Below are positions 1 to 64,000 of a DNA stretch of 64,000 bases, in pieces (position 1 is the stretch's first letter; each line of letters opens with the position of its first letter). The stretch comes from Plantactinospora endophytica (GTDB lineage: Bacteria > Actinomycetota > Actinomycetes > Mycobacteriales > Micromonosporaceae). Both the position numbers and the translations under genes were made by a program. A model generated the notes under the pieces. The model worked only from the letters and a program-made list of their open reading frames with translations, made no database searches and was not told the DNA's origin. The DNA lies in contig NZ_BONW01000002.1 of assembly GCF_016862915.1 (NCBI RefSeq), positions 310,001 to 374,000 on the forward strand. Direction: 5' to 3'.

Positions 1-617
1 ACCGGAATGGAGAGCATCGACAGCCGGTGCATGTCGGCGTCGAGCGTCTTGCCGATGGCCTCGCCGATGCTGGCGCCGCCGGTCTGCGCCACGTACAACC
101 CGGGGTGGTCCCGTTGTACGGCGGCGACCGCGTCGCGTACCGGGCCGACCCGCTCGTCGGCGTCCTCGGCCGGCCCGGCCAGGTCGAAGGTGACGAGTTG
201 CGCGTGCCGGTCCGCCGAGACCGCGCCGGAGCGGACGTTCTCCACCCGACCGGTGCGCTCGACGGCGGTGGTGGTGGCGGTGACCGCGGCCCGGAAGGCG
301 GAATCGTCCGCGACCAGGCTGTCGCTCTCGATCAGCACCATCTCGGTGGCCCGGTCGGGGAAACCGGCAGCGGCGATGATCTCGTCCGCCCGGCGCGAGT
401 CGCCGTGCCCGTACTCGCTGTTCTTCGCCTCGACGGTGCCGATCGCCGAACCGAGTACGGTCGCGGCGACCACGAACAGCAGCCAGCCGAGTACGGCGGC
501 GCGTCGGTGCCGGGCGCTCCAACCCGCGATTCTCGCGGCCAGATTGCTCTTCGGGGAGGTCGCCGGACCGGCGTCGGGGCCGGTCACCGGCGGCGGCAGA
601 GTGGTCGACGTGGTCAT
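1..617 (-). CDS. MMPL-family (RND superfamily) transporter, N-terminal part, cut by window edge
   Basis: This is the first 205 codons of a membrane transporter reading leftward off the window. The ATG lies at 617-615. The N-terminus is Pro/Thr-rich and cytosolic, followed by a basic stretch (WSARHRRAAVLGW) and one hydrophobic helix at about residues 40-60. A long extracytoplasmic loop follows, with the GGxSIGEAIGKTLDADMHRL segment typical of the porter domain of MmpL/ActII-3-like exporters. Family members export lipids or drugs using the proton gradient. The gene is divergent from a small membrane protein, and the intergenic region carries duplicated palindromes, suggesting local repression. 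The substrate cannot be judged from this part. Confidence 0.8.
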   Translation of the reverse strand, partial: MTTSTTLPPPVTGPDAGPATSPKSNLAARIAGWSARHRRAAVLGWLLFVVAATVLGSAIGTVEAKNSEYGHGDSRRADEIIAAAGFPDRATEMVLIESDSLVADDSAFRAAVTATTTAVERTGRVENVRSGAVSADRHAQLVTFDLAGPAEDADERVGPVRDAVAAVQRDHPGLYVAQTGGASIGEAIGKTLDADMHRLSMLSIP

Positions 618-708
618 GCCCCGACGCTATGAGCCGCACCGGCCGGGATCGATCCGGCGGGCACCCAGGTCCGGGGTAGGGCCGACCACGCGGTCAGGGT
701 AGGGGAGG

Positions 709-724
709 CCTGACCTTGGTCAGG
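709..724. promoter_or_regulatory. Operator-like palindrome, distal copy
   Basis: CCTGACC-TT-GGTCAGG is a perfect 7-bp inverted repeat. It sits between the divergent MMPL transporter and small membrane protein genes. No regulator gene is adjacent in the window, so the binding protein is unknown. Confidence 0.55.
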
Positions 725-749
725 TTCGCTGCGGTCAGGGTAGGGGAGG

Positions 750-765
750 CCCGACCTTGGTCAGG
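750..765. promoter_or_regulatory. Operator-like palindrome, proximal copy
   Basis: CCCGACC-TT-GGTCAGG has one mismatch to the distal palindrome and lies exactly 41 bp (about four helical turns) from it. It ends 5 bp before the TAAGGT -10 element, so a bound protein would cover the spacer of the promoter. Confidence 0.55.
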
Positions 766-770
766 TTCGC

Positions 771-776
771 TAAGGT
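771..776 (+). promoter_or_regulatory. -10 element (TAAGGT) of a probable leaderless transcript
   Basis: TAAGGT lies 7 nt before the ATG at 784, and no Shine-Dalgarno sequence is present. This is the spacing expected when transcription starts at the A of the start codon, common in actinomycetes. Confidence 0.55.
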
Positions 777-783
777 GCTCGGC

Positions 784-954
784 ATGGCTGACCAGCACCC
801 TGACCCCAGCGGCAACACCGAGGCGTTCCGGGCCTTCGCCCACACGCCCGAACAGGCCACCGCCGAAGGGCCGTCCAAGCTACCCCTGATCATCGCGCTC
901 GCGGTCGCGGCCGTCGTCGTGCTCGTGTTGGTCGGCTGGTTCGCACTCGGCTGA
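784..954 (+). CDS. Small single-pass membrane protein
   Basis: A 56-residue protein with a polar N-terminal half (MADQHPDPSGNTEAFRAF) and one strongly hydrophobic C-terminal helix of about 20 residues (LIIALAVAAVVVLVLVGWFA). It is probably anchored with its N-terminus in the cytosol. The ATG was chosen over an upstream TTG because a TAAGGT -10 box lies 7 nt upstream. It is divergent from an MMPL transporter and may share its operator. I recall similar short proteins in Micromonosporaceae, but no function is known to me. Confidence 0.6.
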   Translation: MADQHPDPSGNTEAFRAFAHTPEQATAEGPSKLPLIIALAVAAVVVLVLVGWFALG

Positions 955-976
955 CGCCGCCGCTTCGGTCCCGGCT

Positions 977-1013
977 CCACAGCCCCGACTCTGGCTCAGC
1001 GTCGGGGCTGTGG
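977..1013. terminator. Bidirectional terminator hairpin
   Basis: A perfect 13-bp stem (CCACAGCCCCGAC / GTCGGGGCTGTGG) with an 11-nt loop lies between two convergent genes, the small membrane protein (+) and the DUF6104 protein (-). There is no U-tract, as is usual in high-GC actinomycetes. Confidence 0.8.
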
Positions 1014-1024
1014 CCCGCCTGACG

Positions 1025-1204
1025 CTAGAGGTCGTCCTCGTCGTCCAGCCGGGCGAGCCAGGTCGCGAACCGTTCGACCGGCGTCTCGAAGTCGGGGTTC
1101 AGGTCCACGAAGTCGCGCAGTCGCGCGCCCAACCACTCCAGGGTGACCGTCTCGGTGCCCCGGCGCTCGACCAGTTCCTCGATGCCTCGGTCGGTGAAGT
1201 ACAC
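1025..1204 (-). CDS. DUF6104-type small protein
   Basis: A 59-residue acidic protein beginning (GTG) VYFTDRGIEELVERRG and ending in an Asp/Glu-rich tail (LARLDDEDDL). It matches my memory of the DUF6104 family, a short actinobacterial protein usually found beside kgd, as here. The GTG start has GAGAGGAC upstream at suitable spacing. No membrane segment or cysteines are present. The function of the family is unknown. It lies downstream of the kgd terminator in the same orientation and probably has its own promoter. Confidence 0.75.
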   Translation of the reverse strand: MYFTDRGIEELVERRGTETVTLEWLGARLRDFVDLNPDFETPVERFATWLARLDDEDDL

Positions 1205-1230
1205 GACGTCCTCTCTCGGCGGTGCTGAGC

Positions 1231-1264
1231 GGAAGGGCCCCGCCGTGGTGTGCGGGACCCTTCC
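1231..1264 (-). terminator. Terminator after kgd
   Basis: The arms GGAAGGGCCCCGC and GCGGGACCCTTCC pair over 13 positions with one C-A mismatch and an 8-nt loop. It begins 10 bp past the kgd stop codon. Confidence 0.7.
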
Positions 1265-1273
1265 TCATCTACT

Positions 1274-4200
1274 TCAGGGGCGGGGCAGCGCCGCCTCGAT
1301 CAGCGCGGACTGCTCGACGTCGTGCATCTTCGCCGAGCCGACCGCCGGAGCGGCCGCCGCCGGCCGGGAGATCCGGCGCAGCCGTACGCCCTCCAGGTGC
1401 TCCAGCAGGTTGAGCGCCACGAACGACCAGGCGCCCTGGTTCGCCGGCTCCTCCTGGACCCAGGCGAAGTCCTCGGCGTTCGGGTACTGCGCCAGCGCCG
1501 CCCGGACCTCCTCGACCGGCAGCGGGTAGAGCTGCTCCATCCGGACGATCGCGGTGTCGGTGATGCCGCGCTCGCTGCGGGCCTGGAGCAGGTCGTAGTA
1601 GACCTTGCCGGAGCAGAGCAGCACCCGCTTGACCGCCTCCGGCGCCACCCCGGAGTTGTCGGTCAGCACCGGCTGGAAGGTACCGGTGGTGAAGTCCTCG
1701 ACGTTCGACACGCAGAGCTTGTGCCGGAGCAGGGACTTCGGGGTGAAGACCACCAGCGGCTTGCGCTTCGGCGAGAGCCCCTGCCGGCGGAGCAGGTGGA
1801 AGTAGTTCGCCGGGGTGCTCGGGATGGCGATCCGCATGTTGTCCTCGGCGCAGAGCTGGAGGAACCGCTCCGGCCGGCCCGAGGTGTGGTCCGGGCCCTG
1901 GCCCTCGTGGCCGTGCGGCAGCAGCAGCGTCACCGACGACTGCTGGGCCCACTTCACCTCGCCGGACGAGATGAACTCGTCGACCACGGTCTGCGCGCCG
2001 TTGGCGAAGTCGCCGAACTGTGCCTCCCAGAGCACCAGCGCCTCGGTGTTCTCCACCGAGTAGCCGTACTCGAAGCCCATCGCGGCGTACTCGCTGAGCA
2101 GCGAGTCGTGCACGAAGAACCGGGCCCGGTCGCCGGCCAGCGTGCCGAGCGGGGTGTGCTCGGCACCGGTACGCGAGTCCACGATGACGGCGTGCCGCTG
2201 CACGAAGGTGCCGCGCCGGGAGTCCTGACCGGCCAGCCGGACGGTCACCCCGTCCTGGAGCAGGGCACCGAACGCGATGATCTCGCCGAGGCCCCAGTCG
2301 ATGTTGCCGGACTCGGTCATCTTGGCCCGCCGGTCCAGCAACTGCTGGATCCGCTTGTGCGGGGTGAAGCCGTCCGGCAGGGCGGTGTGCGCCGTACCGA
2401 CCGCGCGCAGCGCCTCCGCGCTCATCGCGGTCTCCACCTGCGGCTCGGGCTCGGCCTGCCGGCGGGGCCGGGTGGCCGGCCGGGCCGACGAGGCGGCGTC
2501 CCGGGTGGCCTTGAAGACCCGCTCCAACTGGGCCTGGAAGTCGCGCAGCAGCTCCTCCGCGTCCTCCACGGTGATGTCGCCGCGCCCGATCAGCTCCTCG
2601 GTGTAGAGCTTCCGGACCGACCGCTTGGAGTCGATGATCTTGTACATCAACGGGTTGGACATGGCCGGGTCGTCGCCCTCGTTGTGCCCGCGCCGCCGGT
2701 AGCAGACCATGTCGATCACGACGTCCTTGTTGAACGCCTGGCGGTATTCGAAGGCCAGCCGGGCCACCCGGACCACGGCCTCCGGGTCGTCGCCGTTCAC
2801 GTGGAAGATCGGCGCCTGGATCATCCGGGCCACGTCGGTGCTGTAGAGGCTGGAGCGCGAGTATTCCGGGGCGGTGGTGAAGCCGACCTGGTTGTTGACC
2901 ACGACGTGCACGGTGCCGCCGGTGCGGTAGCCGCGCAGTTGCGACAGGTTCAGCGTCTCGGCGACCACGCCCTGGCCGGCGAACGCGGCGTCGCCGTGCA
3001 CCGCCACCGGCAGCACGGTGTAGCCCTCCAGCTTGAGGTCGATCCGGTCCTGCTTGGCCCGGACGATCCCCTCCAGCACCGGGTCGACCGCCTCCAGGTG
3101 CGACGGGTTGGCGGTCACCGACACCTTGATCGAGTGCTCGCCGTCCGGCGTGGTGAACTTGCCGGCCTGGCCGAGGTGGTATTTCACGTCGCCGGAGCCC
3201 TGCGTCGAGCGCGGGTCGAGGTGCCCCTCGAACTCCGAGAAGATCTTCTCGTACGGCTTGCCGACGATGTTGGCCAGCACGTTCAGCCGACCCCGGTGGG
3301 CCATCCCGATCACGACCTCGTCGAGATCGTTCTCGGCGGCCGACTCCAGTACCTCGCCGAGCAGCGGGATCAGCGACTCGCCGCCCTCCAGCGAGAACCG
3401 TTTCTGGCCGACGTACTTGGTCTGGAGGAAGGTCTCGAACGCCTCGGCGGCGTTGAGCCGGTTGAGTACGTGCTTCTGCTCGTCCGGCTCCGGCTTGGTG
3501 TACTTCCGCTCGATCCGCTCCTGGATCCAGCGCCGCTCCTCCGGGTCCTGGATGTGCATGTACTCCACGCCGACCCGGCGGCAGTAGGAGTCCCGGAGCA
3601 CCCCGAGGACCTCGCGCAGCTTCATCTTCTGCTTGCCGGCGAAGCCGCCGACCGGGAAGGTGCGGTCCAGGTCCCACAGCGTCAGACCGTGCTGGAGTAC
3701 GTCGAGGTCCGGGTGCTTACGGATCTTGAACTCCAGCGGATCGGTGTCCGCCATCAGGTGTCCACGGACCCGGTAGGCGTGGATGATCTCGATCACCCGG
3801 GCGGTCTTGTCGATCTGCCCCTCGGAGCTGACCGCCACGTCCCGCATCCAGCGCACCGGCTCGTACGGGATGCGCAGCGAGGTGAAGATCTCGTCGTAGA
3901 AGCCGTGCTCGCCGAGGACCAGCTCGTGGATGGTCTTGAGGAACTCGCCGGACTGCGCGCCCTGGATGATCCGGTGGTCGTACGTGCTGGTCAGCGTGAT
4001 GATCTTGCTGACCGCCAGCTCGGCCAGGGTCTCCTCGGACATCCCCTGGTACGGCGCGGGGTATTCCATCGCACCGACTCCGATGATGGTGCCCTGGCCG
4101 ACCATCAGCCTCGGCTGGGAGTGCACCGTGCCGATCCCGCCCGGGTTGGTCAGCGAGATCGTGGTGCCGCCGTAGTCCTCCATGGTCAGCTCGTTGCGCC

Positions 4201-5062
4201 GGGCCCGCCGGACGATGTCCTCGTACGCCTGCCAGAACTGGCGGAAGTCCATCTGCTCGCCGGCCTTGATCGACGGCACCACCAGGGTGCGCGAGCCGTC
4301 CGGCTTGGCCAGGTCGATCGCGATGCCGAGGTTGACGTGCTCGGGCCTGACCAGCGCCGGCTTGCCGTCGACCTCGGCGAACGAGTTGTTCATCTCCGGG
4401 TGCTCGGCCAGCGCCTTGATCAGGGCCCAGCCGATCAGGTGGGTGAAGCTGACCTTCCCGCCCCGGCCCCGGGCGAGGTGGTTGTTGATGACGATCCGGT
4501 TGTCCACCAGCAACTTCGCCGGTACGGCGCGCACGCTGGTCGCGGTCGGCACCGACAGCGAGGCGTCCATGTTCTGCACGATCCGCGCGGCCACGCCGCG
4601 CAGCGGGGTGCGCTGGGCGCCGGCGGCGGGCTGGGTCGCGCCGCCCTTGGCGGGAGCCGGGGCGGCGGCCTTCGGCGCGTTCGCGGCCGGCTTCGCCGGG
4701 GCGGCGGCCTTGTCGGCCGGCGCCGTGGCGGGCTTGGCCGCCGGCGGGGCACCGGCCGGTGCGGTCGGCTTCGCCTCGGTCTTCGCGGCGGCCTTCGGCT
4801 CGGTCTTCGACGCCGGAGGCGGGGTCGCCGCCGGCTGCTCGGTGGTCGTTCCGGCGCCACCGGTCACCGTGGCGCCACCGGTCTTGCCGCCGTCCGGGCC
4901 GGACTGCCCGGCAGTCGGCCGGTAGTCGGCGAAGAAGTCGTGCCAGGCTGGATCGACGCTGGCGGGGTCGGCGAGGAAACGCTGGTACATCTCCTCGACG
5001 ATCCACTCATTGGGGCCGAACCCCGCCAGTGGATTTTCCTGCGAAGTCTGCTGGGTCGACAC
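1274..5062 (-). CDS. kgd: Multifunctional 2-oxoglutarate decarboxylase/dehydrogenase E1-E2 fusion (Kgd/SucA)
   Basis: A 1262-residue TCA-cycle enzyme that decarboxylates 2-oxoglutarate with thiamine diphosphate and transfers the succinyl group. The order is: an N-terminal E1 helix ([13 protein letters not shown]); an Ala/Lys/Pro linker (about 60-145); an E2-type acyltransferase domain with the TYDHRIIQG active-site motif (His about 363); then the E1 thiamine-dependent core ([11 protein letters not shown] near 585) and a transketolase-like C-terminus. This fused architecture and length match the mycobacterial and corynebacterial enzyme, which works with separate lipoyl and E3 partners and is controlled by GarA-type FHA proteins. 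The GTG start has AGAGG about 13 nt upstream. It is monocistronic, followed by its own terminator. Confidence 0.97.
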
Positions 5063-5244
5063 GGCCGGTAATCGCCTCTTTCACGCGGGTTGTGTGTCAC
5101 GCGGTCTCCTGCCCACCCGGTCCGGGGGGCTGCGTCGAAAGACGGGTCCAAGGCTACGCCGTGCGGTAACCGTCAGCATTGTCGCATCGGGGCCGTGTCG
5201 TGTTTCACAGGTTTTGCGAGTTGATGGCCGTTCCGGTAACGGGA

Positions 5245-5278
5245 GAAGACGGCCAGGGTACCCACCCCGACCGTCTTC
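5245..5278 (-). terminator. Probable terminator of the ABC-2 transporter operon
   Basis: An 8-bp stem (GAAGACGG / CCGTCTTC) with an 18-nt loop, 28 bp past the permease stop. The rest of the 243-bp gap before kgd holds no gene I can support. Confidence 0.45.
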
Positions 5279-5305
5279 CCGCGTGCGACGACTCCTACCC
5301 GGAGG

Positions 5306-6133
5306 TCAGGAGACGTCCCGCTTGCGCATGATCAACGTGCCGATGGTCCCGGTCACCACGGCGTACGCGACCATCACCACCGCGCCCGCCCAGCGCGGCG
5401 GGCTGCCCGGCAGGTCGGTGCCGGTGGCCATCAACTGGGAGGCCAGCGAGGGCACGATCAACTGAAGGTTGTTGATCCAGTCGCCGAACCGGTCGGCCAG
5501 GATCGCCAGCACGATGATCGCCCCGATGTAACCGGCGAGGTAGATCAGCAGCGCCGTCACGGTGGCACCGATCTGGCTGCGGATCAGCACCCCGAAGCCG
5601 ATGCCGAAGACGGCCCAGAGCAGGTACGCCAGCCCGTTCAGCCCGATCGCCTGCCAGACCGCCCCCTGGTCGAGCTGGCTCGCCACGTCCAGGCTGCTCA
5701 GGATGAGCGGGGCCAGCACCAGGTTGAGGCCGGTGGTCACCACCCAGAAGAGCAGCCCGAGGATGCCCGCGGCGACCAGCTTCGCCAGCACCACGGCGGT
5801 GCGGTGCGGCGTGGTGAGGAAGGTCGTCGTCGCCGTCTGGTGCTGGAACTCGTTGGTGACCACCAGTACGCCCAGCAGCATCACGATCAGCACGCCGAAG
5901 AACTGGCCGTTGGTGTAGAGGTTCGCCGCCACGTTGACGTGCTCCCCGGCGGCCTGGAACTGGGCGTTCTGCTCCGACTCCGGCACACCGACAGCGGCCG
6001 GGTCGAGCAGGGCCTGGGACTGGAAGTAGTTGATCAGCAGGGTCAGGCCCCACAGCGGCAGCGTGATCAGGGCGAAGATCCACCAGGTGTTGGTGGTACG
6101 GATCTTCAGCAGCTCGGACCGGACCAGGTTCAT
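5306..6133 (-). CDS. ABC-2 type transporter permease
   Basis: A 275-residue integral membrane protein with about six hydrophobic segments. It starts MNLVRSELLKIRTTNTWW, the amphipathic entry typical of ABC-2/ABC2_membrane_4 permeases, and ends with RKRDVS in the cytosol. The segment VTNEFQHQTATTTFLTTP is the usual coupling-helix region in these exporters. Its ATG overlaps the stop of the ATPase gene by 4 bp (ATGA), so the two are translationally coupled. Together they should form a homodimeric exporter; the substrate is not evident. Confidence 0.9.
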   Translation of the reverse strand: MNLVRSELLKIRTTNTWWIFALITLPLWGLTLLINYFQSQALLDPAAVGVPESEQNAQFQAAGEHVNVAANLYTNGQFFGVLIVMLLGVLVVTNEFQHQTATTTFLTTPHRTAVVLAKLVAAGILGLLFWVVTTGLNLVLAPLILSSLDVASQLDQGAVWQAIGLNGLAYLLWAVFGIGFGVLIRSQIGATVTALLIYLAGYIGAIIVLAILADRFGDWINNLQLIVPSLASQLMATGTDLPGSPPRWAGAVVMVAYAVVTGTIGTLIMRKRDVS

Positions 6134-7068
6134 CGGATCCCCGCCTTTCCGGCCGTCAGCTCCAGGAAGACCCCTTCGAGGTCCGGCCGTTCGGTGGTGA
6201 GCTCGTGCAGCTCGACCTTTGCCGCCAGCGCGGCCCGGCCCACCGACGGGGCGTCGGAGCCCTCCACCAGCAGCACGCCGTCCTCGCCCGGGGTCACCTG
6301 GGCACCGTTGCCGGTCAGTGCGGCGGTCAGCTCGTCGACCTGCGGGGTACGCACCCGGACCCGGCCGGTCTGCGCCATCGAGCCGACCACGTCGTCCACC
6401 CGGCCCTGCCGGACCAGCTTGCCGGCCGCGATGATCACCACGTCGTCGGCGAGCAGTTGCATCTCCGAGAGCAGGTGGCTGGAGACCAGCACCGTACGCC
6501 CCTCGGCGGCGAGCGCCTTGAGGAAGCCACGCATCCACCGGATGCCCTCCGGGTCGAGCCCGTTCGCCGGCTCGTCCAGGATCAGCACCCGAGGGTCGCC
6601 GAGCATGGCGGCGGCGATGCCGAGCCGCTGCTTCATGCCGAGCGAGTACCCCTTGAACTTCCGCTTGGCGGCCGGCGAGAGCCCCACCAGCGCCAGCGCC
6701 TCGTCGGCCCGCTCCTTCGGCAGCCCGGCCGCGGCGCAGGTCACCCGCAGGTGGTTGATCCCGGTACGACCCTTGTGCGCGCTCGACGCCTCCAGCACCG
6801 CCCCGACGTGCCGGATCGGCTGCGACAGGTCCGCGTACCGGGCGCCGCCGATCGTCGCGCTGCCCGCCGTCGGCGTGACGAGGTTGAGCAGCATCCGCAG
6901 CGTGGTCGTCTTGCCGGCACCGTTCGGCCCCAGGAAACCGGTCACCCGGCCCGGCTCGACGGTGAACGACAGATCGTCGACCGCCCGGACATTGCGATAG
7001 ACCTTCGTTAGACCGGAGACCACTATCTGGCCACTTCCGGCCGTTGGGCTCAACCGCCCGTCGGACAT
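6130..7068 (-). CDS. ABC transporter ATP-binding protein (DrrA/CcmA type)
   Basis: A 312-residue ATPase. It has Walker A (GPNGAGKTT), Q-loop, a signature region reading YSLGMKQRLGIA (instead of LSGGQ, normal for this subfamily), Walker B with catalytic Glu (VLILDEPANGLDP), and an H-loop in SSHLLSE. The start MSDGRLSP was chosen because GGAGGGAGAG lies immediately upstream; an in-frame start 25 codons earlier lacks this. It is the first gene of the two-gene exporter operon, with the permease overlapping its 3' end. Confidence 0.93.
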   Translation of the reverse strand: MSDGRLSPTAGSGQIVVSGLTKVYRNVRAVDDLSFTVEPGRVTGFLGPNGAGKTTTLRMLLNLVTPTAGSATIGGARYADLSQPIRHVGAVLEASSAHKGRTGINHLRVTCAAAGLPKERADEALALVGLSPAAKRKFKGYSLGMKQRLGIAAAMLGDPRVLILDEPANGLDPEGIRWMRGFLKALAAEGRTVLVSSHLLSEMQLLADDVVIIAAGKLVRQGRVDDVVGSMAQTGRVRVRTPQVDELTAALTGNGAQVTPGEDGVLLVEGSDAPSVGRAALAAKVELHELTTERPDLEGVFLELTAGKAGIR

Positions 7069-7381
7069 CTCTCTCCCTCCGTGAAGCGCCGCCGTACCGG
7101 CCACGCCGTCACCCAGCGTCGACATTGTGGGGCGCGCGGTCAATCGTGATGATTGCCTAACCGGTCGTCATACCTGGGCAGGAGCCCGTCCTCCTACAGC
7201 ACGAGCCGCGCGCCGCCTCGGGAGGAGGGGCGAAATTTACCAGCTCGGACGCGTACGCGGGGGACGTCGCGGCCGACCGGCCGGAGCGGGCCGGGCCGTA
7301 CCACATCCCGTTCACCGGATCGACACGCCACCGGCCGTCCGCCGACACGTCCAGGGCAGCCCGGGGGCCTACACAGAGACC
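7069..7381. other. Divergent intergenic region
   Basis: 313 bp between the ABC ATPase and the acyltransferase pair, without a gene. The only structure I see is a short inverted repeat, CAATC-N5-GATTG (7141-7155), which could be an operator. No convincing -10/-35 pair was found. Confidence 0.4.
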
Positions 7382-8194
7382 ATGGCCGTTCTGCTCACCG
7401 CCCCGGCACAAACCGGGACCAGCGGATACACCCTGCTGATCGCCGACAGCGCGGCGCAGGTAGCCGCCGCACAGCGCCTCCGGCACACCGTGTACGTCGA
7501 AGAGTTCGGCGCGAACCTCCACACGCCGGTCACCGGACTCGACATCGACGAATTCGACCCGTACTGCGAACACCTCATCGTCCGGGAGGACCGGTCCGGG
7601 GCGGTGGTCGGCACGTACCGGATGCTGCTGCCGGACCAGGCCGCCCGAGCCGGCCGGCGGTACGCCGAGGGCGAGTTCGACCTCGGCCCCCTCGCGCCGC
7701 TCCGCGACGACGTGGTCGAGATCGGCCGGTCCTGCGTCGACCCGGCGCACCGGTCCGGTGCCGTGATCAACCTGATGTGGGCGGGCATCGCCCGCTACCT
7801 GCACCTGCGCGGCCTGCGCTGGCTCGCCGGCTGCACCTCCGTGCCGCTGCACGACGCGGGGGAGACCGCGGTCGGGGTCTGGGCGGAGGTGCGGCGCCGG
7901 CACCTCTCGCCGCCGCCGATGCGGGTCCGGCCACACCGTCCCTGGCTGGCCGAACCGACCGGCGCGGCGGCGCTGGCGGCGGCCGAGGCGGACGTGATGG
8001 CGGGAGCGTCGGCCGCCCGGCGCGGCCGGGTCGCGATGCCGCCGCTGCTCCGGGGCTACCTGCGGCTGGGTGCCTGGGTCTGCGGGGAACCGGCGTACGA
8101 CCCCGAGTTCGACGTCGCCGACTTCTACGTCCTGCTCTCGATGGACCGGATGCCCGACCGGTACCGCCGGCACTTCCTCGGTCCGGACCGGTGA
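7382..8194 (+). CDS. olsB: OlsB-like N-acyltransferase (GNAT fold, ornithine lipid synthesis)
   Basis: A 270-residue soluble protein of the OlsB/autoinducer-synthase-like acyltransferase group. N-terminal features are AQRLRHTVYVEEFGA, EHLIVRE and VVGTYRMLLP, followed by VEIGRSCVDPAHRSG and a conserved LRGLRWLAGCTSVPLHD segment. In ornithine-lipid synthesis OlsB attaches a 3-hydroxy fatty acid to the alpha-amino group of ornithine. The next gene is an OlsA/PlsC-like O-acyltransferase overlapping by 4 bp, the known olsB-olsA order. Ornithine lipids are phosphorus-free membrane lipids made under phosphate stress. The lipid head group is inferred, not shown by the sequence. Confidence 0.75.
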   Translation: MAVLLTAPAQTGTSGYTLLIADSAAQVAAAQRLRHTVYVEEFGANLHTPVTGLDIDEFDPYCEHLIVREDRSGAVVGTYRMLLPDQAARAGRRYAEGEFDLGPLAPLRDDVVEIGRSCVDPAHRSGAVINLMWAGIARYLHLRGLRWLAGCTSVPLHDAGETAVGVWAEVRRRHLSPPPMRVRPHRPWLAEPTGAAALAAAEADVMAGASAARRGRVAMPPLLRGYLRLGAWVCGEPAYDPEFDVADFYVLLSMDRMPDRYRRHFLGPDR

Positions 8195-9456
8195 ACACCC
8201 GGACCCCGACGGTCGACGGACCGTCGGCCGGCCCCATCGTCACCCCGACGGCCGACCGACCGTCCAGCCCGGCAGCCGCCCCTGTCGTCACCCCGTCGGC
8301 CGGCCCTGTCGTCACCTCGACCGTCGACAGACCGTCCGGACCGGCGGCCGGCCCTGTCGTCACCTCAACGGCCGACCGGCCGTCCGGACCGACGGCCGGA
8401 CCCGTCGTCACGCCGACGCTCGGTGGCCGGTCCGGGCCGGCCACCGAGCCCGTCGACGCGGACCGGGACGGACCGGTTTCGTCGGCCTGGTCGCTGTGGC
8501 GTCCGCACTCGAACTGCGGGCCCGGCTGCCTGCCCGGGGCGGACGAGACGCCGAGGGCGTCCGCGTCCCGGCAACTGGGCCGGTTGGTGGCGCTGGTCGG
8601 CGCCCTGCTCTACGGCGTACTGCTGCTGCCGGTGCTTCCGCTGCTGTCCCGGACCGCCCGGCAGGTCGCCGGTCGGGCCTGGGCGCGGGCGGTGCTGCGG
8701 GCCGGCGGGATCCGCCTCGACGTTCGGGGCCGGCCGCCGGAGCGCGGGGCGCTGTTGGTGGCCAACCACGTCTCCTGGCTGGACGTGGTCACGATCCTCG
8801 CCGTGACGCCGGCCCGGATGCTGGCCAAGCACGAGGTGCGGGACTGGCCGCTGATCGGACCGCTGGCGGCGCTCGGCGGGACGATCTTCATCGACCGGAC
8901 CAGGCCGCGCACGCTGCCGGAGACCGTGGCCGAGGTGGCGGAGGTGCTCCGCGCCGACGGGGTGGTCGCGGTGTTCCCGGAGGGTACGACCTGGTGCGGC
9001 GTACCCGGGGACTGTGACTCGGTGGTGCGGTTCCGGCCGGCGATGTTCCAGGCTGCCGTCGACGCGGCGGCCCCGGTGGTGCCGGTACGGCTGGGGTACC
9101 GCATCGAGCCGACCGGAGCTCGACGACCCGTCCCCGCGCCCCGGCGGCCCGTACCCGGAACAGCCGGCACCGGAGATCCCGTGGTGGGCTCGCCGACGCC
9201 CGGTGGTGCGGCTCCGGCCGGGAACACCACGGCACCGGCCTTCCTGGCCGAGGAGAGCCTCTACACCTCGGTACGCCGGGTGCTGGCCCTGCGCGGCCTG
9301 GTGGTGACCCTGACCGCCGTGGAGGGGCCGTGGTTCGACGGCCCGGTGGACCGGCGTCGGCTCGCCTCGGCGGCCGAGTCGGCGGTACGCGCGGTCGATG
9401 CACCGGCCACGCCAGCTCGCCCGGCCAGCGAGGTACGACTGGAGTTGGCGGCCTGA
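8191..9456 (+). CDS. olsA: OlsA/PlsC-like O-acyltransferase with repeat-rich N-terminal extension
   Basis: A 421-residue protein. Residues about 110-400 form a 1-acyl-glycerol-3-phosphate acyltransferase-type domain: a hydrophobic helix, NHVSWLD (HxxxxD catalytic block), FIDRTRP and FPEGTTW (block III). In the ornithine-lipid pathway this enzyme adds the second acyl chain to lyso-ornithine lipid. The GTG start overlaps the upstream stop (GTGA). The first 85 residues are imperfect 16-residue repeats (TADRPSGPTAGPVVTP and variants), unlike other members. The conserved part appears to begin at LWRPHSNCGPGCL. No good in-frame start lies between the repeats and that motif, so I keep the overlap start, but translation could begin later. 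Confidence 0.8.
   Translation: MNTRTPTVDGPSAGPIVTPTADRPSSPAAAPVVTPSAGPVVTSTVDRPSGPAAGPVVTSTADRPSGPTAGPVVTPTLGGRSGPATEPVDADRDGPVSSAWSLWRPHSNCGPGCLPGADETPRASASRQLGRLVALVGALLYGVLLLPVLPLLSRTARQVAGRAWARAVLRAGGIRLDVRGRPPERGALLVANHVSWLDVVTILAVTPARMLAKHEVRDWPLIGPLAALGGTIFIDRTRPRTLPETVAEVAEVLRADGVVAVFPEGTTWCGVPGDCDSVVRFRPAMFQAAVDAAAPVVPVRLGYRIEPTGARRPVPAPRRPVPGTAGTGDPVVGSPTPGGAAPAGNTTAPAFLAEESLYTSVRRVLALRGLVVTLTAVEGPWFDGPVDRRRLASAAESAVRAVDAPATPARPASEVRLELAA
8209..8460 (+). repeat. Imperfect 48-bp tandem repeats at the olsB/olsA junction
   Basis: Four to five degenerate 48-bp units (sharing GGCCGGCCCTGTCGTCAC) begin just after the olsB stop codon. If the GTG at 8191 is used, they are read as 16-residue Pro/Thr/Val repeats. 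The position right after a stop codon matches other arrays in this window. Confidence 0.7.
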
Positions 9457-9539
9457 CCACCGCAGAGTTGACGGCTGAGCGCGCCGACGAGGTACCGCTG
9501 GAGTTGGCGGCCCTGACCACCGGAGTTGACGGCTGAGCG
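9430..9539. repeat. Roughly 51-bp direct repeat across the olsA stop codon
   Basis: Two copies (9430-9481 and 9489-9539) share GAGGTAC, CTGGAGTTGGCGGCC, TGACCACCG and AGTTGACGGCTGAGCG with small indels. Copy one contains the last codons and TGA of olsA. Confidence 0.75.
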
Positions 9540-9573
9540 CCCTGGCCGGGCGGGCCGGGCGGGCCGTTCCGGA

Positions 9574-9591
9574 AACGCGATGTATCGCGTT
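9574..9591. promoter_or_regulatory. Operator palindrome of the DUF4097-PadR unit
   Basis: AACGCGAT-GT-ATCGCGTT is a perfect 8-bp inverted repeat, 77 bp before the DUF4097 gene. It resembles the CGATATATCG-type sites that PadR-like repressors bind upstream of such operons. The likely ligand is the PadR protein encoded next, giving autoregulation (inference). Confidence 0.65.
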
Positions 9592-9667
9592 ATCGTGAAC
9601 GGACGCACGTCCGCCGTTTCGGCCCGCGCCTTCGCCTGCCGGAGCGGCCAGCACCAGGGGAGTCGCC

Positions 9668-10471
9668 ATGCCGAGCTGGACGGTGGACGAGCCTCGCCGG
9701 CTGACCCTCACCGAACCGGTCGACCAACTCGTCGTCCGGCTCAACTCCGGCCGGGTCAACGTGGTCGGCACGGACGGACCGGCCCGGATAGAGATCACCC
9801 GGACCGACCGGCGGCCCCTCGTCGTCGAACAGCGGGACGGCAGGTTGACCGTCCGGCACCGGACGTTCCGGAGCTGGACCCTCCTGCTGCGCTGGATCGG
9901 GCTGCGTGCCGGACCCGAGATTTCGATCGGGGTACCGGCCCGGGTCCGGGTTGACCTGCGCCTGCACGAGGGCTCGGTGGTCGCGTCCGGGCTGACCGAG
10001 GCGACCGAGGTGGACGTCACGGCCGGTCACGTCACCCTGATGGGGCTGGCCGGCCGGACCAGGGCCCGGCTGGTCTCCGGGCCGGTGGAGGCGCTCGGGG
10101 TCGCCGGCGACCTGACCATGGAGACGGTCTCCGGTGAGTTGATCCTGGCCGACGGGACCGCCGAACGGGTCCGGGCCAGCACGGTCTCCGGGGCGATCAC
10201 CTGTGACCTCGGCAGCCCGGGGAGCAGCGACATCCAGCTCGGCGCGACCTCGGGCAGCGTGACCGTCCGGGTACCCGGGGAGAGCGACCTCGACATACAC
10301 CTGCACACCACCTCGGGGCGGATCACCACCGATTTCCCCCAGTTGGCGGCCGGCAGTACGCCAAGCTGGTCGAGCGACCGCCGCGGAACGCTCGGCGCCG
10401 GTGGCGGTAGTCTCCGCGCGACCACGATGTCCGGAAGCATCGTGCTGCTGGCCCGGCCCGTGGTGGAGTGA
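9668..10471 (+). CDS. DUF4097-family beta-strand repeat protein
   Basis: A 267-residue protein dominated by short beta-strand repeats of the form G.v..sg.t..v.v.t.sG.v (ETVSGELILAD, STVSGAITCD, GATSGSVTVRV, HTTSGRITTDF, TTMSGSIVLLA), typical of DUF4097 beta-solenoid proteins. It has no signal peptide or transmembrane segment, so it is probably cytosolic. The ATG has AGGGGAG upstream. It is cotranscribed with a PadR regulator 7 bp downstream, and an operator palindrome lies upstream. The molecular role of the family is unknown; the constant pairing with PadR suggests a stress-induced module. Confidence 0.88.
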   Translation: MPSWTVDEPRRLTLTEPVDQLVVRLNSGRVNVVGTDGPARIEITRTDRRPLVVEQRDGRLTVRHRTFRSWTLLLRWIGLRAGPEISIGVPARVRVDLRLHEGSVVASGLTEATEVDVTAGHVTLMGLAGRTRARLVSGPVEALGVAGDLTMETVSGELILADGTAERVRASTVSGAITCDLGSPGSSDIQLGATSGSVTVRVPGESDLDIHLHTTSGRITTDFPQLAAGSTPSWSSDRRGTLGAGGGSLRATTMSGSIVLLARPVVE

Positions 10472-10478
10472 GGACGAC

Positions 10479-11165
10479 ATGACGACGGTGTTCGGCCACG
10501 GCCGGCTCCGGCTCTATCTGCTCAAGCTGCTCGACGACGGGCCGAGACACGGCTACGAGCTGATCCGGCTGCTGGAGGAGCGCTTCCTCGGCCTGTACGC
10601 GCCGAGTGCCGGCACCATCTATCCGCGCCTCGCCCGGCTGGAGGCCGAGGGGCTGGTCACGCACGACGCCGTCGGCGGCCGGAAGGTCTACCGGATCACC
10701 GAGGCGGGCCGGGCCGAGCTGCGGCAACGGGCGGACGAGGTGGCCAGCCTGGAGTCGGAGATCCGGGACTCGGTCTCGGACCTGGCGAAGCTGGCCGGTG
10801 AGATCCGGTCCGAGGTACGCGGTTCCGTGCGCGACCTGAAGCAGGAGCTGCGGGCCGCGGTCCGGCAGACCCGTCGGGGTGACCGGTCCTCCGGTCCGGC
10901 CGGAGCCCGTCCGGGGTCGGCGACGGGTGCCGGGGCGGCCGGCGATGGCTGGTCGGCGGGGGTGCGTTTCGGTGAGCAGCCGGCCGACGGCTGGTCGACG
11001 GCGGAGGGGGACGATCCGGCCGACGAGTTCGACCGGCAGTTGCTGCTCTTCGTCACCGAGGTACGCGCGCTGGCCCGCAGCGGCCGGTTCACCGAGGCCC
11101 AGCTCCGTACGGCGGCCCGGCTGCTGAACGGGGCACTGGACGGCCTGCGCCGACTGCTCCGCTGA
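10479..11165 (+). CDS. PadR-family transcriptional regulator
   Basis: A 228-residue regulator. Residues 1-80 are a PadR winged helix (LYLLKLLDDGPRHGYELIRLLEERF ... SAGTIYPRLARLEAEGLV ... RKVYRITEAGRAEL), split here only for description. A helical segment (VASLESEIRDSVSDLAKLAGE) could form the dimerisation coiled coil, then a Gly/Ala-rich linker and a C-terminal helical bundle. The ATG is preceded by GAGTGAGGACGAC, overlapping the upstream stop region. It likely represses its own operon via the 18-bp palindrome upstream of the DUF4097 gene. The length is greater than minimal PadR proteins (about 110-180). Confidence 0.92.
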   Translation: MTTVFGHGRLRLYLLKLLDDGPRHGYELIRLLEERFLGLYAPSAGTIYPRLARLEAEGLVTHDAVGGRKVYRITEAGRAELRQRADEVASLESEIRDSVSDLAKLAGEIRSEVRGSVRDLKQELRAAVRQTRRGDRSSGPAGARPGSATGAGAAGDGWSAGVRFGEQPADGWSTAEGDDPADEFDRQLLLFVTEVRALARSGRFTEAQLRTAARLLNGALDGLRRLLR

Positions 11166-11239
11166 CGGGCTGCCCCGCTGACGGAGTGCCCCGCTGACGG
11201 GCTGCTTCGCAGACGGACTGCCCCGCTGACGGACTGTGC
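11160..11239. repeat. Five 16-bp tandem repeats across the PadR stop codon
   Basis: Units CGCTGACGG(G/A)(C/G)TGC(CC) at 11160, 11176, 11192, 11208 and 11224. The first contains the TGA stop of the PadR gene (11163-11165). The array is not related in sequence to the arrays behind other genes. Confidence 0.85.
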
Positions 11240-11348
11240 CGGCCGCTGCACCGGCGGGGGCGACGCGGCCGGGGAGACTCCCGGGGCGCGGCTGGCAGGA
11301 TCGTCGGAAAGCGGCTGGGGAGACCCCTGGGACGCGGCTGAGAAGGCT

Positions 11349-11375
11349 CTCAGAAAGTTTTCAGGGGATGCTCAG
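11349..11375 (+). promoter_or_regulatory. 11-bp-spaced CTCAG direct repeats (response-regulator box)
   Basis: CTCAG at 11349, TTCAG at 11360 and CTCAG at 11371 form three direct half-sites at exactly 11-bp spacing, 34 bp before the response-regulator ATG. OmpR-family regulators bind such head-to-tail repeats; the mycobacterial MprA box has the same layout. This indicates autoregulation. Confidence 0.7.
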
Positions 11376-11408
11376 CCGAGCCGCAGCGGGGGCGCGGATG
11401 ATGGCCGG

Positions 11409-12113
11409 ATGGCAGCGACAACGCAGAGCGAGGCACGGCTCCTGGTCGTGGAGGACGATCCGAACATTCTCGAGCTGCTCTCCGCCAGTCTGCGGTTCGC
11501 CGGTTTCGACGTGGCCACCGCCACCAGTGGGAGCGCGGCGGTGAGCGCGGCAAAGGAGCGGCGGCCCGACCTGGTCGTGCTCGACGTCATGCTGCCCGAC
11601 CTCGACGGCTTCGAGGTGATCCGGCTGCTCCGCGAGGGCGGCACGCGTACGCCGGTGGTCTTCCTCACTGCCCGGGACGCGACCGACGACAAGATCCGGG
11701 GGCTGACCCTGGGCGGCGACGACTACGTCACCAAACCGTTCAGCCTGGAGGAGTTGACCGCCCGGATCCGGGCGGTGCTGCGGCGTACGGCCACCGGGGA
11801 GCACGCGCCCTCCCGGCTCACCTTCGCCGACCTCGAACTGGACGAGGAGACCCACGAGGTGCACCGGGCCGGTAAGCGGGTGCAGCTCTCGCCGACCGAG
11901 TTCAAGCTGCTGCGCTACCTGATGCTCAACGCCAACCGGGTGCTGTCCAAGGCGCAGATCCTGGACCACGTCTGGAACTACGACTTCCGGGGCGACGACA
12001 ACATCGTGGAGTCCTACATCTCCTACCTGCGGCGCAAGATCGACACCACCCAGCCCCGGCTGATCCACACGCTGCGCGGGGTCGGGTACGTCCTCCGCAA
12101 GCCGGCGGCGTGA
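11409..12113 (+). CDS. OmpR/PhoB-family response regulator (MprA-like)
   Basis: A 234-residue two-component regulator. The receiver domain (10-125) has the acidic pair D16/D17, phospho-acceptor D59 (LVVLDVMLPDLDG), T87 and K109 (DDYVTKPF). The C-terminal winged helix (about 138-232) has LSPTEFKLLRYL and ESYISYLRRKID ... HTLRGVGYVLR. The next gene is its kinase with a 4-bp overlap, and an HtrA protease follows, the order of mprA-mprB-pepD in mycobacteria, an envelope-stress system. Direct repeats upstream suggest it activates its own operon. The exact orthology was not tested. Confidence 0.93.
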   Translation: MAATTQSEARLLVVEDDPNILELLSASLRFAGFDVATATSGSAAVSAAKERRPDLVVLDVMLPDLDGFEVIRLLREGGTRTPVVFLTARDATDDKIRGLTLGGDDYVTKPFSLEELTARIRAVLRRTATGEHAPSRLTFADLELDEETHEVHRAGKRVQLSPTEFKLLRYLMLNANRVLSKAQILDHVWNYDFRGDDNIVESYISYLRRKIDTTQPRLIHTLRGVGYVLRKPAA

Positions 12114-13723
12114 ATGTCGCCCTGCCGCTGAAAGGGCGGCTGCGCGGTACGCCGCTGCGAATCAAGCTGGTCGCCGCCGTACTCGTCCTGGTCGCCGCCG
12201 CCCTGGTGGTGATCAGCGTGATGACCGCGTTCTTCCTGCGCAGCTACCTGATCGGCCGGATCGACGGCGAACTGGCGACCTTCGCCCGCGACGCGAACGA
12301 GCAGCAGGTCCAACGGCTCTACGACGAACTGCTGGCCGGCCGCAGCGCGTTGCCGACCGACTACCTGATCGTGCGGGCCGACCGGGAGGCCGGCGTCTTC
12401 ATCCCGCTCTACGACCGGACGGCGCTGAACCAGAACAACCTGCCCGCCGCGCTCGACGATCCGGAATGGTACGAGCGGCACGCCGGCGGCGACTTCTTCA
12501 CGGTCTCGTCGGCCGACCACCGGTTCCGCTGGCGGATGATGGTCGTGCAGTGGCGCAGCGGCGTCTTCCTGGCCGTCGGGCAACACCTCACCGACGTCGA
12601 CCTCGCGGTCAAGGAACTGGTCTGGATCGACGTGCTCGTGGGCGGCTCGGTGTTGATCACACTCGCGGCGGCGGGTGCGGCGATCGTGCGTACCAGTCTG
12701 AAACCGCTGGTGGAGATCGAGCGGACCACGGCGGCCATCGCCGGCGGTGACCTGTCCAGACGAATACCCGATCCGGAGCCGGGCGAGATCGAGGCGAAGA
12801 CCGAACTCGGCCGGCTGTCCCGGGCGCTGAACACGATGCTCAGCCAGATCGAGGTGGCGTTCACCGCCAGGGCGGCCTCGGAGTCGGCGGCCCGGGCGGC
12901 GGAGGCGAACGCCCGCAGCGCGGCGACGGCGGCCCGTAACGCCGCGCTGGCCGCCCAGGCGTCGGAGTCCCGGGCGCGGCGCTCCGAGGAGCGAATGCGG
13001 CAGTTCATCGCCGACGCCTCGCACGAACTGCGTACCCCGCTGACCACCATCCGGGGCTTCGCCGAGCTGTACCGGCAGGGTGCTGTCGGTGCACCCGAGG
13101 ACACCGCCCGGCTGATCCGGCGGATCGAGGACGAGTCGGCCCGGATGGGCCTGCTCGTCGAGGACCTGCTGCTGCTGGCCCGGCTCGACCGGGAACGGCC
13201 GCTCACCCTGGCACCGGTCGAGTTGCCGGTACTCGCCAGCGACGCGGTGCAGGCCGCCAAGGTGGTCGCGCCGGAGCGGCCGATCAGCCTGGAGATCGAG
13301 CCGGGTGCCGGTTCGCTCGTGGTCTTCGGCGACGACGCCCGGCTGCGGCAGGTGCTCGGTAACCTGATGACCAACGCCCTCACCCACACTCCGCCGGACG
13401 CGGCGGTGACGTTGCGGCTGCGGGTCGAACAGAGCGATGCGGTGATCGAGGTCGCGGACACCGGTCCGGGGCTCTCCCCGGAGCAGGCCGAGCGGGTCTT
13501 CGAACGGTTCTACCGGGCGGACGCCGCCCGGACCCGCCAGGCGGGCGGCGGGGTGAGCACCGGACTCGGGCTGGCTATCGTGGCCGCCCTGGTGGCGGGG
13601 CATAACGGCAGCGTCGAGGTGGTTGACACCCCGGGCGGTGGTGCCACCTTCCGGGTACGGCTGCCGCGCGCTCCGGAGATCTCCGACGACCCGGAGACGG
13701 CCGAATCAATCGACGTAGAGTAA
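12110..13723 (+). CDS. Sensor histidine kinase (MprB-like)
   Basis: A 537-residue membrane kinase. TM1 is at about 17-43, an extracytoplasmic sensor domain at about 44-175, and TM2 at about 178-200. A HAMP domain follows, then an unusually Ala-rich helical insert (about 245-300; RAASESAARAAEANARSAAT), HisKA with the phosphorylated His305 (SHELRTPLTTIRGFAELYRQG region), and an HATPase domain with N, G1 (DTGPGLS), F (FERFYR) and G2 (GLGLAIV) boxes. The GTG start overlaps the regulator stop (GTGA). The Ala-rich coiled-coil insert lengthens the signalling helix compared with MprB (about 504 residues). Confidence 0.93.
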   Translation: MNVALPLKGRLRGTPLRIKLVAAVLVLVAAALVVISVMTAFFLRSYLIGRIDGELATFARDANEQQVQRLYDELLAGRSALPTDYLIVRADREAGVFIPLYDRTALNQNNLPAALDDPEWYERHAGGDFFTVSSADHRFRWRMMVVQWRSGVFLAVGQHLTDVDLAVKELVWIDVLVGGSVLITLAAAGAAIVRTSLKPLVEIERTTAAIAGGDLSRRIPDPEPGEIEAKTELGRLSRALNTMLSQIEVAFTARAASESAARAAEANARSAATAARNAALAAQASESRARRSEERMRQFIADASHELRTPLTTIRGFAELYRQGAVGAPEDTARLIRRIEDESARMGLLVEDLLLLARLDRERPLTLAPVELPVLASDAVQAAKVVAPERPISLEIEPGAGSLVVFGDDARLRQVLGNLMTNALTHTPPDAAVTLRLRVEQSDAVIEVADTGPGLSPEQAERVFERFYRADAARTRQAGGGVSTGLGLAIVAALVAGHNGSVEVVDTPGGGATFRVRLPRAPEISDDPETAESIDVE

Positions 13724-13725
13724 TT

Positions 13726-13741
13726 CTCAGCCAATATCCAG
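13726..13741 (+). promoter_or_regulatory. CTCAG/TCCAG 11-bp-spaced repeat before the HtrA gene
   Basis: CTCAG (13726) and TCCAG (13737) lie 11 bp apart, 45 bp before the protease ATG and directly after the kinase stop. The layout matches the triple repeat before the response-regulator gene, so the same regulator probably drives the protease. Confidence 0.5.
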
Positions 13742-13785
13742 GCGAGCCCAAGGTACGTCGCAGAGCGAGGGGGCAAGGTAAGGGC

Positions 13786-15576
13786 ATGAGCGACTTCGAG
13801 ACCGACCCGCAGCGGCGGCCGGTGACCGCCGACCGCGAGCTCTCGCACTCCACCGCCGAGCTGCCGCGCGACGACCGCGGGCAGTCCGATCCCGGCGCCT
13901 ACACCGCCGACGCGGCCACCCCGGCCGCCGGTTCCACCGACACGACGGCCGGCTACGCCGCCACCGACACGACGGCCAGTTTCGCCGCCACCGGCAGCAC
14001 GCCGGAGCACGCCGCGTCGGGCGAGCGGTCCGAGGCGTCGACCGCCGCACAGCCCGCCTCCGGCCAGCCGTACGGCGCCGGGGCGTACGCGGGTACGACG
14101 GCGACGGCCGAGCAGCCGTACAGCGGGGTGCCGGCCTCCGGCCAGCCGTACGCGGGGGCACCCGCGGCGGGTCAGCCGTACGGCGCCACGCCGGCCCTCG
14201 GACAGCCGCACGGCGGAAACCCGTACGCCGCCCCCGCCGCCGGCCAGCCCCACCACGCCGGCCCGTACGCCCCCGCACCCGCCTCCGGCCAGCCGTACAG
14301 CCTGCCGCCGACCGGCCGGACCGGTGGTCTTCCGACGCCGCCCGGCACCAGCCCGTGGCAGGCGCCGACCGGCGGCCAGCAGGCCCAGCCGTCCTGGGCA
14401 CCGGGCCACCCCGGCGCCGGAGGGCCGCCCCAGCCGCCACACCTCGGCGGCCCGGTACCGCCGTGGGCCGCGCCCGGCGGCTCGCCCGCACCGGCCTCCG
14501 GCCCCGGCCGGGTCGGCAAGGTCCTGGCGATCGGCGTCGCCGCGCTGGCCCTGATGGTCGGCTCCGGCCTCGCCGGTGGGGCCATCGCGACCGCTCTGGA
14601 CGACGACTCGCCGACGGTGACCAACCGGACCTACTCGGCGGCGCCGGTGATCAACTCGGCCGACCTGCCGAAGATCGCCGCCCAGGCGCAGGACAGCGTG
14701 GTGTCGATCAGCACCGGCAGCGCCGAGGGGTCGGGCGTGGTGATGAGCGCCGACGGCTTCGTGCTGACCAACAACCACGTGGTGGCCGGCGCGAACGGCG
14801 GCAACGTCAAGGTGTTCTTCGCCGACGGCAAGAACGCCGACGCGAAGGTCATCGGCACCGACCCGAAGACCGACCTGGCGGTGGTGAAGGCCGAGGGACT
14901 CTCCGGGCTGACCGCCGCGAAGTTCGGCGACAGCGACGCGATGCAGGTCGGCGACCAGGTCCTGGCGCTGGGCAGCCCGCTCGGCCTCCAGGGTTCGGTG
15001 ACCGCCGGCATCATCAGCGCCCGGGACCGGACCATCCGGGCCGGCGGCGGCGAGGGCGAGCAGCAGAACCCGTTCGAGCAGCCGCAGCAGCAGGGCGGGG
15101 CCACCTCGATCTCCGGCCTGTTGCAGACCGACGCGCCGATCAACCCGGGCAACTCCGGTGGCGCGCTGGTCAACACCAAGGCGGAGGTGATCGGCATCAA
15201 CACCGCCATCGCCACCTCCGGCCAGGGCAGCGGCAACATCGGCGTCGGCTTCGCCATCCCGAGCAACAAGGCCAGGGCGGTCGCCGAGGCGCTCCAGCGC
15301 GGCGAGAAGGTCAGCCACCCGTCGCTCGGCGTCCAGGTCACCCCGGCGGAGAACGGCGGCGCGCTGGTCGGCGGGGTCGTGCCGGACAGCCCGGCCGCCA
15401 AGGCCGGCCTCCAGCAGGGCGACATCGTCACCCAGTTCGGCGACAAGAAGATCGGCGACGCCGACGACCTGGTCGGCGCGGTGCAGGCCGGCAAGGTCGG
15501 CGACCAGGTGCAGTTGACGTACTCCCGAAACGGAGTCGAAAAGACGGCAACCGTGACGCTCGCCGAAACGTCGTAA
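13786..15576 (+). CDS. HtrA/DegP-type membrane-anchored serine protease with PDZ domain (PepD-like)
   Basis: A 596-residue envelope quality-control protease. Residues 1-240 are a cytosolic Ala/Gly/Pro/Gln-rich region with recurrent (A/S)GQPY(A/G) repeats. One TM helix follows at about 245-266, then a trypsin-like domain with the triad H331 (TNNHVV), D363 (KTDLAVV) and S457 (PGNSGGALV), and a C-terminal PDZ domain (about 505-590; VVPDSPAAKAGLQQGDIV). The catalytic site is intact. It lies downstream of the two-component pair with an 11-bp-spaced repeat in between, matching pepD controlled by MprAB. The repeat-rich cytosolic half is longer than in mycobacteria. Confidence 0.95.
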   Translation: MSDFETDPQRRPVTADRELSHSTAELPRDDRGQSDPGAYTADAATPAAGSTDTTAGYAATDTTASFAATGSTPEHAASGERSEASTAAQPASGQPYGAGAYAGTTATAEQPYSGVPASGQPYAGAPAAGQPYGATPALGQPHGGNPYAAPAAGQPHHAGPYAPAPASGQPYSLPPTGRTGGLPTPPGTSPWQAPTGGQQAQPSWAPGHPGAGGPPQPPHLGGPVPPWAAPGGSPAPASGPGRVGKVLAIGVAALALMVGSGLAGGAIATALDDDSPTVTNRTYSAAPVINSADLPKIAAQAQDSVVSISTGSAEGSGVVMSADGFVLTNNHVVAGANGGNVKVFFADGKNADAKVIGTDPKTDLAVVKAEGLSGLTAAKFGDSDAMQVGDQVLALGSPLGLQGSVTAGIISARDRTIRAGGGEGEQQNPFEQPQQQGGATSISGLLQTDAPINPGNSGGALVNTKAEVIGINTAIATSGQGSGNIGVGFAIPSNKARAVAEALQRGEKVSHPSLGVQVTPAENGGALVGGVVPDSPAAKAGLQQGDIVTQFGDKKIGDADDLVGAVQAGKVGDQVQLTYSRNGVEKTATVTLAETS

Positions 15577-15891
15577 GGAAAGAACGCAAGTACGCTTGCG
15601 GATGGAACTTCCGCACGGCGGAAGAAAAAAGCCTCCCTCCCCAGAGCGGCGGGCGACGTGACCAAGGGGGTTGGTCAGGTCGCCCGCCGCTCCTCCGTCC
15701 GGCCCCGCCGGCTCCTCCCTCCGGCCCCGGCCGTGGCGCGGCGGATCGGAGCGAACCGGAGGTCCCGCTTCACCTGGTCCGGGTGAGCCCGGTTCACCCG
15801 GACCGGCGCGAGTATCGGGGTTGGTCTGGCAGGGCCGGATCCGGTGTCGGCCGGAGGTCGACCACGGCGGGGACCCGGGGGAGGAGCGGCG
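15577..15891. other. Intergenic region with three inverted repeats
   Basis: 315 bp without a gene. It holds a small hairpin CGCAAG-TACG-CTTGCG (15586-15601), a second CTTCCGC-ACG-GCGGAAG followed by six A residues, and the large terminator listed separately. The right part is GC-rich with no recognised promoter for the BON gene. Confidence 0.6.
15644..15692. terminator. Very long terminator hairpin after the HtrA gene
   Basis: GAGCGGCGGGCGAC, one G-G mismatch, then TGACCAA pair with TTGGTCA and GTCGCCCGCCGCTC around a GGGGG loop. This gives a 22-bp stem, the strongest hairpin in the window. Confidence 0.85.
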
Positions 15892-16569
15892 ATGAGTACC
15901 GCGACCATGGCGCGCAGCGACGCCGACATCCAGCGCGACGTGCTGGCCGAACTGGCCTGGGACGCCCGGGTACGTGCCAGCGAGGTGGGCGTGTCGGTGA
16001 AGAGCGGCATCGTGACCTTGACCGGCTGGGTGGACTGCTACGCCAAGAAGTGGGCCGCGGAACGCATCGCACACCGGATCCGGGGCAACCGGGCGGTCGC
16101 CAACGACATCGAGGTACGCCTCGCGGGCACCGCCGAACGCACCGACACCGACATCGCCACGGCGGCGGGCCGGGCGCTGGAGTGGGACTCCTTCGTCCCG
16201 GTGGAGCGGATCCAGGTGACCGCCGCGAACGGCTGGCTGACGCTGCGCGGCGAGGTCGACCGGGGCTACCAGAAGCGGGCCGCCGAGCGGGCGGTCCGCC
16301 GGCTCACCGGGGTACGCGGGGTGACCAACCTGGTCGCCGTACGGCCGACTGGTGACCTGAGCGAGCAGGACATCGAGCGGGACATCCGGGCCGCGCTGGC
16401 CCGGCGGGTCGACGTCGAGGCCGACCTGATCGAGATCGACGTCGACGGCGGGACGGTGGTGCTCACCGGCGAGGTGCGGTCCTGGCTGGAGCGGGAGGAG
16501 GCGGAACGGGTGGCCTGGGCGGCACCCGGCGTCGGCGACGTCGAGATCCGGCTCGTCCTCGCGACCTGA
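15892..16569 (+). CDS. Triple BON-domain protein
   Basis: A 225-residue protein composed of three BON domains (about 10-75, 80-150 and 155-225). Each has the pattern of an alpha helix, (V/I).V..G.VTLTG.V, and a second helix (GIVTLTGWVD, GWLTLRGEVD, GTVVLTGEVR). BON domains bind phospholipids or act in envelope stability (OsmY-like). There is no signal peptide or TM segment, so it is probably cytosolic or peripheral at the membrane. The ATG has GGGGAGGAGCGGCG upstream. It is followed by about 200 bp and a glycosyltransferase in the same direction. Confidence 0.9.
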   Translation: MSTATMARSDADIQRDVLAELAWDARVRASEVGVSVKSGIVTLTGWVDCYAKKWAAERIAHRIRGNRAVANDIEVRLAGTAERTDTDIATAAGRALEWDSFVPVERIQVTAANGWLTLRGEVDRGYQKRAAERAVRRLTGVRGVTNLVAVRPTGDLSEQDIERDIRAALARRVDVEADLIEIDVDGGTVVLTGEVRSWLEREEAERVAWAAPGVGDVEIRLVLAT

Positions 16570-16771
16570 CCGTGCGCGACCTGACCCGTACCCGCCCCGG
16601 ACGAGTCGCGGGACGCCCGCCGACCGAGGTGCCCGGCCGAGGAGCGTCCACGTCGATCCGCAGCGCCCGTCCGGCGGACCCGGTGCCCATGTCGCCCTGC
16701 ACGGCGAACGAGCCCGCGACCGCCACGACGCCGACCATCCGACCGTACGGCCCCGACGGGAGGACCCCTTC

Positions 16772-17884
16772 GTGACTGGTAACCCGTCCGAACGGGCGCA
16801 GCCGGACCGTCGGCTGCGTATCGCGATGGTGGTTCCTCCGTGGTACGAACTGCCGCCGCCCGGCTACGGCGGGCTGGAACAGGTCTGTTCGGCCCTGGTC
16901 GACGGGCTCGCGGCAAAGGGTCACCAGGTGACCCTCTTCGGCGCGGGTACCGGGACGGGCACCGCCGCGCGGTTCGTCGGTACGGTGCCGGAGTTGCAGC
17001 ATCACCGGCTCGGCCAGACCCTGCCGGAGTTGGCCCATCTGACCCGGGTCAACCGCATGATCACCCCTGATTCGTTCGACATCGTGCACGACCACACCAC
17101 CGTCGGGCCGTACGCCGCGGGCCGCTCGGTGCCGACGGTCAGCACCGTGCACGGCAAGCCGACCGGCGAACTGCGCGAGGTGCTCGGCGACGTCGACCCG
17201 CAGGTCGGTCTGGTGGCCATCTCGCACACCCAGCGCCGGCTGGCTCCCGAACTGCCCTGGGTCGCCACCGTGCACAACGGAATCTCGACCGCGAACCTGC
17301 TGACCAAGTCGGCGCCAGGGTTGGGGCCGGTGCTCTGGCTCGCCCGGTTCAGCGCGGACAAGGGCCCGGACCTGGCCATCGAGGCGTGCCGGGCGGCCGG
17401 CCTGCCACTGGTGCTGGCCGGCAAGTGCGACGAACGGTCCGAACGCCGCTATCTGGAGCAGGTGATCGAGCCGATGCTCGGCCCCGACGTCACCGTGCTG
17501 CGCAATCCCGACCGGGACGCCACGGTACGGCTGATGCTCGCCGCCCGCTGCCTGATCATGCCGATCCGCTGGGAGGAGCCGTTCGGCATGGTGATGGTGG
17601 AGGCGATGGCCACCGGTACCCCGGTGGTGGCGCTGAACCGGGGTGCGGTGCCGGAACTGGTCCGGTCCGGGGAGACCGGGCTGATCTGCGACGACCCGTC
17701 CGAGCTGGGACCGGCCCTGCGCGAGGTGGCCCAACTGGACCCGGCCGCCTGCGTGGCGCACGTCCGGCGGGCGTTCTCGGCCGAGCGGATGGCCGACGAC
17801 TACGAGCGGGTCTACCGGGCGTTCACCGAGCCGGGCCTGGCGCCGCCGGTCCGGCCGGAGTCGGCACCCACCGTCGCCTGGTGA
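16772..17884 (+). CDS. Glycosyltransferase family 4 protein
   Basis: A 370-residue GT-B fold enzyme. The N-terminal acceptor domain starts RIAMVVPPWYELPPPGYGG; its GG.E motif (GGLEQVCSAL) is typical of GT4. The C-terminal nucleotide-sugar domain has LWLARFSADKGPDLAIEA and the EPFGMVMVEAMATG E-x7-E motif. Family members transfer hexoses with retention of configuration. The donor and acceptor are not evident. The GTG start has GGGAGGACCCC upstream. It stands alone between a BON protein and the M50-type protein. Confidence 0.9.
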   Translation: MTGNPSERAQPDRRLRIAMVVPPWYELPPPGYGGLEQVCSALVDGLAAKGHQVTLFGAGTGTGTAARFVGTVPELQHHRLGQTLPELAHLTRVNRMITPDSFDIVHDHTTVGPYAAGRSVPTVSTVHGKPTGELREVLGDVDPQVGLVAISHTQRRLAPELPWVATVHNGISTANLLTKSAPGLGPVLWLARFSADKGPDLAIEACRAAGLPLVLAGKCDERSERRYLEQVIEPMLGPDVTVLRNPDRDATVRLMLAARCLIMPIRWEEPFGMVMVEAMATGTPVVALNRGAVPELVRSGETGLICDDPSELGPALREVAQLDPAACVAHVRRAFSAERMADDYERVYRAFTEPGLAPPVRPESAPTVAW

Positions 17885-18022
17885 CGAGGGCCGCGCGGCC
17901 GCCGGCTTGATTTCGGGTACGGCGTCAGCCACGCTCGCTGTCGGGTAGTGGACGCGAGCGCGCCAGGGTGGGATTGACGACTTACTCTGCATGCCGCAGC
18001 GGGACGCGGAGGGCAGGGGTCG

Positions 18023-21000
18023 GTGGCCGTCGTCGAGAGCCGGGTGAGCGTCTGGGAGGCGCTGGCCGGCCGTGCCCCGGGCCGGCCGCTGGGACCCGCC
18101 GACGCGGGGCTGTGGACCGCGGTCGTCGAACGGCTGAACCCGGCCCGGGCCCGCCCGGTGCTGCGCCCCGGCATCGAACGCGCCGAACTGGTCTCGGTAC
18201 GCGGCGTGCCGTACGTGATGCTCCGCTCGCCGGACTCCCGGGGCGACGCCTGCTATCTGCGGCTGTCCCCGGAGGAGTGGCGGCTGGCCGAGCTGATGGA
18301 CGGTACCCGCACCGTCGCCAGGCTGGTCGCCGAGTTCGCCCGGATCGCCGGCCGGCTGGCCCCGGACCAGGTCACCCGGGTCGTCGCCGACCTGGCCGGC
18401 AACCGGATGCTGGCCGAGTTGCCGGTGGACGCGTTCCGTCCGCTGGACCGGGTGCACCGCCGGCCCTGGCCGCTGCGGCTGGGCCGAGGGCTGGTCGCCG
18501 CCGCCAAGGGGCAGCGGACGGTGGTGGCCGACATCGACCCGCTGGTCGGCCTCGCCTACCGGGCCGGCGGGAAGCTGCTCTTCACCCGGGTCGCCGCCGG
18601 GCTGCTCGGCGTGGTGGCGGTCGCCGGGCTGCTGCTGTTCGGCTGGACCTGGTGGGCCGGTGACCAGTCGCTGTTCCTGACCGACGGCTCGTACGCGGCC
18701 GGCGCGGCGGTGCTGGTCGGGTTGAACGTACTCGCGCTGGCCTGCCACGAACTCGGGCACGCGCTCGCCACCAAACACGCCGGACGGCGGGTACCGGCCG
18801 CCGGCTTCCTGGTCTACTTCGGCATCCCGTCGGTCTTCGTCGACACCACGGACGTCTGGATGGCCGGCCGCCGGGCCCGGATGCTCACCACGGCCGCCGG
18901 TCCGGCCAGCGGACTGATCCTGGCCGGTCTCGCCCAACTCGTCGGGGTGCTCGTGCCGGAGGCGGCGCCGTGGACCTTCAAGCTCGCCTTCGCCTGGTAC
19001 CTCAACGCGCTGTTCAACCTCAACCCGTTCCTCGCCCTCGACGGCTACTACCTGCTGATGGACTGGTTGGAGATCCCCAACCTGCGTGCCCGTGGCCTGT
19101 CGTACGTGCTGGGCCGGCTGCGCCGCCGGCCGCCCCGCTGGGCGCAACTCGACCGCGAGGGCCGGATCGTCGCCCTGTACGGCACCCTGGCGCTGCTCTG
19201 GGTGGTCATCGCGGTGAACGTCGGCTGGCGGATCTGGACCGACCGGGTCGCCGGACTGGTACTCGGACTGTGGCGGTCCGGCTGGCCGGCCCGGCTGCTG
19301 CTGGTGGCCGTCGTCGCCGGGCTGGCCGCCCCGCTGGTCTACCTCGCCGCCGGCTGGCTGGCCCGGCGGATCCGTCGGATACGCGCCCGCTTGGCGGAGC
19401 GGCGACAACGACTTGACCTGCCCCGTCGACTGGACGCGCTGCGCAACTCGCCGCTCGGCCGGCTGCCCGGGGCGACCCTGACCGAGCTGGCCCACCGAGC
19501 CCGCTGGGTACGGCCGCGTACCGGTACCCAGTTGGTCTTCGCCGGTGCCGCGCAGTCGACCGTCTTCCTCGTGGTGGACGGCGCGATGGAGGGCCGGCAG
19601 CCGGGCGACCCGGGTGGCCTGGTCCGGCAGCGGCTCGGCCCGGGCGGGGTGATCGGGCTGGCCAACGTGCTGACCGGGACACCGGCCACACTGGACTGGC
19701 ACACCGCCGGGACCGAGCTGCTGGGACTGCCGGCCCCGGTGGTGGTCGCCGGGGTGGGGCCGCTGCCCGGCCCGCCGCCGAGCGAGCGGGCCGAGGCCGA
19801 GGCGTTGTTCGCCGAGGCGCCGGCACTGCGCGGGCTCAGCGCCGAGGACCGGATGGGCCTGGTCTCCGGTGCCCTGGTGTCGGCCGTCGCCGCCGGGGAC
19901 CCGATCGTGCTCGCCGGGCCGAACGACGCGGTGGTGGTGGCGTCCGGCGTGATCGAGCTGCCGGACGGCACGCAACTCCGCCGGGGCACGCTGATCGGCC
20001 CGGCCGGCGAGGGCGAGCCGGGCACGGTGGCCACCGCCCGTACCCCGGTCCGGGTCTGGGCCCTGCCGGCCGTCACCGGCCTGCCGCTGCTGTTCGGCAC
20101 CCCGGGCGCGCCGCCCCCACCGGCCGAGCACGGTACGCCGGGCAGCGCGCCCCGGGCCGGCGTACACCCCGTCGTCGGCTACCCGCCGCTGGCCGCGCCG
20201 CCGGGCCCGCCACCACCGAACGCGGACCCGGACGTCGACCGCCGGTTCGAGCGGAAGCTGTGGTGGCTGGTTCTGCTCTTCCTGCTGTTGGCCCTGCTCA
20301 GCACGGCGACCAACCTGATCCCCGGCCCGGCCTGGGCGGAGATGCCCAGTGACCGGGCGCTGCTGCACGCCGACTCCGGCCAGGTCGACGCGACCGTGGA
20401 CGGCCGGAGCGTACGGCTGGCCGAGGGGGAGCGGATCTACGTCTCCGAGGGCGACCAGCTCCGGGTACCGGTGCGGTCCCGCGCCGTGCTGACCTTCCGG
20501 GGCGGCGGGACGGCGACGTTCTGTGCCGGTTCCCGGGCCGTGCTCGGTCCACTCTGGAGCGACGGGACTAGGACGGTCACCCCGCACAGCCGGCTGACCC
20601 TCGACAGCGGCCGGATGATCGCCGACACCGAGAGCCCGAGTACCGCCTTCGCACCGCTGTCGCTGCTGGTCGACCGGACCGGCGGCGGGATCAGCAACCG
20701 GGGCGCGGCACACTACGCGGCCTGGCCCCGGGGCGCCGAGGTCGCCACCGGCGAGGTACGCGTCGCCGGGGTACGCCAGCCGGAACACCGCCGCCCGTTG
20801 GCCTGCGGCGGCGGTACGGCACCCGACGGCGGAGCCTCCCCGACCGGTACCCCGGGCGACCCGGAGTCGACCACTCCCGGACTGCCGTCGCCGACGCCCT
20901 CGCCGACGCCGTCCCCGACCGCGTCGCCCACCCCCGGGCCGACCCCGACCCTCACTCCCGGCAGCACCCCGACCCGGACCCCGAGTACGCCCCCGGGCAC

Positions 21001-21445
21001 CGTCCCGACCACCGGCCCGCCACCCACTCCGCCGCGCACCACACCCCCACCCACCACGGCCCCGCCGACGACGCCCGCCAACCGCCCACCCGTGATCAGT
21101 TGGCAGCGGGACCCGGGCGGGACGCTGAGCCAACAGACCGCTAGCGGCGCGTGCACCGAACACCCGACCACGACCACGGTCGGAGTGAACGTCTCGGACG
21201 ACCAGGACACCGGCCGAACTCTGGTGGTCACCGTGCACTGGAGCGGCTTCGCCAGCGGGTCGGCCCGGATGTCCCCGGACGGTGCCTACTACGGCACGGT
21301 CGGCCCGGTGCCGTTCCCCGGGCAGAACAACGGTGGCGGCACGCTCAAGGTCTGGGTCACCGCGACGGACAGCGAGAAGGCGACGTCCAGCCTCGACGGC
21401 AGCCCGATCACGGTGGCCGGCTGTTCGATCGTGACCATCAGGTGA
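18023..21445 (+). CDS. PqqD-like / M50 site-2-type protease / cNMP-like / FecR-like multidomain membrane protein
   Basis: An 1140-residue protein of unusual build. Residues about 75-140 resemble a PqqD-type peptide-binding wing (YLRLSPEEW..AELMDG). A polytopic zinc-protease domain follows (TM1 at about 187-210; H242-E-L-G-H246; N334-P-F-L-A-L-D340-G, the third zinc ligand), so the M50 active site is intact. After a basic helix come two regions resembling cyclic-nucleotide-binding folds (about 490-580 and 595-690), a Pro linker and a TM at about 746-768. Outside the membrane there is a FecR-like domain (about 775-920), a Pro/Thr linker of about 100 residues and a C-terminal Ig-like domain with two cysteines. 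The GTG has GGAGGGCAGGGG upstream. It resembles the 'putative peptide zinc metalloprotease' proteins of RiPP and NHLP export loci, but the extracellular part is new to me. Confidence 0.8.
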   Translation: MAVVESRVSVWEALAGRAPGRPLGPADAGLWTAVVERLNPARARPVLRPGIERAELVSVRGVPYVMLRSPDSRGDACYLRLSPEEWRLAELMDGTRTVARLVAEFARIAGRLAPDQVTRVVADLAGNRMLAELPVDAFRPLDRVHRRPWPLRLGRGLVAAAKGQRTVVADIDPLVGLAYRAGGKLLFTRVAAGLLGVVAVAGLLLFGWTWWAGDQSLFLTDGSYAAGAAVLVGLNVLALACHELGHALATKHAGRRVPAAGFLVYFGIPSVFVDTTDVWMAGRRARMLTTAAGPASGLILAGLAQLVGVLVPEAAPWTFKLAFAWYLNALFNLNPFLALDGYYLLMDWLEIPNLRARGLSYVLGRLRRRPPRWAQLDREGRIVALYGTLALLWVVIAVNVGWRIWTDRVAGLVLGLWRSGWPARLLLVAVVAGLAAPLVYLAAGWLARRIRRIRARLAERRQRLDLPRRLDALRNSPLGRLPGATLTELAHRARWVRPRTGTQLVFAGAAQSTVFLVVDGAMEGRQPGDPGGLVRQRLGPGGVIGLANVLTGTPATLDWHTAGTELLGLPAPVVVAGVGPLPGPPPSERAEAEALFAEAPALRGLSAEDRMGLVSGALVSAVAAGDPIVLAGPNDAVVVASGVIELPDGTQLRRGTLIGPAGEGEPGTVATARTPVRVWALPAVTGLPLLFGTPGAPPPPAEHGTPGSAPRAGVHPVVGYPPLAAPPGPPPPNADPDVDRRFERKLWWLVLLFLLLALLSTATNLIPGPAWAEMPSDRALLHADSGQVDATVDGRSVRLAEGERIYVSEGDQLRVPVRSRAVLTFRGGGTATFCAGSRAVLGPLWSDGTRTVTPHSRLTLDSGRMIADTESPSTAFAPLSLLVDRTGGGISNRGAAHYAAWPRGAEVATGEVRVAGVRQPEHRRPLACGGGTAPDGGASPTGTPGDPESTTPGLPSPTPSPTPSPTASPTPGPTPTLTPGSTPTRTPSTPPGTVPTTGPPPTPPRTTPPPTTAPPTTPANRPPVISWQRDPGGTLSQQTASGACTEHPTTTTVGVNVSDDQDTGRTLVVTVHWSGFASGSARMSPDGAYYGTVGPVPFPGQNNGGGTLKVWVTATDSEKATSSLDGSPITVAGCSIVTIR

Positions 21446-21455
21446 GGAGTTCTTA

Positions 21456-21671
21456 GTGCTCTGTTGGTTCTGTCCGAAGGCGGCGCGGGGCGGGTGCCGG
21501 TTCTGTGGGCGTGGCGTTTGCGAGGACCACGCCCGGTTCGGCCCGTACCTGTTGCAGGTGCACCGGTCGGAGGCGCGGGGCCGGGCCGAGGCGCTCGTCG
21601 TCGAGGACGCGCTCCAGTGCGGCACCTGCCGGCCGCGCCCACAGCCGGTACCCATGCCCGAGCTGGACTGA
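21456..21671 (+). CDS. Small Cys-rich, zinc-finger-like protein
   Basis: A 71-residue protein with CWFC, CRFCGRGVCEDHA and CGTC motifs: seven cysteines and two histidines arranged like a B-box or DUF2180-type zinc ribbon. The GTG start is 10 bp behind the M50 gene with AGGAG between, so they are probably cotranslated. There is no TM segment. The pattern of Cys pairs followed by CEDHARFGPYL suggests a metal-binding adaptor. The function is unknown; its place between the M50 protein and the leader-like protein suggests it belongs to the same system. Confidence 0.7.
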   Translation: MLCWFCPKAARGGCRFCGRGVCEDHARFGPYLLQVHRSEARGRAEALVVEDALQCGTCRPRPQPVPMPELD

Positions 21672-21784
21672 CCTCCCGCACCGCGGGACGACCTCGCCAC
21701 CGGGGGACGGCTGGGCGACGGAGAGTGTTCGGGATGGCGGTCCACGGTTAGCCTGAGAACGGCCGGCGTGCTGAGGAGGCGATC

Positions 21785-22756
21785 GTGAGCGACTTCGACG
21801 ACGTACTGGAGCGCCTGGTCACCGATCCGGCGTTCGGGGCCGCGCTCGCGGCGGATCCGGTGAACGCCCTCGCCGGCTACCGCCTCGACGCCGACGAACT
21901 GGCCCTGCTCCAGCTCCAGATCGGCGGCGACACCGCCGGCCAGCACGGCGTCGAGACCCGGGCCAACCAGTCGAGCCTGTTCGGCATGTTCGCCCCGCTC
22001 GCCGGGCTGGCCGGCGCGCTGCCCGGAGTGGGTGAGGTCACCACCCCCGGGCTCGGCCCGGCTCCGGCCGGTGGCCTGGGTGCCGCCGCGCCCGGCGCGG
22101 TGCAGGGGTTCGGTGCGGCGGCCGGTCCCGGCGGGGAGGTGCCGCCGCTGGCCGAGGTACCGGGCTGTGCCGCGCCGGTCGGGCCGGGAGCGTCGGTCGC
22201 GCCGGTGGGCGGGCTGACCGGGCTCGGTGACGAGATTGGCCGGGAGATCGGGTCGGCCACCGACAGCGCACTGGCGCAACCGACCGGCGGGCTGGCCGGC
22301 GCGCTGGCCGATCCGGACGCCGGGCTCGCCGCCGCGCTGGCGAACGCCGAGACCGGATTCGGGTCGGCGCCCGGGACCGCACCGGCGGCCGAGGTGGGCT
22401 TCGGACCGGCTCCCGAGGTGGGCTTCGGACCGGCCGAACCGCCACCCGGTGACGCCGAGCCGGCCGTACCCGATGGGTATCGGACCAGGGTCGACGCCGA
22501 CGGTGACGGCGACTGGGACCGGCACACGCTCCAGGGCCGGGCCGACGGTGGCGTGGACATCCTGGTCGACCACGACCGGGACGGCCGTACCGACTTCGTC
22601 GGGCACGACCTGGACGCCGACGGGCTGGTCGACATCAGCGAGTACGACAAGAACCGCGACGGCTTCTTCGAGAAGCGGATGTACGACGACGACGGCGACG
22701 GCTGGATGGACCGGACGGTACGGGCCGAACCACCGCCGGCCGACACCACGTACTGA
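21785..22756 (+). CDS. Leader-like N-terminus (Gly-Gly) plus DxDxDG-repeat protein, candidate M50 substrate
   Basis: A 323-residue protein with three parts. Residues 1-48 (VLERLVTDPAF..ALAADPVNAL..YRLDADELALLQLQIGG) resemble LigA-, IniB- or Nif11-like leader regions and end in G47-G48, as in double-glycine leaders. Residues 49-235 are Gly/Ala/Pro-rich with repeats such as EVGFGPAP. Residues 237-315 hold five acidic loops (DADGDGDWD, DHDRDGRTD, DLDADGLVD, DKNRDGFFE, DDDGDGWMD) like calcium-binding EF-hand or thrombospondin type-3 loops. There is no classical signal peptide. The GTG has GAGGAGGCGATC upstream. It lies 113 bp behind the Cys-rich gene. A role as exported or processed substrate is inference. 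Confidence 0.65.
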   Translation: MSDFDDVLERLVTDPAFGAALAADPVNALAGYRLDADELALLQLQIGGDTAGQHGVETRANQSSLFGMFAPLAGLAGALPGVGEVTTPGLGPAPAGGLGAAAPGAVQGFGAAAGPGGEVPPLAEVPGCAAPVGPGASVAPVGGLTGLGDEIGREIGSATDSALAQPTGGLAGALADPDAGLAAALANAETGFGSAPGTAPAAEVGFGPAPEVGFGPAEPPPGDAEPAVPDGYRTRVDADGDGDWDRHTLQGRADGGVDILVDHDRDGRTDFVGHDLDADGLVDISEYDKNRDGFFEKRMYDDDGDGWMDRTVRAEPPPADTTY

Positions 22757-23088
22757 CCCGCGCCGGCTGCGGCGATCGGCAGCGGCGGGTTGGCCCGGTC
22801 CGATCCGGTGTCCGAGGTGGAATCCGGTCCGGCGTTCGGGGTGGAATCCGATCCGGTGTCCGAGGTGGGATCCGGTCCGGTGTGCGAGGTGGAATCCGGA
22901 CCGGGGTGCTCGCCAGAGTCGGGACAGCACGCCGCGCGGCGCCGTGGCATTATGCCGTCCGACGCACCGTGCTCCGCCGTCCGGCGCATCGGGTCCGGCC
23001 GTCCGGCGCACCGCGCGTGGCCGTCCGGCGCACCAGGACTGGCGCGCGTCCCGCTGACCCCTGACGATGGCGACAGGAGGTGGTCGCC
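22757..23088. other. Intergenic region made of minisatellites
   Basis: 332 bp without a gene. Most is repetitive: the four 24-bp units listed separately, then three or four imperfect copies around CCGTCCGGCGCA at about 22977-23035. No promoter for the following ATPase could be identified. Confidence 0.6.
22808..22903. repeat. Four 24-bp tandem repeats after the DxDxDG-repeat gene
   Basis: Units of the form GTGTCCGAGGTGGAATCCGG plus TCCG start at 22808, 22832, 22856 and 22880 with two to five differences each. The array begins about 50 bp after the stop codon. Confidence 0.8.
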
Positions 23089-24420
<1,332 letters not shown>

Positions 24421-24509
24421 CCCGCCCCGCCCCAAACGACCCGGCCCGCGCCGGTCCGGAGGGCATGGCCCCGCATCGGCCAGGACGCGACCCGGCCGGC
24501 GCCGTCAGG

Positions 24510-24593
24510 GCGTGGCCGGGTCGCTCAGGGGGCGCTCAGGAGGGCGTGGCCGGGTCGCTCGGGGGGGCGCTCAGGAGGGCGTGGCCGGGGCGG
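24510..24593. repeat. 34/35-bp tandem repeat across the NADAR stop codon
   Basis: GCGTGGCCGGGTCGCTC-(A/G)-GGGG..GCGCTCAGGAGG occurs at 24510-24543 and 24544-24578, with a third partial copy up to 24593. The NADAR stop codon (24571-24573) lies inside the second copy, so the repeat covers both the end of the gene and its downstream flank. Confidence 0.75.
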
Positions 24594-25161
24594 TTGCCGC
24601 CGCGAGCCGGAGCCGGGCCTGCATCAGCGCGAACCCGAGCAGGTTGAGCCCGCGCCAGCGATCCGGGTCGCCGGCCCGGGGATCGTCGGCGGCCAGCCCG
24701 ATCCCCCAGATCCGGTCGATCGGGCTGGCCTCGACGAGGATCCGGTCGCCGGTGCCGAGCAGGTAGTCCCGGAGGTCGGGGTACCGGCCGAACTTCGCCG
24801 CGTTGCCGGCGACGACCAGGTCGAACCGTCGCTCGTCCCACCGGTCCTGGTCGAAGCCGCGTACCCGCTGACCCAGTGCCTTGGCCGCGCCGGGGGTCGG
24901 TGCCGCGAGGATCTGGGCCGCCATCGCGGTGTCGCCGAACAACCGGGCCTTTCCGGCCATCATGAAGTGCTCGGCGGTGGCGTACCGGACGTCGTCGACG
25001 ACGAACGGGGCGGGCCACCACTGGCTGAGGCAACCGGATCCGGGGGCCCCGACCCGCCCCGGCTGGTGCCCCCAGAAGAACAGGTACTTCGGCCGTACGT
25101 CGCCGGAGAGCAGCGTACGCAGTTCGTCGACGTTCCTCGGCGGTGTCGTGCTGGTGACCAT
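24571..25161 (-). CDS. NADAR family protein (DUF1768)
   Basis: A 196-residue protein. It has the family features YLFFWGHQP, LSQWWPAPFVVD, RYATAEHFMMAGKARLFGD, GFDQDRWDERRFDLVVAGNAAKF and GIGLAADDPRAGDP..W.G.N.LG.ALM. NADAR domains act on NAD- or ADP-ribose-derived and riboflavin-pathway N-glycosides; some hydrolyse N-glycosidic bonds or reverse guanine ADP-ribosylation. The motif set looks complete. It is convergent with the ATPase gene and monocistronic. The C-terminal ATAPATPS is part of a tandem repeat that continues beyond the stop. Confidence 0.9.
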   Translation of the reverse strand: MVTSTTPPRNVDELRTLLSGDVRPKYLFFWGHQPGRVGAPGSGCLSQWWPAPFVVDDVRYATAEHFMMAGKARLFGDTAMAAQILAAPTPGAAKALGQRVRGFDQDRWDERRFDLVVAGNAAKFGRYPDLRDYLLGTGDRILVEASPIDRIWGIGLAADDPRAGDPDRWRGLNLLGFALMQARLRLAAATAPATPS

Positions 25162-25266
25162 GGCTGGCAGGGTGTCAGAGGACAGGGTCGGCGTACCACC
25201 GGTTTCGGCGGTCGGACGGCGCCCCCGGACCCGATCGACACTACCTCGGTCGGGTCCGGCCGGGGT

Positions 25267-27198
25267 TCACACCGCGCGGGCCAGCCGGAGCAGGGCGGCG
25301 TCGAGCAGTTCCGCGTACTCCGCAGAGATCGAGCCCTCGTCCCGGCGGACCGTGACCTTGTCACGGAGCAGCGACACCTGACCTGCCAGGTCGGACGTCG
25401 CGGCGCCCGAGTCGGCCCGGAGATTGCGGAGGTGGTTGCGCAGGTCCACCCCGGCGTGGTCGCGGATGGCGTTCGCCGCCACCCCGTCGTCGACGATCCG
25501 GTAAAGCTGGGCCATCACCTCGCTGACCGGCGGCGGGGGAATGTTGGGATTGTCCGCCACGTCCGGCGGCCCGCTCGGCACCACCGTGGCCGGTGGCCCG
25601 GCCGTCGCCGCTCCGGTCGCCGGAGTACCGGTCGCGCCCGGTGTCGGCCCGTCCGGTCCGGTGGTACTCGCCCCGGTCGTCGGCCGCGACTCCGGTCCGT
25701 CGCCGAGCGCGGAGATGAGCACGACGGCGATGGTGAGCACGACCAGCGCGGCGGTGGCGAACACCAGGACCCGGCCGGGCCGGGGCGGTTCGGTCGCCGG
25801 ACCGGCGCCCTCGGCCGACGGCGCCGCGCCCCCGGCCGGCACCGCCGGGTTCGTCGGTGGTCGGGTCGCCGTCGCCACCGATACCCGGTCCTCCGCCACC
25901 ACCCGCGCTCCGGCCGGCACCGCCGGGTCGGCTGTCACCGCCTGGTCGGCTGGCACCATCGGGGTGGTCGGCACCATCGGGTCGGTTGGCAGCGCCGAGT
26001 CGGTTGGCAGCGCCGGGTCAGTTGGCAGCGCCGGGTTGTGCGGCACCGTCGGTCCGGTCGGCACCGCCAGGTCCGGCGGCGTCGGCTCGACCGGTGGGTG
26101 TGGCTCTGGGCCGCCCACCCGACCGGCGTCCCGGGCCGCCGGCCCGCTCTGCGAAAGCACCAGGTCGGGCTGCGAGACGATCGGACCGCTGTGCGACGGC
26201 ACCAGGTCGGGGTGCGACGCGGTCGGAACGCTGTGCGGGGGCGTCGGATCGACGTGCGGGGGCGTCGGAGCGGCGTGTGGGGCGGTCGGGGCGGTGTGTG
26301 GGGCGGTCGGGGCGGCGAGCAGTGGCGCCGGAGCGGTGTGGCCCAGCACGGCACGTCGCGGATCGGCTGCCAGCAGTTGGTGGCGCAGCAACTCGCCGAC
26401 CTGCGCGGCGGTCGGCCGCTCGACCGGGTCGCGGGCCAGGCAGCGCAGGCAGACGTCCGCCACCGCCGGCGGCAGCTCGGGTACCCCGTCCAGCGTCGGC
26501 TCCGTCCCGGCCTCCAGCGCCCGGGTCAGCTCGTCCCAGGTGTCGGCCGGGAACGGCACCCGCCCGGTCAACGTCTCGTAGAGCAGCACGCCCAGTGAGT
26601 ACGTGTCGGTGGCCGGCTGTGCCGGAAGCCCGTCCAGCCGTTCCGGCGCCACGTACGCCGGGGTGCCGAACGTCTCGCCGTCCTCGTCCTCGTCCGGGGC
26701 GCCGACCTGGGTGGCGATGCCGAAGTCCAGCAACTTTGCGCCGGTCGCGGTCATCATGATGTTGGCCGGCGTGATGTCCCGGTGCACGATGCCCAACCGA
26801 TGGGCGGCGGCCAGCGCCTCGGCCACCTGGGCGCAGATCTCCACCGCCGTCTGCCACGGCAACGGCCCGGCGGTGAGTTCCGCCTTCAGTTCCTCGCCGG
26901 TCAGCAGCTCCATCACCACGAAGGCGGTGATCCCACCGTCCGGTCCGAGCGTCTCGCCGTAGTCGTGCACGGCGGTGACGTGTGGGTGCACGAGTTGCGC
27001 GGCGGCCCTGGCCTCCTCCCGGACCATCTCCCGGAACTTGGCGTCGGCGGCGAGGGCCGCGGCGAGCACCTTCACCGCCACCACCCGGTCGAGCACCTCG
27101 TCCCGGGCACGCCAGATCACCGACATGCCGCCGGCGCCGATCCGGTCGATAAGCCGATACCTGCGGGCGAGCAGGCCGCCCGCCTGCAACGCTGCCAT
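25267..27198 (-). CDS. Transmembrane Ser/Thr protein kinase (PknB-type)
   Basis: A 643-residue Hanks-type kinase. The kinase domain (about 10-270) has IGAGGMSVIWRA, VAVKVL (catalytic Lys), HRDITPANIMM, LDFGIAT and APERL. A low-complexity Pro/Thr region of about 200 residues follows, with degenerate repeats (PT.PH..PT.PH and ALPTDPALPTDSALPTDP). One TM helix (VLVFATAALVVLTIAVVLISAL, about 475-496) leads to a Thr/Gly/Pro extracytoplasmic stalk and a helical C-terminal domain (MAQLYRIVDDGVAANAIRDH onward) seen in related kinases. There are no PASTA repeats. The ATG at 27198 was preferred over a GTG 12 bp upstream; neither has a strong ribosome site. Confidence 0.92.
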   Translation of the reverse strand: MAALQAGGLLARRYRLIDRIGAGGMSVIWRARDEVLDRVVAVKVLAAALAADAKFREMVREEARAAAQLVHPHVTAVHDYGETLGPDGGITAFVVMELLTGEELKAELTAGPLPWQTAVEICAQVAEALAAAHRLGIVHRDITPANIMMTATGAKLLDFGIATQVGAPDEDEDGETFGTPAYVAPERLDGLPAQPATDTYSLGVLLYETLTGRVPFPADTWDELTRALEAGTEPTLDGVPELPPAVADVCLRCLARDPVERPTAAQVGELLRHQLLAADPRRAVLGHTAPAPLLAAPTAPHTAPTAPHAAPTPPHVDPTPPHSVPTASHPDLVPSHSGPIVSQPDLVLSQSGPAARDAGRVGGPEPHPPVEPTPPDLAVPTGPTVPHNPALPTDPALPTDSALPTDPMVPTTPMVPADQAVTADPAVPAGARVVAEDRVSVATATRPPTNPAVPAGGAAPSAEGAGPATEPPRPGRVLVFATAALVVLTIAVVLISALGDGPESRPTTGASTTGPDGPTPGATGTPATGAATAGPPATVVPSGPPDVADNPNIPPPPVSEVMAQLYRIVDDGVAANAIRDHAGVDLRNHLRNLRADSGAATSDLAGQVSLLRDKVTVRRDEGSISAEYAELLDAALLRLARAV

Positions 27199-27571
27199 TG
27201 TCGGTCGCACCTGCCCGGGAAGTCGGGGGTCACATCAGGCTGTGTGGGGGTCGTACCAGGCTGCGCGACCGGCCAACTCCTGTCAACGACGGTCCAGCAG
27301 CCGGACACACCCGGGTTTTTCACGAAATCCCCGTCGAGAAACACCGCCGGATGACCTCGACCACCGACGGCGGAGATGTCACCTTTCGTCGGGCGGCGTG
27401 ATCGATGCGCCGAACGGTCACCGCCTCGGGGCCGGCCGAGCGTCGGCGTCGCCTTCGAGCGGGACGCCAACCTCCCGGACTCGGCCCCGGGCACCTCGTG
27501 GTTCCGGTCCCGAGCCTGCCGAGCACCGGCCCGGCGGGTCGGAGTGGGCGGCCCGTGCCAGGATGAACAGC
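27199..27571. other. Divergent intergenic region, no recognised structure
   Basis: 373 bp between the kinase and the patatin gene. Short inverted repeats occur (for example CCGCCG / CGGCGG around 27343-27372), but I see no clear promoter, operator or RNA gene. Confidence 0.4.
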
Positions 27572-28408
27572 ATGGTCAGCGGTCCGGTGGCGTTCGTGCT
27601 CGGCGGCGGTGGCGTGCTCGGCGCCGTCGAGGTCGGGATGCTTCGGGCGCTGTTCCGGGCCGGCATCCATCCGGACCTGGTACTCGGCACCTCGATCGGG
27701 GCGGTGAACGGCGCACTGGTCGCCGCCGACCCGTCCGAGGCGGTCACCGACCGGCTGGTCCGGCTCTGGGCCTCGCCCGAGGCCAGCGAGGTGTACGGCG
27801 ACTCGATCGCCCGGCAACTGCGTCGCTTCGCCGCCCGGACCCATCTGCACTCGCCGCGCCCGCTGCGCCGGCTGCTGGAGGCGGAACTCGGCGAGAGCAC
27901 CACCTTCGCCGACCTCAAGGTGCCGTTCCGGTGCTGCGCGGCGAGCATCGAGCGGGCCGCCGAGCACTGGTTCGGCACCGGTCCGCTGGTGCCGGCGGTG
28001 CTCGCCTCGGCGTCCGTACCCGGGCTGCTGCCGCCGGCCCGGATCGACGGCGAGCACTACGTCGACGGCGGGATCGTCAACTCGATCCCGATCGGCGAGG
28101 CGGTGCAGTCCGGCGCCAAACAGATCTTCGTCCTCCAGGTCGGCCGGATCGAGCGGCCGCTGAGCCCGCCCCGCCGGCCGTGGGAGATCGCCCAGGTGGC
28201 CTTCGAGATCGCCCGGCGGCACCGGTTCGCCCGGGAGATGGCGGCGCTGCCGGACGACGTGGACGTACACGTGCTGCCGACCGGAGGGCTGGGGCCCCGC
28301 GACGACACGCCGTGGGCGTACCGGGACATGGCGGCGGTGGGCCGGCGGATCAGCCGGGCGTACACGGCGTCCCGGCGCTACCTGACCGAACACCTGGGGC
28401 CCGGCTGA
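27572..28408 (+). CDS. Patatin-like phospholipase
   Basis: A 278-residue serine lipase. It has the anion hole LGGGGVLGAVE, nucleophile elbow GTSIG (Ser about 47) and catalytic Asp in VDGGIVNSIPI, so the Ser-Asp dyad is intact. It hydrolyses acyl esters of phospholipids or acylglycerols, and there is no signal peptide. The ATG at 27572 is used because CCAGGA lies about 9 nt upstream; another ATG is 9 bp earlier. Its stop overlaps the start of an acyltransferase gene (TGATG), suggesting deacylation and reacylation of the same lipid. Confidence 0.93.
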   Translation: MVSGPVAFVLGGGGVLGAVEVGMLRALFRAGIHPDLVLGTSIGAVNGALVAADPSEAVTDRLVRLWASPEASEVYGDSIARQLRRFAARTHLHSPRPLRRLLEAELGESTTFADLKVPFRCCAASIERAAEHWFGTGPLVPAVLASASVPGLLPPARIDGEHYVDGGIVNSIPIGEAVQSGAKQIFVLQVGRIERPLSPPRRPWEIAQVAFEIARRHRFAREMAALPDDVDVHVLPTGGLGPRDDTPWAYRDMAAVGRRISRAYTASRRYLTEHLGPG

Positions 28409-29469
28409 TGCCGCTGCCACCGAGATGGGTCCGGCGGGTGGTGCTCGCCCCGGGGACGGTGCTGCTCGCCGTACTGGTGGTGACCACGCTTCCGGTGTGG
28501 CTGATCCTCGCCGCGGCGGCCTCGCCGCTGGTGCCCGGCTACCTGCGCCCGCTCCGGGTGCTCTGGGTCGGCATCGTCTACCTGGTCTGGGACGCCGCCG
28601 CGCTGGTCGCGATGTTCGGGCTCTGGGTCGGCTCCGGCTTCGGCTGGCACAAGCGGTCCCCGGGGTTCCAGCGCGCCCACTACGTACTCGCCGGGTGGTT
28701 CCTGACCGTGCTGTTCTGGCAGGCCCGGTGGACTCTCCGGCTGCGGATCGACATCGTCGGCACCGACCCGGACACGGCGCTGCCGGGGCGGCCCGAGCTG
28801 GTGCTGTGCCGGCACGCCGGGCCGGGTGACTCGTTCATCCTGATCCACGCGCTGGTCAACTGGTTCAAGCGGGAACCGCGGATCGTGCTCAAGGACACCC
28901 TGCAGTGGGACCCGGCCGTCGACGTACTCCTGAACCGGTTGCCCACCCGGTTCATCGCGGCCCGCGACCGCCGGCAGGCCCGCGTCGGTCCGACCGATCG
29001 GGCCGGCCCGCCCCGGCAGTCCCTGGCCGAGCAGATCGGCCACCTCGCCGTCAACCTGGACGAGAACGACGCCTTCGTGATCTTCCCCGAGGGCGGAAAC
29101 TTCACCCCACGGCGGCGGCGCCGCGCCATCGACCTGCTCCGGGCCCGTGGCCTGGAGGACATGGCGGAACGGGCCGAGGCGATGCGACACGTGCTCGCGC
29201 CGCAGCCCGGCGGGGTACTCGCCGCGTTGGACGCCGCGCCCGACGCCGGGGTCATCTTCGTCGCGCACACCGGGCTGGACCGGATGCTCACCGTGGCCGA
29301 CGTGTGGCGAGAGCTGCCGATGGACAAGCGGATCGTGATGCGGTTCTGGTCGGTGCCGCCGGAGGAGGTGCCGAAGGACCGCCAGGAGCGGATCGACTGG
29401 CTCTTCGACTGGTGGGCGCGAATAGACGAATGGGTCGATGCGCATCGCGGCGACGACGATCCGGCGTAG
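28408..29469 (+). CDS. PlsC-like 1-acylglycerol-3-phosphate acyltransferase
   Basis: A 353-residue membrane-bound acyltransferase. Two or three hydrophobic helices (about 10-110) precede the catalytic domain, which has CRHAGPGD (the HxxxxD motif) and FPEGGNFTP (a variant of block III, EGG instead of EGT). The ATG overlaps the patatin stop. The protein is longer than classical PlsC (about 240) and resembles actinobacterial acyltransferases of unknown acceptor. Together with the patatin gene it could remodel membrane phospholipids. Confidence 0.87.
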   Translation: MPLPPRWVRRVVLAPGTVLLAVLVVTTLPVWLILAAAASPLVPGYLRPLRVLWVGIVYLVWDAAALVAMFGLWVGSGFGWHKRSPGFQRAHYVLAGWFLTVLFWQARWTLRLRIDIVGTDPDTALPGRPELVLCRHAGPGDSFILIHALVNWFKREPRIVLKDTLQWDPAVDVLLNRLPTRFIAARDRRQARVGPTDRAGPPRQSLAEQIGHLAVNLDENDAFVIFPEGGNFTPRRRRRAIDLLRARGLEDMAERAEAMRHVLAPQPGGVLAALDAAPDAGVIFVAHTGLDRMLTVADVWRELPMDKRIVMRFWSVPPEEVPKDRQERIDWLFDWWARIDEWVDAHRGDDDPA

Positions 29470-29479
29470 GGTGCGCGGC

Positions 29480-29800
29480 GTGGACCAGATCTGCATCGTG
29501 ACGACGGTGGTGGACGCGAGGGCCGTCGCCGACGTACTCGCCGCCGCCGCGGTCGCCGGCCGGCTGGCGGCGTGCGCGCAGGTGAGCGGGCCGGTGGACA
29601 GCACCTACTGGTGGGAGTCGCGGATGGAGACCACCCGGGAGTGGACGGTCGTGTTCAAGACCGCGCCGGACCGGGTGGAGGCCCTCATCGACCAGGTACG
29701 CGCGGCGCACCCGTACGAGGTGCCGGAGGTGCTGGTGACCTGGGTGGAGGGCGGCAACCCGGACTACACGGCCTGGCTGCACGAGCAGACCCGCCCCTGA
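29480..29800 (+). CDS. cutA: CutA1 divalent-cation tolerance protein
   Basis: A 106-residue protein with the CutA signature: ICIVTTVVD start, AACAQVSGPVDSTYWWES, EWTVVFKT and HPYEVPEVLV, ending W..GNPDYTAWL. CutA forms stable PII-like trimers; its role in metal tolerance is debated. The GTG was selected because the family starts two to three residues before the first strand; an upstream ATG would add an Arg-rich tail inside the previous gene. Confidence 0.93.
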   Translation: MDQICIVTTVVDARAVADVLAAAAVAGRLAACAQVSGPVDSTYWWESRMETTREWTVVFKTAPDRVEALIDQVRAAHPYEVPEVLVTWVEGGNPDYTAWLHEQTRP

Positions 29801-29924
29801 ACCGGGCGGCCCGCCTCCTCCGCTGCTGCCGGCCCCGGCTGCTGCCGTCCTCGGTCGGGGTACCCGCTCCGGGGTAGGTACGCGCACTCTGTGAACCGGG
29901 CGGGCGGCGCCGCAACATGACAGC

Positions 29925-32900
29925 GTGACCGCTTCCGCGAACGCGTACCCCTGCCCGGTGTGCGGGGCCGGTGCCGACCTGGCGACCGGCTGTCCGGGCT
30001 GTGGCCGGGCCCCCGACCCGAAGGCCGCCGAGGTGATCCGGCTCGGCGTGGAGATCGCCGAGCTGGGCGGCCGGGTGGCGCAGGCCCGCCAGGCGTACCT
30101 CAGTCTCGACGCCGCGCTGTGGCAACTCCGGCAGCGCCGCGACACGCTGGCCGGGCAGGTGCGGTCGGCGGCGTCCGCCGCGACCCGCCCGGCTGCCGTC
30201 CCGACCCCGGCCGTGGTAGCGCCCGGCCCGAACCCGGCCGCCGGCATCCGGGCGGTGCCGGCGGATTCCCCGGTACGCCCGGAGGCGTCCACCCGGACCG
30301 TGCAGAACGTGCTCTTCGTCCTCGGCGGACTGCTGCTCGGCACGGCGGCGATCGTCTTCGCGGTGGTCGCCTGGGCAACGGTCGGCGTCGCCGGCCGGGC
30401 GCTGATCCTCGGCACGCTGACCGGGCTGGCCCTGGCCGCGCCACTGCTCGCCCAGCGGCGGGGGCTGACCGCCACCGCCGAGACCTTCGCGGCGGTCGGT
30501 CTGCTGCTGGTGGTGCTCGACGGGTACGCCGGTTGGAGCGTGGACCTGTTCGGCGTGGCCGGCTGGCCCGCAGCCCGGTACGCGGCACTCGTGCTCGGGG
30601 TCGGCGCGGTGGTGGCGGGGGGTTACCACCGACTGACCCGACTCGACGCGCCGTGGTTCGCCGGCCTGTTGCTGGCCCAGCCGGTGGTGCCGTTGCTGGC
30701 CTACGACGCCGGGTTCGGTGCCGGCGGCTGGGCGTTGGCGCTCGCCGGCCTGGCGGTGCTGGACCTGGTCCTTACCCGGGGGCGGGGTGGCGACGGATCG
30801 GCGGACCCGGTCGACGGTGTCCGTCGGTCCGTCGCCTGGGTCGGCTACGCGGTCGCCGGGCTGGCCTCGGCACTCTGCGGCATCCTGGCGCTGGTCACCA
30901 CCGACGGTCCACTGGCGGTACTCGCCGGTGCGCCGCTGCTGGTGGCCGCCCTGCTACCCGTCGCCGGAGCCCTCCGGCTGCGCAGTACCGCCGCCGGAGC
31001 CATCGCGTCCGCCGTCCTCGTCGTGGCGCTCGCGGTGGCGCTGGTCCGGGCGGTCGCCGAGACGCCCTGGCCACTACTCGGCTCGTCCGCCGCAGTCGTC
31101 GTACTCCTCGCCGGCCTGGTCACGGTCGCCGCGCGGCGGCTGCCGGCCGGCCTCCGGGTCGGCCCCCGGATCGGCGGCCTGGTCGTGGCCGGGGCGCTGG
31201 CGGTACTCACCGGGTCGATGGCGCTGCTGGTCGCGGTCGACGTGACGCTCCGCTCCCAGCCGTCCTGGCGGGCCGACCTCACCCCGCAGGACGGGCCGTT
31301 CGACTGGCAGCTTCCGGTGGCGCTGGTGCTGGCCGCCGTGGCGCTCGTACTGCTCACCCGGCGGCGTGACCGCTCGCCGATCCTGCTGGCCGGCGCCGTG
31401 CTCACCGTGCTGGCGGTGCCGACCGCGCTGCCGCTGCCCTGGTGGCTGGTTGCCGCCCTGGACCTGGGGCTGGCCGGCGCCCTCGCTCTGGCCGCCTCGT
31501 GGCCGGGCCGGCCGTTGCGCTGGGCACTGCCGGCGAGCCTCGCCGCCGTACTGCTGGCCGGGCACGCGCTACTGGTCGGCCTGGCCCGACCGGCCGGTGC
31601 CGCCGCCGTCCTCGGCACCCTCGTACTGCTCGGCACGCTTGTCGCCCTGACCACACTCCGCCCCGCCGGACAGTCGCCCTCCCCAGAGCCGTCGCCCCTG
31701 CCTCCGTCCGCCGCCCCGGGGCCGGGGCAGGGCATGACGGACGCCTCCGGGCCGGGGCACGGACTTCGGCAGGGCTCGGCGGAGAGGTTCCGGCGAGGGC
31801 TCGGCGGTGTCGGGCTCGCCGTCGCCGTACTGGCCACTCCGGGCACCGTCCTACTCGGACTGTTCGCCGCCGACGTACCGCCGTGGTGGCAGGCGCGGGC
31901 TGTGCTGGTCACCGCCGTGCTGCTCGCCGTCGGGCTGGTGCCGGTCCGTCGGGCGGTGCCGCACTACCTGCCGTACGCCAACGCGGCGCTGTCGACCGTC
32001 GCGCTGGCGGTCGGCCTGGCGCCTGCCCTGCCCGGCGTCGACGAACCAGCCGGCCCGTACGCCGCCGGAGCGCTGCTGCTCAGCCTCGGGGTGTGGCTGA
32101 CGTCCCGGCGTCGGGTACTGCCGTGGACCGGAGCGGACGATCGTCGGACGGAGTCCGGGGCGGGTGCGGTCGGCGTACCGGCACTGGTCTCCGGGGCGAT
32201 CCTGCTGCTCCGGGCCGGCGTGGTGGCGGTGCCGGCGGTGCTGGCCGTGCTCCTCACCCCGTACGACTGGATCGGCCGGATCTGGTCGGGCCCGCCCTCC
32301 GGAGTCGGGTTGTACCCGTCCGGGCTCGGCATCGATCCGGACGACTGGCGGCTGGACGGCTTCGACACGCTCACCCTGCTGCTGCTCACCATGGCGGCGG
32401 CGGTCGCCGGCTGGGCCTGGCGGCGGACCGTCCGTACGGCCGCACTGGTCGCGTCGCCGTTCGCGGTCGGTACGGCGCTGGTCGGGTTGGTGGCCGCCGG
32501 AGCCCGCTGGCCGGTCGTGCCGGCGCTGAGCCTGGTCGCCGGGCTGGCCGGCCCACTCGCCGTGGCGTTGCGCCGGAGCGCCGGCCGGCGGGTCTGGCTG
32601 GTACCCGTGGGGGTCGCCTTCGCGGCGCCGGGCCTGGCCGGGCTGCTGCCGACCAGGGCCAGCACGCTCGCCGGGTTGGCGGTGGTCGCCGCCGCCGGGC
32701 TGACCGTCGGTGCGCTCGGGCGCACCCCGGCGGCCCGGGTCGCGGGCTGGCTGACCGGTGTCGCCGGTGCTGCGGCGCTGGCCGGTACGGCCTCGGTCGC
32801 CGCCGACCTGCCGCTGCGGATCACCGCGCTGGTGGTGCTGGGCGTCGCTGCCCTGTCCCTGGCCGGCGGAGCACTCCTGGCCCGTGCAACGGTCCGGGTC

Positions 32901-33695
32901 GCGGGGACGGCCCCGGTCGGGGAGACGGTTCCGGGTGCGGCTGCGGGTGCGGCTGCGAAGACGGTTTCGGTCGAGGAGACGGTCCGGGCCGGTGGGCGGC
33001 CGGCGGGGGCGTCCGGCGTGCGCTGGTCCCGCCGGGCCGAGGCGGTCGCCGTCGAGGTGGCCAGCCACCTGACCGCCGGGATCGCCCTGCTGTTGACGGC
33101 CGGCGAGATCCGGTACGCGGCGGCGGTCTGCACGCTCTGGGGCGTGGCACTCGGCCTGCGCGCCCTGCGTCCGGCCGAGCCGGCGGCGCACCGCTGGATC
33201 CGGGCCGCCGCAGCCGGTGCCGCCGAACTGGTCGCCGTCTGGCTGCTGCTCGGCTCGGCCCAGGTGGCACTGGTCGAGGCGTACACCCTGCCGGCGGCGG
33301 TGCTCGGGCTGCTGGCCGGCTGGCTGGCGCTGCGGGCCTGGCCGGCGCTGAGCAGTTGGCTGGCGTACGGGCCGGGGCTGGGGGCGGCGCTGCTGCCGAG
33401 CCTGGTCTCGGTACTGGTGGCCGGCGACCAGCCGTGGCGACGGCTGCTCCTCGGGGCCGCCGCGCTGGTGGCGGTACTCGTCGGCGCCCGGTGGCGACGC
33501 CAGGCGCCGGTACTGCTCGGCGGAGCCGTGCTCGCCGTACTGGCGCTGCGGGAAATGGTCGACGTCTGGGACCGGCTGCCCCGGTGGATCTTCCTGGCCG
33601 TTGGCGGATTCGCCCTGATCGGCCTCGCCATGACGTACGAGCGTCGGCGGCGCGACCTGCGCCGGCTCCGCTCCGCCGTCGACCGAATGAGCTGA
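29925..33695 (+). CDS. Giant polytopic membrane protein with N-terminal zinc ribbon and coiled coil
   Basis: A 1256-residue protein. Residues 1-30 form a zinc-ribbon motif (CPVCGAG...GCPGCGRAP), and 40-85 a helical region rich in Gln/Arg that can form a coiled coil. From about 125 to the end there are some thirty or more hydrophobic helices rich in Ala/Leu/Val with short loops; a longer hydrophilic loop (SPSPEPSPLPPSAAPGP) lies near 585-625. The basic C-terminus (YERRRRDLRRLRSAVD) is cytosolic. I recall related proteins in Streptomyces (SCO7512-like), all uncharacterised. Its size and lack of soluble domains suggest a channel, flippase or polymer-handling role, but nothing specific can be assigned. 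Confidence 0.85.
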   Translation: MTASANAYPCPVCGAGADLATGCPGCGRAPDPKAAEVIRLGVEIAELGGRVAQARQAYLSLDAALWQLRQRRDTLAGQVRSAASAATRPAAVPTPAVVAPGPNPAAGIRAVPADSPVRPEASTRTVQNVLFVLGGLLLGTAAIVFAVVAWATVGVAGRALILGTLTGLALAAPLLAQRRGLTATAETFAAVGLLLVVLDGYAGWSVDLFGVAGWPAARYAALVLGVGAVVAGGYHRLTRLDAPWFAGLLLAQPVVPLLAYDAGFGAGGWALALAGLAVLDLVLTRGRGGDGSADPVDGVRRSVAWVGYAVAGLASALCGILALVTTDGPLAVLAGAPLLVAALLPVAGALRLRSTAAGAIASAVLVVALAVALVRAVAETPWPLLGSSAAVVVLLAGLVTVAARRLPAGLRVGPRIGGLVVAGALAVLTGSMALLVAVDVTLRSQPSWRADLTPQDGPFDWQLPVALVLAAVALVLLTRRRDRSPILLAGAVLTVLAVPTALPLPWWLVAALDLGLAGALALAASWPGRPLRWALPASLAAVLLAGHALLVGLARPAGAAAVLGTLVLLGTLVALTTLRPAGQSPSPEPSPLPPSAAPGPGQGMTDASGPGHGLRQGSAERFRRGLGGVGLAVAVLATPGTVLLGLFAADVPPWWQARAVLVTAVLLAVGLVPVRRAVPHYLPYANAALSTVALAVGLAPALPGVDEPAGPYAAGALLLSLGVWLTSRRRVLPWTGADDRRTESGAGAVGVPALVSGAILLLRAGVVAVPAVLAVLLTPYDWIGRIWSGPPSGVGLYPSGLGIDPDDWRLDGFDTLTLLLLTMAAAVAGWAWRRTVRTAALVASPFAVGTALVGLVAAGARWPVVPALSLVAGLAGPLAVALRRSAGRRVWLVPVGVAFAAPGLAGLLPTRASTLAGLAVVAAAGLTVGALGRTPAARVAGWLTGVAGAAALAGTASVAADLPLRITALVVLGVAALSLAGGALLARATVRVAGTAPVGETVPGAAAGAAAKTVSVEETVRAGGRPAGASGVRWSRRAEAVAVEVASHLTAGIALLLTAGEIRYAAAVCTLWGVALGLRALRPAEPAAHRWIRAAAAGAAELVAVWLLLGSAQVALVEAYTLPAAVLGLLAGWLALRAWPALSSWLAYGPGLGAALLPSLVSVLVAGDQPWRRLLLGAAALVAVLVGARWRRQAPVLLGGAVLAVLALREMVDVWDRLPRWIFLAVGGFALIGLAMTYERRRRDLRRLRSAVDRMS

Positions 33696-33840
33696 CGGCG
33701 CCGGAGGGTGAGTTGACGGGTGCCGAGAGATGAGCTGACGGCGGCCGACGGATGAGCTGGCGGGTGTCGGGAGACGAGCTGACGGGCGCCGAGGGATGAG
33801 CTGACGGGCGCCGAGGGATGAGCTGACGGGCGCCGGCGAG
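33687..33840. repeat. Seven 22-bp tandem repeats starting on the stop codon
   Basis: Units TGAGCTGACGGGCGCCGAGG plus two bases occur seven times without gaps (33687 to 33840). The first copy contains the TGA (33693-33695) of the giant membrane protein gene. Copies 5-7 are nearly identical; copies 1-4 are diverged, so growth is probably at the distal end. Confidence 0.9.
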
Positions 33841-33983
33841 CGGCCGGATCGGGTGTCTTGGTGGTGCTACCACTACCCCGGATACGGGGGTTTTCGGGTT
33901 TACTGAGCGCGAGCATCCTCCGGACACTTGGATCAACGCGTCGCCGACCGGTGTTGCGGCAAAGTAACGTTGGGAGCTTCAAC

Positions 33984-35048
33984 ATGGCGGTCCTCGCTGG
34001 GGTGGCCGAGCCGGAGGTTCGTCGAGGTAGCGACTACTCAGGGTTATCTCGACAGATCAGCGCGGCCGGCCTGCTGGAACGCCGCACCGGCTGGTACGTG
34101 GCCCGGATCGCGCTGACCCTCGGACTCTTCGTCGCCGGCTGGGTCGCCTTCGCCGCGGTCGGCGACTCGTGGTGGCAGGTCGTGGTGGCGGTCTTCCTGG
34201 CCGGCGCCACCACCCAGGTCGCCTTCCTCGGCCACGACGCCGGGCACCGGCAGATGTTCCGCAACCGGCGGGCCAGCGACGTGGCCGGGCTGCTCGCCGG
34301 CAACCTGGCGATCGGGCTCAGCTACGGCTGGTGGATCGACAAGCACAACCGGCACCACGCCAACCCGAACCACGAGGACGACGACCCGGACGTCGGGGCG
34401 GGCGCCCTGGTCTGGACCGACGAGCAGGCGCGGGGTACCCGGGGATTCAGCCGCTGGCTGGCCTGCCGGCAGGCGTACCTGTTCTTCCCGATGCTGCTGC
34501 TGGAAGGGCTGGCGCTGCACGTCTCCAGCGTCCGGGCGCTGACCGACGGTACGCCGATCCGGCACCGCCGGGCCGAGGCGATCCTGCTGGTCCTGCACGC
34601 GGTCGGCTACCTCGGCGCGCTGTTCACCGTACTCTCGCCGGGGCGGGCGCTGGTCTTCCTTGCCGTCCACCAGGGACTGTGGGGCCTCTACATGGGCTGC
34701 TCGTTCGCGCCGAACCACAAGGGCATGCCGGTGGTGACCGCCGAGGACGAACTCGACTTCCTGCGCAAGCAGGTGTTGACCTCCCGCAACGTCCGGGGCG
34801 GGGTGGTGGTCGACTTCGCGCTGGGCGGGCTCAACTACCAGATCGAGCACCACCTGTTCCCCAGCATGCCCCGGGTGAACCTCCGTCGGGCCCAGCCGAT
34901 CGTGGCGCGGTACTGCGAGGAACAGGGCATTCCGTACGAGGAGACCGGGCTGTTCGACTCGTACCGGCAGGCGCTGCGGCACCTGCACTCGGTCGGCGCA
35001 CCGCTGCGGGCCGAGCGGGCGGCGGGGGGCCGGAGCCGCGCGGCGTAG
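33984..35048 (+). CDS. Membrane fatty-acid desaturase
   Basis: A 354-residue di-iron desaturase with the three His boxes HDAGH, HNRHH and QIEHH, typical of front-end/linoleoyl-CoA-type or DesA3-like enzymes. Four to five TM helices are arranged in pairs around the boxes. The enzyme introduces a double bond into an acyl chain using O2 and reduced ferredoxin or an oxidoreductase; the position is not predictable. There is no cytochrome b5 domain. The ATG has GGGAG 6 nt upstream. The 5' region has CCCCGGATACGGGG and GGTGGTGCTACCAC inverted repeats, which could be regulatory. Confidence 0.95.
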   Translation: MAVLAGVAEPEVRRGSDYSGLSRQISAAGLLERRTGWYVARIALTLGLFVAGWVAFAAVGDSWWQVVVAVFLAGATTQVAFLGHDAGHRQMFRNRRASDVAGLLAGNLAIGLSYGWWIDKHNRHHANPNHEDDDPDVGAGALVWTDEQARGTRGFSRWLACRQAYLFFPMLLLEGLALHVSSVRALTDGTPIRHRRAEAILLVLHAVGYLGALFTVLSPGRALVFLAVHQGLWGLYMGCSFAPNHKGMPVVTAEDELDFLRKQVLTSRNVRGGVVVDFALGGLNYQIEHHLFPSMPRVNLRRAQPIVARYCEEQGIPYEETGLFDSYRQALRHLHSVGAPLRAERAAGGRSRAA

Positions 35049-35069
35049 ACCGGAGTTGGTGGGGGGAAC

Positions 35070-35102
35070 CGTGGGGCGGCCTCGGCTGGAGGCCGCCCCA
35101 CG
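35070..35102. terminator. Bidirectional terminator
   Basis: A perfect 13-bp stem (CGTGGGGCGGCCT / AGGCCGCCCCACG) with a 7-nt loop between the convergent desaturase and lipoprotein genes. Confidence 0.85.
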
Positions 35103-35166
35103 CGTGCTGTTGCACGCCAATCAGGCGGCTGGCCCGTACCCGGTCAGACGCCTGTTGCGTACCCGG

Positions 35167-35931
35167 TCAGGCGTCCATCAGGCCGAGCAGTTCGGCCGGC
35201 ATCTCGACGACCTCCGAGGACTTCGGCGCAGTGATCTCGACCGGCTTGCCGAAGTTGTCGTAGCTGACCTTCATGTCTCCGATCAGCGGCGAGACGGTCT
35301 TGGTGTCGGCCGCGATCTCGACCAGCCGGCCCTGGTCGTCGACGGTGGCGGTGAACGGCACCGCGTTCACCTTGTCGCCGAACATCTTCAGCGACTCCGG
35401 GTCGGCCGTCGGCGACTTGGTCAGGTCGAGGGTGCCCTTGAAGCCGCGCTCGCCGTCCCGCTCGACGTTGACGATGCCCTTCATCAGGTTGTTCACGCCC
35501 ATCGGATCGTCCTCGGGCATGATGTCCAGGGTGCTGCCGTCCTTGATCTTCGAGGCGTCGACCCGCATCCACTCCTCGGGCAGCCCCGGCAGGCCGGTGT
35601 ACTTCACGAACAGGTCGTCGCCGAGCAGGATGATCTTGAAGTCCAGCGACTGCCCCGGGGCGTCCATCTTCATGGCCAGGTTGGCCTTCTTGCCCTTCGG
35701 ATCCATCGCGCCCTGCGCCGACATCACCGACATCTTGAGGCTGACCGTGAACGTGTCCTCGTTCAGCTTGCGTACCGACGCGGCCAGCGCGTCGGCGGGA
35801 CTCACCTGCGCTGCCGGCGCGGCGCCGTTCCCACCGCCGGGCTCGGTGCCGGGCCGGGCACAGCCCGTGACGCCGACGCTCAGCGCGGTGACCAGAGCCA
35901 GGCCGGTGACCGCCAGCCGTCGAGTCTTCAT
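35167..35931 (-). CDS. LppX/LprAFG-family lipoprotein, copy A
   Basis: A 254-residue exported lipoprotein. It has a signal peptide with lipobox VTGC (Cys about 24), then a short Gly/Pro linker and one LppX-like domain (TFTVSLKMSVM ... GKKANLAMKM ... DDLFVKYTGLPGLPEEWMRVD ... VPFTATVDDQGRLVEIAADT). Family members carry lipids between the membrane and cell surface in a hydrophobic half-barrel. The ATG has GGGGAGG upstream. The upstream gene on the same strand is a diverged paralogue, so this is a tandem duplication. Confidence 0.9.
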   Translation of the reverse strand: MKTRRLAVTGLALVTALSVGVTGCARPGTEPGGGNGAAPAAQVSPADALAASVRKLNEDTFTVSLKMSVMSAQGAMDPKGKKANLAMKMDAPGQSLDFKIILLGDDLFVKYTGLPGLPEEWMRVDASKIKDGSTLDIMPEDDPMGVNNLMKGIVNVERDGERGFKGTLDLTKSPTADPESLKMFGDKVNAVPFTATVDDQGRLVEIAADTKTVSPLIGDMKVSYDNFGKPVEITAPKSSEVVEMPAELLGLMDA

Positions 35932-36110
35932 CTGGTGCTTCCTCCCCGTGACAAAGGCCACGCGCAGTCACCTGCCGTGGCCGGACGCCGGACAGCGTAG
36001 CGACCGCCCGCCAGCGGAGCGCACTGATTTCCATCGGCTCCGGCGGCGGCCGGACGACCCCGAGGCCGGCGTCGACTTTCCGTCGGCTCCGGCACCGAGG
36101 TTCGGCCCGG

Positions 36111-36893
36111 TCACACCTCGAAGCGGTCCACCAGCGATTTCGGCAGCTCGGTGACCTCGGAGGGAGCTGGCCGCTCGGCGTCCACCCCGTCCGATCTGCT
36201 GTAGCTGTACTTGATCTCGCCGGAGGTCGGCAACACGCTCTGCACGTCGATGGCGATCTCGAACAGGTCACCGCCGCGGCTCGTACGGGCGCTGAACGGA
36301 ACGGCGCCGGCCCGTTGACCGAGTTCGGCGAGCACGCTCCGGCTGACGATGCGCGACCGGGTGAGATCCAGCATGCCGACGTAGTCGTGTCCGCCCTTCC
36401 GTTCCGCGCTGACGACACAGTTGGCGAGGTCGGCGGCGCCGGTGTGGTCGCCGCCACGCAGCAGGTGGAGCGGGCTGCCGGCCGGAAGGTCCGCGACGTC
36501 GCCGCGCATCCATTTCTTCGACGGGCCGGGCAGGTCGGGCATCCGCACGTACAGGTCGGTGTCGAGCTGGATCAGCTCGGCCCGGAAGCTGTCGTCCTCG
36601 CCGTCCCCGACCACGATGTTCATCGTCGCCTTTTTACCGGCCGGATCCACCCTGGTGTCGGTGGTGATCCCGGGTGCCCGCATGACGACGGTGATGATTC
36701 CCTCGTTGGTCTTCGCCGCCGCGTCCGCCAGCTTCTGGACCGGGCTGAGCTGTGCCGGCGTGGATGTCTCCGCGCCGCCCGACGGCGCCAGGTCCGAGCC
36801 TGCACCGGTGATGCCGCAGCCCGCGACCGGCAGGCCCAGTGCGGCGGCGAGGACGAGCACCCGAGCCGCTGACCGCAGAGTACGCCCCCGCAT
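36111..36893 (-). CDS. LppX/LprAFG-family lipoprotein, copy B
   Basis: A 260-residue lipoprotein. It has a signal peptide, lipobox VAGC, then an LppX-like domain aligned with the downstream paralogue over the whole length (LSPVQKLADAAAKTNEG, GKKATMNIVVGDGEDD, DTDLYVRMPDLPGPSKKWMR, AVPFSARTSRGGDLFEIAID). Copy B has an extra Cys (DLANCVVSAE) and is less Lys-rich. Both start with the same GGGGAGGAA ribosome site. A 179-bp gap separates the copies, so they may be separate transcripts. Confidence 0.87.
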   Translation of the reverse strand: MRGRTLRSAARVLVLAAALGLPVAGCGITGAGSDLAPSGGAETSTPAQLSPVQKLADAAAKTNEGIITVVMRAPGITTDTRVDPAGKKATMNIVVGDGEDDSFRAELIQLDTDLYVRMPDLPGPSKKWMRGDVADLPAGSPLHLLRGGDHTGAADLANCVVSAERKGGHDYVGMLDLTRSRIVSRSVLAELGQRAGAVPFSARTSRGGDLFEIAIDVQSVLPTSGEIKYSYSRSDGVDAERPAPSEVTELPKSLVDRFEV

Positions 36894-37152
36894 CGTTTCC
36901 TCCCCGTCGACGAATCACGCGGACCTTACTTCGCAGGACCCGATCGGAACCACGAGATAACGCGCCACGGCCATCGTGCCCGGCGGTGGCAACTCGACCG
37001 GTCGAGACACTTCTCGCGACCGCGTCGACGCCGACCGCGTGGCGTGGGTGAGCCCAGCGATCGGGCGGCGACGAACCGGCTGTCGTCCGACCGGCGGTGA
37101 TGGTCACCGCCGTGCCGAATCGGGTTGGACACCACGGGAGGGAATCTCGGCG

Positions 37153-37158
37153 GTAAGG
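37153..37158 (+). promoter_or_regulatory. -10 element (TAAGGT) of a leaderless transcript
   Basis: TAAGGT is 7 nt from the ATG of the pterin dehydratase gene, the same distance and sequence as before the small membrane protein at 784. No ribosome-binding site is present. Confidence 0.55.
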
Positions 37159-37165
37159 TCTGGCC

Positions 37166-37459
37166 ATGGCAGAGGTGCTGGACGCGGAGGCGGTGCGGAC
37201 CGAGCTGGCCGGGCTGGACGGTTGGGCCGGCGACCCGGCCGGCATCGGCCGGACCGTCGAGCTGCTCACCTTCCGGGACGCGATCGGTGTGGTGGACCGG
37301 GTCGCGGTGGTCGCCGAGGAACTCGACCACCATCCCGACATCGACATCCGGTGGCGCACGGTGGTCTTCCGCTGCGCGACCCATTCGGTCGGTGGAGTCA
37401 CCCGACGCGACGTTGAGCTGGCAAAGCGGATCGACGAGATAGTCCGGGGAGCGGCGTGA
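37166..37459 (+). CDS. phhB: Pterin-4a-carbinolamine dehydratase
   Basis: A 97-residue PCD/DCoH protein with the full motif (EELDHHPDIDIRWRTVVF, then THSVGGVTRRDVELAKRID), including both active-site His of DHHP and the distal His. It dehydrates 4a-hydroxytetrahydropterin, recycling the cofactor of aromatic amino-acid hydroxylases. No hydroxylase is nearby. The FHA gene starts within its stop codon (GTGA), so the two are cotranslated, an odd pairing. Confidence 0.93.
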   Translation: MAEVLDAEAVRTELAGLDGWAGDPAGIGRTVELLTFRDAIGVVDRVAVVAEELDHHPDIDIRWRTVVFRCATHSVGGVTRRDVELAKRIDEIVRGAA

Positions 37460-38604
37460 GATTCGAGATAAGCAAGGTCCTCGACGCGATCGAGGACCGG
37501 GTCAGCACCGACCCGTCGCTGGTGCGGGCGGTGCTGGACCTGGCCGAGGTGGTCCGCTACCAGGACCTCGACGGGGGCCGGCCGGCCAGCACCATGCGGC
37601 TGGGCATGGTCATCGACGCGCTCGGGCGGCACCTCGAAGAGGACAACGTCCCGGTGTACGCGGTGGTGCACCGCGCGCTGCTCAGCGACGCCGACCTCAC
37701 CTCCAACGAGCGGATGGTGCTCCGGCGCTGGGCCGACAACGGCCTGGTCGAGGTACTCGGCAACCCCGGCGACCGGATGCTGGAGGTGGCCGACCTGCTC
37801 GGCCTGCCGGTGCTGAGCCGGGCCAGGCTGGACGGCATGGCCGGGCGCTTCCCCTGGGTGACCGCCGCACCGGGCCGGCTGCTCGCCCCGTTGCCGGGAG
37901 CCGGTGGCCCGGTCCTGGCGCAGCGGGTCAAGGGCTCGGTGGCGGCCACCGGTCCCTCGCCGACCGGCCGGAAACTGCTGGCCCGCACCTGGCGGTGCAA
38001 GGAGCCCGGCTGCGTGCTCTTCGGCGGTGGCGGCGGTGGCGGTGCCTTCGCCGACCTCGCCGAGATCGACCGCAAGCCGAGCGGCCAGCCGCCGCCGACG
38101 CTGCGCACCGGGATGCCGAGCTGTCCCCGGCACGACCAGCGGCTCAGCGACGCCGGGCCGAGGCCGAAGGAGGAGGTGCTGTCGATCCGGATCGGCGGCA
38201 TGGTCCGGCGCCGGTTCGTGGTCACCGCCGAACGCCCGGTGGTGGTCGGCCGGGCCCCGGACGACTCCGGCGGCATCCGGCTCGGCCAGTGGCTCAACGA
38301 CGAGGCGCGGCGCTGGATCAGCCGCAGCCACGTACGGTTCGAGCTGCGTGGCACCGACCTGGTCGCCCAGGACGTCAGCACCAACGGCTCCGGCGTACGA
38401 CCGGGTGGGTCGATGGACGAGGCCGAGCGGGTCTCGCTGGCCCGTCAGCAGTCCCGGGTGATGCGCGGCGGCGACATCGTGGAGCTGTATCCCGGCGTGC
38501 AGGTGGGACGGGCGAACACCTGGAACTCCGGCGGCATGACGAACCCGACCTCGGTGATGGCCGAGGCGCCGACCATGGCGATCCGGCTGCCCGACCGGGG
38601 CTGA
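37456..38604 (+). CDS. FHA-domain protein
   Basis: A 382-residue protein. Residues 1-150 are helical and hydrophilic with no recognised domain. A poly-Gly stretch (GGGGGGG near 195) lies beside two cysteine motifs (CKEPGC and CPRHD) that could form a zinc site. The FHA domain (about 240-350) has VVVGRAPDD, ISRSHVRFELR and VSTNGSGV, the residues that bind phosphothreonine. A Ser/Thr kinase is encoded about 10 kb away, but a link is only possible, not shown. The GTG overlaps the pterin dehydratase stop. The FHA motif is intact. Confidence 0.88.
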   Translation: MRFEISKVLDAIEDRVSTDPSLVRAVLDLAEVVRYQDLDGGRPASTMRLGMVIDALGRHLEEDNVPVYAVVHRALLSDADLTSNERMVLRRWADNGLVEVLGNPGDRMLEVADLLGLPVLSRARLDGMAGRFPWVTAAPGRLLAPLPGAGGPVLAQRVKGSVAATGPSPTGRKLLARTWRCKEPGCVLFGGGGGGGAFADLAEIDRKPSGQPPPTLRTGMPSCPRHDQRLSDAGPRPKEEVLSIRIGGMVRRRFVVTAERPVVVGRAPDDSGGIRLGQWLNDEARRWISRSHVRFELRGTDLVAQDVSTNGSGVRPGGSMDEAERVSLARQQSRVMRGGDIVELYPGVQVGRANTWNSGGMTNPTSVMAEAPTMAIRLPDRG

Positions 38605-38726
38605 CGACGCGCGGGCCGGCCAGTCCTGACGACGCGCGGACCGGCCCGTCCCGATGAATCCCGGTCGGCCCGGCACTGACGAATCCGGGTCGGCCCGTAC
38701 TGTGACGAATCCGGGTCGGCCCGTCC
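38601..38726. repeat. Five 25-bp tandem repeats across the FHA stop codon
   Basis: Units like CTGACGAATCCGGGTCGGCC plus CGT(C/A)C start at 38601, 38626, 38651, 38676 and 38702. The first contains the TGA of the FHA gene (38602-38604). The last overlaps the terminator stem. Confidence 0.85.
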
Positions 38727-38751
38727 CCGGGTGGAGACGGGCCGAACCCGG
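38711..38751. terminator. Bidirectional terminator between FHA gene and rocD
   Basis: TCGGCCCGTC and GACGGGCCGA form a perfect 10-bp stem with a 10-nt loop, extended outward by CCGGG / ACCCGG with a bulged A. It partly consists of the last tandem-repeat unit. Confidence 0.7.
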
Positions 38752-38756
38752 TCGGA

Positions 38757-40025
38757 TCAGCGCAGTACGGCGGCGAGCTGCTGTACCGCGTGGTCGATCT
38801 CGTGTGCCTCGACCACCAGCGGCGGCGCCAGCCGGAGCGTCGAGCCGTGCGTGTCCTTGGCCAGTACGCCGCGCTCGGCCAGCCGCTCGCACGCCTGCCG
38901 TCCGGTCATCAGCGCCGGGTCGATGTCGATGCCGGCCCACAGCCCTCGGCCGCGTACCGCGACCAGCCCCTCGCCGACCAGCCCGCGCAGCCCGGCGTGC
39001 AGCCGTTCGCCGAGTTCCGCCGAGCGGCGCTGGAACTCACCGGTGGCCAGCAGCCGCACCACCTCGACCGCGACCGCGCAGGCCAGCGGGTTGCCGCCGA
39101 ACGTCGAGCCGTGCTCGCCCGGCCGCAGTACGCCGAGCACGTCCGCGTCGGCCGCGACCGCCGAGACCGGCACGATCCCGCCGCCGAGCGCCTTGCCGAG
39201 CACGTACATGTCGGGCTTGACGTCCTCGTGGTCGCAGGCGAAGGTCTCGCCGGTCCGGCCCAGCCCGGACTGGATCTCGTCGGCGACGAAGAGCACGTTC
39301 CGCTCGGTGCAGAGTCGGCGTACCCCGGGCAGGTAGCCGGCCGGCGGCACCACCACACCCTGCTCGCCCTGGATCGGCTCCAGCAGTACGGCCACGGTGG
39401 TCTCGTCGACCGCCTCGGCCAGCGCGGCCAGGTCGCCGTACGGGACGATCCGGAACCCCGGGGTGTACGGCCCGAAGTCGTCCCGGGCCTCCCGGTCGGT
39501 GGAGAAGCTGACGATCGTGGTCGTACGCCCGTGGAAGTTGCCGTCCGCGACCACGATGGTGGCCTGCCCGTCCGGTACCCCCTTGACCCGGTAGCCCCAC
39601 TTCCGGGACACCTTGATCGCGGTCTCCACCGCCTCGGCCCCGGTGTTCATCGGCAGCACCAGGTCCTTGCCGCAGAGCTGCGCCAGCTCGCGGCAGAAGT
39701 CGGCGAACTGGTCGTGCACGAACGCCCGGCTGGTCAGGGTGAGCCGGTCGAGCTGGGCGTGCGCGGCGGCGATCAGCGTCGGGTGCCGGTGCCCGAAGTT
39801 CAGCGCCGAGTAGCCGGCCAGGCAGTCGAGGTAGCGCCGGCCGTCGACGTCGGTGACCCAGGCGCCCTCGGCCGACGAGATCACCACCGGCAGCGGGTGG
39901 TAGTTGTGCGCGGTCCACCGCTCGGCCTCGCGTACCGCCTCTGGGGTGCGCAGCGCGTCGTCGGACTGGGGGGCACGCGGCGGGTCGGCCGCCTCCGGGG
40001 TGCGCAGCGCGTCGTCCACGATCAC
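38757..40025 (-). CDS. rocD: Ornithine-oxo-acid aminotransferase
   Basis: A 422-residue class III PLP aminotransferase. It has NYHPLPVVISSAEGAWV, MNTGAEAVETAIK, GNFHGRTTTIVSFS, LLEPIQGEQGV, ADEIQSGLGRTG and the PLP lysine in MYVLGKALGGG. It converts ornithine plus 2-oxoglutarate to glutamate semialdehyde and glutamate. The GTG start overlaps the ddaH stop (GTGA), with AGAGG upstream. The first 40 residues hold a duplicated DDALRTPEA motif, absent from usual RocD proteins, caused by a roughly 24-bp direct repeat. In the ddaH-rocD operon, ornithine or citrulline from arginine-type substrates would be routed to glutamate. Confidence 0.94.
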   Translation of the reverse strand: MIVDDALRTPEAADPPRAPQSDDALRTPEAVREAERWTAHNYHPLPVVISSAEGAWVTDVDGRRYLDCLAGYSALNFGHRHPTLIAAAHAQLDRLTLTSRAFVHDQFADFCRELAQLCGKDLVLPMNTGAEAVETAIKVSRKWGYRVKGVPDGQATIVVADGNFHGRTTTIVSFSTDREARDDFGPYTPGFRIVPYGDLAALAEAVDETTVAVLLEPIQGEQGVVVPPAGYLPGVRRLCTERNVLFVADEIQSGLGRTGETFACDHEDVKPDMYVLGKALGGGIVPVSAVAADADVLGVLRPGEHGSTFGGNPLACAVAVEVVRLLATGEFQRRSAELGERLHAGLRGLVGEGLVAVRGRGLWAGIDIDPALMTGRQACERLAERGVLAKDTHGSTLRLAPPLVVEAHEIDHAVQQLAAVLR

Positions 40026-40879
40026 TTGGTCGCCTCTCGTTCCCGCAGCACCAGGGTGCAGCACTTCGGTCCGCCGCCGGCTTTGCGCAGCTCGGACAAA
40101 TCAACACCAATTGTGTCGTACCCGCGCTCGCGCAGTGCGGCCGACAGCCCGGTGGCCTGGGCCGGGAGTACGACGTGCCGGCCGTCGCTGACCGCGTTCA
40201 GGCCGAGCACCTCGGCGTCGGCCATCGTCGCGAGCACCGCGTCCGGGAAGAGCCGGCGCAGCACCGCCCGGCTGCCGGGCGAGAACGCCACCGGCAGGTA
40301 CGCCACGGTCGTGTCGTCGAGCACGCAGAGCGCGGTGTCCAGGTGGTAGAAGCGCGGGTCGACAAGTTGCAGCGTGATCACCGGCCGCCCGAAGACCTCC
40401 TGGAGGTGGGCGTGCGCGGCGTGCGAGGTGCGGAATCCGGTACCGGCCAGCAGCAGCCCGCCGACCGGCAGGATGTCCCCCTCGCCCTCGTTGACGTGCT
40501 TCGCCTCGTGCACCTCGAAACCGGCCCGGTCCAGCCAGCCGGCGTACGCGGGTGCCTCGTCGGCGCGCTCCGGGTCACGGAACTGCACCGCCAACGCCCG
40601 GCCGTCGAGCACGGTCGCGCCGTTCGCCGCGAACACCATGTCGGGCAGCCCCGGCAGCGGCTCGATCTCGTCGACCGTGTGCCCGAGGTCCAGGTACGTC
40701 TGCCGAAGCGTCTCCCACTGCCGCAGCGCGAGCGCGGTGTCGATCGGGGCGGCCGGATCCATCCAGGGATTGATCGCGTACTCGACGGTGAAGTACGTCG
40801 GCCGGCACATCAGGTAGTGCCGGTTCCGTGGCGGGCCGGCCGGGGTACGCCCGCTGGTGGCGATGGCGTCCAACGTCAT
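40022..40879 (-). CDS. ddaH: Dimethylargininase-like amidinohydrolase (DDAH)
   Basis: A 285-residue pentein-fold enzyme. The motifs are YLMCRPTYFTVEYAINPWMD, PDMVFAANGA, EGEGDILPVGG, FYHLDTALCVL (catalytic His) and KAGGGPKCCTL (catalytic Cys). It hydrolyses guanidino groups; the classical reaction is dimethylarginine to citrulline plus dimethylamine. Many bacterial members beside rocD may act on arginine-related substrates, so the substrate is uncertain. ATG start with GGGAGCAGGACC upstream. It is the first gene of the pair, with rocD translationally coupled. Confidence 0.9.
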   Translation of the reverse strand: MTLDAIATSGRTPAGPPRNRHYLMCRPTYFTVEYAINPWMDPAAPIDTALALRQWETLRQTYLDLGHTVDEIEPLPGLPDMVFAANGATVLDGRALAVQFRDPERADEAPAYAGWLDRAGFEVHEAKHVNEGEGDILPVGGLLLAGTGFRTSHAAHAHLQEVFGRPVITLQLVDPRFYHLDTALCVLDDTTVAYLPVAFSPGSRAVLRRLFPDAVLATMADAEVLGLNAVSDGRHVVLPAQATGLSAALRERGYDTIGVDLSELRKAGGGPKCCTLVLREREATK

Positions 40880-41307
40880 GGTCCTGCTCCCGGGGTCGGG
40901 CGCGCCCGGCCTCGGTACGGCTCACGGGCTGGCGCCGCACCCAACGCTATGCGGGCCCGGCGCACGGGAACCACCGCTGGAACTTGCTTGTGGCGGCTGA
41001 TCGTTGCGTCTCCACGGGAGTACACCGACGATCCGTTGCACACAACCCGTCACCAGGCCCACGAGGATCACGCTGCTCCAGGAAGCGAAGATCGCGCTGA
41101 TTCAGGGAAGTAGTGGCCTGCCGCGACGACGGAAGGCGCTATTTCAGCAAAGTTGCGCCGCGACACCCGGTTGTGCGGCCCTGTGGCAGACGCACTTCGG
41201 GGGCGGCGTCGTCGCCGCCCCCGAATATTGTGCGCTCGGGTGGTGAACCACCACCGGCTGGCGGGGCCAGAGCGGTGCACCACCGCTCCGCGGAGATCAG
41301 TACCCGG
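40880..41307. other. Intergenic region with terminator and short hairpins
   Basis: 428 bp without a gene I can support. It would hold the ddaH promoter at its left end (not recognised). The right end has the terminator listed below and two smaller inverted repeats: GGTGGT-GA-ACCACC (near 41240) and AGCGGTG-CAC-CACCGCT (41271-41287). Confidence 0.5.
41196..41225. terminator. Terminator hairpin
   Basis: TTCGGGGGCGGCG and CGCCGCCCCCGAA form a perfect 13-bp stem around TCGT. It lies 83 bp past the stop of the minus-strand membrane protein gene. Confidence 0.75.
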
Positions 41308-42030
41308 TCAGAACCGGTCGACAAACTGTGAGTCGAGCCACTCGCGGAACCGGACGACGGTGTCGCCGTCGGTGGTGGGCCAGTCGAACTGGCCGGTCAT
41401 CGCCAGCACCGCCACGACGACGGCGCCGACCCCGAGGACGATCCCGATCAGCGCGTCGGACTTGCCCGCGACGTGCCGGCGGGCGGTCGCGCTGACACCG
41501 CTGACCCCGAGCAGCAGGGCGACGGTGCCGAGCACGATGCCGTACCCGGCGAGGGCGCCGGTCAGCACGAAGCCGGCGGCGGCCACCCCGAAGACGAGAC
41601 TGAGCGTGGCGAGCATGCTGGCCCGGGGGCGGGGGCCACGGTCCACCACGACCGGGTCGGTCTCCGGCGTACGCTCGCCGAGCCCGCGCTCGGGATCGTC
41701 CGTCGTACGGTCGGTCGTCGGCCGGGTGTCGGTGGTCTTCACGGCCGGCGGGGTCGGGGCGACCGGCGGAGCCTTCCGGGTCACCGTCTCCGGCTCGGCG
41801 ACCGTGCCGCCCGGCCGGCGCTTCGCGGTGTCGCCGGCACGGTCGGAGTCGGTCCGTACGGCTTCGGTGCGGTCCTCGGTCCTGGTGGCGGTGCCGGTAC
41901 GTGTCGGCGCCGGTTCGGTCACCGTGGCGGTACCGGTCGGCCGCTCGTCGCGGGCGTCGACGCGTCCGTCGCGGTTCTCGTCCCGCGTCGGCGCCGGCTC
42001 CGATTGGCGCAGCGATGGAATCCTGACCAC
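41308..42030 (-). CDS. Two- to three-TM membrane protein with long hydrophilic N-terminus and an EF-hand-like loop
   Basis: A 240-residue protein. It starts VVRIPSLRQ, then DENRDGRVDARDE, which fits a 12-residue calcium-binding loop. A Thr/Arg/Asp-rich disordered region runs to about 135, then hydrophobic helices (about 137-160, 163-180 and 190-212) and a tail FREWLDSQFVDRF. The GTG start has AGGAGGTGTGTT immediately upstream. I recall similar proteins in Micromonospora, without known function. The loop would lie in the cytosol if the N-terminus is inside. Confidence 0.75.
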   Translation of the reverse strand: MVRIPSLRQSEPAPTRDENRDGRVDARDERPTGTATVTEPAPTRTGTATRTEDRTEAVRTDSDRAGDTAKRRPGGTVAEPETVTRKAPPVAPTPPAVKTTDTRPTTDRTTDDPERGLGERTPETDPVVVDRGPRPRASMLATLSLVFGVAAAGFVLTGALAGYGIVLGTVALLLGVSGVSATARRHVAGKSDALIGIVLGVGAVVVAVLAMTGQFDWPTTDGDTVVRFREWLDSQFVDRF

Positions 42031-42146
42031 AACACACCTCCTGATCCATGCGTGGAGCCTCGTCGATGGCCTCTACGCAGCGTTGGGATCGGTGTACCCC
42101 GATGCGCGCCCCGCCACACCTGGTGACGACCGTCCTCGATCGACGG

Positions 42147-42341
42147 CGTCACCGGGTGCGGCGTCCTCACGACTGGCGTCCCCGCATGCCGCATCCCCAC
42201 GCGCGGCGTCATCAGGCGAAGCGTCCTCACGTGCGGCGCCGCCCAGCGCGGCATCCTCACGTGCGGCATCCTCACGTGCGGCATCCTCACGTGCGGCATC
42301 CCCACGTGCGGCGTCACCAGGCGTGGCGTCAGCAGGTGTGA
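42147..42341. repeat. Thirteen 15-bp tandem repeats behind the cellulose-binding gene
   Basis: Units C(A/G)TCCTCACGTGCGG and variants repeat every 15 bp without gaps (42147, 42162, and so on to 42341). Copies around 42252-42311 are identical or nearly so. The array begins 14 bp downstream of the minus-strand stop codon (42355). The rest of the 324-bp gap holds nothing recognisable. Confidence 0.9.
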
Positions 42342-42354
42342 CGGCGGGACCGGT

Positions 42355-43086
42355 TCAGTCGTCGTCGAGCTGGGTGAAGGTGACCGTGTCGGAGAGGTAG
42401 CCGGGCACGGAGAGGGTGAAGACGGCGACGTCGTCGACCGCGTCGGCATCCTGCGGGCTGTAGACCGACAACGACTTCGGGGTGCTCCAGTCGGACGGGT
42501 TGAAGCTGATCGCGATCGGCGGCATCGCCCAGATGCCGGTGCCACTGGTCGTGATCCGGAGGCCGACCGGCCCGGCCGGCGGGTGGCTCAGCCGTACGGT
42601 GAACGGGGCGCTGGTGCCCTCGGGCACCGACCGCGACTCCGGCTCGGCGATCACGGCCGGCGGCTGGCCGGCCCCCGAGCAGGGAACCCCGTTGACCCGC
42701 CAGTTGCTCGGCGGGACGTGCGTGCCGGTGTACTGCCCGACGAAGCCGAACTCGGTCGTCCCTCCGGGCGGCACCGGAGCCACCGCAGCCGTGCTCTGGG
42801 CCCGGACGTTCTGCCCGAGAACCTGCACGTTGTAGTTCCAGATCGCGCCGAGCCGGTCGTTGGGGCCGAGGGTGAACTCGATCAGGATGCTGTTCCAGGG
42901 GAGGTCACCGGTGTTGCGGATCCGGGCGTTGCCGACGTAACCGCCGGACCAGCCCGTCTCGGTGTAGACGACCTGGCAGGCGACCGCCGCCCGGGCGGGG
43001 GCCGGTGGGGCGGCCAGTCCCGCGCTGACCGCCAGCGCCAGCGCGGTGAGCACGGTGCACCACCGGCGTACGGAGATGAGGTTCAT
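42355..43086 (-). CDS. Secreted CBM2-like plus Calx-beta-like protein without catalytic domain
   Basis: A 243-residue exported protein. The signal peptide is residues 1-33 (cleavage near ARA-AVACQ). A cellulose-binding (CBM2) domain follows at about 35-140 (CQVVYTETGWSGGYVGN...; GTHVPPSNWRVNGVPC, with the Cys pair at both ends and Trp residues for cellulose). A Calx-beta-like domain (about 150-243; SVPEGTSAPFTVRLSHPP ... VTFTQLDDD) ends directly at the stop. There is no hydrolase domain. It may bind cellulose or be a truncated relative of a larger enzyme; a 15-bp repeat array follows the stop. The ATG has GAGAGGGAATCC upstream. Confidence 0.85.
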   Translation of the reverse strand: MNLISVRRWCTVLTALALAVSAGLAAPPAPARAAVACQVVYTETGWSGGYVGNARIRNTGDLPWNSILIEFTLGPNDRLGAIWNYNVQVLGQNVRAQSTAAVAPVPPGGTTEFGFVGQYTGTHVPPSNWRVNGVPCSGAGQPPAVIAEPESRSVPEGTSAPFTVRLSHPPAGPVGLRITTSGTGIWAMPPIAISFNPSDWSTPKSLSVYSPQDADAVDDVAVFTLSVPGYLSDTVTFTQLDDD

Positions 43087-43324
43087 CGGATTCCCTCTCG
43101 GGGTCGGAGCTGGGCAGGTGGACGGTGCCGCCGTAGCCCGTCGGCGGCGTGACGCGTGCCCTCTCCGCGAAAACCATCGACAGACTCCCATGGGACAGGG
43201 GTGCTCGGAAAGCCGCTGCCGGTTCGGTCGAACCGGACTACCCGGCCGCTTCCGTACGGTTTCCAGGGCGGTAGCCTTCGCCACGGCAGAACGGCTGGAC
43301 GCTGACGCAGGGGTGGGAATAGGC

Positions 43325-44113
43325 ATGGCGCCGGAGCGGGGTAATTCCTTGGTGGGGCAGGCGGGTCAGCTTGTCGGCGCCGCCGTCGGCCGGGTCGCGG
43401 CGGCGCCCGCTCCCGGCGCCTTCTCCGATGTGGACACCGGTGGGCCGGCGACCGGCCGGAACGGTGGCCCGGAGCAGGCCACCGGATCGGGTACGGCCAC
43501 CGGGGCGGGACCGGTCGCGCCCGACGGTGTCGGTGCGGCGGCTCCGGACGGTACCTCCGGGTCCGGTGCGGCGCCGGCCAGCTTCGGTGCGGTGTTCACC
43601 GCGTTCGTCCTGATCGGAGCCGCCGGATTCGGCTCGTGGACGATCTGGTCCAGTGGTGCCAATGCGGAGACCATGCAACCGCCGGACACCGTCGCCGTCT
43701 TCGGCGTACTGATCGTCTTCGCCGCGGCGGTCGAGCGGATCCTGGAGCCGTTCTCCCGGTGGCTGCCGGGGCGCCGGGTCGAGGCGGCGGCGCTGCGGGC
43801 CGAGACCGAGCTGGCGAACCTGTCCCGGGAGGCGACCCCGGCCGAGCGGGCGGCGGTGGCCGCGCTCCGCGAGCAGGCGGACCGGGGCCGGGGCAACCGC
43901 ACCATCGTCGCCTGGGGCATCGCGGTGGCGGTCGCCACGCTCGCCTCCACGGCCGGCGGCTTCTACCTGCTGCACGCGATTGCCGGGCCGGAGTGGGAGG
44001 GTCTGCCGGTCTGGGTCGACGGCATCGTCACCGGCATCATGGTCGGCAGCGGCACCAAGCCGATGCACGACCTGATCACCCGGATCCAGCCGGGCGGCGG
44101 CGCCCGTCCCTGA
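43325..44113 (+). CDS. Uncharacterised membrane protein with three to four TM segments
   Basis: A 262-residue protein. A low-complexity Gly/Ala/Pro region (about 25-85) is followed by TM helices at about 88-108 (FGAVFTAFVLIGAAGFGSWTIW region), 122-140 (VFGVLIVFAAAVERILEPF), and, after a charged helical segment (VEAAALRAETELANLSREAT), about 200-222. The last segment GIVTGIMVGSGTKPMHDLIT is amphipathic. No family was recognised; the arrangement of a helix pair, coiled coil and helix pair suggests a homo-oligomer. An earlier GTG 12 bp upstream is possible. It is divergent from the CBM2 gene. Confidence 0.65.
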   Translation: MAPERGNSLVGQAGQLVGAAVGRVAAAPAPGAFSDVDTGGPATGRNGGPEQATGSGTATGAGPVAPDGVGAAAPDGTSGSGAAPASFGAVFTAFVLIGAAGFGSWTIWSSGANAETMQPPDTVAVFGVLIVFAAAVERILEPFSRWLPGRRVEAAALRAETELANLSREATPAERAAVAALREQADRGRGNRTIVAWGIAVAVATLASTAGGFYLLHAIAGPEWEGLPVWVDGIVTGIMVGSGTKPMHDLITRIQPGGGARP

Positions 44114-44410
44114 CCCCGGTCGCCCCCTCCCACAGTTGCCGACCGGGATCCTGCGCGGGCGCCGCCGCCGGCCACCGGCGCCGCTCGCGCGGTACCGGGC
44201 CGCCGTCGTGATACGGAAGTGGCGATTGCCGACGGACCGATCACCAGAAAACGGCGTAGAGATGCGTAGCTGGTATGGGGAAGTCGAGTAGAAGACGCGT
44301 GGAAGGTGCGTAGCCGGCGTCGAACCGCGGTTATTCGGGGGGATTGCCGCCGACGAGCCCGGGAAACTCAGGCGTCGGAAACTCGGCCGCCGGACCGCTT
44401 CATTCCGACT

Positions 44411-44746
44411 TCATCGTGAGCCGACCGGCGTACCCGTCGGAACCCTGGCCGGGGGCCGACCGGTTTCCGAGGGCCTATGCCGGGGCGGTGGCGCGAGCCC
44501 GGGCTTCGGCTTCTGCGGATGACGGCGGATGGGGCGTAGGCCGGCGAACTGGACGTAGATCTCACGTCGCACGACGGCCTCCCCGTATTCGTCGAGGGTG
44601 TAGCCGGTGAGCCAGCACCAGCCGTGATAGGTGGGCCTTTCGCTCACCCGGGTCACCCGGAACAGCAGCGCCCGCCGACCGGCGAACTGTACGCTCGCCG
44701 CCGCCCCGACCTGCACCACCATTCCGGGGCGGGGTGGCTCGTGCAT
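44411..44746 (-). CDS. Small conserved protein, copy 1 of a duplicated locus
   Basis: A 111-residue protein. The conserved core (MHEPPRPGMVVQVGAAASVQ ... TRVSERPTYHGWCWLTGYTL ... VRREIYVQFAGLRP) is about 70% identical by eye to the paralogue at 48156-48389. The C-terminal tail here is Pro/Lys/Arg-rich and about 35 residues longer. It has an SH3-like beta-barrel look (short strands, central Trp-Cys-Trp). Its ATG overlaps the stop of the upstream gene (TGATG). It lies opposite an XRE/DUF5753 regulator, and the same arrangement recurs in the second copy. Function unknown. Confidence 0.7.
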   Translation of the reverse strand: MHEPPRPGMVVQVGAAASVQFAGRRALLFRVTRVSERPTYHGWCWLTGYTLDEYGEAVVRREIYVQFAGLRPIRRHPQKPKPGLAPPPRHRPSETGRPPARVPTGTPVGSR

Positions 44747-45135
44747 CAGGGGACCGGGATGAGAAAGCCCGGTCCGTTCGGGTCGAGTCGTACCCAGCAG
44801 TTGCCGGGATCGCCGCAGACGGGACACGTCCCGAACCGATCGGGGCTGTGCGAGTCGGCCAGCAGATAGCTGTTGACCAGGATGTCCGCCGACGTGTACG
44901 GCGGCGGATCCGCGGCCCGGTCGGTCCAGGCGATGAAACGATTGTGTAACCAGCCGGCGGGTACGTGTCGCAGATCCTCGGCGGCGTTGACGAGATGATG
45001 GGCCAGGTAGTACCTCAGTGAGACGACGCTGCCGGCGAACTCCGCCCGTAGCTGTCGTCTTCGGACCACACAGGGCCAGTCGTCACCGCATCCCGTGCAG
45101 GTCCACAGCGGAGCGGCCGGATCGTGGTCCCACAT
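44746..45135 (-). CDS. Small Cys-rich conserved protein (zinc-ribbon type)
   Basis: A 129-residue protein with two cysteine clusters, WTCTGCGDDWPC near the N-terminus and GTCPVCGDPGNCW near the C-terminus; seven Cys suggest one or two zinc sites. The middle is helical (SVVSLRYYLAHHLVNAAEDL). The start at MWDHDP has GGGAGGAACGGAA upstream. An alternative ATG at 45177 adds 14 residues and sits at exactly the same distance from the divergent XRE start as in the second copy. In the second copy this gene is reduced to a 23-codon remnant. The next gene overlaps its stop (TGATG). Confidence 0.65.
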   Translation of the reverse strand: MWDHDPAAPLWTCTGCGDDWPCVVRRRQLRAEFAGSVVSLRYYLAHHLVNAAEDLRHVPAGWLHNRFIAWTDRAADPPPYTSADILVNSYLLADSHSPDRFGTCPVCGDPGNCWVRLDPNGPGFLIPVP

Positions 45136-45177
45136 TTCCGTTCCTCCCGCTTCGATCGTCAGGGGTTCGGCTGCCAT

Positions 45178-45343
45178 GCGATCGATGCTTTACTAGAGCG
45201 CCGGACAATGCAATATTACGTCTTGGTTGAACGTTTTCCCTCTAACGATCTGTAATTACCTGAATCACAGAGAGTATTCGTCGGGCATTACATATTGAAT
45301 GAAAGGTTCGCTCGAAAGGTAATACCGCAGAAGGGGGAGTGTT
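45178..45343. promoter_or_regulatory. AT-rich divergent promoter/operator, copy 1
   Basis: This region is much more AT-rich than the rest of the window. It holds several GTAAT/ATTAC half-sites (GCAATATTAC near 45210, the palindrome GTAATTAC at 45252-45259, GCATTAC near 45285, GGTAATAC near 45318). It aligns without net length change to 48461-48626. A DUF5753-type regulator is the likely binder. Confidence 0.65.
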
Positions 45344-46231
45344 GTGCAGGCAGGGGTGGACTCCACCGTTCCACGAAGAGAGCTGGGACGGCACCTACGG
45401 CAGCTCCGCGAGGAGGCCCGGCTCACCATCAGGGTGGTGTCCGAGGCGCTGGAGTGGTCGATGCCGAAGATCTGGCGGATCGAAACAGGGGCGACCAGCA
45501 TGCGTTCGCTGGACGTCGAGGCGATGTGCCGGATATACGGTGCGTCACCACAAATGACTGAGGCGCTGACCGGGCTGGCCAAGGAAACCAGGGCACGGGG
45601 CTGGTGGCACTGCTACGACGACGCCATCCCCGGATGGTTCGAGCCGTACTTCGGGCTGGAGGCGGCGGCCAGCCACCTCCGGATGTACGAACCGCAGTTC
45701 GTTCCCGGGCTGCTGCAAACCCCGGCGTACGCCACGGAGGTCGTCCGGATCGCCAACCCCGAACTCGGGCCGGTCGAACGCGAGCGGGTGGTCCGGGGCG
45801 AGCTGGGCCGGCAGGGGATCCTCGACGGGCGGCGCGGACCGGCTCCGCAACTCGACGTCGTACTCGACGAGGCGGTTCTGCGCCGCGCCGCCGGTACCGG
45901 CCAGATGATGGGCGAGCAGTTGCGGCACCTGGTGGCCGTCGGCCAGCAACCGAACATCTCGGTACGGGTGCTGCCGTTCTCGGCCGGGCTCTACCGGGCC
46001 GAGCGCGCCAACGGCGGCTTCGCCATCCTGGAGTTCCCGAAGGACGGCCTCGGGCGCCGGACCGAGCCGCCGATCGTCTACAGCGGAGGGTTGACCGGCG
46101 CGCTCTATCTGGAGAAGCCGCACGAGGTGGACCGGCACGCGGCCGTCTGGCGCGACTTCGAGGCGGTCAGCCTGACCGAGGAACTGTCCCGGAAGCTGAT
46201 CACCACGGTGGCCGAGGAGTACGGCGGCTGA
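45344..46231 (+). CDS. XRE-family regulator with DUF5753 domain, copy 1
   Basis: A 295-residue protein. The helix-turn-helix is at about 12-65 (LGRHLRQLREEARLTIRVVS ... WRIETGATSM), then the DUF5753 domain (about 95-285; GWWHCYDDAIPGWFEPYFGLE, YEPQFVPGLLQTPAYA, LDEAVLRR, VLPFSAGLYR, GALYLEKPHEV). Such regulators act with small DUF397 proteins in actinomycete development and antibiotic control; this copy has no DUF397 gene behind it. It is collinear and roughly three-quarters identical with copy 2. GTG start, AGGGGGAGTGTT upstream. Confidence 0.92.
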   Translation: MQAGVDSTVPRRELGRHLRQLREEARLTIRVVSEALEWSMPKIWRIETGATSMRSLDVEAMCRIYGASPQMTEALTGLAKETRARGWWHCYDDAIPGWFEPYFGLEAAASHLRMYEPQFVPGLLQTPAYATEVVRIANPELGPVERERVVRGELGRQGILDGRRGPAPQLDVVLDEAVLRRAAGTGQMMGEQLRHLVAVGQQPNISVRVLPFSAGLYRAERANGGFAILEFPKDGLGRRTEPPIVYSGGLTGALYLEKPHEVDRHAAVWRDFEAVSLTEELSRKLITTVAEEYGG

Positions 46232-46503
46232 CCGTGGCCGGCCGTGGCCCGACCGCGACCGGAGCCGCCGGTGTGCACGGGAAGGAAAGCAACGATCGGC
46301 AGCCTGCCGTACGTCGCCGGTGTGGGGAGACAGCGGCGACGGGCAGGTCGGACGTCGAGGGACCGGAACGGACCGAGCCGAGCCGTCCGGACGAGACGCA
46401 GTAGGCACCAGCCCCGCCGTTGCCCGGGACCGGGTCGGCGGAGGTGGGGCGGACAGGCCCGCCTCCACCTCCGCGAGCACAGCGGACAGGAGCGGCCAGG
46501 CCG

Positions 46504-48111
46504 TCAGGCTGCCCAGGCCCGGTCGAGAGCCAGCGCCAGCCGCCTGGTCCACTGCTCCGCCGTGCCGGTGATCCCGGGGTACTCGTCGACGAAGTTCCTC
46601 CAGTCGACGTCCCAGCCGAGCACCGTCTCGGCGTCGAACGTGTCAGCTTCGGCGGCCAGCTCGGGACGCATCAGCGTGCGTACCAGGGCCAGGTCGACGG
46701 TGGTGTGTTCGGCGAGCAGTACGGCGTCGTAGAGGTCCTTGCCCTGCGGGTACATGTCGGTGGCCAGCCACAGCAGCTTCCACGCCAGCGAGAGCGGGGC
46801 GGAGGCGGCCAGCACCGGCTCGTCGACGCCGGGCAGCACCAGCACCTCCGGGGCGAGGGGAAGCTGCTCGCCGAACACGATGTCGAGCTGCACGTGCCCG
46901 TCCGGCGCCTCCGGCGTGCTGAACGGCACAGCGAGCCGTCGGCCGTCGGCCCGCTCGTACGTCCAGATCTCCGACTCGACGATCCCGTCCGCCCTCAGGC
47001 CAGCGGTGGCCGGGATGCTCCGGACGGCGGCCTTGACGTCATCGAGCACAGTCCGCGCGTCGGGGCTGCCGCTCTTGACCGTGTGCGGGGTGACGACGAA
47101 GTCGAGGTCACCCGGCTCGCGCGCGGCGTCGCCGACCCAGGCCGCCATCGTCAGACTGCCGCGCAGCACCAGGTGCTCCGCACCCCATTGGGTGCCGGCG
47201 ATCGCGGTCAGGATGCCGTTCATCGCGGTGTGCCGGGCGCTCCGCCAGCGCTGTCCGGTGGCGGCAACCAGGAACTCGGGCTCGCCGGCCCGGTACGCGT
47301 TCTGGTAGTGCTTCGTCGCCGGGTCGAACGCCGCCCGCTGCCGGACGGTCGGGTCCGTGGGCAGCGGCTGGTAGGTCGGCGGATAGTCCGGCGCCCCGGC
47401 CGGTGCGGTCCGCATCCTGTTCTCGTGCTGCCGCTCCCAGTCGTGCACGTTCCAGACCGAGTCGTTCGTCAGCCAGCCCCGGTCGTGCGACACATCGCTG
47501 TCGAAGACGACGTACTCCTGCTCGACCGCCACGATCTCGTGGCCGGCCGAGCGGAGAGCCTCGACGAGCGTGTCGAGCCGCTGCTTGGCCGTGTCGAGCC
47601 CGACGTCGTGGCAGCGCTGCGTGACAAACCTTTCCTGTGTACCGTCGGCGCGCTCGCGACGGGCGTTCCGGGACAGCCGGGCGCCGTGCGGCGTGATCAG
47701 CTCGGTCACGGCGGTCAGGTCCGTCACCGTCGCGGTGGGCAGCAACAGTTTGACGTGGTGCTCGAAGTACCGCCCCGCCGGCTCGACCGCCGCGTCCGCG
47801 TCGGACTGCGGTACGCCGACACACCACGGCGCTGCCTCGATCTTGGAGCGGCACGGGTAGATCTGCGCCTTGCGTAGCTCGCGCTGCCACCGGTCCACCA
47901 CGGCAAACTGTTCCCGCAGGCTGCCCCGCCCGGTCAGCGTGAGCATCGGCTGGGAGGCGAACACGCCACGGTCGAGCACGATGTGCAGGAACTTGACGCC
48001 GCGTTCCGCCGCGAGCGTCGCCAGCTTGTCGGCGTGCTGGCCGTAAGTCGTAATGTGGATCTCGAAGTCCCCCGACACCTCAGGCATCGGCGTAGCGTAC
48101 GGGCCGGCCAC
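46504..48111 (-). CDS. Two-domain protein with AbiEii-like nucleotidyltransferase domain
   Basis: A 535-residue protein. The N-terminal about 190 residues form a distinct domain (DFEIHITTYGQHADKLA, KFLHIVLDRG, ASQPMLTLTG, SKIEAAPWCVGVP, YFEHHVKLLLP), seen in other actinobacterial proteins but without a function I know. The C-terminal half (about 290-520) is a nucleotidyltransferase of the AbiEii/AbiGii toxin type, with LRGSLTMAAWVGDAA...GDLDFVVT supplying G-S and D-x-D. It is probably NTP-dependent, acting on tRNA or protein, as in type IV toxin-antitoxin and Abi systems. No antitoxin gene is adjacent. Two XRE/DUF5753 loci bracket it. The start is uncertain: ATG at 48087 is also possible. Confidence 0.75.
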   Translation of the reverse strand: MAGPYATPMPEVSGDFEIHITTYGQHADKLATLAAERGVKFLHIVLDRGVFASQPMLTLTGRGSLREQFAVVDRWQRELRKAQIYPCRSKIEAAPWCVGVPQSDADAAVEPAGRYFEHHVKLLLPTATVTDLTAVTELITPHGARLSRNARRERADGTQERFVTQRCHDVGLDTAKQRLDTLVEALRSAGHEIVAVEQEYVVFDSDVSHDRGWLTNDSVWNVHDWERQHENRMRTAPAGAPDYPPTYQPLPTDPTVRQRAAFDPATKHYQNAYRAGEPEFLVAATGQRWRSARHTAMNGILTAIAGTQWGAEHLVLRGSLTMAAWVGDAAREPGDLDFVVTPHTVKSGSPDARTVLDDVKAAVRSIPATAGLRADGIVESEIWTYERADGRRLAVPFSTPEAPDGHVQLDIVFGEQLPLAPEVLVLPGVDEPVLAASAPLSLAWKLLWLATDMYPQGKDLYDAVLLAEHTTVDLALVRTLMRPELAAEADTFDAETVLGWDVDWRNFVDEYPGITGTAEQWTRRLALALDRAWAA

Positions 48112-48155
48112 GATGCCCGGAAACGCGATTTCGACGGTGTCCGCCCCCCTTCGGG

Positions 48156-48389
48156 TCAGCGCCTCGGGGGTACGGGCCGAAGGCCGGCGAGCTGGACGAA
48201 GATCTCACGGCGCTGTACGGCGTCGCCGTGCTCGTCCAGGCTGTAGCCGGTGAGCCAGCACCAGCCGTGGTAGGTGGGCAGTTGGCAGACCCGGGTGACC
48301 CGGAACAGCATCGCGCGCCCGCCACCGAACTGCACGCTCGCCGCCGCACCGACGTAGAGCACCATTCCGGGCCGGGGCGGCTCGCGCAT
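48156..48389 (-). CDS. Small conserved protein, copy 2 of a duplicated locus
   Basis: A 77-residue paralogue of the protein at 44411-44746, matching over the core (MREPPRPGMVLYVGAAASVQ, LPTYHGWCWLTGYSLDEHGD, REIFVQLAGLRPV), but with a short tail (PPRR). Its start overlaps the stop of a 23-codon remnant (TGATG), exactly as the first copy overlaps its full-length upstream gene. This fixes the start by homology. Function unknown. Confidence 0.7.
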   Translation of the reverse strand: MREPPRPGMVLYVGAAASVQFGGGRAMLFRVTRVCQLPTYHGWCWLTGYSLDEHGDAVQRREIFVQLAGLRPVPPRR

Positions 48390-48460
48390 CAACGGGTCGC
48401 CGCGTGGGTGGCCTGCACGCCTGGCGCCGCGCGGCTCCGCCGGCCGAGTTCCGATGTCAT
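48389..48460 (-). pseudogene. Remnant of the Cys-rich gene in copy 2
   Basis: A 23-codon frame (MTSELGRRSRAAPGVQATHA...) runs from an ATG at the same distance (169 bp) from the divergent XRE start as in copy 1, to a TGA overlapping the next ATG. Both ends of the copy-1 gene are kept, but its body is gone, including all cysteine motifs. It is best read as an internal deletion that preserved coupling to the downstream gene. Confidence 0.5.
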
Positions 48461-48626
48461 GGAATTGATGCTTTACCAATGCCGGAAGTAATGCAATATT
48501 ACCTCTTGGTCGAACGATCCTCTATTGATCATTTGTAATTGGAAGTAATTGATCGAGAGCATTCGAGTGGCATTACAGATCGACTGAAAGGTTTGGTCGG
48601 GAAGTGGTGCCGGAAAGGAGATGGTA
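48461..48626. promoter_or_regulatory. AT-rich divergent promoter/operator, copy 2
   Basis: It aligns with 45178-45343 at identical length. It contains a perfect GTAAT-N5-ATTAC palindrome (48488-48502), two GTAATT direct sites 10 bp apart, and GGCATTACAG. The conserved blocks (GATGCTTTAC, GCAATATTAC, GGCATTACA, TGAAAGGTT) are probably the functional promoter and operator. Confidence 0.65.
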
Positions 48627-49514
48627 GTGCGGGCAGAGGTCGACTCCACCGTTCCGCGACGGCAGCTCGGGCGGCACCTGCGCCAGCTCCGCGAAGAGGC
48701 CCGACTCACCATCAAGGTCGTTTCCGCGACGCTCCGCTGGTCGAGTCCCAAGATCTGGCGCATCGAGAGCGGGGCGACCAGCATGAGGTCACCGGACGTC
48801 GAGGCGATGTGCCGGATCTACGGGGCGACCCCGGAGATGACCGAGGCGCTGACCGGGCTGGCCAAGGAGACCAAGGCGCGCGGCTGGTGGCACTGCTACG
48901 GCGACGCCATCCCCGAGTGGTTCGAGCTGTACGTCGGCCTCGAAGCCGCCGCCTCCCACCTGCGAATGTACGAGCCGCACTTCGTGCCGGGACTGATGCA
49001 AACCGAGGCATACGCCAGCGAGGTCTTCCGGATCGGCAGCCCGGAACTCGGGCCGGCCGAACGCGAACGCGCGGTGCGGGTCCGGCTCGGGCGACAGGCG
49101 ATTCTGAGTCGGCGGCATCCTCCGGCTCCGCAGCTCAGCGTGATCCTGGACGAGGCCGTGCTGCGTCGGGCGCCGGGCGCCAGCTCGATAATGCGCGAGC
49201 AGTTGCGGCAGTTGGCTGCCGTCGGGCAGCGGTCGAACGTGTCCGTGCGGATACTTCCGTTCTCGGTCGGCCTGTATCGGGCGGAGCGTGCTAACGGTGG
49301 TTTCGCCATCCTGGATTTCCCGAAGGACGGCATCGGGCGGCGGACCGAACCGCCGATCGTCTACAGCGAGGGGCTGACCGGTGCGCTGTATCTGGAGAAG
49401 CCGCACGAGGTGGAAGCTCATGTCGCCGTCTGGCGAGATATTGAGGAAGACAGCTTGACCGAGGCACAATCGCGGGACCTGATCGAGTCGATCGCGGAGG
49501 AGTGTCCAGCATGA
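48627..49514 (+). CDS. XRE-family regulator with DUF5753 domain, copy 2
   Basis: A 295-residue protein, the same length as copy 1 and alignable without gaps. HTH at about 12-65 (WRIESGATSMRSPDVEAMCR), DUF5753 domain after about 95 with all the same landmarks. The GTG was selected because AAAGGAG lies 6 nt upstream and it corresponds to the GTG of copy 1; an ATG 6 bp earlier is possible. The stop overlaps a DUF397 gene (ATGA), completing the usual regulator/DUF397 pair. Confidence 0.93.
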   Translation: MRAEVDSTVPRRQLGRHLRQLREEARLTIKVVSATLRWSSPKIWRIESGATSMRSPDVEAMCRIYGATPEMTEALTGLAKETKARGWWHCYGDAIPEWFELYVGLEAAASHLRMYEPHFVPGLMQTEAYASEVFRIGSPELGPAERERAVRVRLGRQAILSRRHPPAPQLSVILDEAVLRRAPGASSIMREQLRQLAAVGQRSNVSVRILPFSVGLYRAERANGGFAILDFPKDGIGRRTEPPIVYSEGLTGALYLEKPHEVEAHVAVWRDIEEDSLTEAQSRDLIESIAEECPA

Positions 49515-49711
49515 TGATCGATCTGTACCGGGCCGACTGGCGCAAGAGCAGTCGGAGTGGCGGCGGCAACTGCGTCGAGGTGGCGGGCAACCTGGCCGGG
49601 GTGGTCGGGGTGCGGGACAGCAAGGACGTGGCCGGGCCGGTGCTGGCGTTCGGGCCTGGCGCCTGGGCGTCGTTCGTGGCTGGCGTACGGGTGGGACGCC
49701 CGTCGCGCTGA
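49511..49711 (+). CDS. DUF397-domain protein
   Basis: A 66-residue protein of the DUF397 family: DLYRADWRKSSRSGGGNCVE, VVGVRDSKDVAGPVLAF and W..F..GVR. DUF397 proteins act as partners or antagonists of DUF5753/XRE regulators (BldB/WhiJ-type modules). The ATG overlaps the stop of the XRE gene by 4 bp. A second ATG follows directly. It is present only in copy 2 of the duplicated locus. Confidence 0.92.
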   Translation: MMIDLYRADWRKSSRSGGGNCVEVAGNLAGVVGVRDSKDVAGPVLAFGPGAWASFVAGVRVGRPSR

Positions 49712-49775
49712 TGCCTCTGAGCTGGGCGTTGACCACGGCGGTAGTCTTTGGTCTCGCCCGCCGGAGGGAGGCCCG

Positions 49776-49994
49776 ATGAACGACCTGACGGTTGTGCTGA
49801 TCACCGCTGTGGTGATTCTGAGCGTGGTCGTCTGGTTCGACCGGCGTCTCCTGGCGGACCTCGCCCAGACCAGTGACCGCGAGCTGCGGCATTTCGACCG
49901 CAACACCTGGGCTTTGATCATCGTCCTGGCCTTCCCGGTCGGCCCGATGCTCTACCTCGGCTACGGCAAGGGCGGCCCCGGCCGGTTCCGGTAG
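49776..49994 (+). CDS. Small two-TM membrane protein (PLDc_N-like)
   Basis: A 72-residue protein. TM1 is MNDLTVVLITAVVILSVVVW; after a charged helix (DRRLLADLAQTSDREL) comes TM2 (WALIIVLAFPVGPMLYLGYG) with the Phe-Pro-x-Gly-Pro pattern of the phospholipase-D N-terminal-like (PLDc_N) domain. The start has GGAGGGAGGCCCG. It could encode an immunity or membrane-protection protein of the kind found in short operons, but no evidence shows this. Confidence 0.7.
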   Translation: MNDLTVVLITAVVILSVVVWFDRRLLADLAQTSDRELRHFDRNTWALIIVLAFPVGPMLYLGYGKGGPGRFR

Positions 49995-50147
49995 GCCAGC
50001 GTTCCGGCCCCGGCGGCTGTCGCGCTCGGCCTCGCGACGTCGCCCGCCTCGGCGCAGGCGACCGGCCCGACCTTCGACAGCGGGGAACGTCGACCTGGAC
50101 ATCAGATGCGTTACCGGGAACGGTTGACGCCTCTGGCGTCCAGGTGA
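49995..50147 (+). pseudogene. Possible fragment of a secreted-protein gene
   Basis: One frame reads a signal-peptide-like end (AAVALGLATSPASAQATGPT, with an ASA-QA cleavage site), then stops at 50145. There is no start codon before it in frame. It may be the remnant of a deleted secreted protein, but chance is possible. Confidence 0.25.
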
Positions 50148-50154
50148 GTGGCGG

Positions 50155-50796
50155 TCAGCCGGGGAGGGCGATCCAGGTGGCGCGGGCGCGGGCCAGTTCG
50201 GTGCCGTCCGGGGCGTACAGGGTGGTGTGCACGAGGGCTTTGCGGCCGGTCGAGGCGGCGAGGGCGCCGCGTACCACGCATTCGTCGCCGGGGGCGGGCA
50301 GCCGGTCCAGGCGTACGGCGATCCGGCCCAGCACGTACGGGCGGCCGGTGCCGATCACCGACCAGCCGCCGGGACAGTCCAACGCGGCCCAGATCGTCGC
50401 GGGCGCGACGTCGTCCGGGACGGTCCACGGGGCGGCGGTGCTGCCGTCGGCGATCCGCCCCGGGAAGATGCCCAACCCGTCGGTGCGGTCCGGGCCGCAG
50501 ACGTAGCAGGTCGGGAACGGGTGGTCGGCGAACCCGGCGTACCCCTTGGCGGCCTCGACCGCGTCCGCGTACCCGATCGGCGGGACCACGGTGTCGACCT
50601 CGGCCTCCGCCGCGACCTCGGCCACGACGGCGCCGTCGGCGGTGCGGACCTGGCAGTCGAGCAGCGACAGCGGGGTGTCCAGCGGCGGCGGCATCCGGAG
50701 GGTGACCTCGCCGTTCTCGCCGTGCGCGAAGAGGCCGGCCGAGTAGCCGCCGTTGCCGGAGCCCGGCGGCCCGTTGAACCGGGCGGGGATGAGCAT
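50155..50796 (-). CDS. Hotdog-fold thioesterase-like protein
   Basis: A 213-residue protein with a double-hotdog look: FNGPPGSGNGGYSAGLFA at the start (acyl-CoA thioesterase N-terminal type), LSLLDCQVR, CYVCGPDRTDGLGIFPGR in the middle, and GGWSVIGTGRPYVLGRIAVR toward the end. The CxxCGP motif recurs in actinobacterial members. It probably hydrolyses acyl-CoA or binds acyl groups; the substrate is unknown. ATG start without a strong ribosome site. It is downstream of the beta-helix hydrolase in the same direction, 188 bp away. Confidence 0.8.
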   Translation of the reverse strand: MLIPARFNGPPGSGNGGYSAGLFAHGENGEVTLRMPPPLDTPLSLLDCQVRTADGAVVAEVAAEAEVDTVVPPIGYADAVEAAKGYAGFADHPFPTCYVCGPDRTDGLGIFPGRIADGSTAAPWTVPDDVAPATIWAALDCPGGWSVIGTGRPYVLGRIAVRLDRLPAPGDECVVRGALAASTGRKALVHTTLYAPDGTELARARATWIALPG

Positions 50797-50984
50797 CGGT
50801 CCGCCTTCCGCAAACTCGGTGGCTGCGCGGGATCGTGCTTCCCGCGAGGTCGTGCTTCCGCAGGTCGTGGCCCGGGGCGCGGGCCGGTGCGGGAAGCGAC
50901 CACCACGGTACGCGGAAACGCCGTGCCGACGCCGGGCGGGCGCCCGGGGATCGTGGCCGCTACCCCGGACGCCCACCCGACCTG

Positions 50985-53054
50985 CTACCAGGTGCTGGGC
51001 GGCGGTGGCGGGACGACCGGCGGGCGGTCGTCGCAGGTGATGGTGTTCGGCAGCAGCCACGGCGCCAGCCACGGGCCGGTGGTGCCCCCGCCGTCGTTGC
51101 CGCCGAGGTCGGTGAGCCGGAACTCGGAGCCGGTCGGCGGGAAGTGGAACGAGCCGCAGTTGTTCACCCCTACCGCGCCGACGTTGCGGGCGTCGACGTT
51201 GGCGAACGACGCGCCGCCGGAGACCCGGGCGCTGACCACCGACGTGCCGGTGCCGTCGACCCGGATGTCGGAGAACTTCACCCCGTCGATCGAGTACAGG
51301 TCCTTCACCGACCACTCGCTGACCAGCATGATCGCGTTGTAGGTGCTGTCCAGGTAGTGGTCGCCGGTCACCTGGATGTCCGCGTCGATGTCCCGCTCCA
51401 GCGCGTAGATCCAGATGGCGCCGAGCCCGATGTTCCAGTTCAGCTCGTACGTTCCGGCCCGCACCACCGTGTTGTTCGTGATTCGGGTGGTGCCGGCGAA
51501 CGGCTCCGCGCCGAACCGGGAGCCGAGCTGGATGCCGCTGCCCTCCCGGATCGGGTCCGCGACCAGGTTGTTCGAGACCGTGTTGTCGGTACCGCCGTAG
51601 ATGGCGATCCCGTTCGCCAGCGTCGGCGTCTGGATGGTGTTCCGGTCGAAGGTGTTGCGGGCGTCCGCGACCTTGTCCGACCACATGGCGAGGGCGTCGT
51701 CGCCGGTGTTCCGGATGAAGTTGTTCCGGACCACCGAGTCGGTGACCCCGGTGTGGAAGTTCAGCGCGTCGGCGATCTGGTCCACGATGATGTTGTTGGT
51801 GACCTTCACGTTCCGCATCGGGCCGTCGAACCAGACGCCGACCTTGGTGTGCCGGATGTGCAGCCCGTCGATGGTCGAGTCGCTCATCGCGCCGCCGATG
51901 CCGTTCACCTGATCGGTGTCGATCCGCTCCCGTACGTCGCCCTCGATGGCGAAGCCGGACAGGTGCACGTTACGGCTGCCGCCGTCGGCCGCGTCCCTGC
52001 CGTAGAAGCCGACGCCGGTGTGCACCGAGCCGTCCGGGGCCGGCGGGTCGAGCGCCACCTCCCGTCCCTTGATCACCGTGTACCAGTTGCCGGCGCCCTC
52101 GATCGTCACGTCGTCGACGATGATGTGCCGATTGACCTGGTACGTGCCCGGCGGAATGTAGACGGTCAACCGGGCGCGCTTGGCGAAGGCGATGGCCCGG
52201 TCTATGGCGTCGGCGGAGTCCCGTCGGCCGGTCGGGTCGGCGCCGAAGGCGAGCACGTTCGCGGCGAGCAGTCGCACCTTCGGCGGGGCGACAAGTTCCG
52301 AGTCGAGTAGGTCGATCACGGTCCAGGCGGCGTTGCTGCCGGCCGGCGCGGTCAGTCGGATCTTGTCACCGGCCCGGTAGGTGCGGTCGAGCCGGAGCCG
52401 CTGCTCGTCGTAGAAGTGCATCGGCCGGAACGGCTTGGCGATCGTCGGGAACGGCGTGGTCGCCGCCGGTACGCAGGAGCACTCGGTGATCCACCAGTCC
52501 GGGTGCAGCAGGTCGGCGTCGGGGTCGTTGCTGAACGGGTACTGGTTGTAGAGCCAGGCGTACTCCGAGGTGAGCGTCATCGTCTGCCGGGCTTTGCCGT
52601 TCACCGTGACGTGCAGCGGTGCGGTGATCCCGCCGCCGTCCGGCGCGTCCGGGATGCTGTAGCGGACCGTGATCGCGTTGGCCGCCTTCGGCAGAGTGAA
52701 CTCGACGTGCTGCCCGGGAGTGAGGCGTACCGCCGACCGGCCGGACGCCTCCGCCGGCAACGTGTACGCCGTCCGGTCCGGGCCGATCACGGTGCCGTTG
52801 GTCCGGGCGTGCTCGGCCTCCTGTTCGAGGAAGGCGACGCTGGCACCCCGGCCGGCGACGAGCGCGGGGTCGAGGCCGGCCCGGGTGACGACCGGTGCGG
52901 GACCGCTGCGCCCGGTCGCCTCGCCGGCCGCTGACGCCGGGGCTCCGGGAATGACGGCCGAGACACCGATTCCTATCAGGGTTGCCGCCGCGAGCCAGCG
53001 GGCTGGTCGCTCGGATCGTTGCGCCGGAGGTCCGATGATGCTGCTGCGTGACAT
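50985..53054 (-). CDS. Secreted right-handed parallel beta-helix glycoside hydrolase (GH87/mycodextranase-like)
   Basis: A 689-residue exported protein. The signal peptide ends at about residue 42 (APASA-AG). A beta-sandwich, carbohydrate-binding-like domain (about 55-190) includes VEFTLPKAANAITVRYSIPD. A pectate-lyase_3-type entry (ANVLAFGADPTGRRDSADAI) is followed by about ten beta-helix coils with Asn ladders (NNIIVDQ, NNFIRNTGDD, NNLVADP, NNTVVRAG), ending in GVNNCGSFHFP and a Pro-rich tail. This layout matches alpha-1,3-glucanase/mycodextranase-type enzymes that attack fungal walls; the exact specificity is inference. Start MSRSS chosen for the signal peptide. Confidence 0.82.
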   Translation of the reverse strand: MSRSSIIGPPAQRSERPARWLAAATLIGIGVSAVIPGAPASAAGEATGRSGPAPVVTRAGLDPALVAGRGASVAFLEQEAEHARTNGTVIGPDRTAYTLPAEASGRSAVRLTPGQHVEFTLPKAANAITVRYSIPDAPDGGGITAPLHVTVNGKARQTMTLTSEYAWLYNQYPFSNDPDADLLHPDWWITECSCVPAATTPFPTIAKPFRPMHFYDEQRLRLDRTYRAGDKIRLTAPAGSNAAWTVIDLLDSELVAPPKVRLLAANVLAFGADPTGRRDSADAIDRAIAFAKRARLTVYIPPGTYQVNRHIIVDDVTIEGAGNWYTVIKGREVALDPPAPDGSVHTGVGFYGRDAADGGSRNVHLSGFAIEGDVRERIDTDQVNGIGGAMSDSTIDGLHIRHTKVGVWFDGPMRNVKVTNNIIVDQIADALNFHTGVTDSVVRNNFIRNTGDDALAMWSDKVADARNTFDRNTIQTPTLANGIAIYGGTDNTVSNNLVADPIREGSGIQLGSRFGAEPFAGTTRITNNTVVRAGTYELNWNIGLGAIWIYALERDIDADIQVTGDHYLDSTYNAIMLVSEWSVKDLYSIDGVKFSDIRVDGTGTSVVSARVSGGASFANVDARNVGAVGVNNCGSFHFPPTGSEFRLTDLGGNDGGGTTGPWLAPWLLPNTITCDDRPPVVPPPPPSTW

Positions 53055-53237
53055 CGGGGAACTCGTTTCTCTGGGAGGTGGTGATCCTTCTGGTGGGGCG
53101 GTGGGCGGTGACGCCCGCCGACGCCCGAGGCGGAGGATCCCTCCCCAGTGGCCGTATGGCCGCCACACTTCGTACAGAGGCAGGAAATCGAGCTAGCTCG
53201 CGTCATGTTATTGCAGAAAACTGTCCACATTCAAGCG

Positions 53238-54188
53238 TCAGTCTGTCGCGTATCGTGCGGCACTTGGGGGGATCAGGATGGTCTTGCCCCGGGTTCGGCC
53301 GGCCTCGGCAGCCCGGTGCACCGAGGCCAACTCGGCCAGCGGGCGGGCGTCGGCGACCTCCACCCGGACGATGCCGGCGTCCACCAGTCCGACCAGCTCG
53401 GTGAGCTGCCCCGGATCGTTGCGGACCACGAACCGCGTCGTCCGGACCGGTGAACCTGCCGGCGCCTCGACCGGTCCGGTCGCGGAGACCAGGATCCCGC
53501 CCGGCCGGACCAGCGCCAGCAGCGCCGCCCCCTGCGCCGGGTCGACCGGTACCAGGTTGAGCAGCGCGTCGACGGGCTCGTCCAGCGCCTCGGCCAGCGG
53601 GGTCACCGTGTAGTCGACGATCACGTCGGCGCCGAGTCGGCGTACCGGATCGGCGCTGCGCGGGCTCGCGGTCGCGATCACGTACGCCCCGGCGTGCTTC
53701 GCGAGCTGCACGGCGATGCCGCCGATGCCGCCGCCCGCGCCGTTGACGAACACCCGCTGGCCGGGGGTGAGGCGGGCGTGCTCGTACACCGCCTGCCAGG
53801 CCGTGAGCCCGGCGACCGGCAGGACGGCGGCGTGCGCCAGCGGCAGCGTGTCGGGTGCCGGCACCACCGTGCCGGCCGCCGCGACCACGAAGTCCGCCGC
53901 CGCGCCGCCGGTGTCGACCCGACCCACCACCCGGTCCCCGACGGCCGGCGTCCGCACGCCGCCGCCGACCTCGACGACCGTGCCGGCCACATCCCAACCC
54001 AACGTGTACGGCAACTCCAGCGCGAAGATCGAGTGCAGCAGTCCCATCCGCAGACCGATGTCGGACGGGTTGAACGAGGTGGCGGCCACCTCGACCAACA
54101 CCTCGCCGTCGCCGGGGACCGGCTGGGGGACCTCGTCGTGGCGGATCACGGACGCGTCGCCGTATTCGTGGATTCGTGCGGCTCTCAT
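53238..54188 (-). CDS. NADP-dependent zinc-free oxidoreductase (quinone-reductase-like MDR)
   Basis: A 316-residue medium-chain dehydrogenase/reductase. The N-terminal GroES-like domain (MRAARIHEYGDASVIR, SFNPSDIGLRMG, LGWDVAGTVVEVG) is followed by a Rossmann fold with FVNGAGGGIGGIAVQLAK. There are no structural zinc cysteines. Family members reduce quinones or enals with NADPH. It is divergent from an AraC regulator, a common pairing in which the regulator controls the enzyme. Confidence 0.93.
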   Translation of the reverse strand: MRAARIHEYGDASVIRHDEVPQPVPGDGEVLVEVAATSFNPSDIGLRMGLLHSIFALELPYTLGWDVAGTVVEVGGGVRTPAVGDRVVGRVDTGGAAADFVVAAAGTVVPAPDTLPLAHAAVLPVAGLTAWQAVYEHARLTPGQRVFVNGAGGGIGGIAVQLAKHAGAYVIATASPRSADPVRRLGADVIVDYTVTPLAEALDEPVDALLNLVPVDPAQGAALLALVRPGGILVSATGPVEAPAGSPVRTTRFVVRNDPGQLTELVGLVDAGIVRVEVADARPLAELASVHRAAEAGRTRGKTILIPPSAARYATD

Positions 54189-54280
54189 GCAACCGAACCT
54201 ATGGCGCCGACCCGAGACGACCCATGCTCGCCGATCCCTGATTCATACTCGACCGTCTCGCCCCGGATACCGTTGCCGGC

Positions 54281-55240
54281 GTGGACGTGCTCAGTGACGT
54301 GGTGGCGGTGATGCGTACCGGCCGGCCCAGGTCGGCCCGGCTGGCCTGGCACGCCCCGTGGGCGCAGGAGTTCGGGCCGGTACCCGGATCCGCCGGCTTC
54401 CAGGTGATTCTCGGCGGCCCCTGCTGGCTGGTCCGGCCGGAGACCGAACCGGTGCCGCTGGCCGCCGGAGACGTGCTCTTCCTGCCGCACGGGCGCGGGC
54501 ACATCCTGGCCGACAGCCCGTCGACCCGGCCGACCGCACCCGCCTGCGACCCCGCCGACGCCCGGCCCCTCGCCCGGTACGCCGTCGACACGGTCGATCC
54601 TCCCGACACCCTCGAAGGGGCGCCCGGGGTCACGGTGACGCTCTGCGGGGCGTACGAACTCGACCCGGCCCGTACCCATCCGCTGCTGGACGACCTGCCC
54701 GAGCTGATCCACCTGCCCGCGCACCTCGGCCGGTACCCCGGGCTGCGGTCCACCGTGGACCTGCTCGCCGCCGAACTCGCCGTACCCCGGCTCGGCACCG
54801 ACGCCATCGTGCCGGCGCTGCTCGACACGCTGCTGCTGTTTATCCTGCGCGCCTGGTTCGAGGGGGCGCCGGCCACCGGCACCGGTACCGGCTGGGCGGC
54901 GGCGCTGCGCGACCCGGTCACCAATACGGCGCTGCGGGCCATCCACCGGGAGCCCGCTCGACAGTGGACGGTCGCGACGCTGGCCGCCGAGGCCGGACTC
55001 TCCCGGGCGCCGTTCGCCCGCCGGTTCGCCGCCCTGCTCGGCCAGCCGCCGTTGGCGTACCTCACCTGGTGGCGGATGACCACCGCCGCCCGGCTGCTCC
55101 GGGAGTCCGACGCGTCACTGGCCGCCGTCGCCCGGCAGGTCGGCTACGCCTCCGAGTTCGCCTTCGGTGCCGCGTTCAAACGCCGGTACGGCGTCGCCCC
55201 CGGCCGGTACCGACGGGGCGTCGACCAGGGAGTGTCGTGA
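54281..55240 (+). CDS. AraC-family regulator with cupin domain
   Basis: A 319-residue protein. The cupin_6-type N-terminus (about 10-165) has FQVILGGPCWLV and LAAGDVLFLPHGRGH, then two HTH motifs at about 225-315 (WTVATLAAEAGLSRAPFARR, LAAVARQVGYASEFAFGAAF, YGVAPGRYRR). GTG start. It is likely to control the divergent oxidoreductase gene (92-bp gap). Confidence 0.93.
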   Translation: MDVLSDVVAVMRTGRPRSARLAWHAPWAQEFGPVPGSAGFQVILGGPCWLVRPETEPVPLAAGDVLFLPHGRGHILADSPSTRPTAPACDPADARPLARYAVDTVDPPDTLEGAPGVTVTLCGAYELDPARTHPLLDDLPELIHLPAHLGRYPGLRSTVDLLAAELAVPRLGTDAIVPALLDTLLLFILRAWFEGAPATGTGTGWAAALRDPVTNTALRAIHREPARQWTVATLAAEAGLSRAPFARRFAALLGQPPLAYLTWWRMTTAARLLRESDASLAAVARQVGYASEFAFGAAFKRRYGVAPGRYRRGVDQGVS

Positions 55241-55269
55241 GAGCGGTACCAGTCGTTATGTTGCCCGGC

Positions 55270-55869
55270 ATGGAGATCCGCCCGTACCGGTCCGGTGACC
55301 GGGCCGCCGTGCACGACATCTGCATCCGTACCGCCGACGCGGGGCAGGACGCCTCCGGCTCGTACGCCGACCCGGGCATCCTGCCGCAGATCTTCGCCCA
55401 CCCGTACGCCGAACTGGAGCCGGAGTTGGCGTTCGTCGTCGACGACGGCGGGCAGGCCGTCGGCTACGTGCTCGGTACCGCCGACACCGAGGTCTTCGTC
55501 CGGCGGTTCCGGGCCGAGTGGCTGCCCCGGGTCGCCGACCGCTATCCGGCTCCGGCCGGCGAGCCGGGCAACCCGGACGAGTTCATGGCCCACCTGCTGC
55601 ACACCCCGGAGCGGATGATCCTGCCGGACCTCAAGGACCATCCGGCACACCTGCACATCGACCTGCTCCCCGGCCATCAGCGCGCCGGGTACGGCCGGGC
55701 TCTGGTCGACACCTTCGTCGCGGCGCTGCGCCGGGCCGGCGTGTCCGGCCTGCACGTCGGGATGGTCACCGCCAACCGTCCGGCCCGGGCCTTCTACGAC
55801 CGGCTCGGCTTCCACGTCATAGACGTCGCCGACCCTGGCCCGCTCACCTATCTCGGCCTCCGCTTCTGA
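55270..55869 (+). CDS. GNAT-family N-acetyltransferase
   Basis: A 199-residue GNAT protein. It starts MEIRPYRSGDRAAVHDICIR; the acetyl-CoA loop is LPGHQRAGYGRALV (Q/RxxGxG/A), and FYDRLGFHVID closes the fold. A long insert in the middle (PGNPDEFMAHLLHTPERMI) is typical of the group that includes streptothricin- and glycan-related enzymes. An ATG 12 bp upstream is an alternative start; neither has a ribosome site. It follows the AraC gene by about 30 bp. Substrate unknown. Confidence 0.88.
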   Translation: MEIRPYRSGDRAAVHDICIRTADAGQDASGSYADPGILPQIFAHPYAELEPELAFVVDDGGQAVGYVLGTADTEVFVRRFRAEWLPRVADRYPAPAGEPGNPDEFMAHLLHTPERMILPDLKDHPAHLHIDLLPGHQRAGYGRALVDTFVAALRRAGVSGLHVGMVTANRPARAFYDRLGFHVIDVADPGPLTYLGLRF

Positions 55870-55873
55870 CAGG

Positions 55874-55984
55874 TTCGGGCGGCGGGGGAACAGTCCAGTC
55901 CCGCTCTCCGCCGGGCGAGCGGGAGAGCCAATTCGGGCGGCGGGGGAGCAGTCCCGCTCTCCGCCGGACGAGCGGGAGAGCCAA
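55874..55984. repeat. Roughly 55-bp direct repeat right after the GNAT stop codon
   Basis: Two copies (55874-55931 and 55932-55984) share TTCGGGCGGCGGGGGA, CAGTCC, TCCCGCTCTCCGCCGG and CGAGCGGGAGAGCCAA; copy 2 lacks a 5-bp piece. Each carries the stem CCCGCTC / GAGCGGG, so the repeat may double as a terminator. Confidence 0.8.
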
Positions 55985-56084
55985 GCAACGCCCCGCCCTG
56001 CCGGACCGGCGCGGCGGGGGCGAGCCGAGCCCCGGCGAGCGGCACGGCCCGGCCGGAACCGGTGCCGGGATCGAGCGGTTCCCA

Positions 56085-56090
56085 TAAACT
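56085..56090 (+). promoter_or_regulatory. -10 element (TAAACT) of a leaderless transcript
   Basis: TAAACT lies 6 nt before the ATG of the PPOX-class gene, and no ribosome site is present. The same hexamer lies before the start of the repeat-protein gene on the minus strand. Confidence 0.5.
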
Positions 56091-56096
56091 GCGCGG

Positions 56097-56540
56097 ATGC
56101 TCCCGAACCTCAGCGGTGCGGCGGCCGACCGCGCCGAGCAACGTCTACGGGACCAGACCGTGCTGTGGCTGACCACGGTCAGCCCGTCGGGCCAGCCGCA
56201 GACCTCACCGGTGGGGTACGCCTGGAACGGGCAGACCTTCCTGATCCTCAGCAAGCCCGGCATCGCGAAGGTACGCAACCTGCGCCGCAACCCCAGGGTC
56301 GCGATGCACCTGGATCTCGACACCGAGGCGGAGGAATACACAGTCCTCACCATCGAGGGGATCGCCGAACTCGACGCGGCACCGCCGGGCGTGCCCGCGC
56401 CACTGACCCGGGACGAGGTCACCGGCTATCTGGACAAGCACCTGGAGTCGATGCGTTGGGCCCAGGTGACCCCGGAACAGACCTTCGCGGACTACTCCAC
56501 AGTGATCCGGGTGACGCCGACCCGGGCCCGCTGTTACTGA
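56097..56540 (+). CDS. PPOX-class F420-dependent oxidoreductase (TIGR03667-like)
   Basis: A 147-residue split-barrel flavin/F420-binding protein: LSGAAADRAEQRLRDQTVLW, LTTVSPSGQPQTSPVGYAWN, GIAKVRNLRRNPRVAMHLD and WAQVTPEQTFADYSTVIRVT. It is like the mycobacterial Rv3369 group. It should bind F420 or FMN/biliverdin-type cofactors and act as a reductase. It is a single gene, probably leaderless. Confidence 0.9.
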   Translation: MLPNLSGAAADRAEQRLRDQTVLWLTTVSPSGQPQTSPVGYAWNGQTFLILSKPGIAKVRNLRRNPRVAMHLDLDTEAEEYTVLTIEGIAELDAAPPGVPAPLTRDEVTGYLDKHLESMRWAQVTPEQTFADYSTVIRVTPTRARCY

Positions 56541-56593
56541 GCCCACCGCCTAAATGGGTGGGTACGTTCCGGTCCCGTCGGTAGCCTGGGTCC

Positions 56594-58345
56594 GTGCCCC
56601 CGCAGCTCCCGCACCCCGATCCGGGAGTGCCGGACACCCGGGGACCACTGCGCTACATCTGGTGGCTGGTGCGCAGCCAACCCCTGCGCGTGCTGCGGGG
56701 CAGCCTGGTCGGCACGGCCTGGATGGTCGGACTGGCGCTGCGGCCGTACCTCGTCTCCCGGGCGATCGACGACGGGCTGCGAGCCGGCGACAGAGCCGCC
56801 CTGCTCGGCTGGGTCGCCGCGATCGTCGTCGCCGGGTTCGGGCTGGCCCAACTCGGGATCATGCGACACCGCACGATGACGTTCATCCGGGAGGACGCGA
56901 GCGCCCGCTCCGCCGCCGTACTGCTGCGGCAGCTCTCCCGGATCGGCGCGGTACTGCCGCGTAAGCTCGCCGCCGGTGAGGTGGCCACGGTCGGCGGCTC
57001 CGACGTCACCACCATCTCGCACGTGTTGACGGTGACCGGTCCGGGCGTCGGCGCTATCGTCGCGTACGCGGTCGTCGCGGTGGTCCTCTGGTCGGTCTCC
57101 CCGCTCCTCGCGCTCTGCGTACTGCTCGGTGTGCCGGCCGTCGCCCTCCTGGTCGGGCCGCTGCTGCGCCGGCTGGACCGGGCCGAGTCCGTCTACCGGC
57201 AGCGGCAGGGCATCCTCACCACCCGGGCCGGGGACATCGTCGCCGGGCTGCGGGTACTCGCCGGGGTCGGCGGCCGGGACCTGTTCGCCAGCCGGTACGC
57301 GGCCCGGTCCCAGGAGCTGCGGGCCGAGGGCTACCGGGTGGGCGCGGTCGGTAGCTGGATCGAGGCGCTGACCGCCGCGATCCCGGCCAGCTTCCTCGCC
57401 GCGGTGGTCTGGCTGGCGGCCAGGATGGCGGTCGAGGGCGACATCACCATCGGGCAACTCGTCGCCGTCTACGGGTACGTCGCGGTCCTGGTCGTCCCGG
57501 TGTGGTTCCTGCTGGAGGCGAGCTACCAGATGATCCGGGGCCGGGTCGCGGCCCGCCGGGTCGTCGCCCTGCTCAGGCTGACCCCGGACGACGTAGGCGC
57601 GTCGGGGGACGGGCCCGCGCCGACCGGCCTCGCCGACCTGCACGACCCGGCCACCGGCCTGACCGTTCCCGGCGGCCGGCTGGTCGGGGTCGCCGCCGCC
57701 GACCCGGCCGAGGCGACCGCCCTGGCCGACCGGCTGGGTAGGTACGTGCCCAGCGCCGCGACCTGGGGCGGAATGCCACTCGGCGGGATCGCGCTGCCCG
57801 AGGTGCGGGACCGGATCCTGGTCGCCGACCACGACTCCTACCTCTTCGCCGGGACACTGCGGGAAATCCTGCACGGTGGACGGCGGCACGAGGACGCCGA
57901 ACTGCGGGCCGCCCTGCGGGTCGCCTCCGCCGAGGACGTGGTGGACGCCCTGCCCGAGGACCTCGACACGGCGATCGACACCCGGGCCCGTCGGCTCTCC
58001 GGCGGCCAGCGGCAGCGCGTACGGCTGGCCCGGGCGCTGCTCGCCGAACCGGAGGTGCTGATCCTGATCGACCCGACGTCGGCGGTGGACGCGCACACCG
58101 AGGCGCGGATCGCGCAGCGGCTCCGGGCAGCCCGGGCCGGCCGGACCACCGTGCTGCTGGCCACCTCGCCGTTGCTGCTCGGGCACGTCGACGAGGTGGC
58201 GTACCTGCGCGACGGCCGGGTCGTCGACACCGGCAGCCACGCCGAACTGCTGGACCGCAACCCCGGCTACCGGGCGCTGGTCTCCCGCGACGGCGAGCCG
58301 GTGCCGGCCGGCGGGTCCGCCGACGGCGAGGGGGTGCTGCGGTGA
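56594..58345 (+). CDS. ABC exporter half-transporter A with degenerate Walker A
   Basis: A 583-residue protein. Residues about 20-320 hold six TM helices of the ABC type I exporter fold; the NBD runs from about 335. The P-loop should be GxxGxGKS/T, but reads GRLVGVAAADPAEATALADR, so the nucleotide-binding Lys is lost. Walker B is LILIDPTSAVD, with Pro at the catalytic Glu position. The signature LSGGQRQRVRLARA (about 467) is intact. With partner B this yields one consensus and one dead site. GTG start; the partner overlaps by GTGA. Substrate unknown. Confidence 0.9.
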   Translation: MPPQLPHPDPGVPDTRGPLRYIWWLVRSQPLRVLRGSLVGTAWMVGLALRPYLVSRAIDDGLRAGDRAALLGWVAAIVVAGFGLAQLGIMRHRTMTFIREDASARSAAVLLRQLSRIGAVLPRKLAAGEVATVGGSDVTTISHVLTVTGPGVGAIVAYAVVAVVLWSVSPLLALCVLLGVPAVALLVGPLLRRLDRAESVYRQRQGILTTRAGDIVAGLRVLAGVGGRDLFASRYAARSQELRAEGYRVGAVGSWIEALTAAIPASFLAAVVWLAARMAVEGDITIGQLVAVYGYVAVLVVPVWFLLEASYQMIRGRVAARRVVALLRLTPDDVGASGDGPAPTGLADLHDPATGLTVPGGRLVGVAAADPAEATALADRLGRYVPSAATWGGMPLGGIALPEVRDRILVADHDSYLFAGTLREILHGGRRHEDAELRAALRVASAEDVVDALPEDLDTAIDTRARRLSGGQRQRVRLARALLAEPEVLILIDPTSAVDAHTEARIAQRLRAARAGRTTVLLATSPLLLGHVDEVAYLRDGRVVDTGSHAELLDRNPGYRALVSRDGEPVPAGGSADGEGVLR

Positions 58346-60072
58346 CCGGGCTGCCGGTGGCGGACCCGGCCACGGTACGCCGGGCCGCGCGGGACCTGAT
58401 CGCCCAGGACCGCCGGGCCGTCGCCGTCGTCGTGGTGCTGCACGTCGCGGCCACCGTCACCGGGTTGGCCGCACCGTGGCTGGTCGGCGTCATCGTCGAC
58501 CGGGTGGTGGCCGGCACCGAGATCGGCACGGTGGACCGGCTGGCGATGGCGATCGCCGGCTGCCTGCTCGGCCAGGCGGTGCTGTCCCGCTACGCCCAGT
58601 ACGCCGGGCACCGGTTCGGTGAGCGGGCGGTGGCCCGGCTGCGCGAGGAGTTCATCCGGCGGACGCTCGCCCTGCCGGTCTCCGTCGTCGAGCGGGCCGG
58701 TACCGGCGACCTGGCCACCCGCAGCTCGGTCGACGTCGGCACGGTCGGGGTCACGGTCCGCGAGGTGGTGCCGACCGTGGTGATCGCCTCGGCGCAACTG
58801 ACCCTGCTGTTCGGGGCGATCTTCCTGTTGCACCCGTTGCTCGGGGTGGCGGCGCTGGCCGGGCTGCCGTCGATCGTCGCGGTGACCCGCTGGTACCTGC
58901 GCCGGGCGTCCACGGCGTACCTCGCCGAGGGTGCGGCCTCGGCGGAACTGACCGAGACGTTGACCACCACCGCCGAGGGGGCCCGGACGGTCGAGGCGCT
59001 CCGGCTCACCGACGAACGTGTCGCGCACGGCCGGGCCCGGATCGGCCGGGTCTGGGCCACCCGGCGGCGTACCCTCCGGCTGCGGTCGGTCTTCTATCCG
59101 GTGGTGGAGTCGAGCTATCCGCTGCCGATCGCGGCGGTGCTGCTCGTCGGCGGGCTCTGTCTCGACGGTGGACTGGTCAGTCTCGGCGAGGTGGTCGCCG
59201 CCGCGCTCTACCTCCAGCAGGCGATCGGCCCGCTGGACCAGATCCTGCAATGGACGGAACAGGCGCAGCGCGGCCTCGCCTCGTTCGCCCGGGTGCTCGG
59301 CGTCGGTCAGGTGCCGCCGGAGCCGCGCGGCCGGACGTCCGCACCGACCGGGCGGCAGCTCGTGGTCCGGGCCGCCCGGTTCGGCTACGCCGACGGCCCC
59401 GACGTGCTGCACGGCATCGACCTGGCGGTCCGGCCCGGCGAACGGCTGGCCGTCGTCGGGCCGTCCGGGGCCGGGAAGTCGACGCTGGCCCGGCTGCTGG
59501 CCGGGATCGACCGCCCCCGACACGGCGAGGTGAGCATCGGCGGCTGCCCGGTCACCGACCTCGACCCGGCGGAACGGCGCCGCCGGATCGCCCTGGTCAC
59601 CCAGGAGCACCACGTCTTCATCGGGTCGCTGCGGGACAACCTCGCCTTCGCCGCCCCGGACGCCACCGACGCACAGATGCGGTCGGCGCTGGTCGCGGTC
59701 GGTGCCGACTGGTACGCCGAGCTGCCCGACGGGCTCGACACCGAACTCGGGGACGGGGCCCGGGAGCTGAGTCCCGCCGACGCGCAGCAGCTCGCCCTGG
59801 CCCGACTCGTGCTAGCCGACCCGCACACGCTGATCCTCGACGAGGCGACCGCCGCGCTGGACCCGAGTACGGCCCGGCGTACCGAGCGGGCGTTGGGTGC
59901 GGTGCTGGCCGGGCGTACGGTGATCGCGATCGCACACCGGCTGAACACCGCACACGACGCGGACCGGGTGGCGGTGATGGAGGACGGCCGGATCAGCGAG
60001 CTGGGCAGCCACGACGAGCTGATCCGGGCCGACGGCGCGTACGCCGCCCTCTGGCGCTCCTGGCACGGCTGA
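58342..60072 (+). CDS. ABC exporter half-transporter B with consensus Walker A and degenerate signature
   Basis: A 576-residue half-transporter. It has six TM helices at about 20-310 and an NBD with intact Walker A (GPSGAGKST, Lys379), Q-loop (VTQEHHVFIGS), Walker B with Glu (TLILDEATAALD) and H-loop (IAHRLNTAHD). The signature is ELSPADAQQLALARL, lacking the SGGQ core. The intact Walker A here pairs with the intact signature of partner A, and the two defective elements pair with each other. The gene is coupled to partner A by a 4-bp overlap. Confidence 0.93.
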   Translation: MTGLPVADPATVRRAARDLIAQDRRAVAVVVVLHVAATVTGLAAPWLVGVIVDRVVAGTEIGTVDRLAMAIAGCLLGQAVLSRYAQYAGHRFGERAVARLREEFIRRTLALPVSVVERAGTGDLATRSSVDVGTVGVTVREVVPTVVIASAQLTLLFGAIFLLHPLLGVAALAGLPSIVAVTRWYLRRASTAYLAEGAASAELTETLTTTAEGARTVEALRLTDERVAHGRARIGRVWATRRRTLRLRSVFYPVVESSYPLPIAAVLLVGGLCLDGGLVSLGEVVAAALYLQQAIGPLDQILQWTEQAQRGLASFARVLGVGQVPPEPRGRTSAPTGRQLVVRAARFGYADGPDVLHGIDLAVRPGERLAVVGPSGAGKSTLARLLAGIDRPRHGEVSIGGCPVTDLDPAERRRRIALVTQEHHVFIGSLRDNLAFAAPDATDAQMRSALVAVGADWYAELPDGLDTELGDGARELSPADAQQLALARLVLADPHTLILDEATAALDPSTARRTERALGAVLAGRTVIAIAHRLNTAHDADRVAVMEDGRISELGSHDELIRADGAYAALWRSWHG

Positions 60073-60092
60073 CCGTTCCGACGAAGGGCGGT

Positions 60093-61271
60093 CTACCGCA
60101 GCGCCCGGAAGAAGGCGCGTACGTCGGCGGTGAAGAGGTCGGGTTCCTCCATCGCGGCGAAGTGGCCGCCCCGGTCGTACTCGGTCCAGTGCACGATGTT
60201 GTTGTCCCGGGCGGCGAGCCGGCGTACCGGTGCGGCGACGTCTCCGCCGAAGACCGCGACCCCGGTCGGCACGGTGAGCCGGCGCGGACCCTGGTCGCCG
60301 GCCGGATGGGCGGCCTCGTAGTAGTAGTTCGCCGACGAGCCGGCCGTGTCGGTGAGCCAGTAGAGCATCACGTTCGTCAGCAGCAGATCCCGGTCGACCG
60401 CGTCCTCCGGGACGTCGGCGGCGTCGGTCCACTCCTTGAACTTCTCCACTATCCAGGCGAGTTGCCCGACCGGCGAGTCGGTCAGCGCGTAGCTCAGCGT
60501 CTGCGGGCGGGTGCCCTGGATCCTGGCGTACCCGGACATCTCGGGTTCGGCCCGGAGCAGCCGGTCCAGCCGGGCCCGGTCGGCGTCGGTCAGCGCCGCC
60601 GCCTCGGCCGGGTCGCCGGAGGGGAGCGTGAGCAGGGTGTTCAGGTGCACTCCGAGGACGTGTCCGGCGTCGAGGATGCCGAGTTCCCGGCTGATCGCGT
60701 GACCCCAGTCGCCGCCCTGCGCGCCGTACCGGGCGTAGCCGAGCCGGCGCATCAGCTCGGCCCAGGCCCGGGCGACCCGGCCGACGTCCCAGCCCGGCTC
60801 GGCCAGTGGACCGGAGAGCCCGAACCCGGGAATGGAGGGTACGACCAGGTGGAACGCGTCGGTCGGCTCGGCACCGTACCGGCGCGGGTCGGTGAGCGGG
60901 CCGAGCACGTCGAGGAACTCCACGATCGACCCGGGCCAGCCGTGCGTCACCACCAGCGGCAGCGCGTCGGGCTCCGGCGAGCGTACGTGCAGGAAGTGCA
61001 CCCGGGCGCCGTCGATCGTGGTGGTGAACTGCGGTATCCCGTTGAGTCGGGACTCCTGCCGGCGCCAGTCGTAGCCGGTCCGCCAGTACTCGACGAGTTC
61101 CCGCAGGTAGCGCAGTGGCACCCCGCGCCGCCAGGGGGTGTCCGGGATCTCGGTCGGCCAGCGTGTCCCGGCCAGCCGTCGGCGCAGCTCGGCCAGTTCG
61201 GCATCGGCCACCTCCAGCCGGTACGGCCGGATGCCCGCCTCGGCGCGGACCGTCGTGGCGCCGCCGGTCAC
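60093..61271 (-). CDS. Epoxide hydrolase (EHN-type alpha/beta hydrolase)
   Basis: A 392-residue alpha/beta hydrolase with the epoxide-hydrolase N-terminal domain (IRPYRLEVADAELAELRRRL ... YLRELVEYWRTGYDWRRQE). The core has the oxyanion-hole motif HGWPGS, nucleophile Asp in QGGDWGHAI, lid region, and GGHFAAMEEP with the catalytic His. It hydrolyses epoxides to diols. GTG start overlapping the regulator stop (GTGA), so both form one operon read from the nested palindrome upstream. Confidence 0.93.
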   Translation of the reverse strand: MTGGATTVRAEAGIRPYRLEVADAELAELRRRLAGTRWPTEIPDTPWRRGVPLRYLRELVEYWRTGYDWRRQESRLNGIPQFTTTIDGARVHFLHVRSPEPDALPLVVTHGWPGSIVEFLDVLGPLTDPRRYGAEPTDAFHLVVPSIPGFGLSGPLAEPGWDVGRVARAWAELMRRLGYARYGAQGGDWGHAISRELGILDAGHVLGVHLNTLLTLPSGDPAEAAALTDADRARLDRLLRAEPEMSGYARIQGTRPQTLSYALTDSPVGQLAWIVEKFKEWTDAADVPEDAVDRDLLLTNVMLYWLTDTAGSSANYYYEAAHPAGDQGPRRLTVPTGVAVFGGDVAAPVRRLAARDNNIVHWTEYDRGGHFAAMEEPDLFTADVRAFFRALR

Positions 61272-61747
61272 GACCGCTCCCCGTCGGCGTGCTGCGGCTC
61301 GGCCGTGCTGGCGTGCTGGGGCTCGTTGCCGTCGGCGTGCTGGGGCTCGGCGGTGGCGGCGTGCTGGGGCTCGTTGCCGTCGGTGTGCTGCGGCTCGGCG
61401 GTGGCGGCCTCCCGCTCACCGAGCCAGCGGGTGTGGGTCTCCCAGGCCGACTGTTTGCTGGTGGCGAGGGCGGCGCCGATCTGCGTCCAGGAGGCACCGG
61501 TCGCGCGGGCGGTGCGGACCGTCAACTGCCGGCCGTAGGCCGCCTTCCGCACGAGCACCTCGCCCAGGGCGAGCAGCTCCAACGCCTCCTCCCGGCTCAG
61601 TGGCCGGGCGTCGGGGTCGTCCGTCTCGGTCTCGTCGTCGGGGTCGCCGGTGGCCGGGGCGAGGGCGTCCCGGAGCCGGAGCTGGTCGTATCGGGCGGCG
61701 GCCGTCAGCAGGGTGAACCGCTGTTCCAACTCGTCGGGAGTGCTCAT
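61268..61747 (-). CDS. Small HTH-like protein with C-terminal Gln-His repeats
   Basis: A 159-residue protein. A helical N-terminus (DELEQRFTLLTAAARYDQL) is followed by an acidic linker and an HTH-like segment at about 100-125 (ARATGASWTQIGAALATSKQ), as in small actinobacterial DNA-binding proteins. The last 45 residues are 16-residue repeats (TAEPQHADGNEPQHAA and variants). It probably binds the 48-bp nested palindrome directly upstream and controls the epoxide-hydrolase operon. The DNA repeat reaches nearly to the stop codon, as in several genes here. Confidence 0.75.
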   Translation of the reverse strand: MSTPDELEQRFTLLTAAARYDQLRLRDALAPATGDPDDETETDDPDARPLSREEALELLALGEVLVRKAAYGRQLTVRTARATGASWTQIGAALATSKQSAWETHTRWLGEREAATAEPQHTDGNEPQHAATAEPQHADGNEPQHASTAEPQHADGERS

Positions 61748-61762
61748 GCACCCCACTCTGCC

Positions 61763-61810
61763 GTCAAGTCACCCTAACGTCAAGCTAACCTGACGTCAGG
61801 GTGACTTGAC
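61763..61810. promoter_or_regulatory. 48-bp nested palindrome before the HTH/epoxide-hydrolase operon
   Basis: The outer arms GTCAAGTCACCCT (61763-61775) and AGGGTGACTTGAC (61798-61810) are perfect 13-bp inverted repeats. Inside them ACGTCA (61777-61782) and TGACGT (61791-61796) form a second palindrome. All half-sites share GTCA/TGAC. It starts 16 bp before the ATG of the HTH-like gene (minus). Confidence 0.85.
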
Positions 61811-61869
61811 GAGGAGCTACGAGTGCGTGAGCGTGGTCTGATGAGAAGTTGCGAGGTGCGTCAGCGTGG

Positions 61870-63384
61870 CTAGGAGGTGGAGCCGGCCGGCGTAGCCTTC
61901 TCGACCAGCGACGGCTGCTCGACGCCGGCACCGGAAAGGTCCGAGGCAGCGGCGAGCTCGGCCCGGCGCCAGAGCTCCCACATCAGCTCCACCGGAAGCT
62001 GACGGTGCCGGGCCGCCGTCTCCCGGACGGTCGGATGCCCCGGGTGCGGGTCGTGGCCCGGCAGCGGACTCGGGTCGGCGAGCCGGGCCTCGAACTCCGC
62101 CCGCGACGGCGTGGCCGGTGGGTCGAGCCGGGCGGCCAGCGCCGGATCGGGATCGTCCGCCAGCAGCGCCAACTGCGCCTCGGTCAGCCGATCCGAGAGG
62201 TACGCGAGCCAGCGGTGGGAGCTGTCGTCCGAACGCACGAGCTGGTCGACGACCTCGGCCGGGAACCGGGGATTACGGACCATCGCGACCGCACTGCGGC
62301 CACTCCAGGTCCGGACCATCTCCACCAGCAGCTCCACCGGTACCCGCTCGGGATTGTGCTCGGCCAGCAGCAGCCGGACCGCGAAGTCCTCGTCGGTCGC
62401 GAGCCGTCGTACCGTCTCCGGCGCCAGCCCGGGAATGCCGGCCACCGTCCGGCGGTAGCGGACGTGCCGGGCCCGCGAGTACCTGTCGAGCAGCTCCACG
62501 TCGTCGCGGTGCTCCCACAGCCACTCGACCGGGTACGTCCGCAACTGCCGGTCCCGGGTGTCGTCGATCCCGTTCACGAACTCGATCGGCAGATGGCTGC
62601 GGTTCAGCAGCGCCGCCGTGACCCCCGGGTCCGAATCGCGGGCGAGCCGCCCGACCAGGTCGTGGGGGAGATCGGGGTTGCCTGCCACCGCACGCCGAAC
62701 CTGGGGGTCGGGATCGGTGACCAGGGTGTGCGCGAGTTCCGGAGTCAGCGGGACGACGGGCACGGCCGCCAGCCGGACGTCCGGGTCGGCGAGGAGCTGC
62801 GGAACGAGGTCCGACGGCGGCCGGAAACGCTCGGTCCGCAACGCCTGGCGGCGTACGTCGGCGTCCGGGTGCGCCAACAGCCGGTGGTACGTCCCGGTCG
62901 CCTCGTCATCCGCGCCGAACCGGAGGATCGCCCGGTCCCGCAGTTGCGGGTGGGCCCGCCGGGCAACCGCCCGCTTGAGCTGTTCCGGTGCCTCCGGACT
63001 GGTCAGCAGCTCGCCCTGGACCATCGGGTCGTCGTCCCGGGCCAGGACGGCGTACGCCGCCTCCGGGACGTAGTACGGCAGTCGGTTGAGCACCTCCTGC
63101 GGCCGGACCACGATCCACAACCGGACCTGTGGATCCGGGTCGCCGGCCAACCGCACCAGCAGTTCGTCGGAAATGAGGCAGCAGGCCAGTTCCTGGCGTA
63201 CCCGGGCATGGGCACTGTCGGCGAGCACGGTCGCCACCGGGAGCGACATCGGCGTGTACCGGCGAGCGGCGATCAGGTCGAGTTGGAGTTGCCTGTCGTT
63301 CGTCGCGGCCATCGCGATCAGCAGGTCGTCGGGGACGGACGGGTTGGCGGCCAGGGCGGGGGCGATCCAGCGGTCGTCAGTCAC
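61870..63384 (-). CDS. Large leucine-rich-variant/HEAT-like repeat protein
   Basis: A 504-residue soluble protein made of about 20 short helical repeats of the form LA.DPDP.VR..vA..P..P..l (for example LLVRLAGDPDPQVRLWIVVR, LAHTLVTDPDPQVRRAVAGN, VRRLATDEDFAVRLLLAEHN), like LRV/HEAT proteins. The concave surface is rich in Arg and Asp. Such proteins bind other proteins or nucleic acid; no partner is visible. The GTG start is 8 nt downstream of TAAACT (minus), suggesting a leaderless transcript. No TM or signal segment. Confidence 0.8.
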   Translation of the reverse strand: MTDDRWIAPALAANPSVPDDLLIAMAATNDRQLQLDLIAARRYTPMSLPVATVLADSAHARVRQELACCLISDELLVRLAGDPDPQVRLWIVVRPQEVLNRLPYYVPEAAYAVLARDDDPMVQGELLTSPEAPEQLKRAVARRAHPQLRDRAILRFGADDEATGTYHRLLAHPDADVRRQALRTERFRPPSDLVPQLLADPDVRLAAVPVVPLTPELAHTLVTDPDPQVRRAVAGNPDLPHDLVGRLARDSDPGVTAALLNRSHLPIEFVNGIDDTRDRQLRTYPVEWLWEHRDDVELLDRYSRARHVRYRRTVAGIPGLAPETVRRLATDEDFAVRLLLAEHNPERVPVELLVEMVRTWSGRSAVAMVRNPRFPAEVVDQLVRSDDSSHRWLAYLSDRLTEAQLALLADDPDPALAARLDPPATPSRAEFEARLADPSPLPGHDPHPGHPTVRETAARHRQLPVELMWELWRRAELAAASDLSGAGVEQPSLVEKATPAGSTS

Positions 63385-63392
63385 GAGCGTCG

Positions 63393-63398
63393 AGTTTA
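63393..63398 (-). promoter_or_regulatory. -10 element (TAAACT) of a leaderless transcript
   Basis: On the minus strand TAAACT lies 8 nt before the GTG of the repeat-protein gene, and no ribosome site is present. Confidence 0.45.
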
Positions 63399-63567
63399 GG
63401 AACGCAAAACCGCTGGTCAACAGGGCTGTTTGCCCGAGTGGCCGGGGTTGGGTCCTGCGGTACGCTATCGGTGGCGTTAACTCCGGTCGCGGTACGCACC
63501 CGAGCCCGAGTCCCCGGTGTGTCGTTAGTCCACGACGACGGCCTTCACCGCGACCAAGGAGCATTCG

Positions 63568-63978
63568 GTGCCGACTCGACTCAATCCCTATCTCAGCTTC
63601 AACGGCAATGCCCGCGAGGCGATGGAGTTCTACCAGCGCGTCTTCGGCGGCATGTTGACGGTCAACACGTTCGGCGAGTTCGGCACCGAGGGCGCGCAGG
63701 CCGACCAGGTCATGCACGCGATGCTGGAGACGGACAGCGGGTTCACCCTGATGGGCTCGGACGTGCCGCCCGAGATGGACTACACCCCGGGCAACACCAT
63801 CACGGTGAGCCTGAGCGGCGACGACGGCGACGAGTTGCGCGGCTACTGGACCGCGCTCTCCGACGGCGGCATCGTCGCGGTTCCGCTCGAACCGCAGATG
63901 TGGGGCGACGAGTTCGGCGCCTGCGTCGACCGGTTCGGCATCTCCTGGATGGTCAACATCTCCTCGCCGCGTACCTGA
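63568..63978 (+). CDS. VOC-family protein (PhnB-like)
   Basis: A 136-residue protein with the glyoxalase/bleomycin-resistance fold: LNPYLSFNGNAREAMEFYQR, VFGG, VMHAMLETDSGFTLMGSD, TVSLSGDDGDELRGYW, WGDEFGACVDRFGISWMVN. This PhnB/YdcE-like subgroup is structural kin of 3-demethylubiquinone methyltransferase-like proteins, but its function is undetermined. GTG start with AAGGAG 6-7 nt upstream. Confidence 0.92.
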   Translation: MPTRLNPYLSFNGNAREAMEFYQRVFGGMLTVNTFGEFGTEGAQADQVMHAMLETDSGFTLMGSDVPPEMDYTPGNTITVSLSGDDGDELRGYWTALSDGGIVAVPLEPQMWGDEFGACVDRFGISWMVNISSPRT

Positions 63979-63999
63979 GCGAGCCCTGGCGGCTCGCTC
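63977..63999 (+). terminator. Terminator overlapping the VOC stop codon
   Basis: GAGCGAGCC-CTGGC-GGCTCGCTC is a perfect 9-bp stem. Its first bases are part of the TGA stop, so translation would disrupt it up to termination. Confidence 0.7.
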
Positions 64000-64000
64000 C

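What the first reader, a model, noticed from the sequence alone, without database searches (positions are those of the whole stretch)
18023..22756. PqqD/M50-protease megaprotein, Cys-rich protein and Gly-Gly leader-like DxDxDG protein form a candidate new maturation system
Three adjacent plus-strand genes share features seldom found together. The first fuses a PqqD-like peptide-binding wing, a complete M50 zinc-protease site (HELGH, NPFLALDG), cNMP-like domains, a TM helix and a large extracellular FecR/Ig-like part. The third starts with a segment like RiPP/Nif11/LigA-type leaders (DPAF..ALAADP..AL..Y.LDADELALLQLQIGG), ending in Gly47-Gly48, followed by a secreted-looking low-complexity body and five calcium-binding-type loops. 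A zinc-finger-like protein sits between. The simplest reading is that the PqqD part recognises the leader, the M50 site or a partner cuts it, and the acidic repeat protein is delivered to or across the membrane. No modifying enzyme or PCAT transporter is present, so it does not fit known RiPP or NHLP classes.
Basis: partly seen in the sequence, partly recalled or inferred. Interest (0 to 1): 0.85.

Follow-up and report, generated by a model that had tools for sequence, protein, structure and literature searches.

The report
Leader-guided membrane protease for large proteins
An actinobacterium carries a three-gene unit in which a membrane protease with a peptide-recognition domain travels with a tiny zinc-finger-like protein and a large calcium-loop protein that begins with a peptide-antibiotic-type leader, so cells may use this machinery to mature big proteins as well as small antibiotics.

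Summary
18023-21445 encodes a PqqD-like (RRE) + M50 protease (HELGH, NPFLALDG). 21456-21671 encodes a 71-aa Cys-rich protein. 21785-22756 encodes a leader domain, a disordered linker and a five-loop DxDGDG domain. The leader resembles the Os1348/NHLP clan (36.4 bits, cut-off 40; one orthologue 43.2). Gly47-Gly48 is not conserved (QxGG in 11 of 21); the shared landmark is R-x-[S/T/N]-[K/Q].

Among 121 family genomes, all 51 with a strong leader hit (>=98 bits) carry the protease, adjacent at 48 of 53 places; three genomes with weaker leader hits lack it. A second version (FHA, kinase) has leaders on large proteins. Short leader peptides sit near related proteases in other phyla. The Cys-rich partner reaches Methanothrix.

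In 65 loci of one genus (Actinoplanes), the protease active site is intact beside leader-bearing substrates (15 of 15) and destroyed beside leaderless ones (0 of 18); two genomes hold both. Independent losses are few.

Best reading: a leader-guided M50 system maturing large proteins. Cleavage, its site, export and function are inferred; no protease model could be obtained. It is a new variant of RRE-M50 peptidases such as daptide MpaP.

The parts
18023..21445 (+). P1: PqqD-like/RRE + M50 membrane metalloprotease, cNMP-like domains, TM segment and long C-terminal part (1140 aa)
18128..18538 (+). PqqD-like (RRE) domain, residues about 36-172
   Evidence: profile A7 finds PqqD 3g2b E 0.0015 and PaaA 5ff5 E 0.02; PF05402 in 8 of 31 aligned proteins
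18746..18760 (+). HELGH zinc site, residues 242-246
   Evidence: intact in 15 of 15 leader-bearing Actinoplanes loci, lost in 18 of 18 leaderless-substrate loci
19022..19045 (+). NPFLALDG motif, residues 334-341
19520..19705 (+). cNMP-binding-like domain, residues 500-561 (weak here, strong in some homologues)
   Evidence: E 0.0099; homologues down to 6.8e-49
20246..20332 (+). hydrophobic (TM) segment, residues 742-770
   Evidence: hydropathy
21456..21671 (+). CysR: 71-aa Cys-rich, probably zinc-binding partner, ending in MPELD
21785..22756 (+). P3: leader-bearing acidic protein (323 aa)
21785..21985 (+). Os1348/NHLP-type leader domain, residues 1-67
21923..21928 (+). Gly47-Gly48 (present here, not conserved)
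   Evidence: QxGG in 11 of 21 aligned rows
21959..21970 (+). R59-A-N-Q62, the window's form of the R-x-[S/T/N]-[K/Q] motif that ends the leader domain
   Evidence: 21 of 21 rows: ANQ 10, TSK 7, VSK 2, TNQ 1, VTK 1; R-x-[S/T]-K in several distant short peptides
22466..22738 (+). C-terminal beta domain with five DxDxDG loops, residues 228-318

Best explanation
The unit is a leader-guided protein-maturation system. P3 is made with an Os1348/NHLP-type N-terminal domain ending near R-x-[S/T/N]-[K/Q]. The PqqD-like (RRE) domain of P1 binds this leader region and presents it to the M50 zinc site in the membrane, which removes the leader. That frees the low-complexity linker and the DxDGDG (calcium-binding-type) beta domain at the envelope. 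CysR is a standing partner of the protease; it probably binds zinc and helps to assemble it or present substrate. The cNMP-like domains here, and FHA plus a Ser/Thr kinase in the sister version, would gate the protease. Shown: gene identities, conserved linkage, leader-protease co-occurrence, joint loss of leader and active site. Inferred: binding, cutting, cut site, zinc in CysR, gating, envelope destination.
For: Type-1 leader (>=98 bits) and P1 orthologue (>=53% identity) among 121 family genomes: 51 with both, 5 with P1 only, 0 with leader only (the Fisher p of 9e-29 ignores relatedness). 48 of 53 leader places start 2.7-5.8 kb after the start of the P1 match on the same strand; the other 5 are on other contigs of P1-bearing genomes. 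Across the phylum sample: 6 of 40 NF038399 places lie within 5 kb of an M50 place, 0.063 expected; 5 without the window's genome. Second version: 10 of 12 fetched family loci of the divergent protease have a nearby leader; the two leader families align at hhalign 97.5%, E 7.8e-12. Streptomyces L200, L201, L205 and unnamed L141 likewise. Short NHLP peptides within 5 kb of related proteases: Elusimicrobia L203, three in tandem (56.9 bits, cut-off 40, for the one scanned), Gammaproteobacteria L204 (38.8), Chloroflexi L219 (38.2). Joint loss in 65 Actinoplanes loci: leader 15 of 15 HExxH intact; leaderless P3 0 of 18; no P3 in the region 24 of 32. Genomes G414 and G419 each hold one intact+leader locus and one dead+leaderless locus. 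Precedent: MpaP is described as an RRE-dependent intramembrane peptidase removing the daptide leader (PMC10036551, passages), EpeP as an M50 protease sufficient for EpeX production (PMC10885120, passages).
Against: No cleavage, binding or secretion was measured. No model of P1 or of the complex was obtained (jobs failed; machine silent). Of 13 family genomes with weaker leader hits (22-53 bits), 10 have the divergent protease but G041, G066 and G074 have no M50 match. An intact P1 persists without P3 in the region in 24 Actinoplanes loci, 19 of them with CysR, so leader cutting is not its only role. Joint loss rests on few events: leader changes 4, active-site changes 5, all the latter within one leaderless 46-row clade; the independent-pairs test is not significant and leaderless branches make up 58% of tree length (0.58^5 = 0.066). 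Only 21 of 80 loci found by the M50 profile had a detectable leader, and among proteobacterial ones only L204. Some distant leaders lie on the opposite strand (L190, L196, L204, L219). The leader clan also occurs without M50. The window leader is below both curated cut-offs (36.4 of 40; 23 of 48). A C39-peptidase gene elsewhere in the genome leaves another cutter possible.
Confidence: 0.58

Rival explanations
1. Docking without cutting: the leader domain is an anchor that holds P3 on the RRE of P1, and the M50 site has another substrate.
For: NHLP leaders are described as structured recognition modules (PMC12455567, abstract). Several short relatives end within a few residues of R-x-[S/T]-K, leaving hardly any core to release. 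24 Actinoplanes loci keep an intact active site without P3 in the region.
Against: If the leader were only an anchor, the zinc site should not be lost together with it; 18 of 18 leaderless-substrate loci have lost it while keeping the rest of P1.
Confidence: 0.15
2. Regulated intramembrane proteolysis: P1 is a cNMP-controlled site-2-type protease in a signalling pathway, and P3 or CysR regulates it.
For: M50/S2P family and cNMP, FHA and kinase partners. In L148 an Os1348-like segment lies in a small protein beside a sigma-factor-like gene and the protease (labels by eye).
Against: No sigma or anti-sigma family among P1, P3 and the ten flanking proteins scanned. Type-1 P3 proteins lack a clear TM segment.
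Confidence: 0.12
3. Double-Gly export: P3's leader is cut after Gly48 by the C39-peptidase protein encoded elsewhere in the genome, and P1 does something else.
For: GG stands at 47-48 in the window; one PF03412 match, 795-aa frame, on contig C28.
Against: QxGG in only 11 of 21 relatives; the C39 gene is not linked; leader and M50 active site decay together. Whether the C39 gene co-occurs with leaders was not tested.
Confidence: 0.05
4. An ordinary RiPP: P3 is a giant precursor whose body is modified by enzymes encoded elsewhere.
For: The leader clan is that of Os1348/PosA, a modified precursor (PMC12636437, passages).
Against: No RiPP modifying enzyme among P1, P3 and the ten flanking proteins scanned. 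The body ends in a predicted folded DxDGDG domain, unlike a short core.
Confidence: 0.05
5. Neighbours by descent only: a syntenic block with no joint function.
For: In many Micromonosporaceae loci flanking genes are conserved too.
Against: The genes stay together in other contexts (L073; L181, where the leader gene is upstream), the pairing recurs in a divergent version and in other phyla, and leader and active site decay together.
Confidence: 0.03

Closest known systems
Daptide RRE-M50 peptidase MpaP (NF041824)
   Same: RRE fused to M50 intramembrane-type protease; leader removal assigned to it (PMC10036551, passages); window P1 aligns over RRE+M50, 116.3 bits
   Different: Below the equivalog cut-off of 300; no daptide gene set in the neighbourhood scanned; cNMP-like and long C-terminal parts; CysR partner; large-protein neighbour
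EpeP/YydH/LiaK epipeptide protease (NF058609)
   Same: M50 protease beside a leader-type precursor
   Different: 44.4 of 225 bits; no short EpeX-like precursor in the unit
Os1348/PosA precursors (NF038399, PF14407, PDB 6lk7)
   Same: Same N-terminal domain clan; for the related PflA no typical double-Gly site is seen (PMC12636437, passages)
   Different: Os1348 is an 85-aa precursor (PMC7726476, abstract and two sections) with modifying enzymes; no protease genes found near the pfl cluster; P3 is 323 aa with a folded DxDGDG domain. The 6lk7 sequence is only a chance-level hit (E 0.71)
NHLP / Nif11 precursors with double-Gly leaders and ABC export (Haft 2010, PMC2887384, passages)
   Same: Long leader preceding a variable region
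   Different: GG not conserved; no peptidase-containing exporter linked, though one C39 match lies on another contig
Site-2 proteases (3b4r, MJ0392)
   Same: HExxH and NPxxxDG among hydrophobic segments; profile hit E 0.017
   Different: RRE, cNMP or FHA additions and leader-bearing neighbours

Membership tests
Daptide RRE-M50 peptidase (MpaP) | RRE + M50 with HExxH and NPxxxDG | tested here: met
Daptide RRE-M50 peptidase (MpaP) | NF041824 equivalog cut-off, 300 bits | tested here: not met
   116.3 bits
Daptide RRE-M50 peptidase (MpaP) | short precursors plus decarboxylase, aminotransferase and methyltransferase genes next to it | tested here: not met
   none among P3 and the ten flanking proteins scanned; genes further off in the window were not scanned
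YydH/LiaK/EpeP | NF058609 cut-off, 225 bits | tested here: not met
   44.4 bits
Os1348 / NHLP clan | NF038399 domain cut-off, 40 bits | tested here: inconclusive
   window 36.4; orthologues L068 43.2, L073 37.0; short peptide L203 56.9
Os1348 / NHLP clan | short precursor peptide | tested here: not met
   P3 is 323 aa; 233-429 aa in the 20 relatives listed with it
NHLP with double-Gly leader and peptidase-containing exporter | conserved GG and linked C39 exporter | tested here: not met
   QxGG in 11 of 21; none linked; one C39 match on another contig
RiPP | post-translational modification of a core | not testable with these tools
   needs mass spectrometry
RRE (PqqD-like) domain | sequence kinship with PqqD/RRE | tested here: met
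   (by profile; the window protein alone does not hit PF05402)
RRE (PqqD-like) domain | winged-helix fold binding the leader | not tested
   structure jobs failed or machine silent
M50 / site-2 protease | HExxH and NPxxxDG catalytic motifs | tested here: met

The most novel reading that the evidence does not exclude
A general leader-addressed protein-processing route, built on a PqqD-M50 protease and a zinc-binding partner and found from Methanothrix to Chloroflexota and Actinomycetota. It uses the same kind of R-x-[S/T]-K address on very different clients: roughly 40-55-aa polybasic peptides, short NHLP peptides and calcium-loop or other proteins of up to about 1000 aa, with cNMP or FHA/kinase control. 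RiPP leaders would then be one branch of a wider sorting code for whole proteins.
Probability: 0.3. Interest if true: 0.92.

Novelty: new variant of a known kind. Interest (0 to 1): 0.78.

Why it matters
RRE-M50 proteases and NHLP-type leaders are each known from small peptide natural products. Here they are paired, with a conserved Cys-rich partner, on large proteins with no modifying enzyme among the flanking proteins scanned. If the leader is cut, leader-peptide logic serves general protein maturation in bacteria. It would also offer a candidate protease class for Os1348-type leaders, whose pfl/pos clusters lack a protease gene (PMC12636437, passages). The Actinoplanes loci, where leader and active site are lost together, make the idea directly testable. 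My literature searches (open-licence PubMed Central only) listed no paper that I recognised as describing this pairing; I saw listings and the passages named here, not whole texts.

Tried and rejected
Gly-Gly cleavage: rejected as a family feature. Linked PCAT export and daptide or epipeptide membership: defining features not met; a C39 match exists on another contig, so PCAT export is kept as a rival. IniB N-terminal domain: only weak hits (L073 E 0.21, L204 E 0.042). PDB search with the leader profile: five hits, all at chance level, Os1348 6lk7 among them at E 0.71. Foldseek with the P3 model: nothing at E<=0.001, best TarM E 0.028 and OspA-like sheets; a 56-residue borosin precursor chain (8t1t_B) at rank 40 is too weak to use. 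Hits to repetitive de novo trefoils were set aside as bias. Independent-pairs and branch-length tests of joint loss did not reach 0.05. One search scanned a wrong stretch and bears on nothing.

Choices and rows dropped: 'strong leader' means >=98 bits; the 13 genomes with 22-53 bits are told in the Against line. A1 holds the 21 P3 proteins of the first loci whose called start fitted a pattern; others (L094, L099, L101, L102) were left out. A3 holds 17 of the 34 P1 relatives, chosen by hand for spread; A2 has 5 rows. The wide tree left out M50 matches under 300 residues or E over 1e-25. Of 70 Actinoplanes places in 67 genomes, 65 were scored (60 fetched, 5 already held); the 5 left out are in G389, G390 (two pieces), G416 and G422. 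In the 88-row tree 'leader' means at that locus: G015, G024 and G055 have a leader elsewhere in the genome.
Full report
What is there. The window (G000:C2:310001-374000 of a 9.68-Mb genome) carries three plus-strand genes at 18023-22756. The family is Micromonosporaceae judging by named relatives. P1 (1140 aa) joins a PqqD-like domain, an M50 zinc protease with HELGH (242-246) and NPFLALDG (334-341), weak cNMP-like domains, and after a hydrophobic segment (742-770) a long C-terminal part. CysR (71 aa) starts 10 bp after P1 stops. P3 (323 aa) follows after 113 bp with an AGGAGG site. P3 is modelled as a helical N-terminal domain, a long disordered linker and an ordered beta C-domain that holds the DxDxDG loops.

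Which families. P1 aligns to the daptide RRE-M50 protease model over residues 73-413 (116.3 bits, cut-off 300) and to YydH/LiaK (44.4 of 225). The PqqD assignment rests on relatives: PF05402 in 8 of 31 aligned proteins, and a domain profile that finds PqqD 3g2b at E 0.0015 and PaaA at E 0.02 (that PaaA bears an RRE is recalled). P3's first 43 residues match NF038399 (Os1348/NHLP clan) at 36.4 bits, cut-off 40; orthologue L068 reaches 43.2 and L073 37.0. Among 21 aligned P3 proteins QxGG occurs in 11, while V-E-x-R-x-[S/T/N]-[K/Q] occurs in all 21. The Gly-Gly site is therefore not a family feature.

Conservation of the unit. In 121 family genomes the P1 orthologue (53% identity or more) was found in 56 and a strong type-1 leader (>=98 bits) in 51, all within the 56. 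Forty-eight of 53 leader places lie downstream on the same strand; five are on other contigs of genomes that have P1. Thirteen more genomes have weaker leader hits (22-53 bits): ten carry the divergent protease, three (G041, G066, G074) have no M50 match; in G041 the hit is a short peptide. G092, of the window's genus, has neither P1 nor leader at these thresholds. CysR is very well conserved (75-100% identity in the loci compared) and accompanies related proteases far away: Methanothrix/Methanosaeta L192 and L195, an uncultured archaeon L197, Acetothermia L191, Anaerolineaceae L194. In a phylum sample of 246 genomes CysR was found in 20, of which 18 had an M50 match; 18 of 22 CysR places lie within 5 kb of one.

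The pairing recurs. A divergent version (31-39% identity) has an N-terminal Cys motif, FHA, PqqD and M50 (FHA in 7 of 31 aligned proteins), usually followed by a Ser/Thr kinase and preceded by one or two large proteins that begin with a homologous leader. Some of these carry DxDxDG repeats by eye (weak TSP_3 hits in 2 of 3 scanned), and the 5 checked end in a Gly-rich hydrophobic segment. Ten of 12 such family loci have the leader nearby; L088 and L137 do not. hhalign links the two leader families at 97.5%. Streptomyces L200, L201 and L205 show the same. Starting instead from the leader, 6 of 40 NF038399 places in the phylum sample lie within 5 kb of an M50 place, 0.063 expected by chance; without the window's own genome, 5. 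The other 34 places have no M50 match within 5 kb. In other phyla short frames of about 60-90 aa with the same domain sit within 5 kb of related proteases, some on the opposite strand, and several end within a few residues of R-x-[S/T]-K; one of the Elusimicrobia triplet L203 was scanned and scores 56.9 bits. Of 80 loci returned by the M50 profile, 21 had a detectable leader.

Joint loss of leader and active site. All 67 genomes of the genus I call Actinoplanes have P1. I scored 65 loci. Beside a leader-bearing P3: HExxH intact in 15 of 15. Beside a leaderless P3, whose C-domain remains: intact in 0 of 18 (REYAR, REWAR, HELAR, HELSR, RELGR, REFAR). With no P3 in the fetched region: intact in 24 of 32. 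A genome-wide search found type-1 leaders in 15 of 67 genomes, at these same loci. Genomes G414 and G419 hold one of each kind. Fisher for 15/0 against 0/18 is 1e-9 but ignores relatedness. On the tree there are 4 changes of leader and 5 of active site, the latter all in one leaderless clade; the independent-pairs test is not significant and the branch-length argument gives 0.066. I read this as strong in pattern, modest in independent events.

Neighbourhood. Flanking proteins scanned are a two-component pair, a trypsin/PDZ protease, a BON protein, a glycosyltransferase, an ABC ATPase with TOBE, a NADAR protein, a Ser/Thr kinase, a patatin and an acyltransferase: no RiPP modifying enzyme, no C39 exporter. 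One C39-peptidase match (795-aa frame) lies on contig C28, so the genome is not without such a protein.

Mechanism. The simplest account is that the RRE binds the leader, M50 removes it, and the C-domain is released at the envelope. When the leader is lost the protease activity is no longer needed while the rest of P1 and P3 stays, which suggests that P1 and P3 also work together after cutting. Binding, cutting, the cut site (I favour the R-x-[S/T/N]-[K/Q] region over Gly48), zinc in CysR, regulation and destination are inferences. MpaP and EpeP set the precedent (PMC10036551 and PMC10885120, passages only). PosA (Os1348) and PflA show that this leader clan works in clusters without a protease gene and, for PflA, without a typical double-Gly site (PMC12636437, passages).

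Status. Both halves have known relatives, so this is a new variant of a known kind rather than a new kind. What is unusual is the substrate (large, with a folded domain), the Cys-rich partner kept from archaea to bacteria, and the two regulatory builds. No structure of P1 or of the complex could be obtained.

Noticed in passing
L085-L087, L089, L090, L132-L136, L141, L200, L201, L205: Second version: divergent PqqD-M50 (with Cys motif and FHA where scanned), in most loci with a Ser/Thr kinase, and one or two large leader proteins.
   Followed up: partly
L243, L245-L249, L251-L254, L257, L262: Beside CysR (and M50 where the contig shows it) in unnamed lineages of the phylum: roughly 40-55-aa strongly basic peptides with a KK[IV]xP start and an [R/K]-V-[S/T] motif; no NCBIfam hit for the two scanned. 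L250 has two related peptides without the motif. Possibly a new precursor family.
   Followed up: partly
L192, L195, L197, L191, L194: CysR near PqqD-M50 in archaea and deep bacterial lineages; no NHLP leader was detected in the three archaeal loci.
   Followed up: partly
L143, L142: Divergent PqqD-M50 next to a leader; in L143 the leader heads a 1021-aa protein with weak peptidoglycan-hydrolase hits. Upstream genes look like contractile-tail baseplate proteins (by eye only).
   Followed up: no
L148:6307-7298: Sigma-factor-like gene followed by a small protein whose C-terminal part resembles the Os1348 domain, near M50+CysR (labels by eye).
   Followed up: no
L123:8624-8938, L131:8271-8579: Free-standing 102-104-aa leader-domain proteins with R-x-S-K, in genomes (G071, G016) that also have the divergent protease elsewhere.
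   Followed up: no
L124, L125, L128: Os1348-like peptides next to radical-SAM-like (CNSKC[TSN]FC) genes and no M50 match: other uses of the leader clan (labels by eye).
   Followed up: no
L130:93-281: G041: type-1-like leader (53 bits) on a peptide of about 62 aa at a contig end, without M50 in the genome search.
   Followed up: partly
L092, L093, L095: Proteins of 149-175 aa matching the DxDGDG C-domain, without a leader hit or an M50 hit in the fetched locus.
   Followed up: no
L299, L310, L311, L315, L317, L319: P1 copies with YELGH or QE[FC]GH and no P3 in the region: further active-site losses.
   Followed up: partly
G000:C28:458450-458821, minus strand: One C39-peptidase (PF03412) match in a 795-aa frame elsewhere in the window's genome.
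   Followed up: no
window 16463-23011, minus strand: A 2182-aa open frame runs antisense across the whole unit; taken as a high-GC artefact, not a gene.
   Followed up: no
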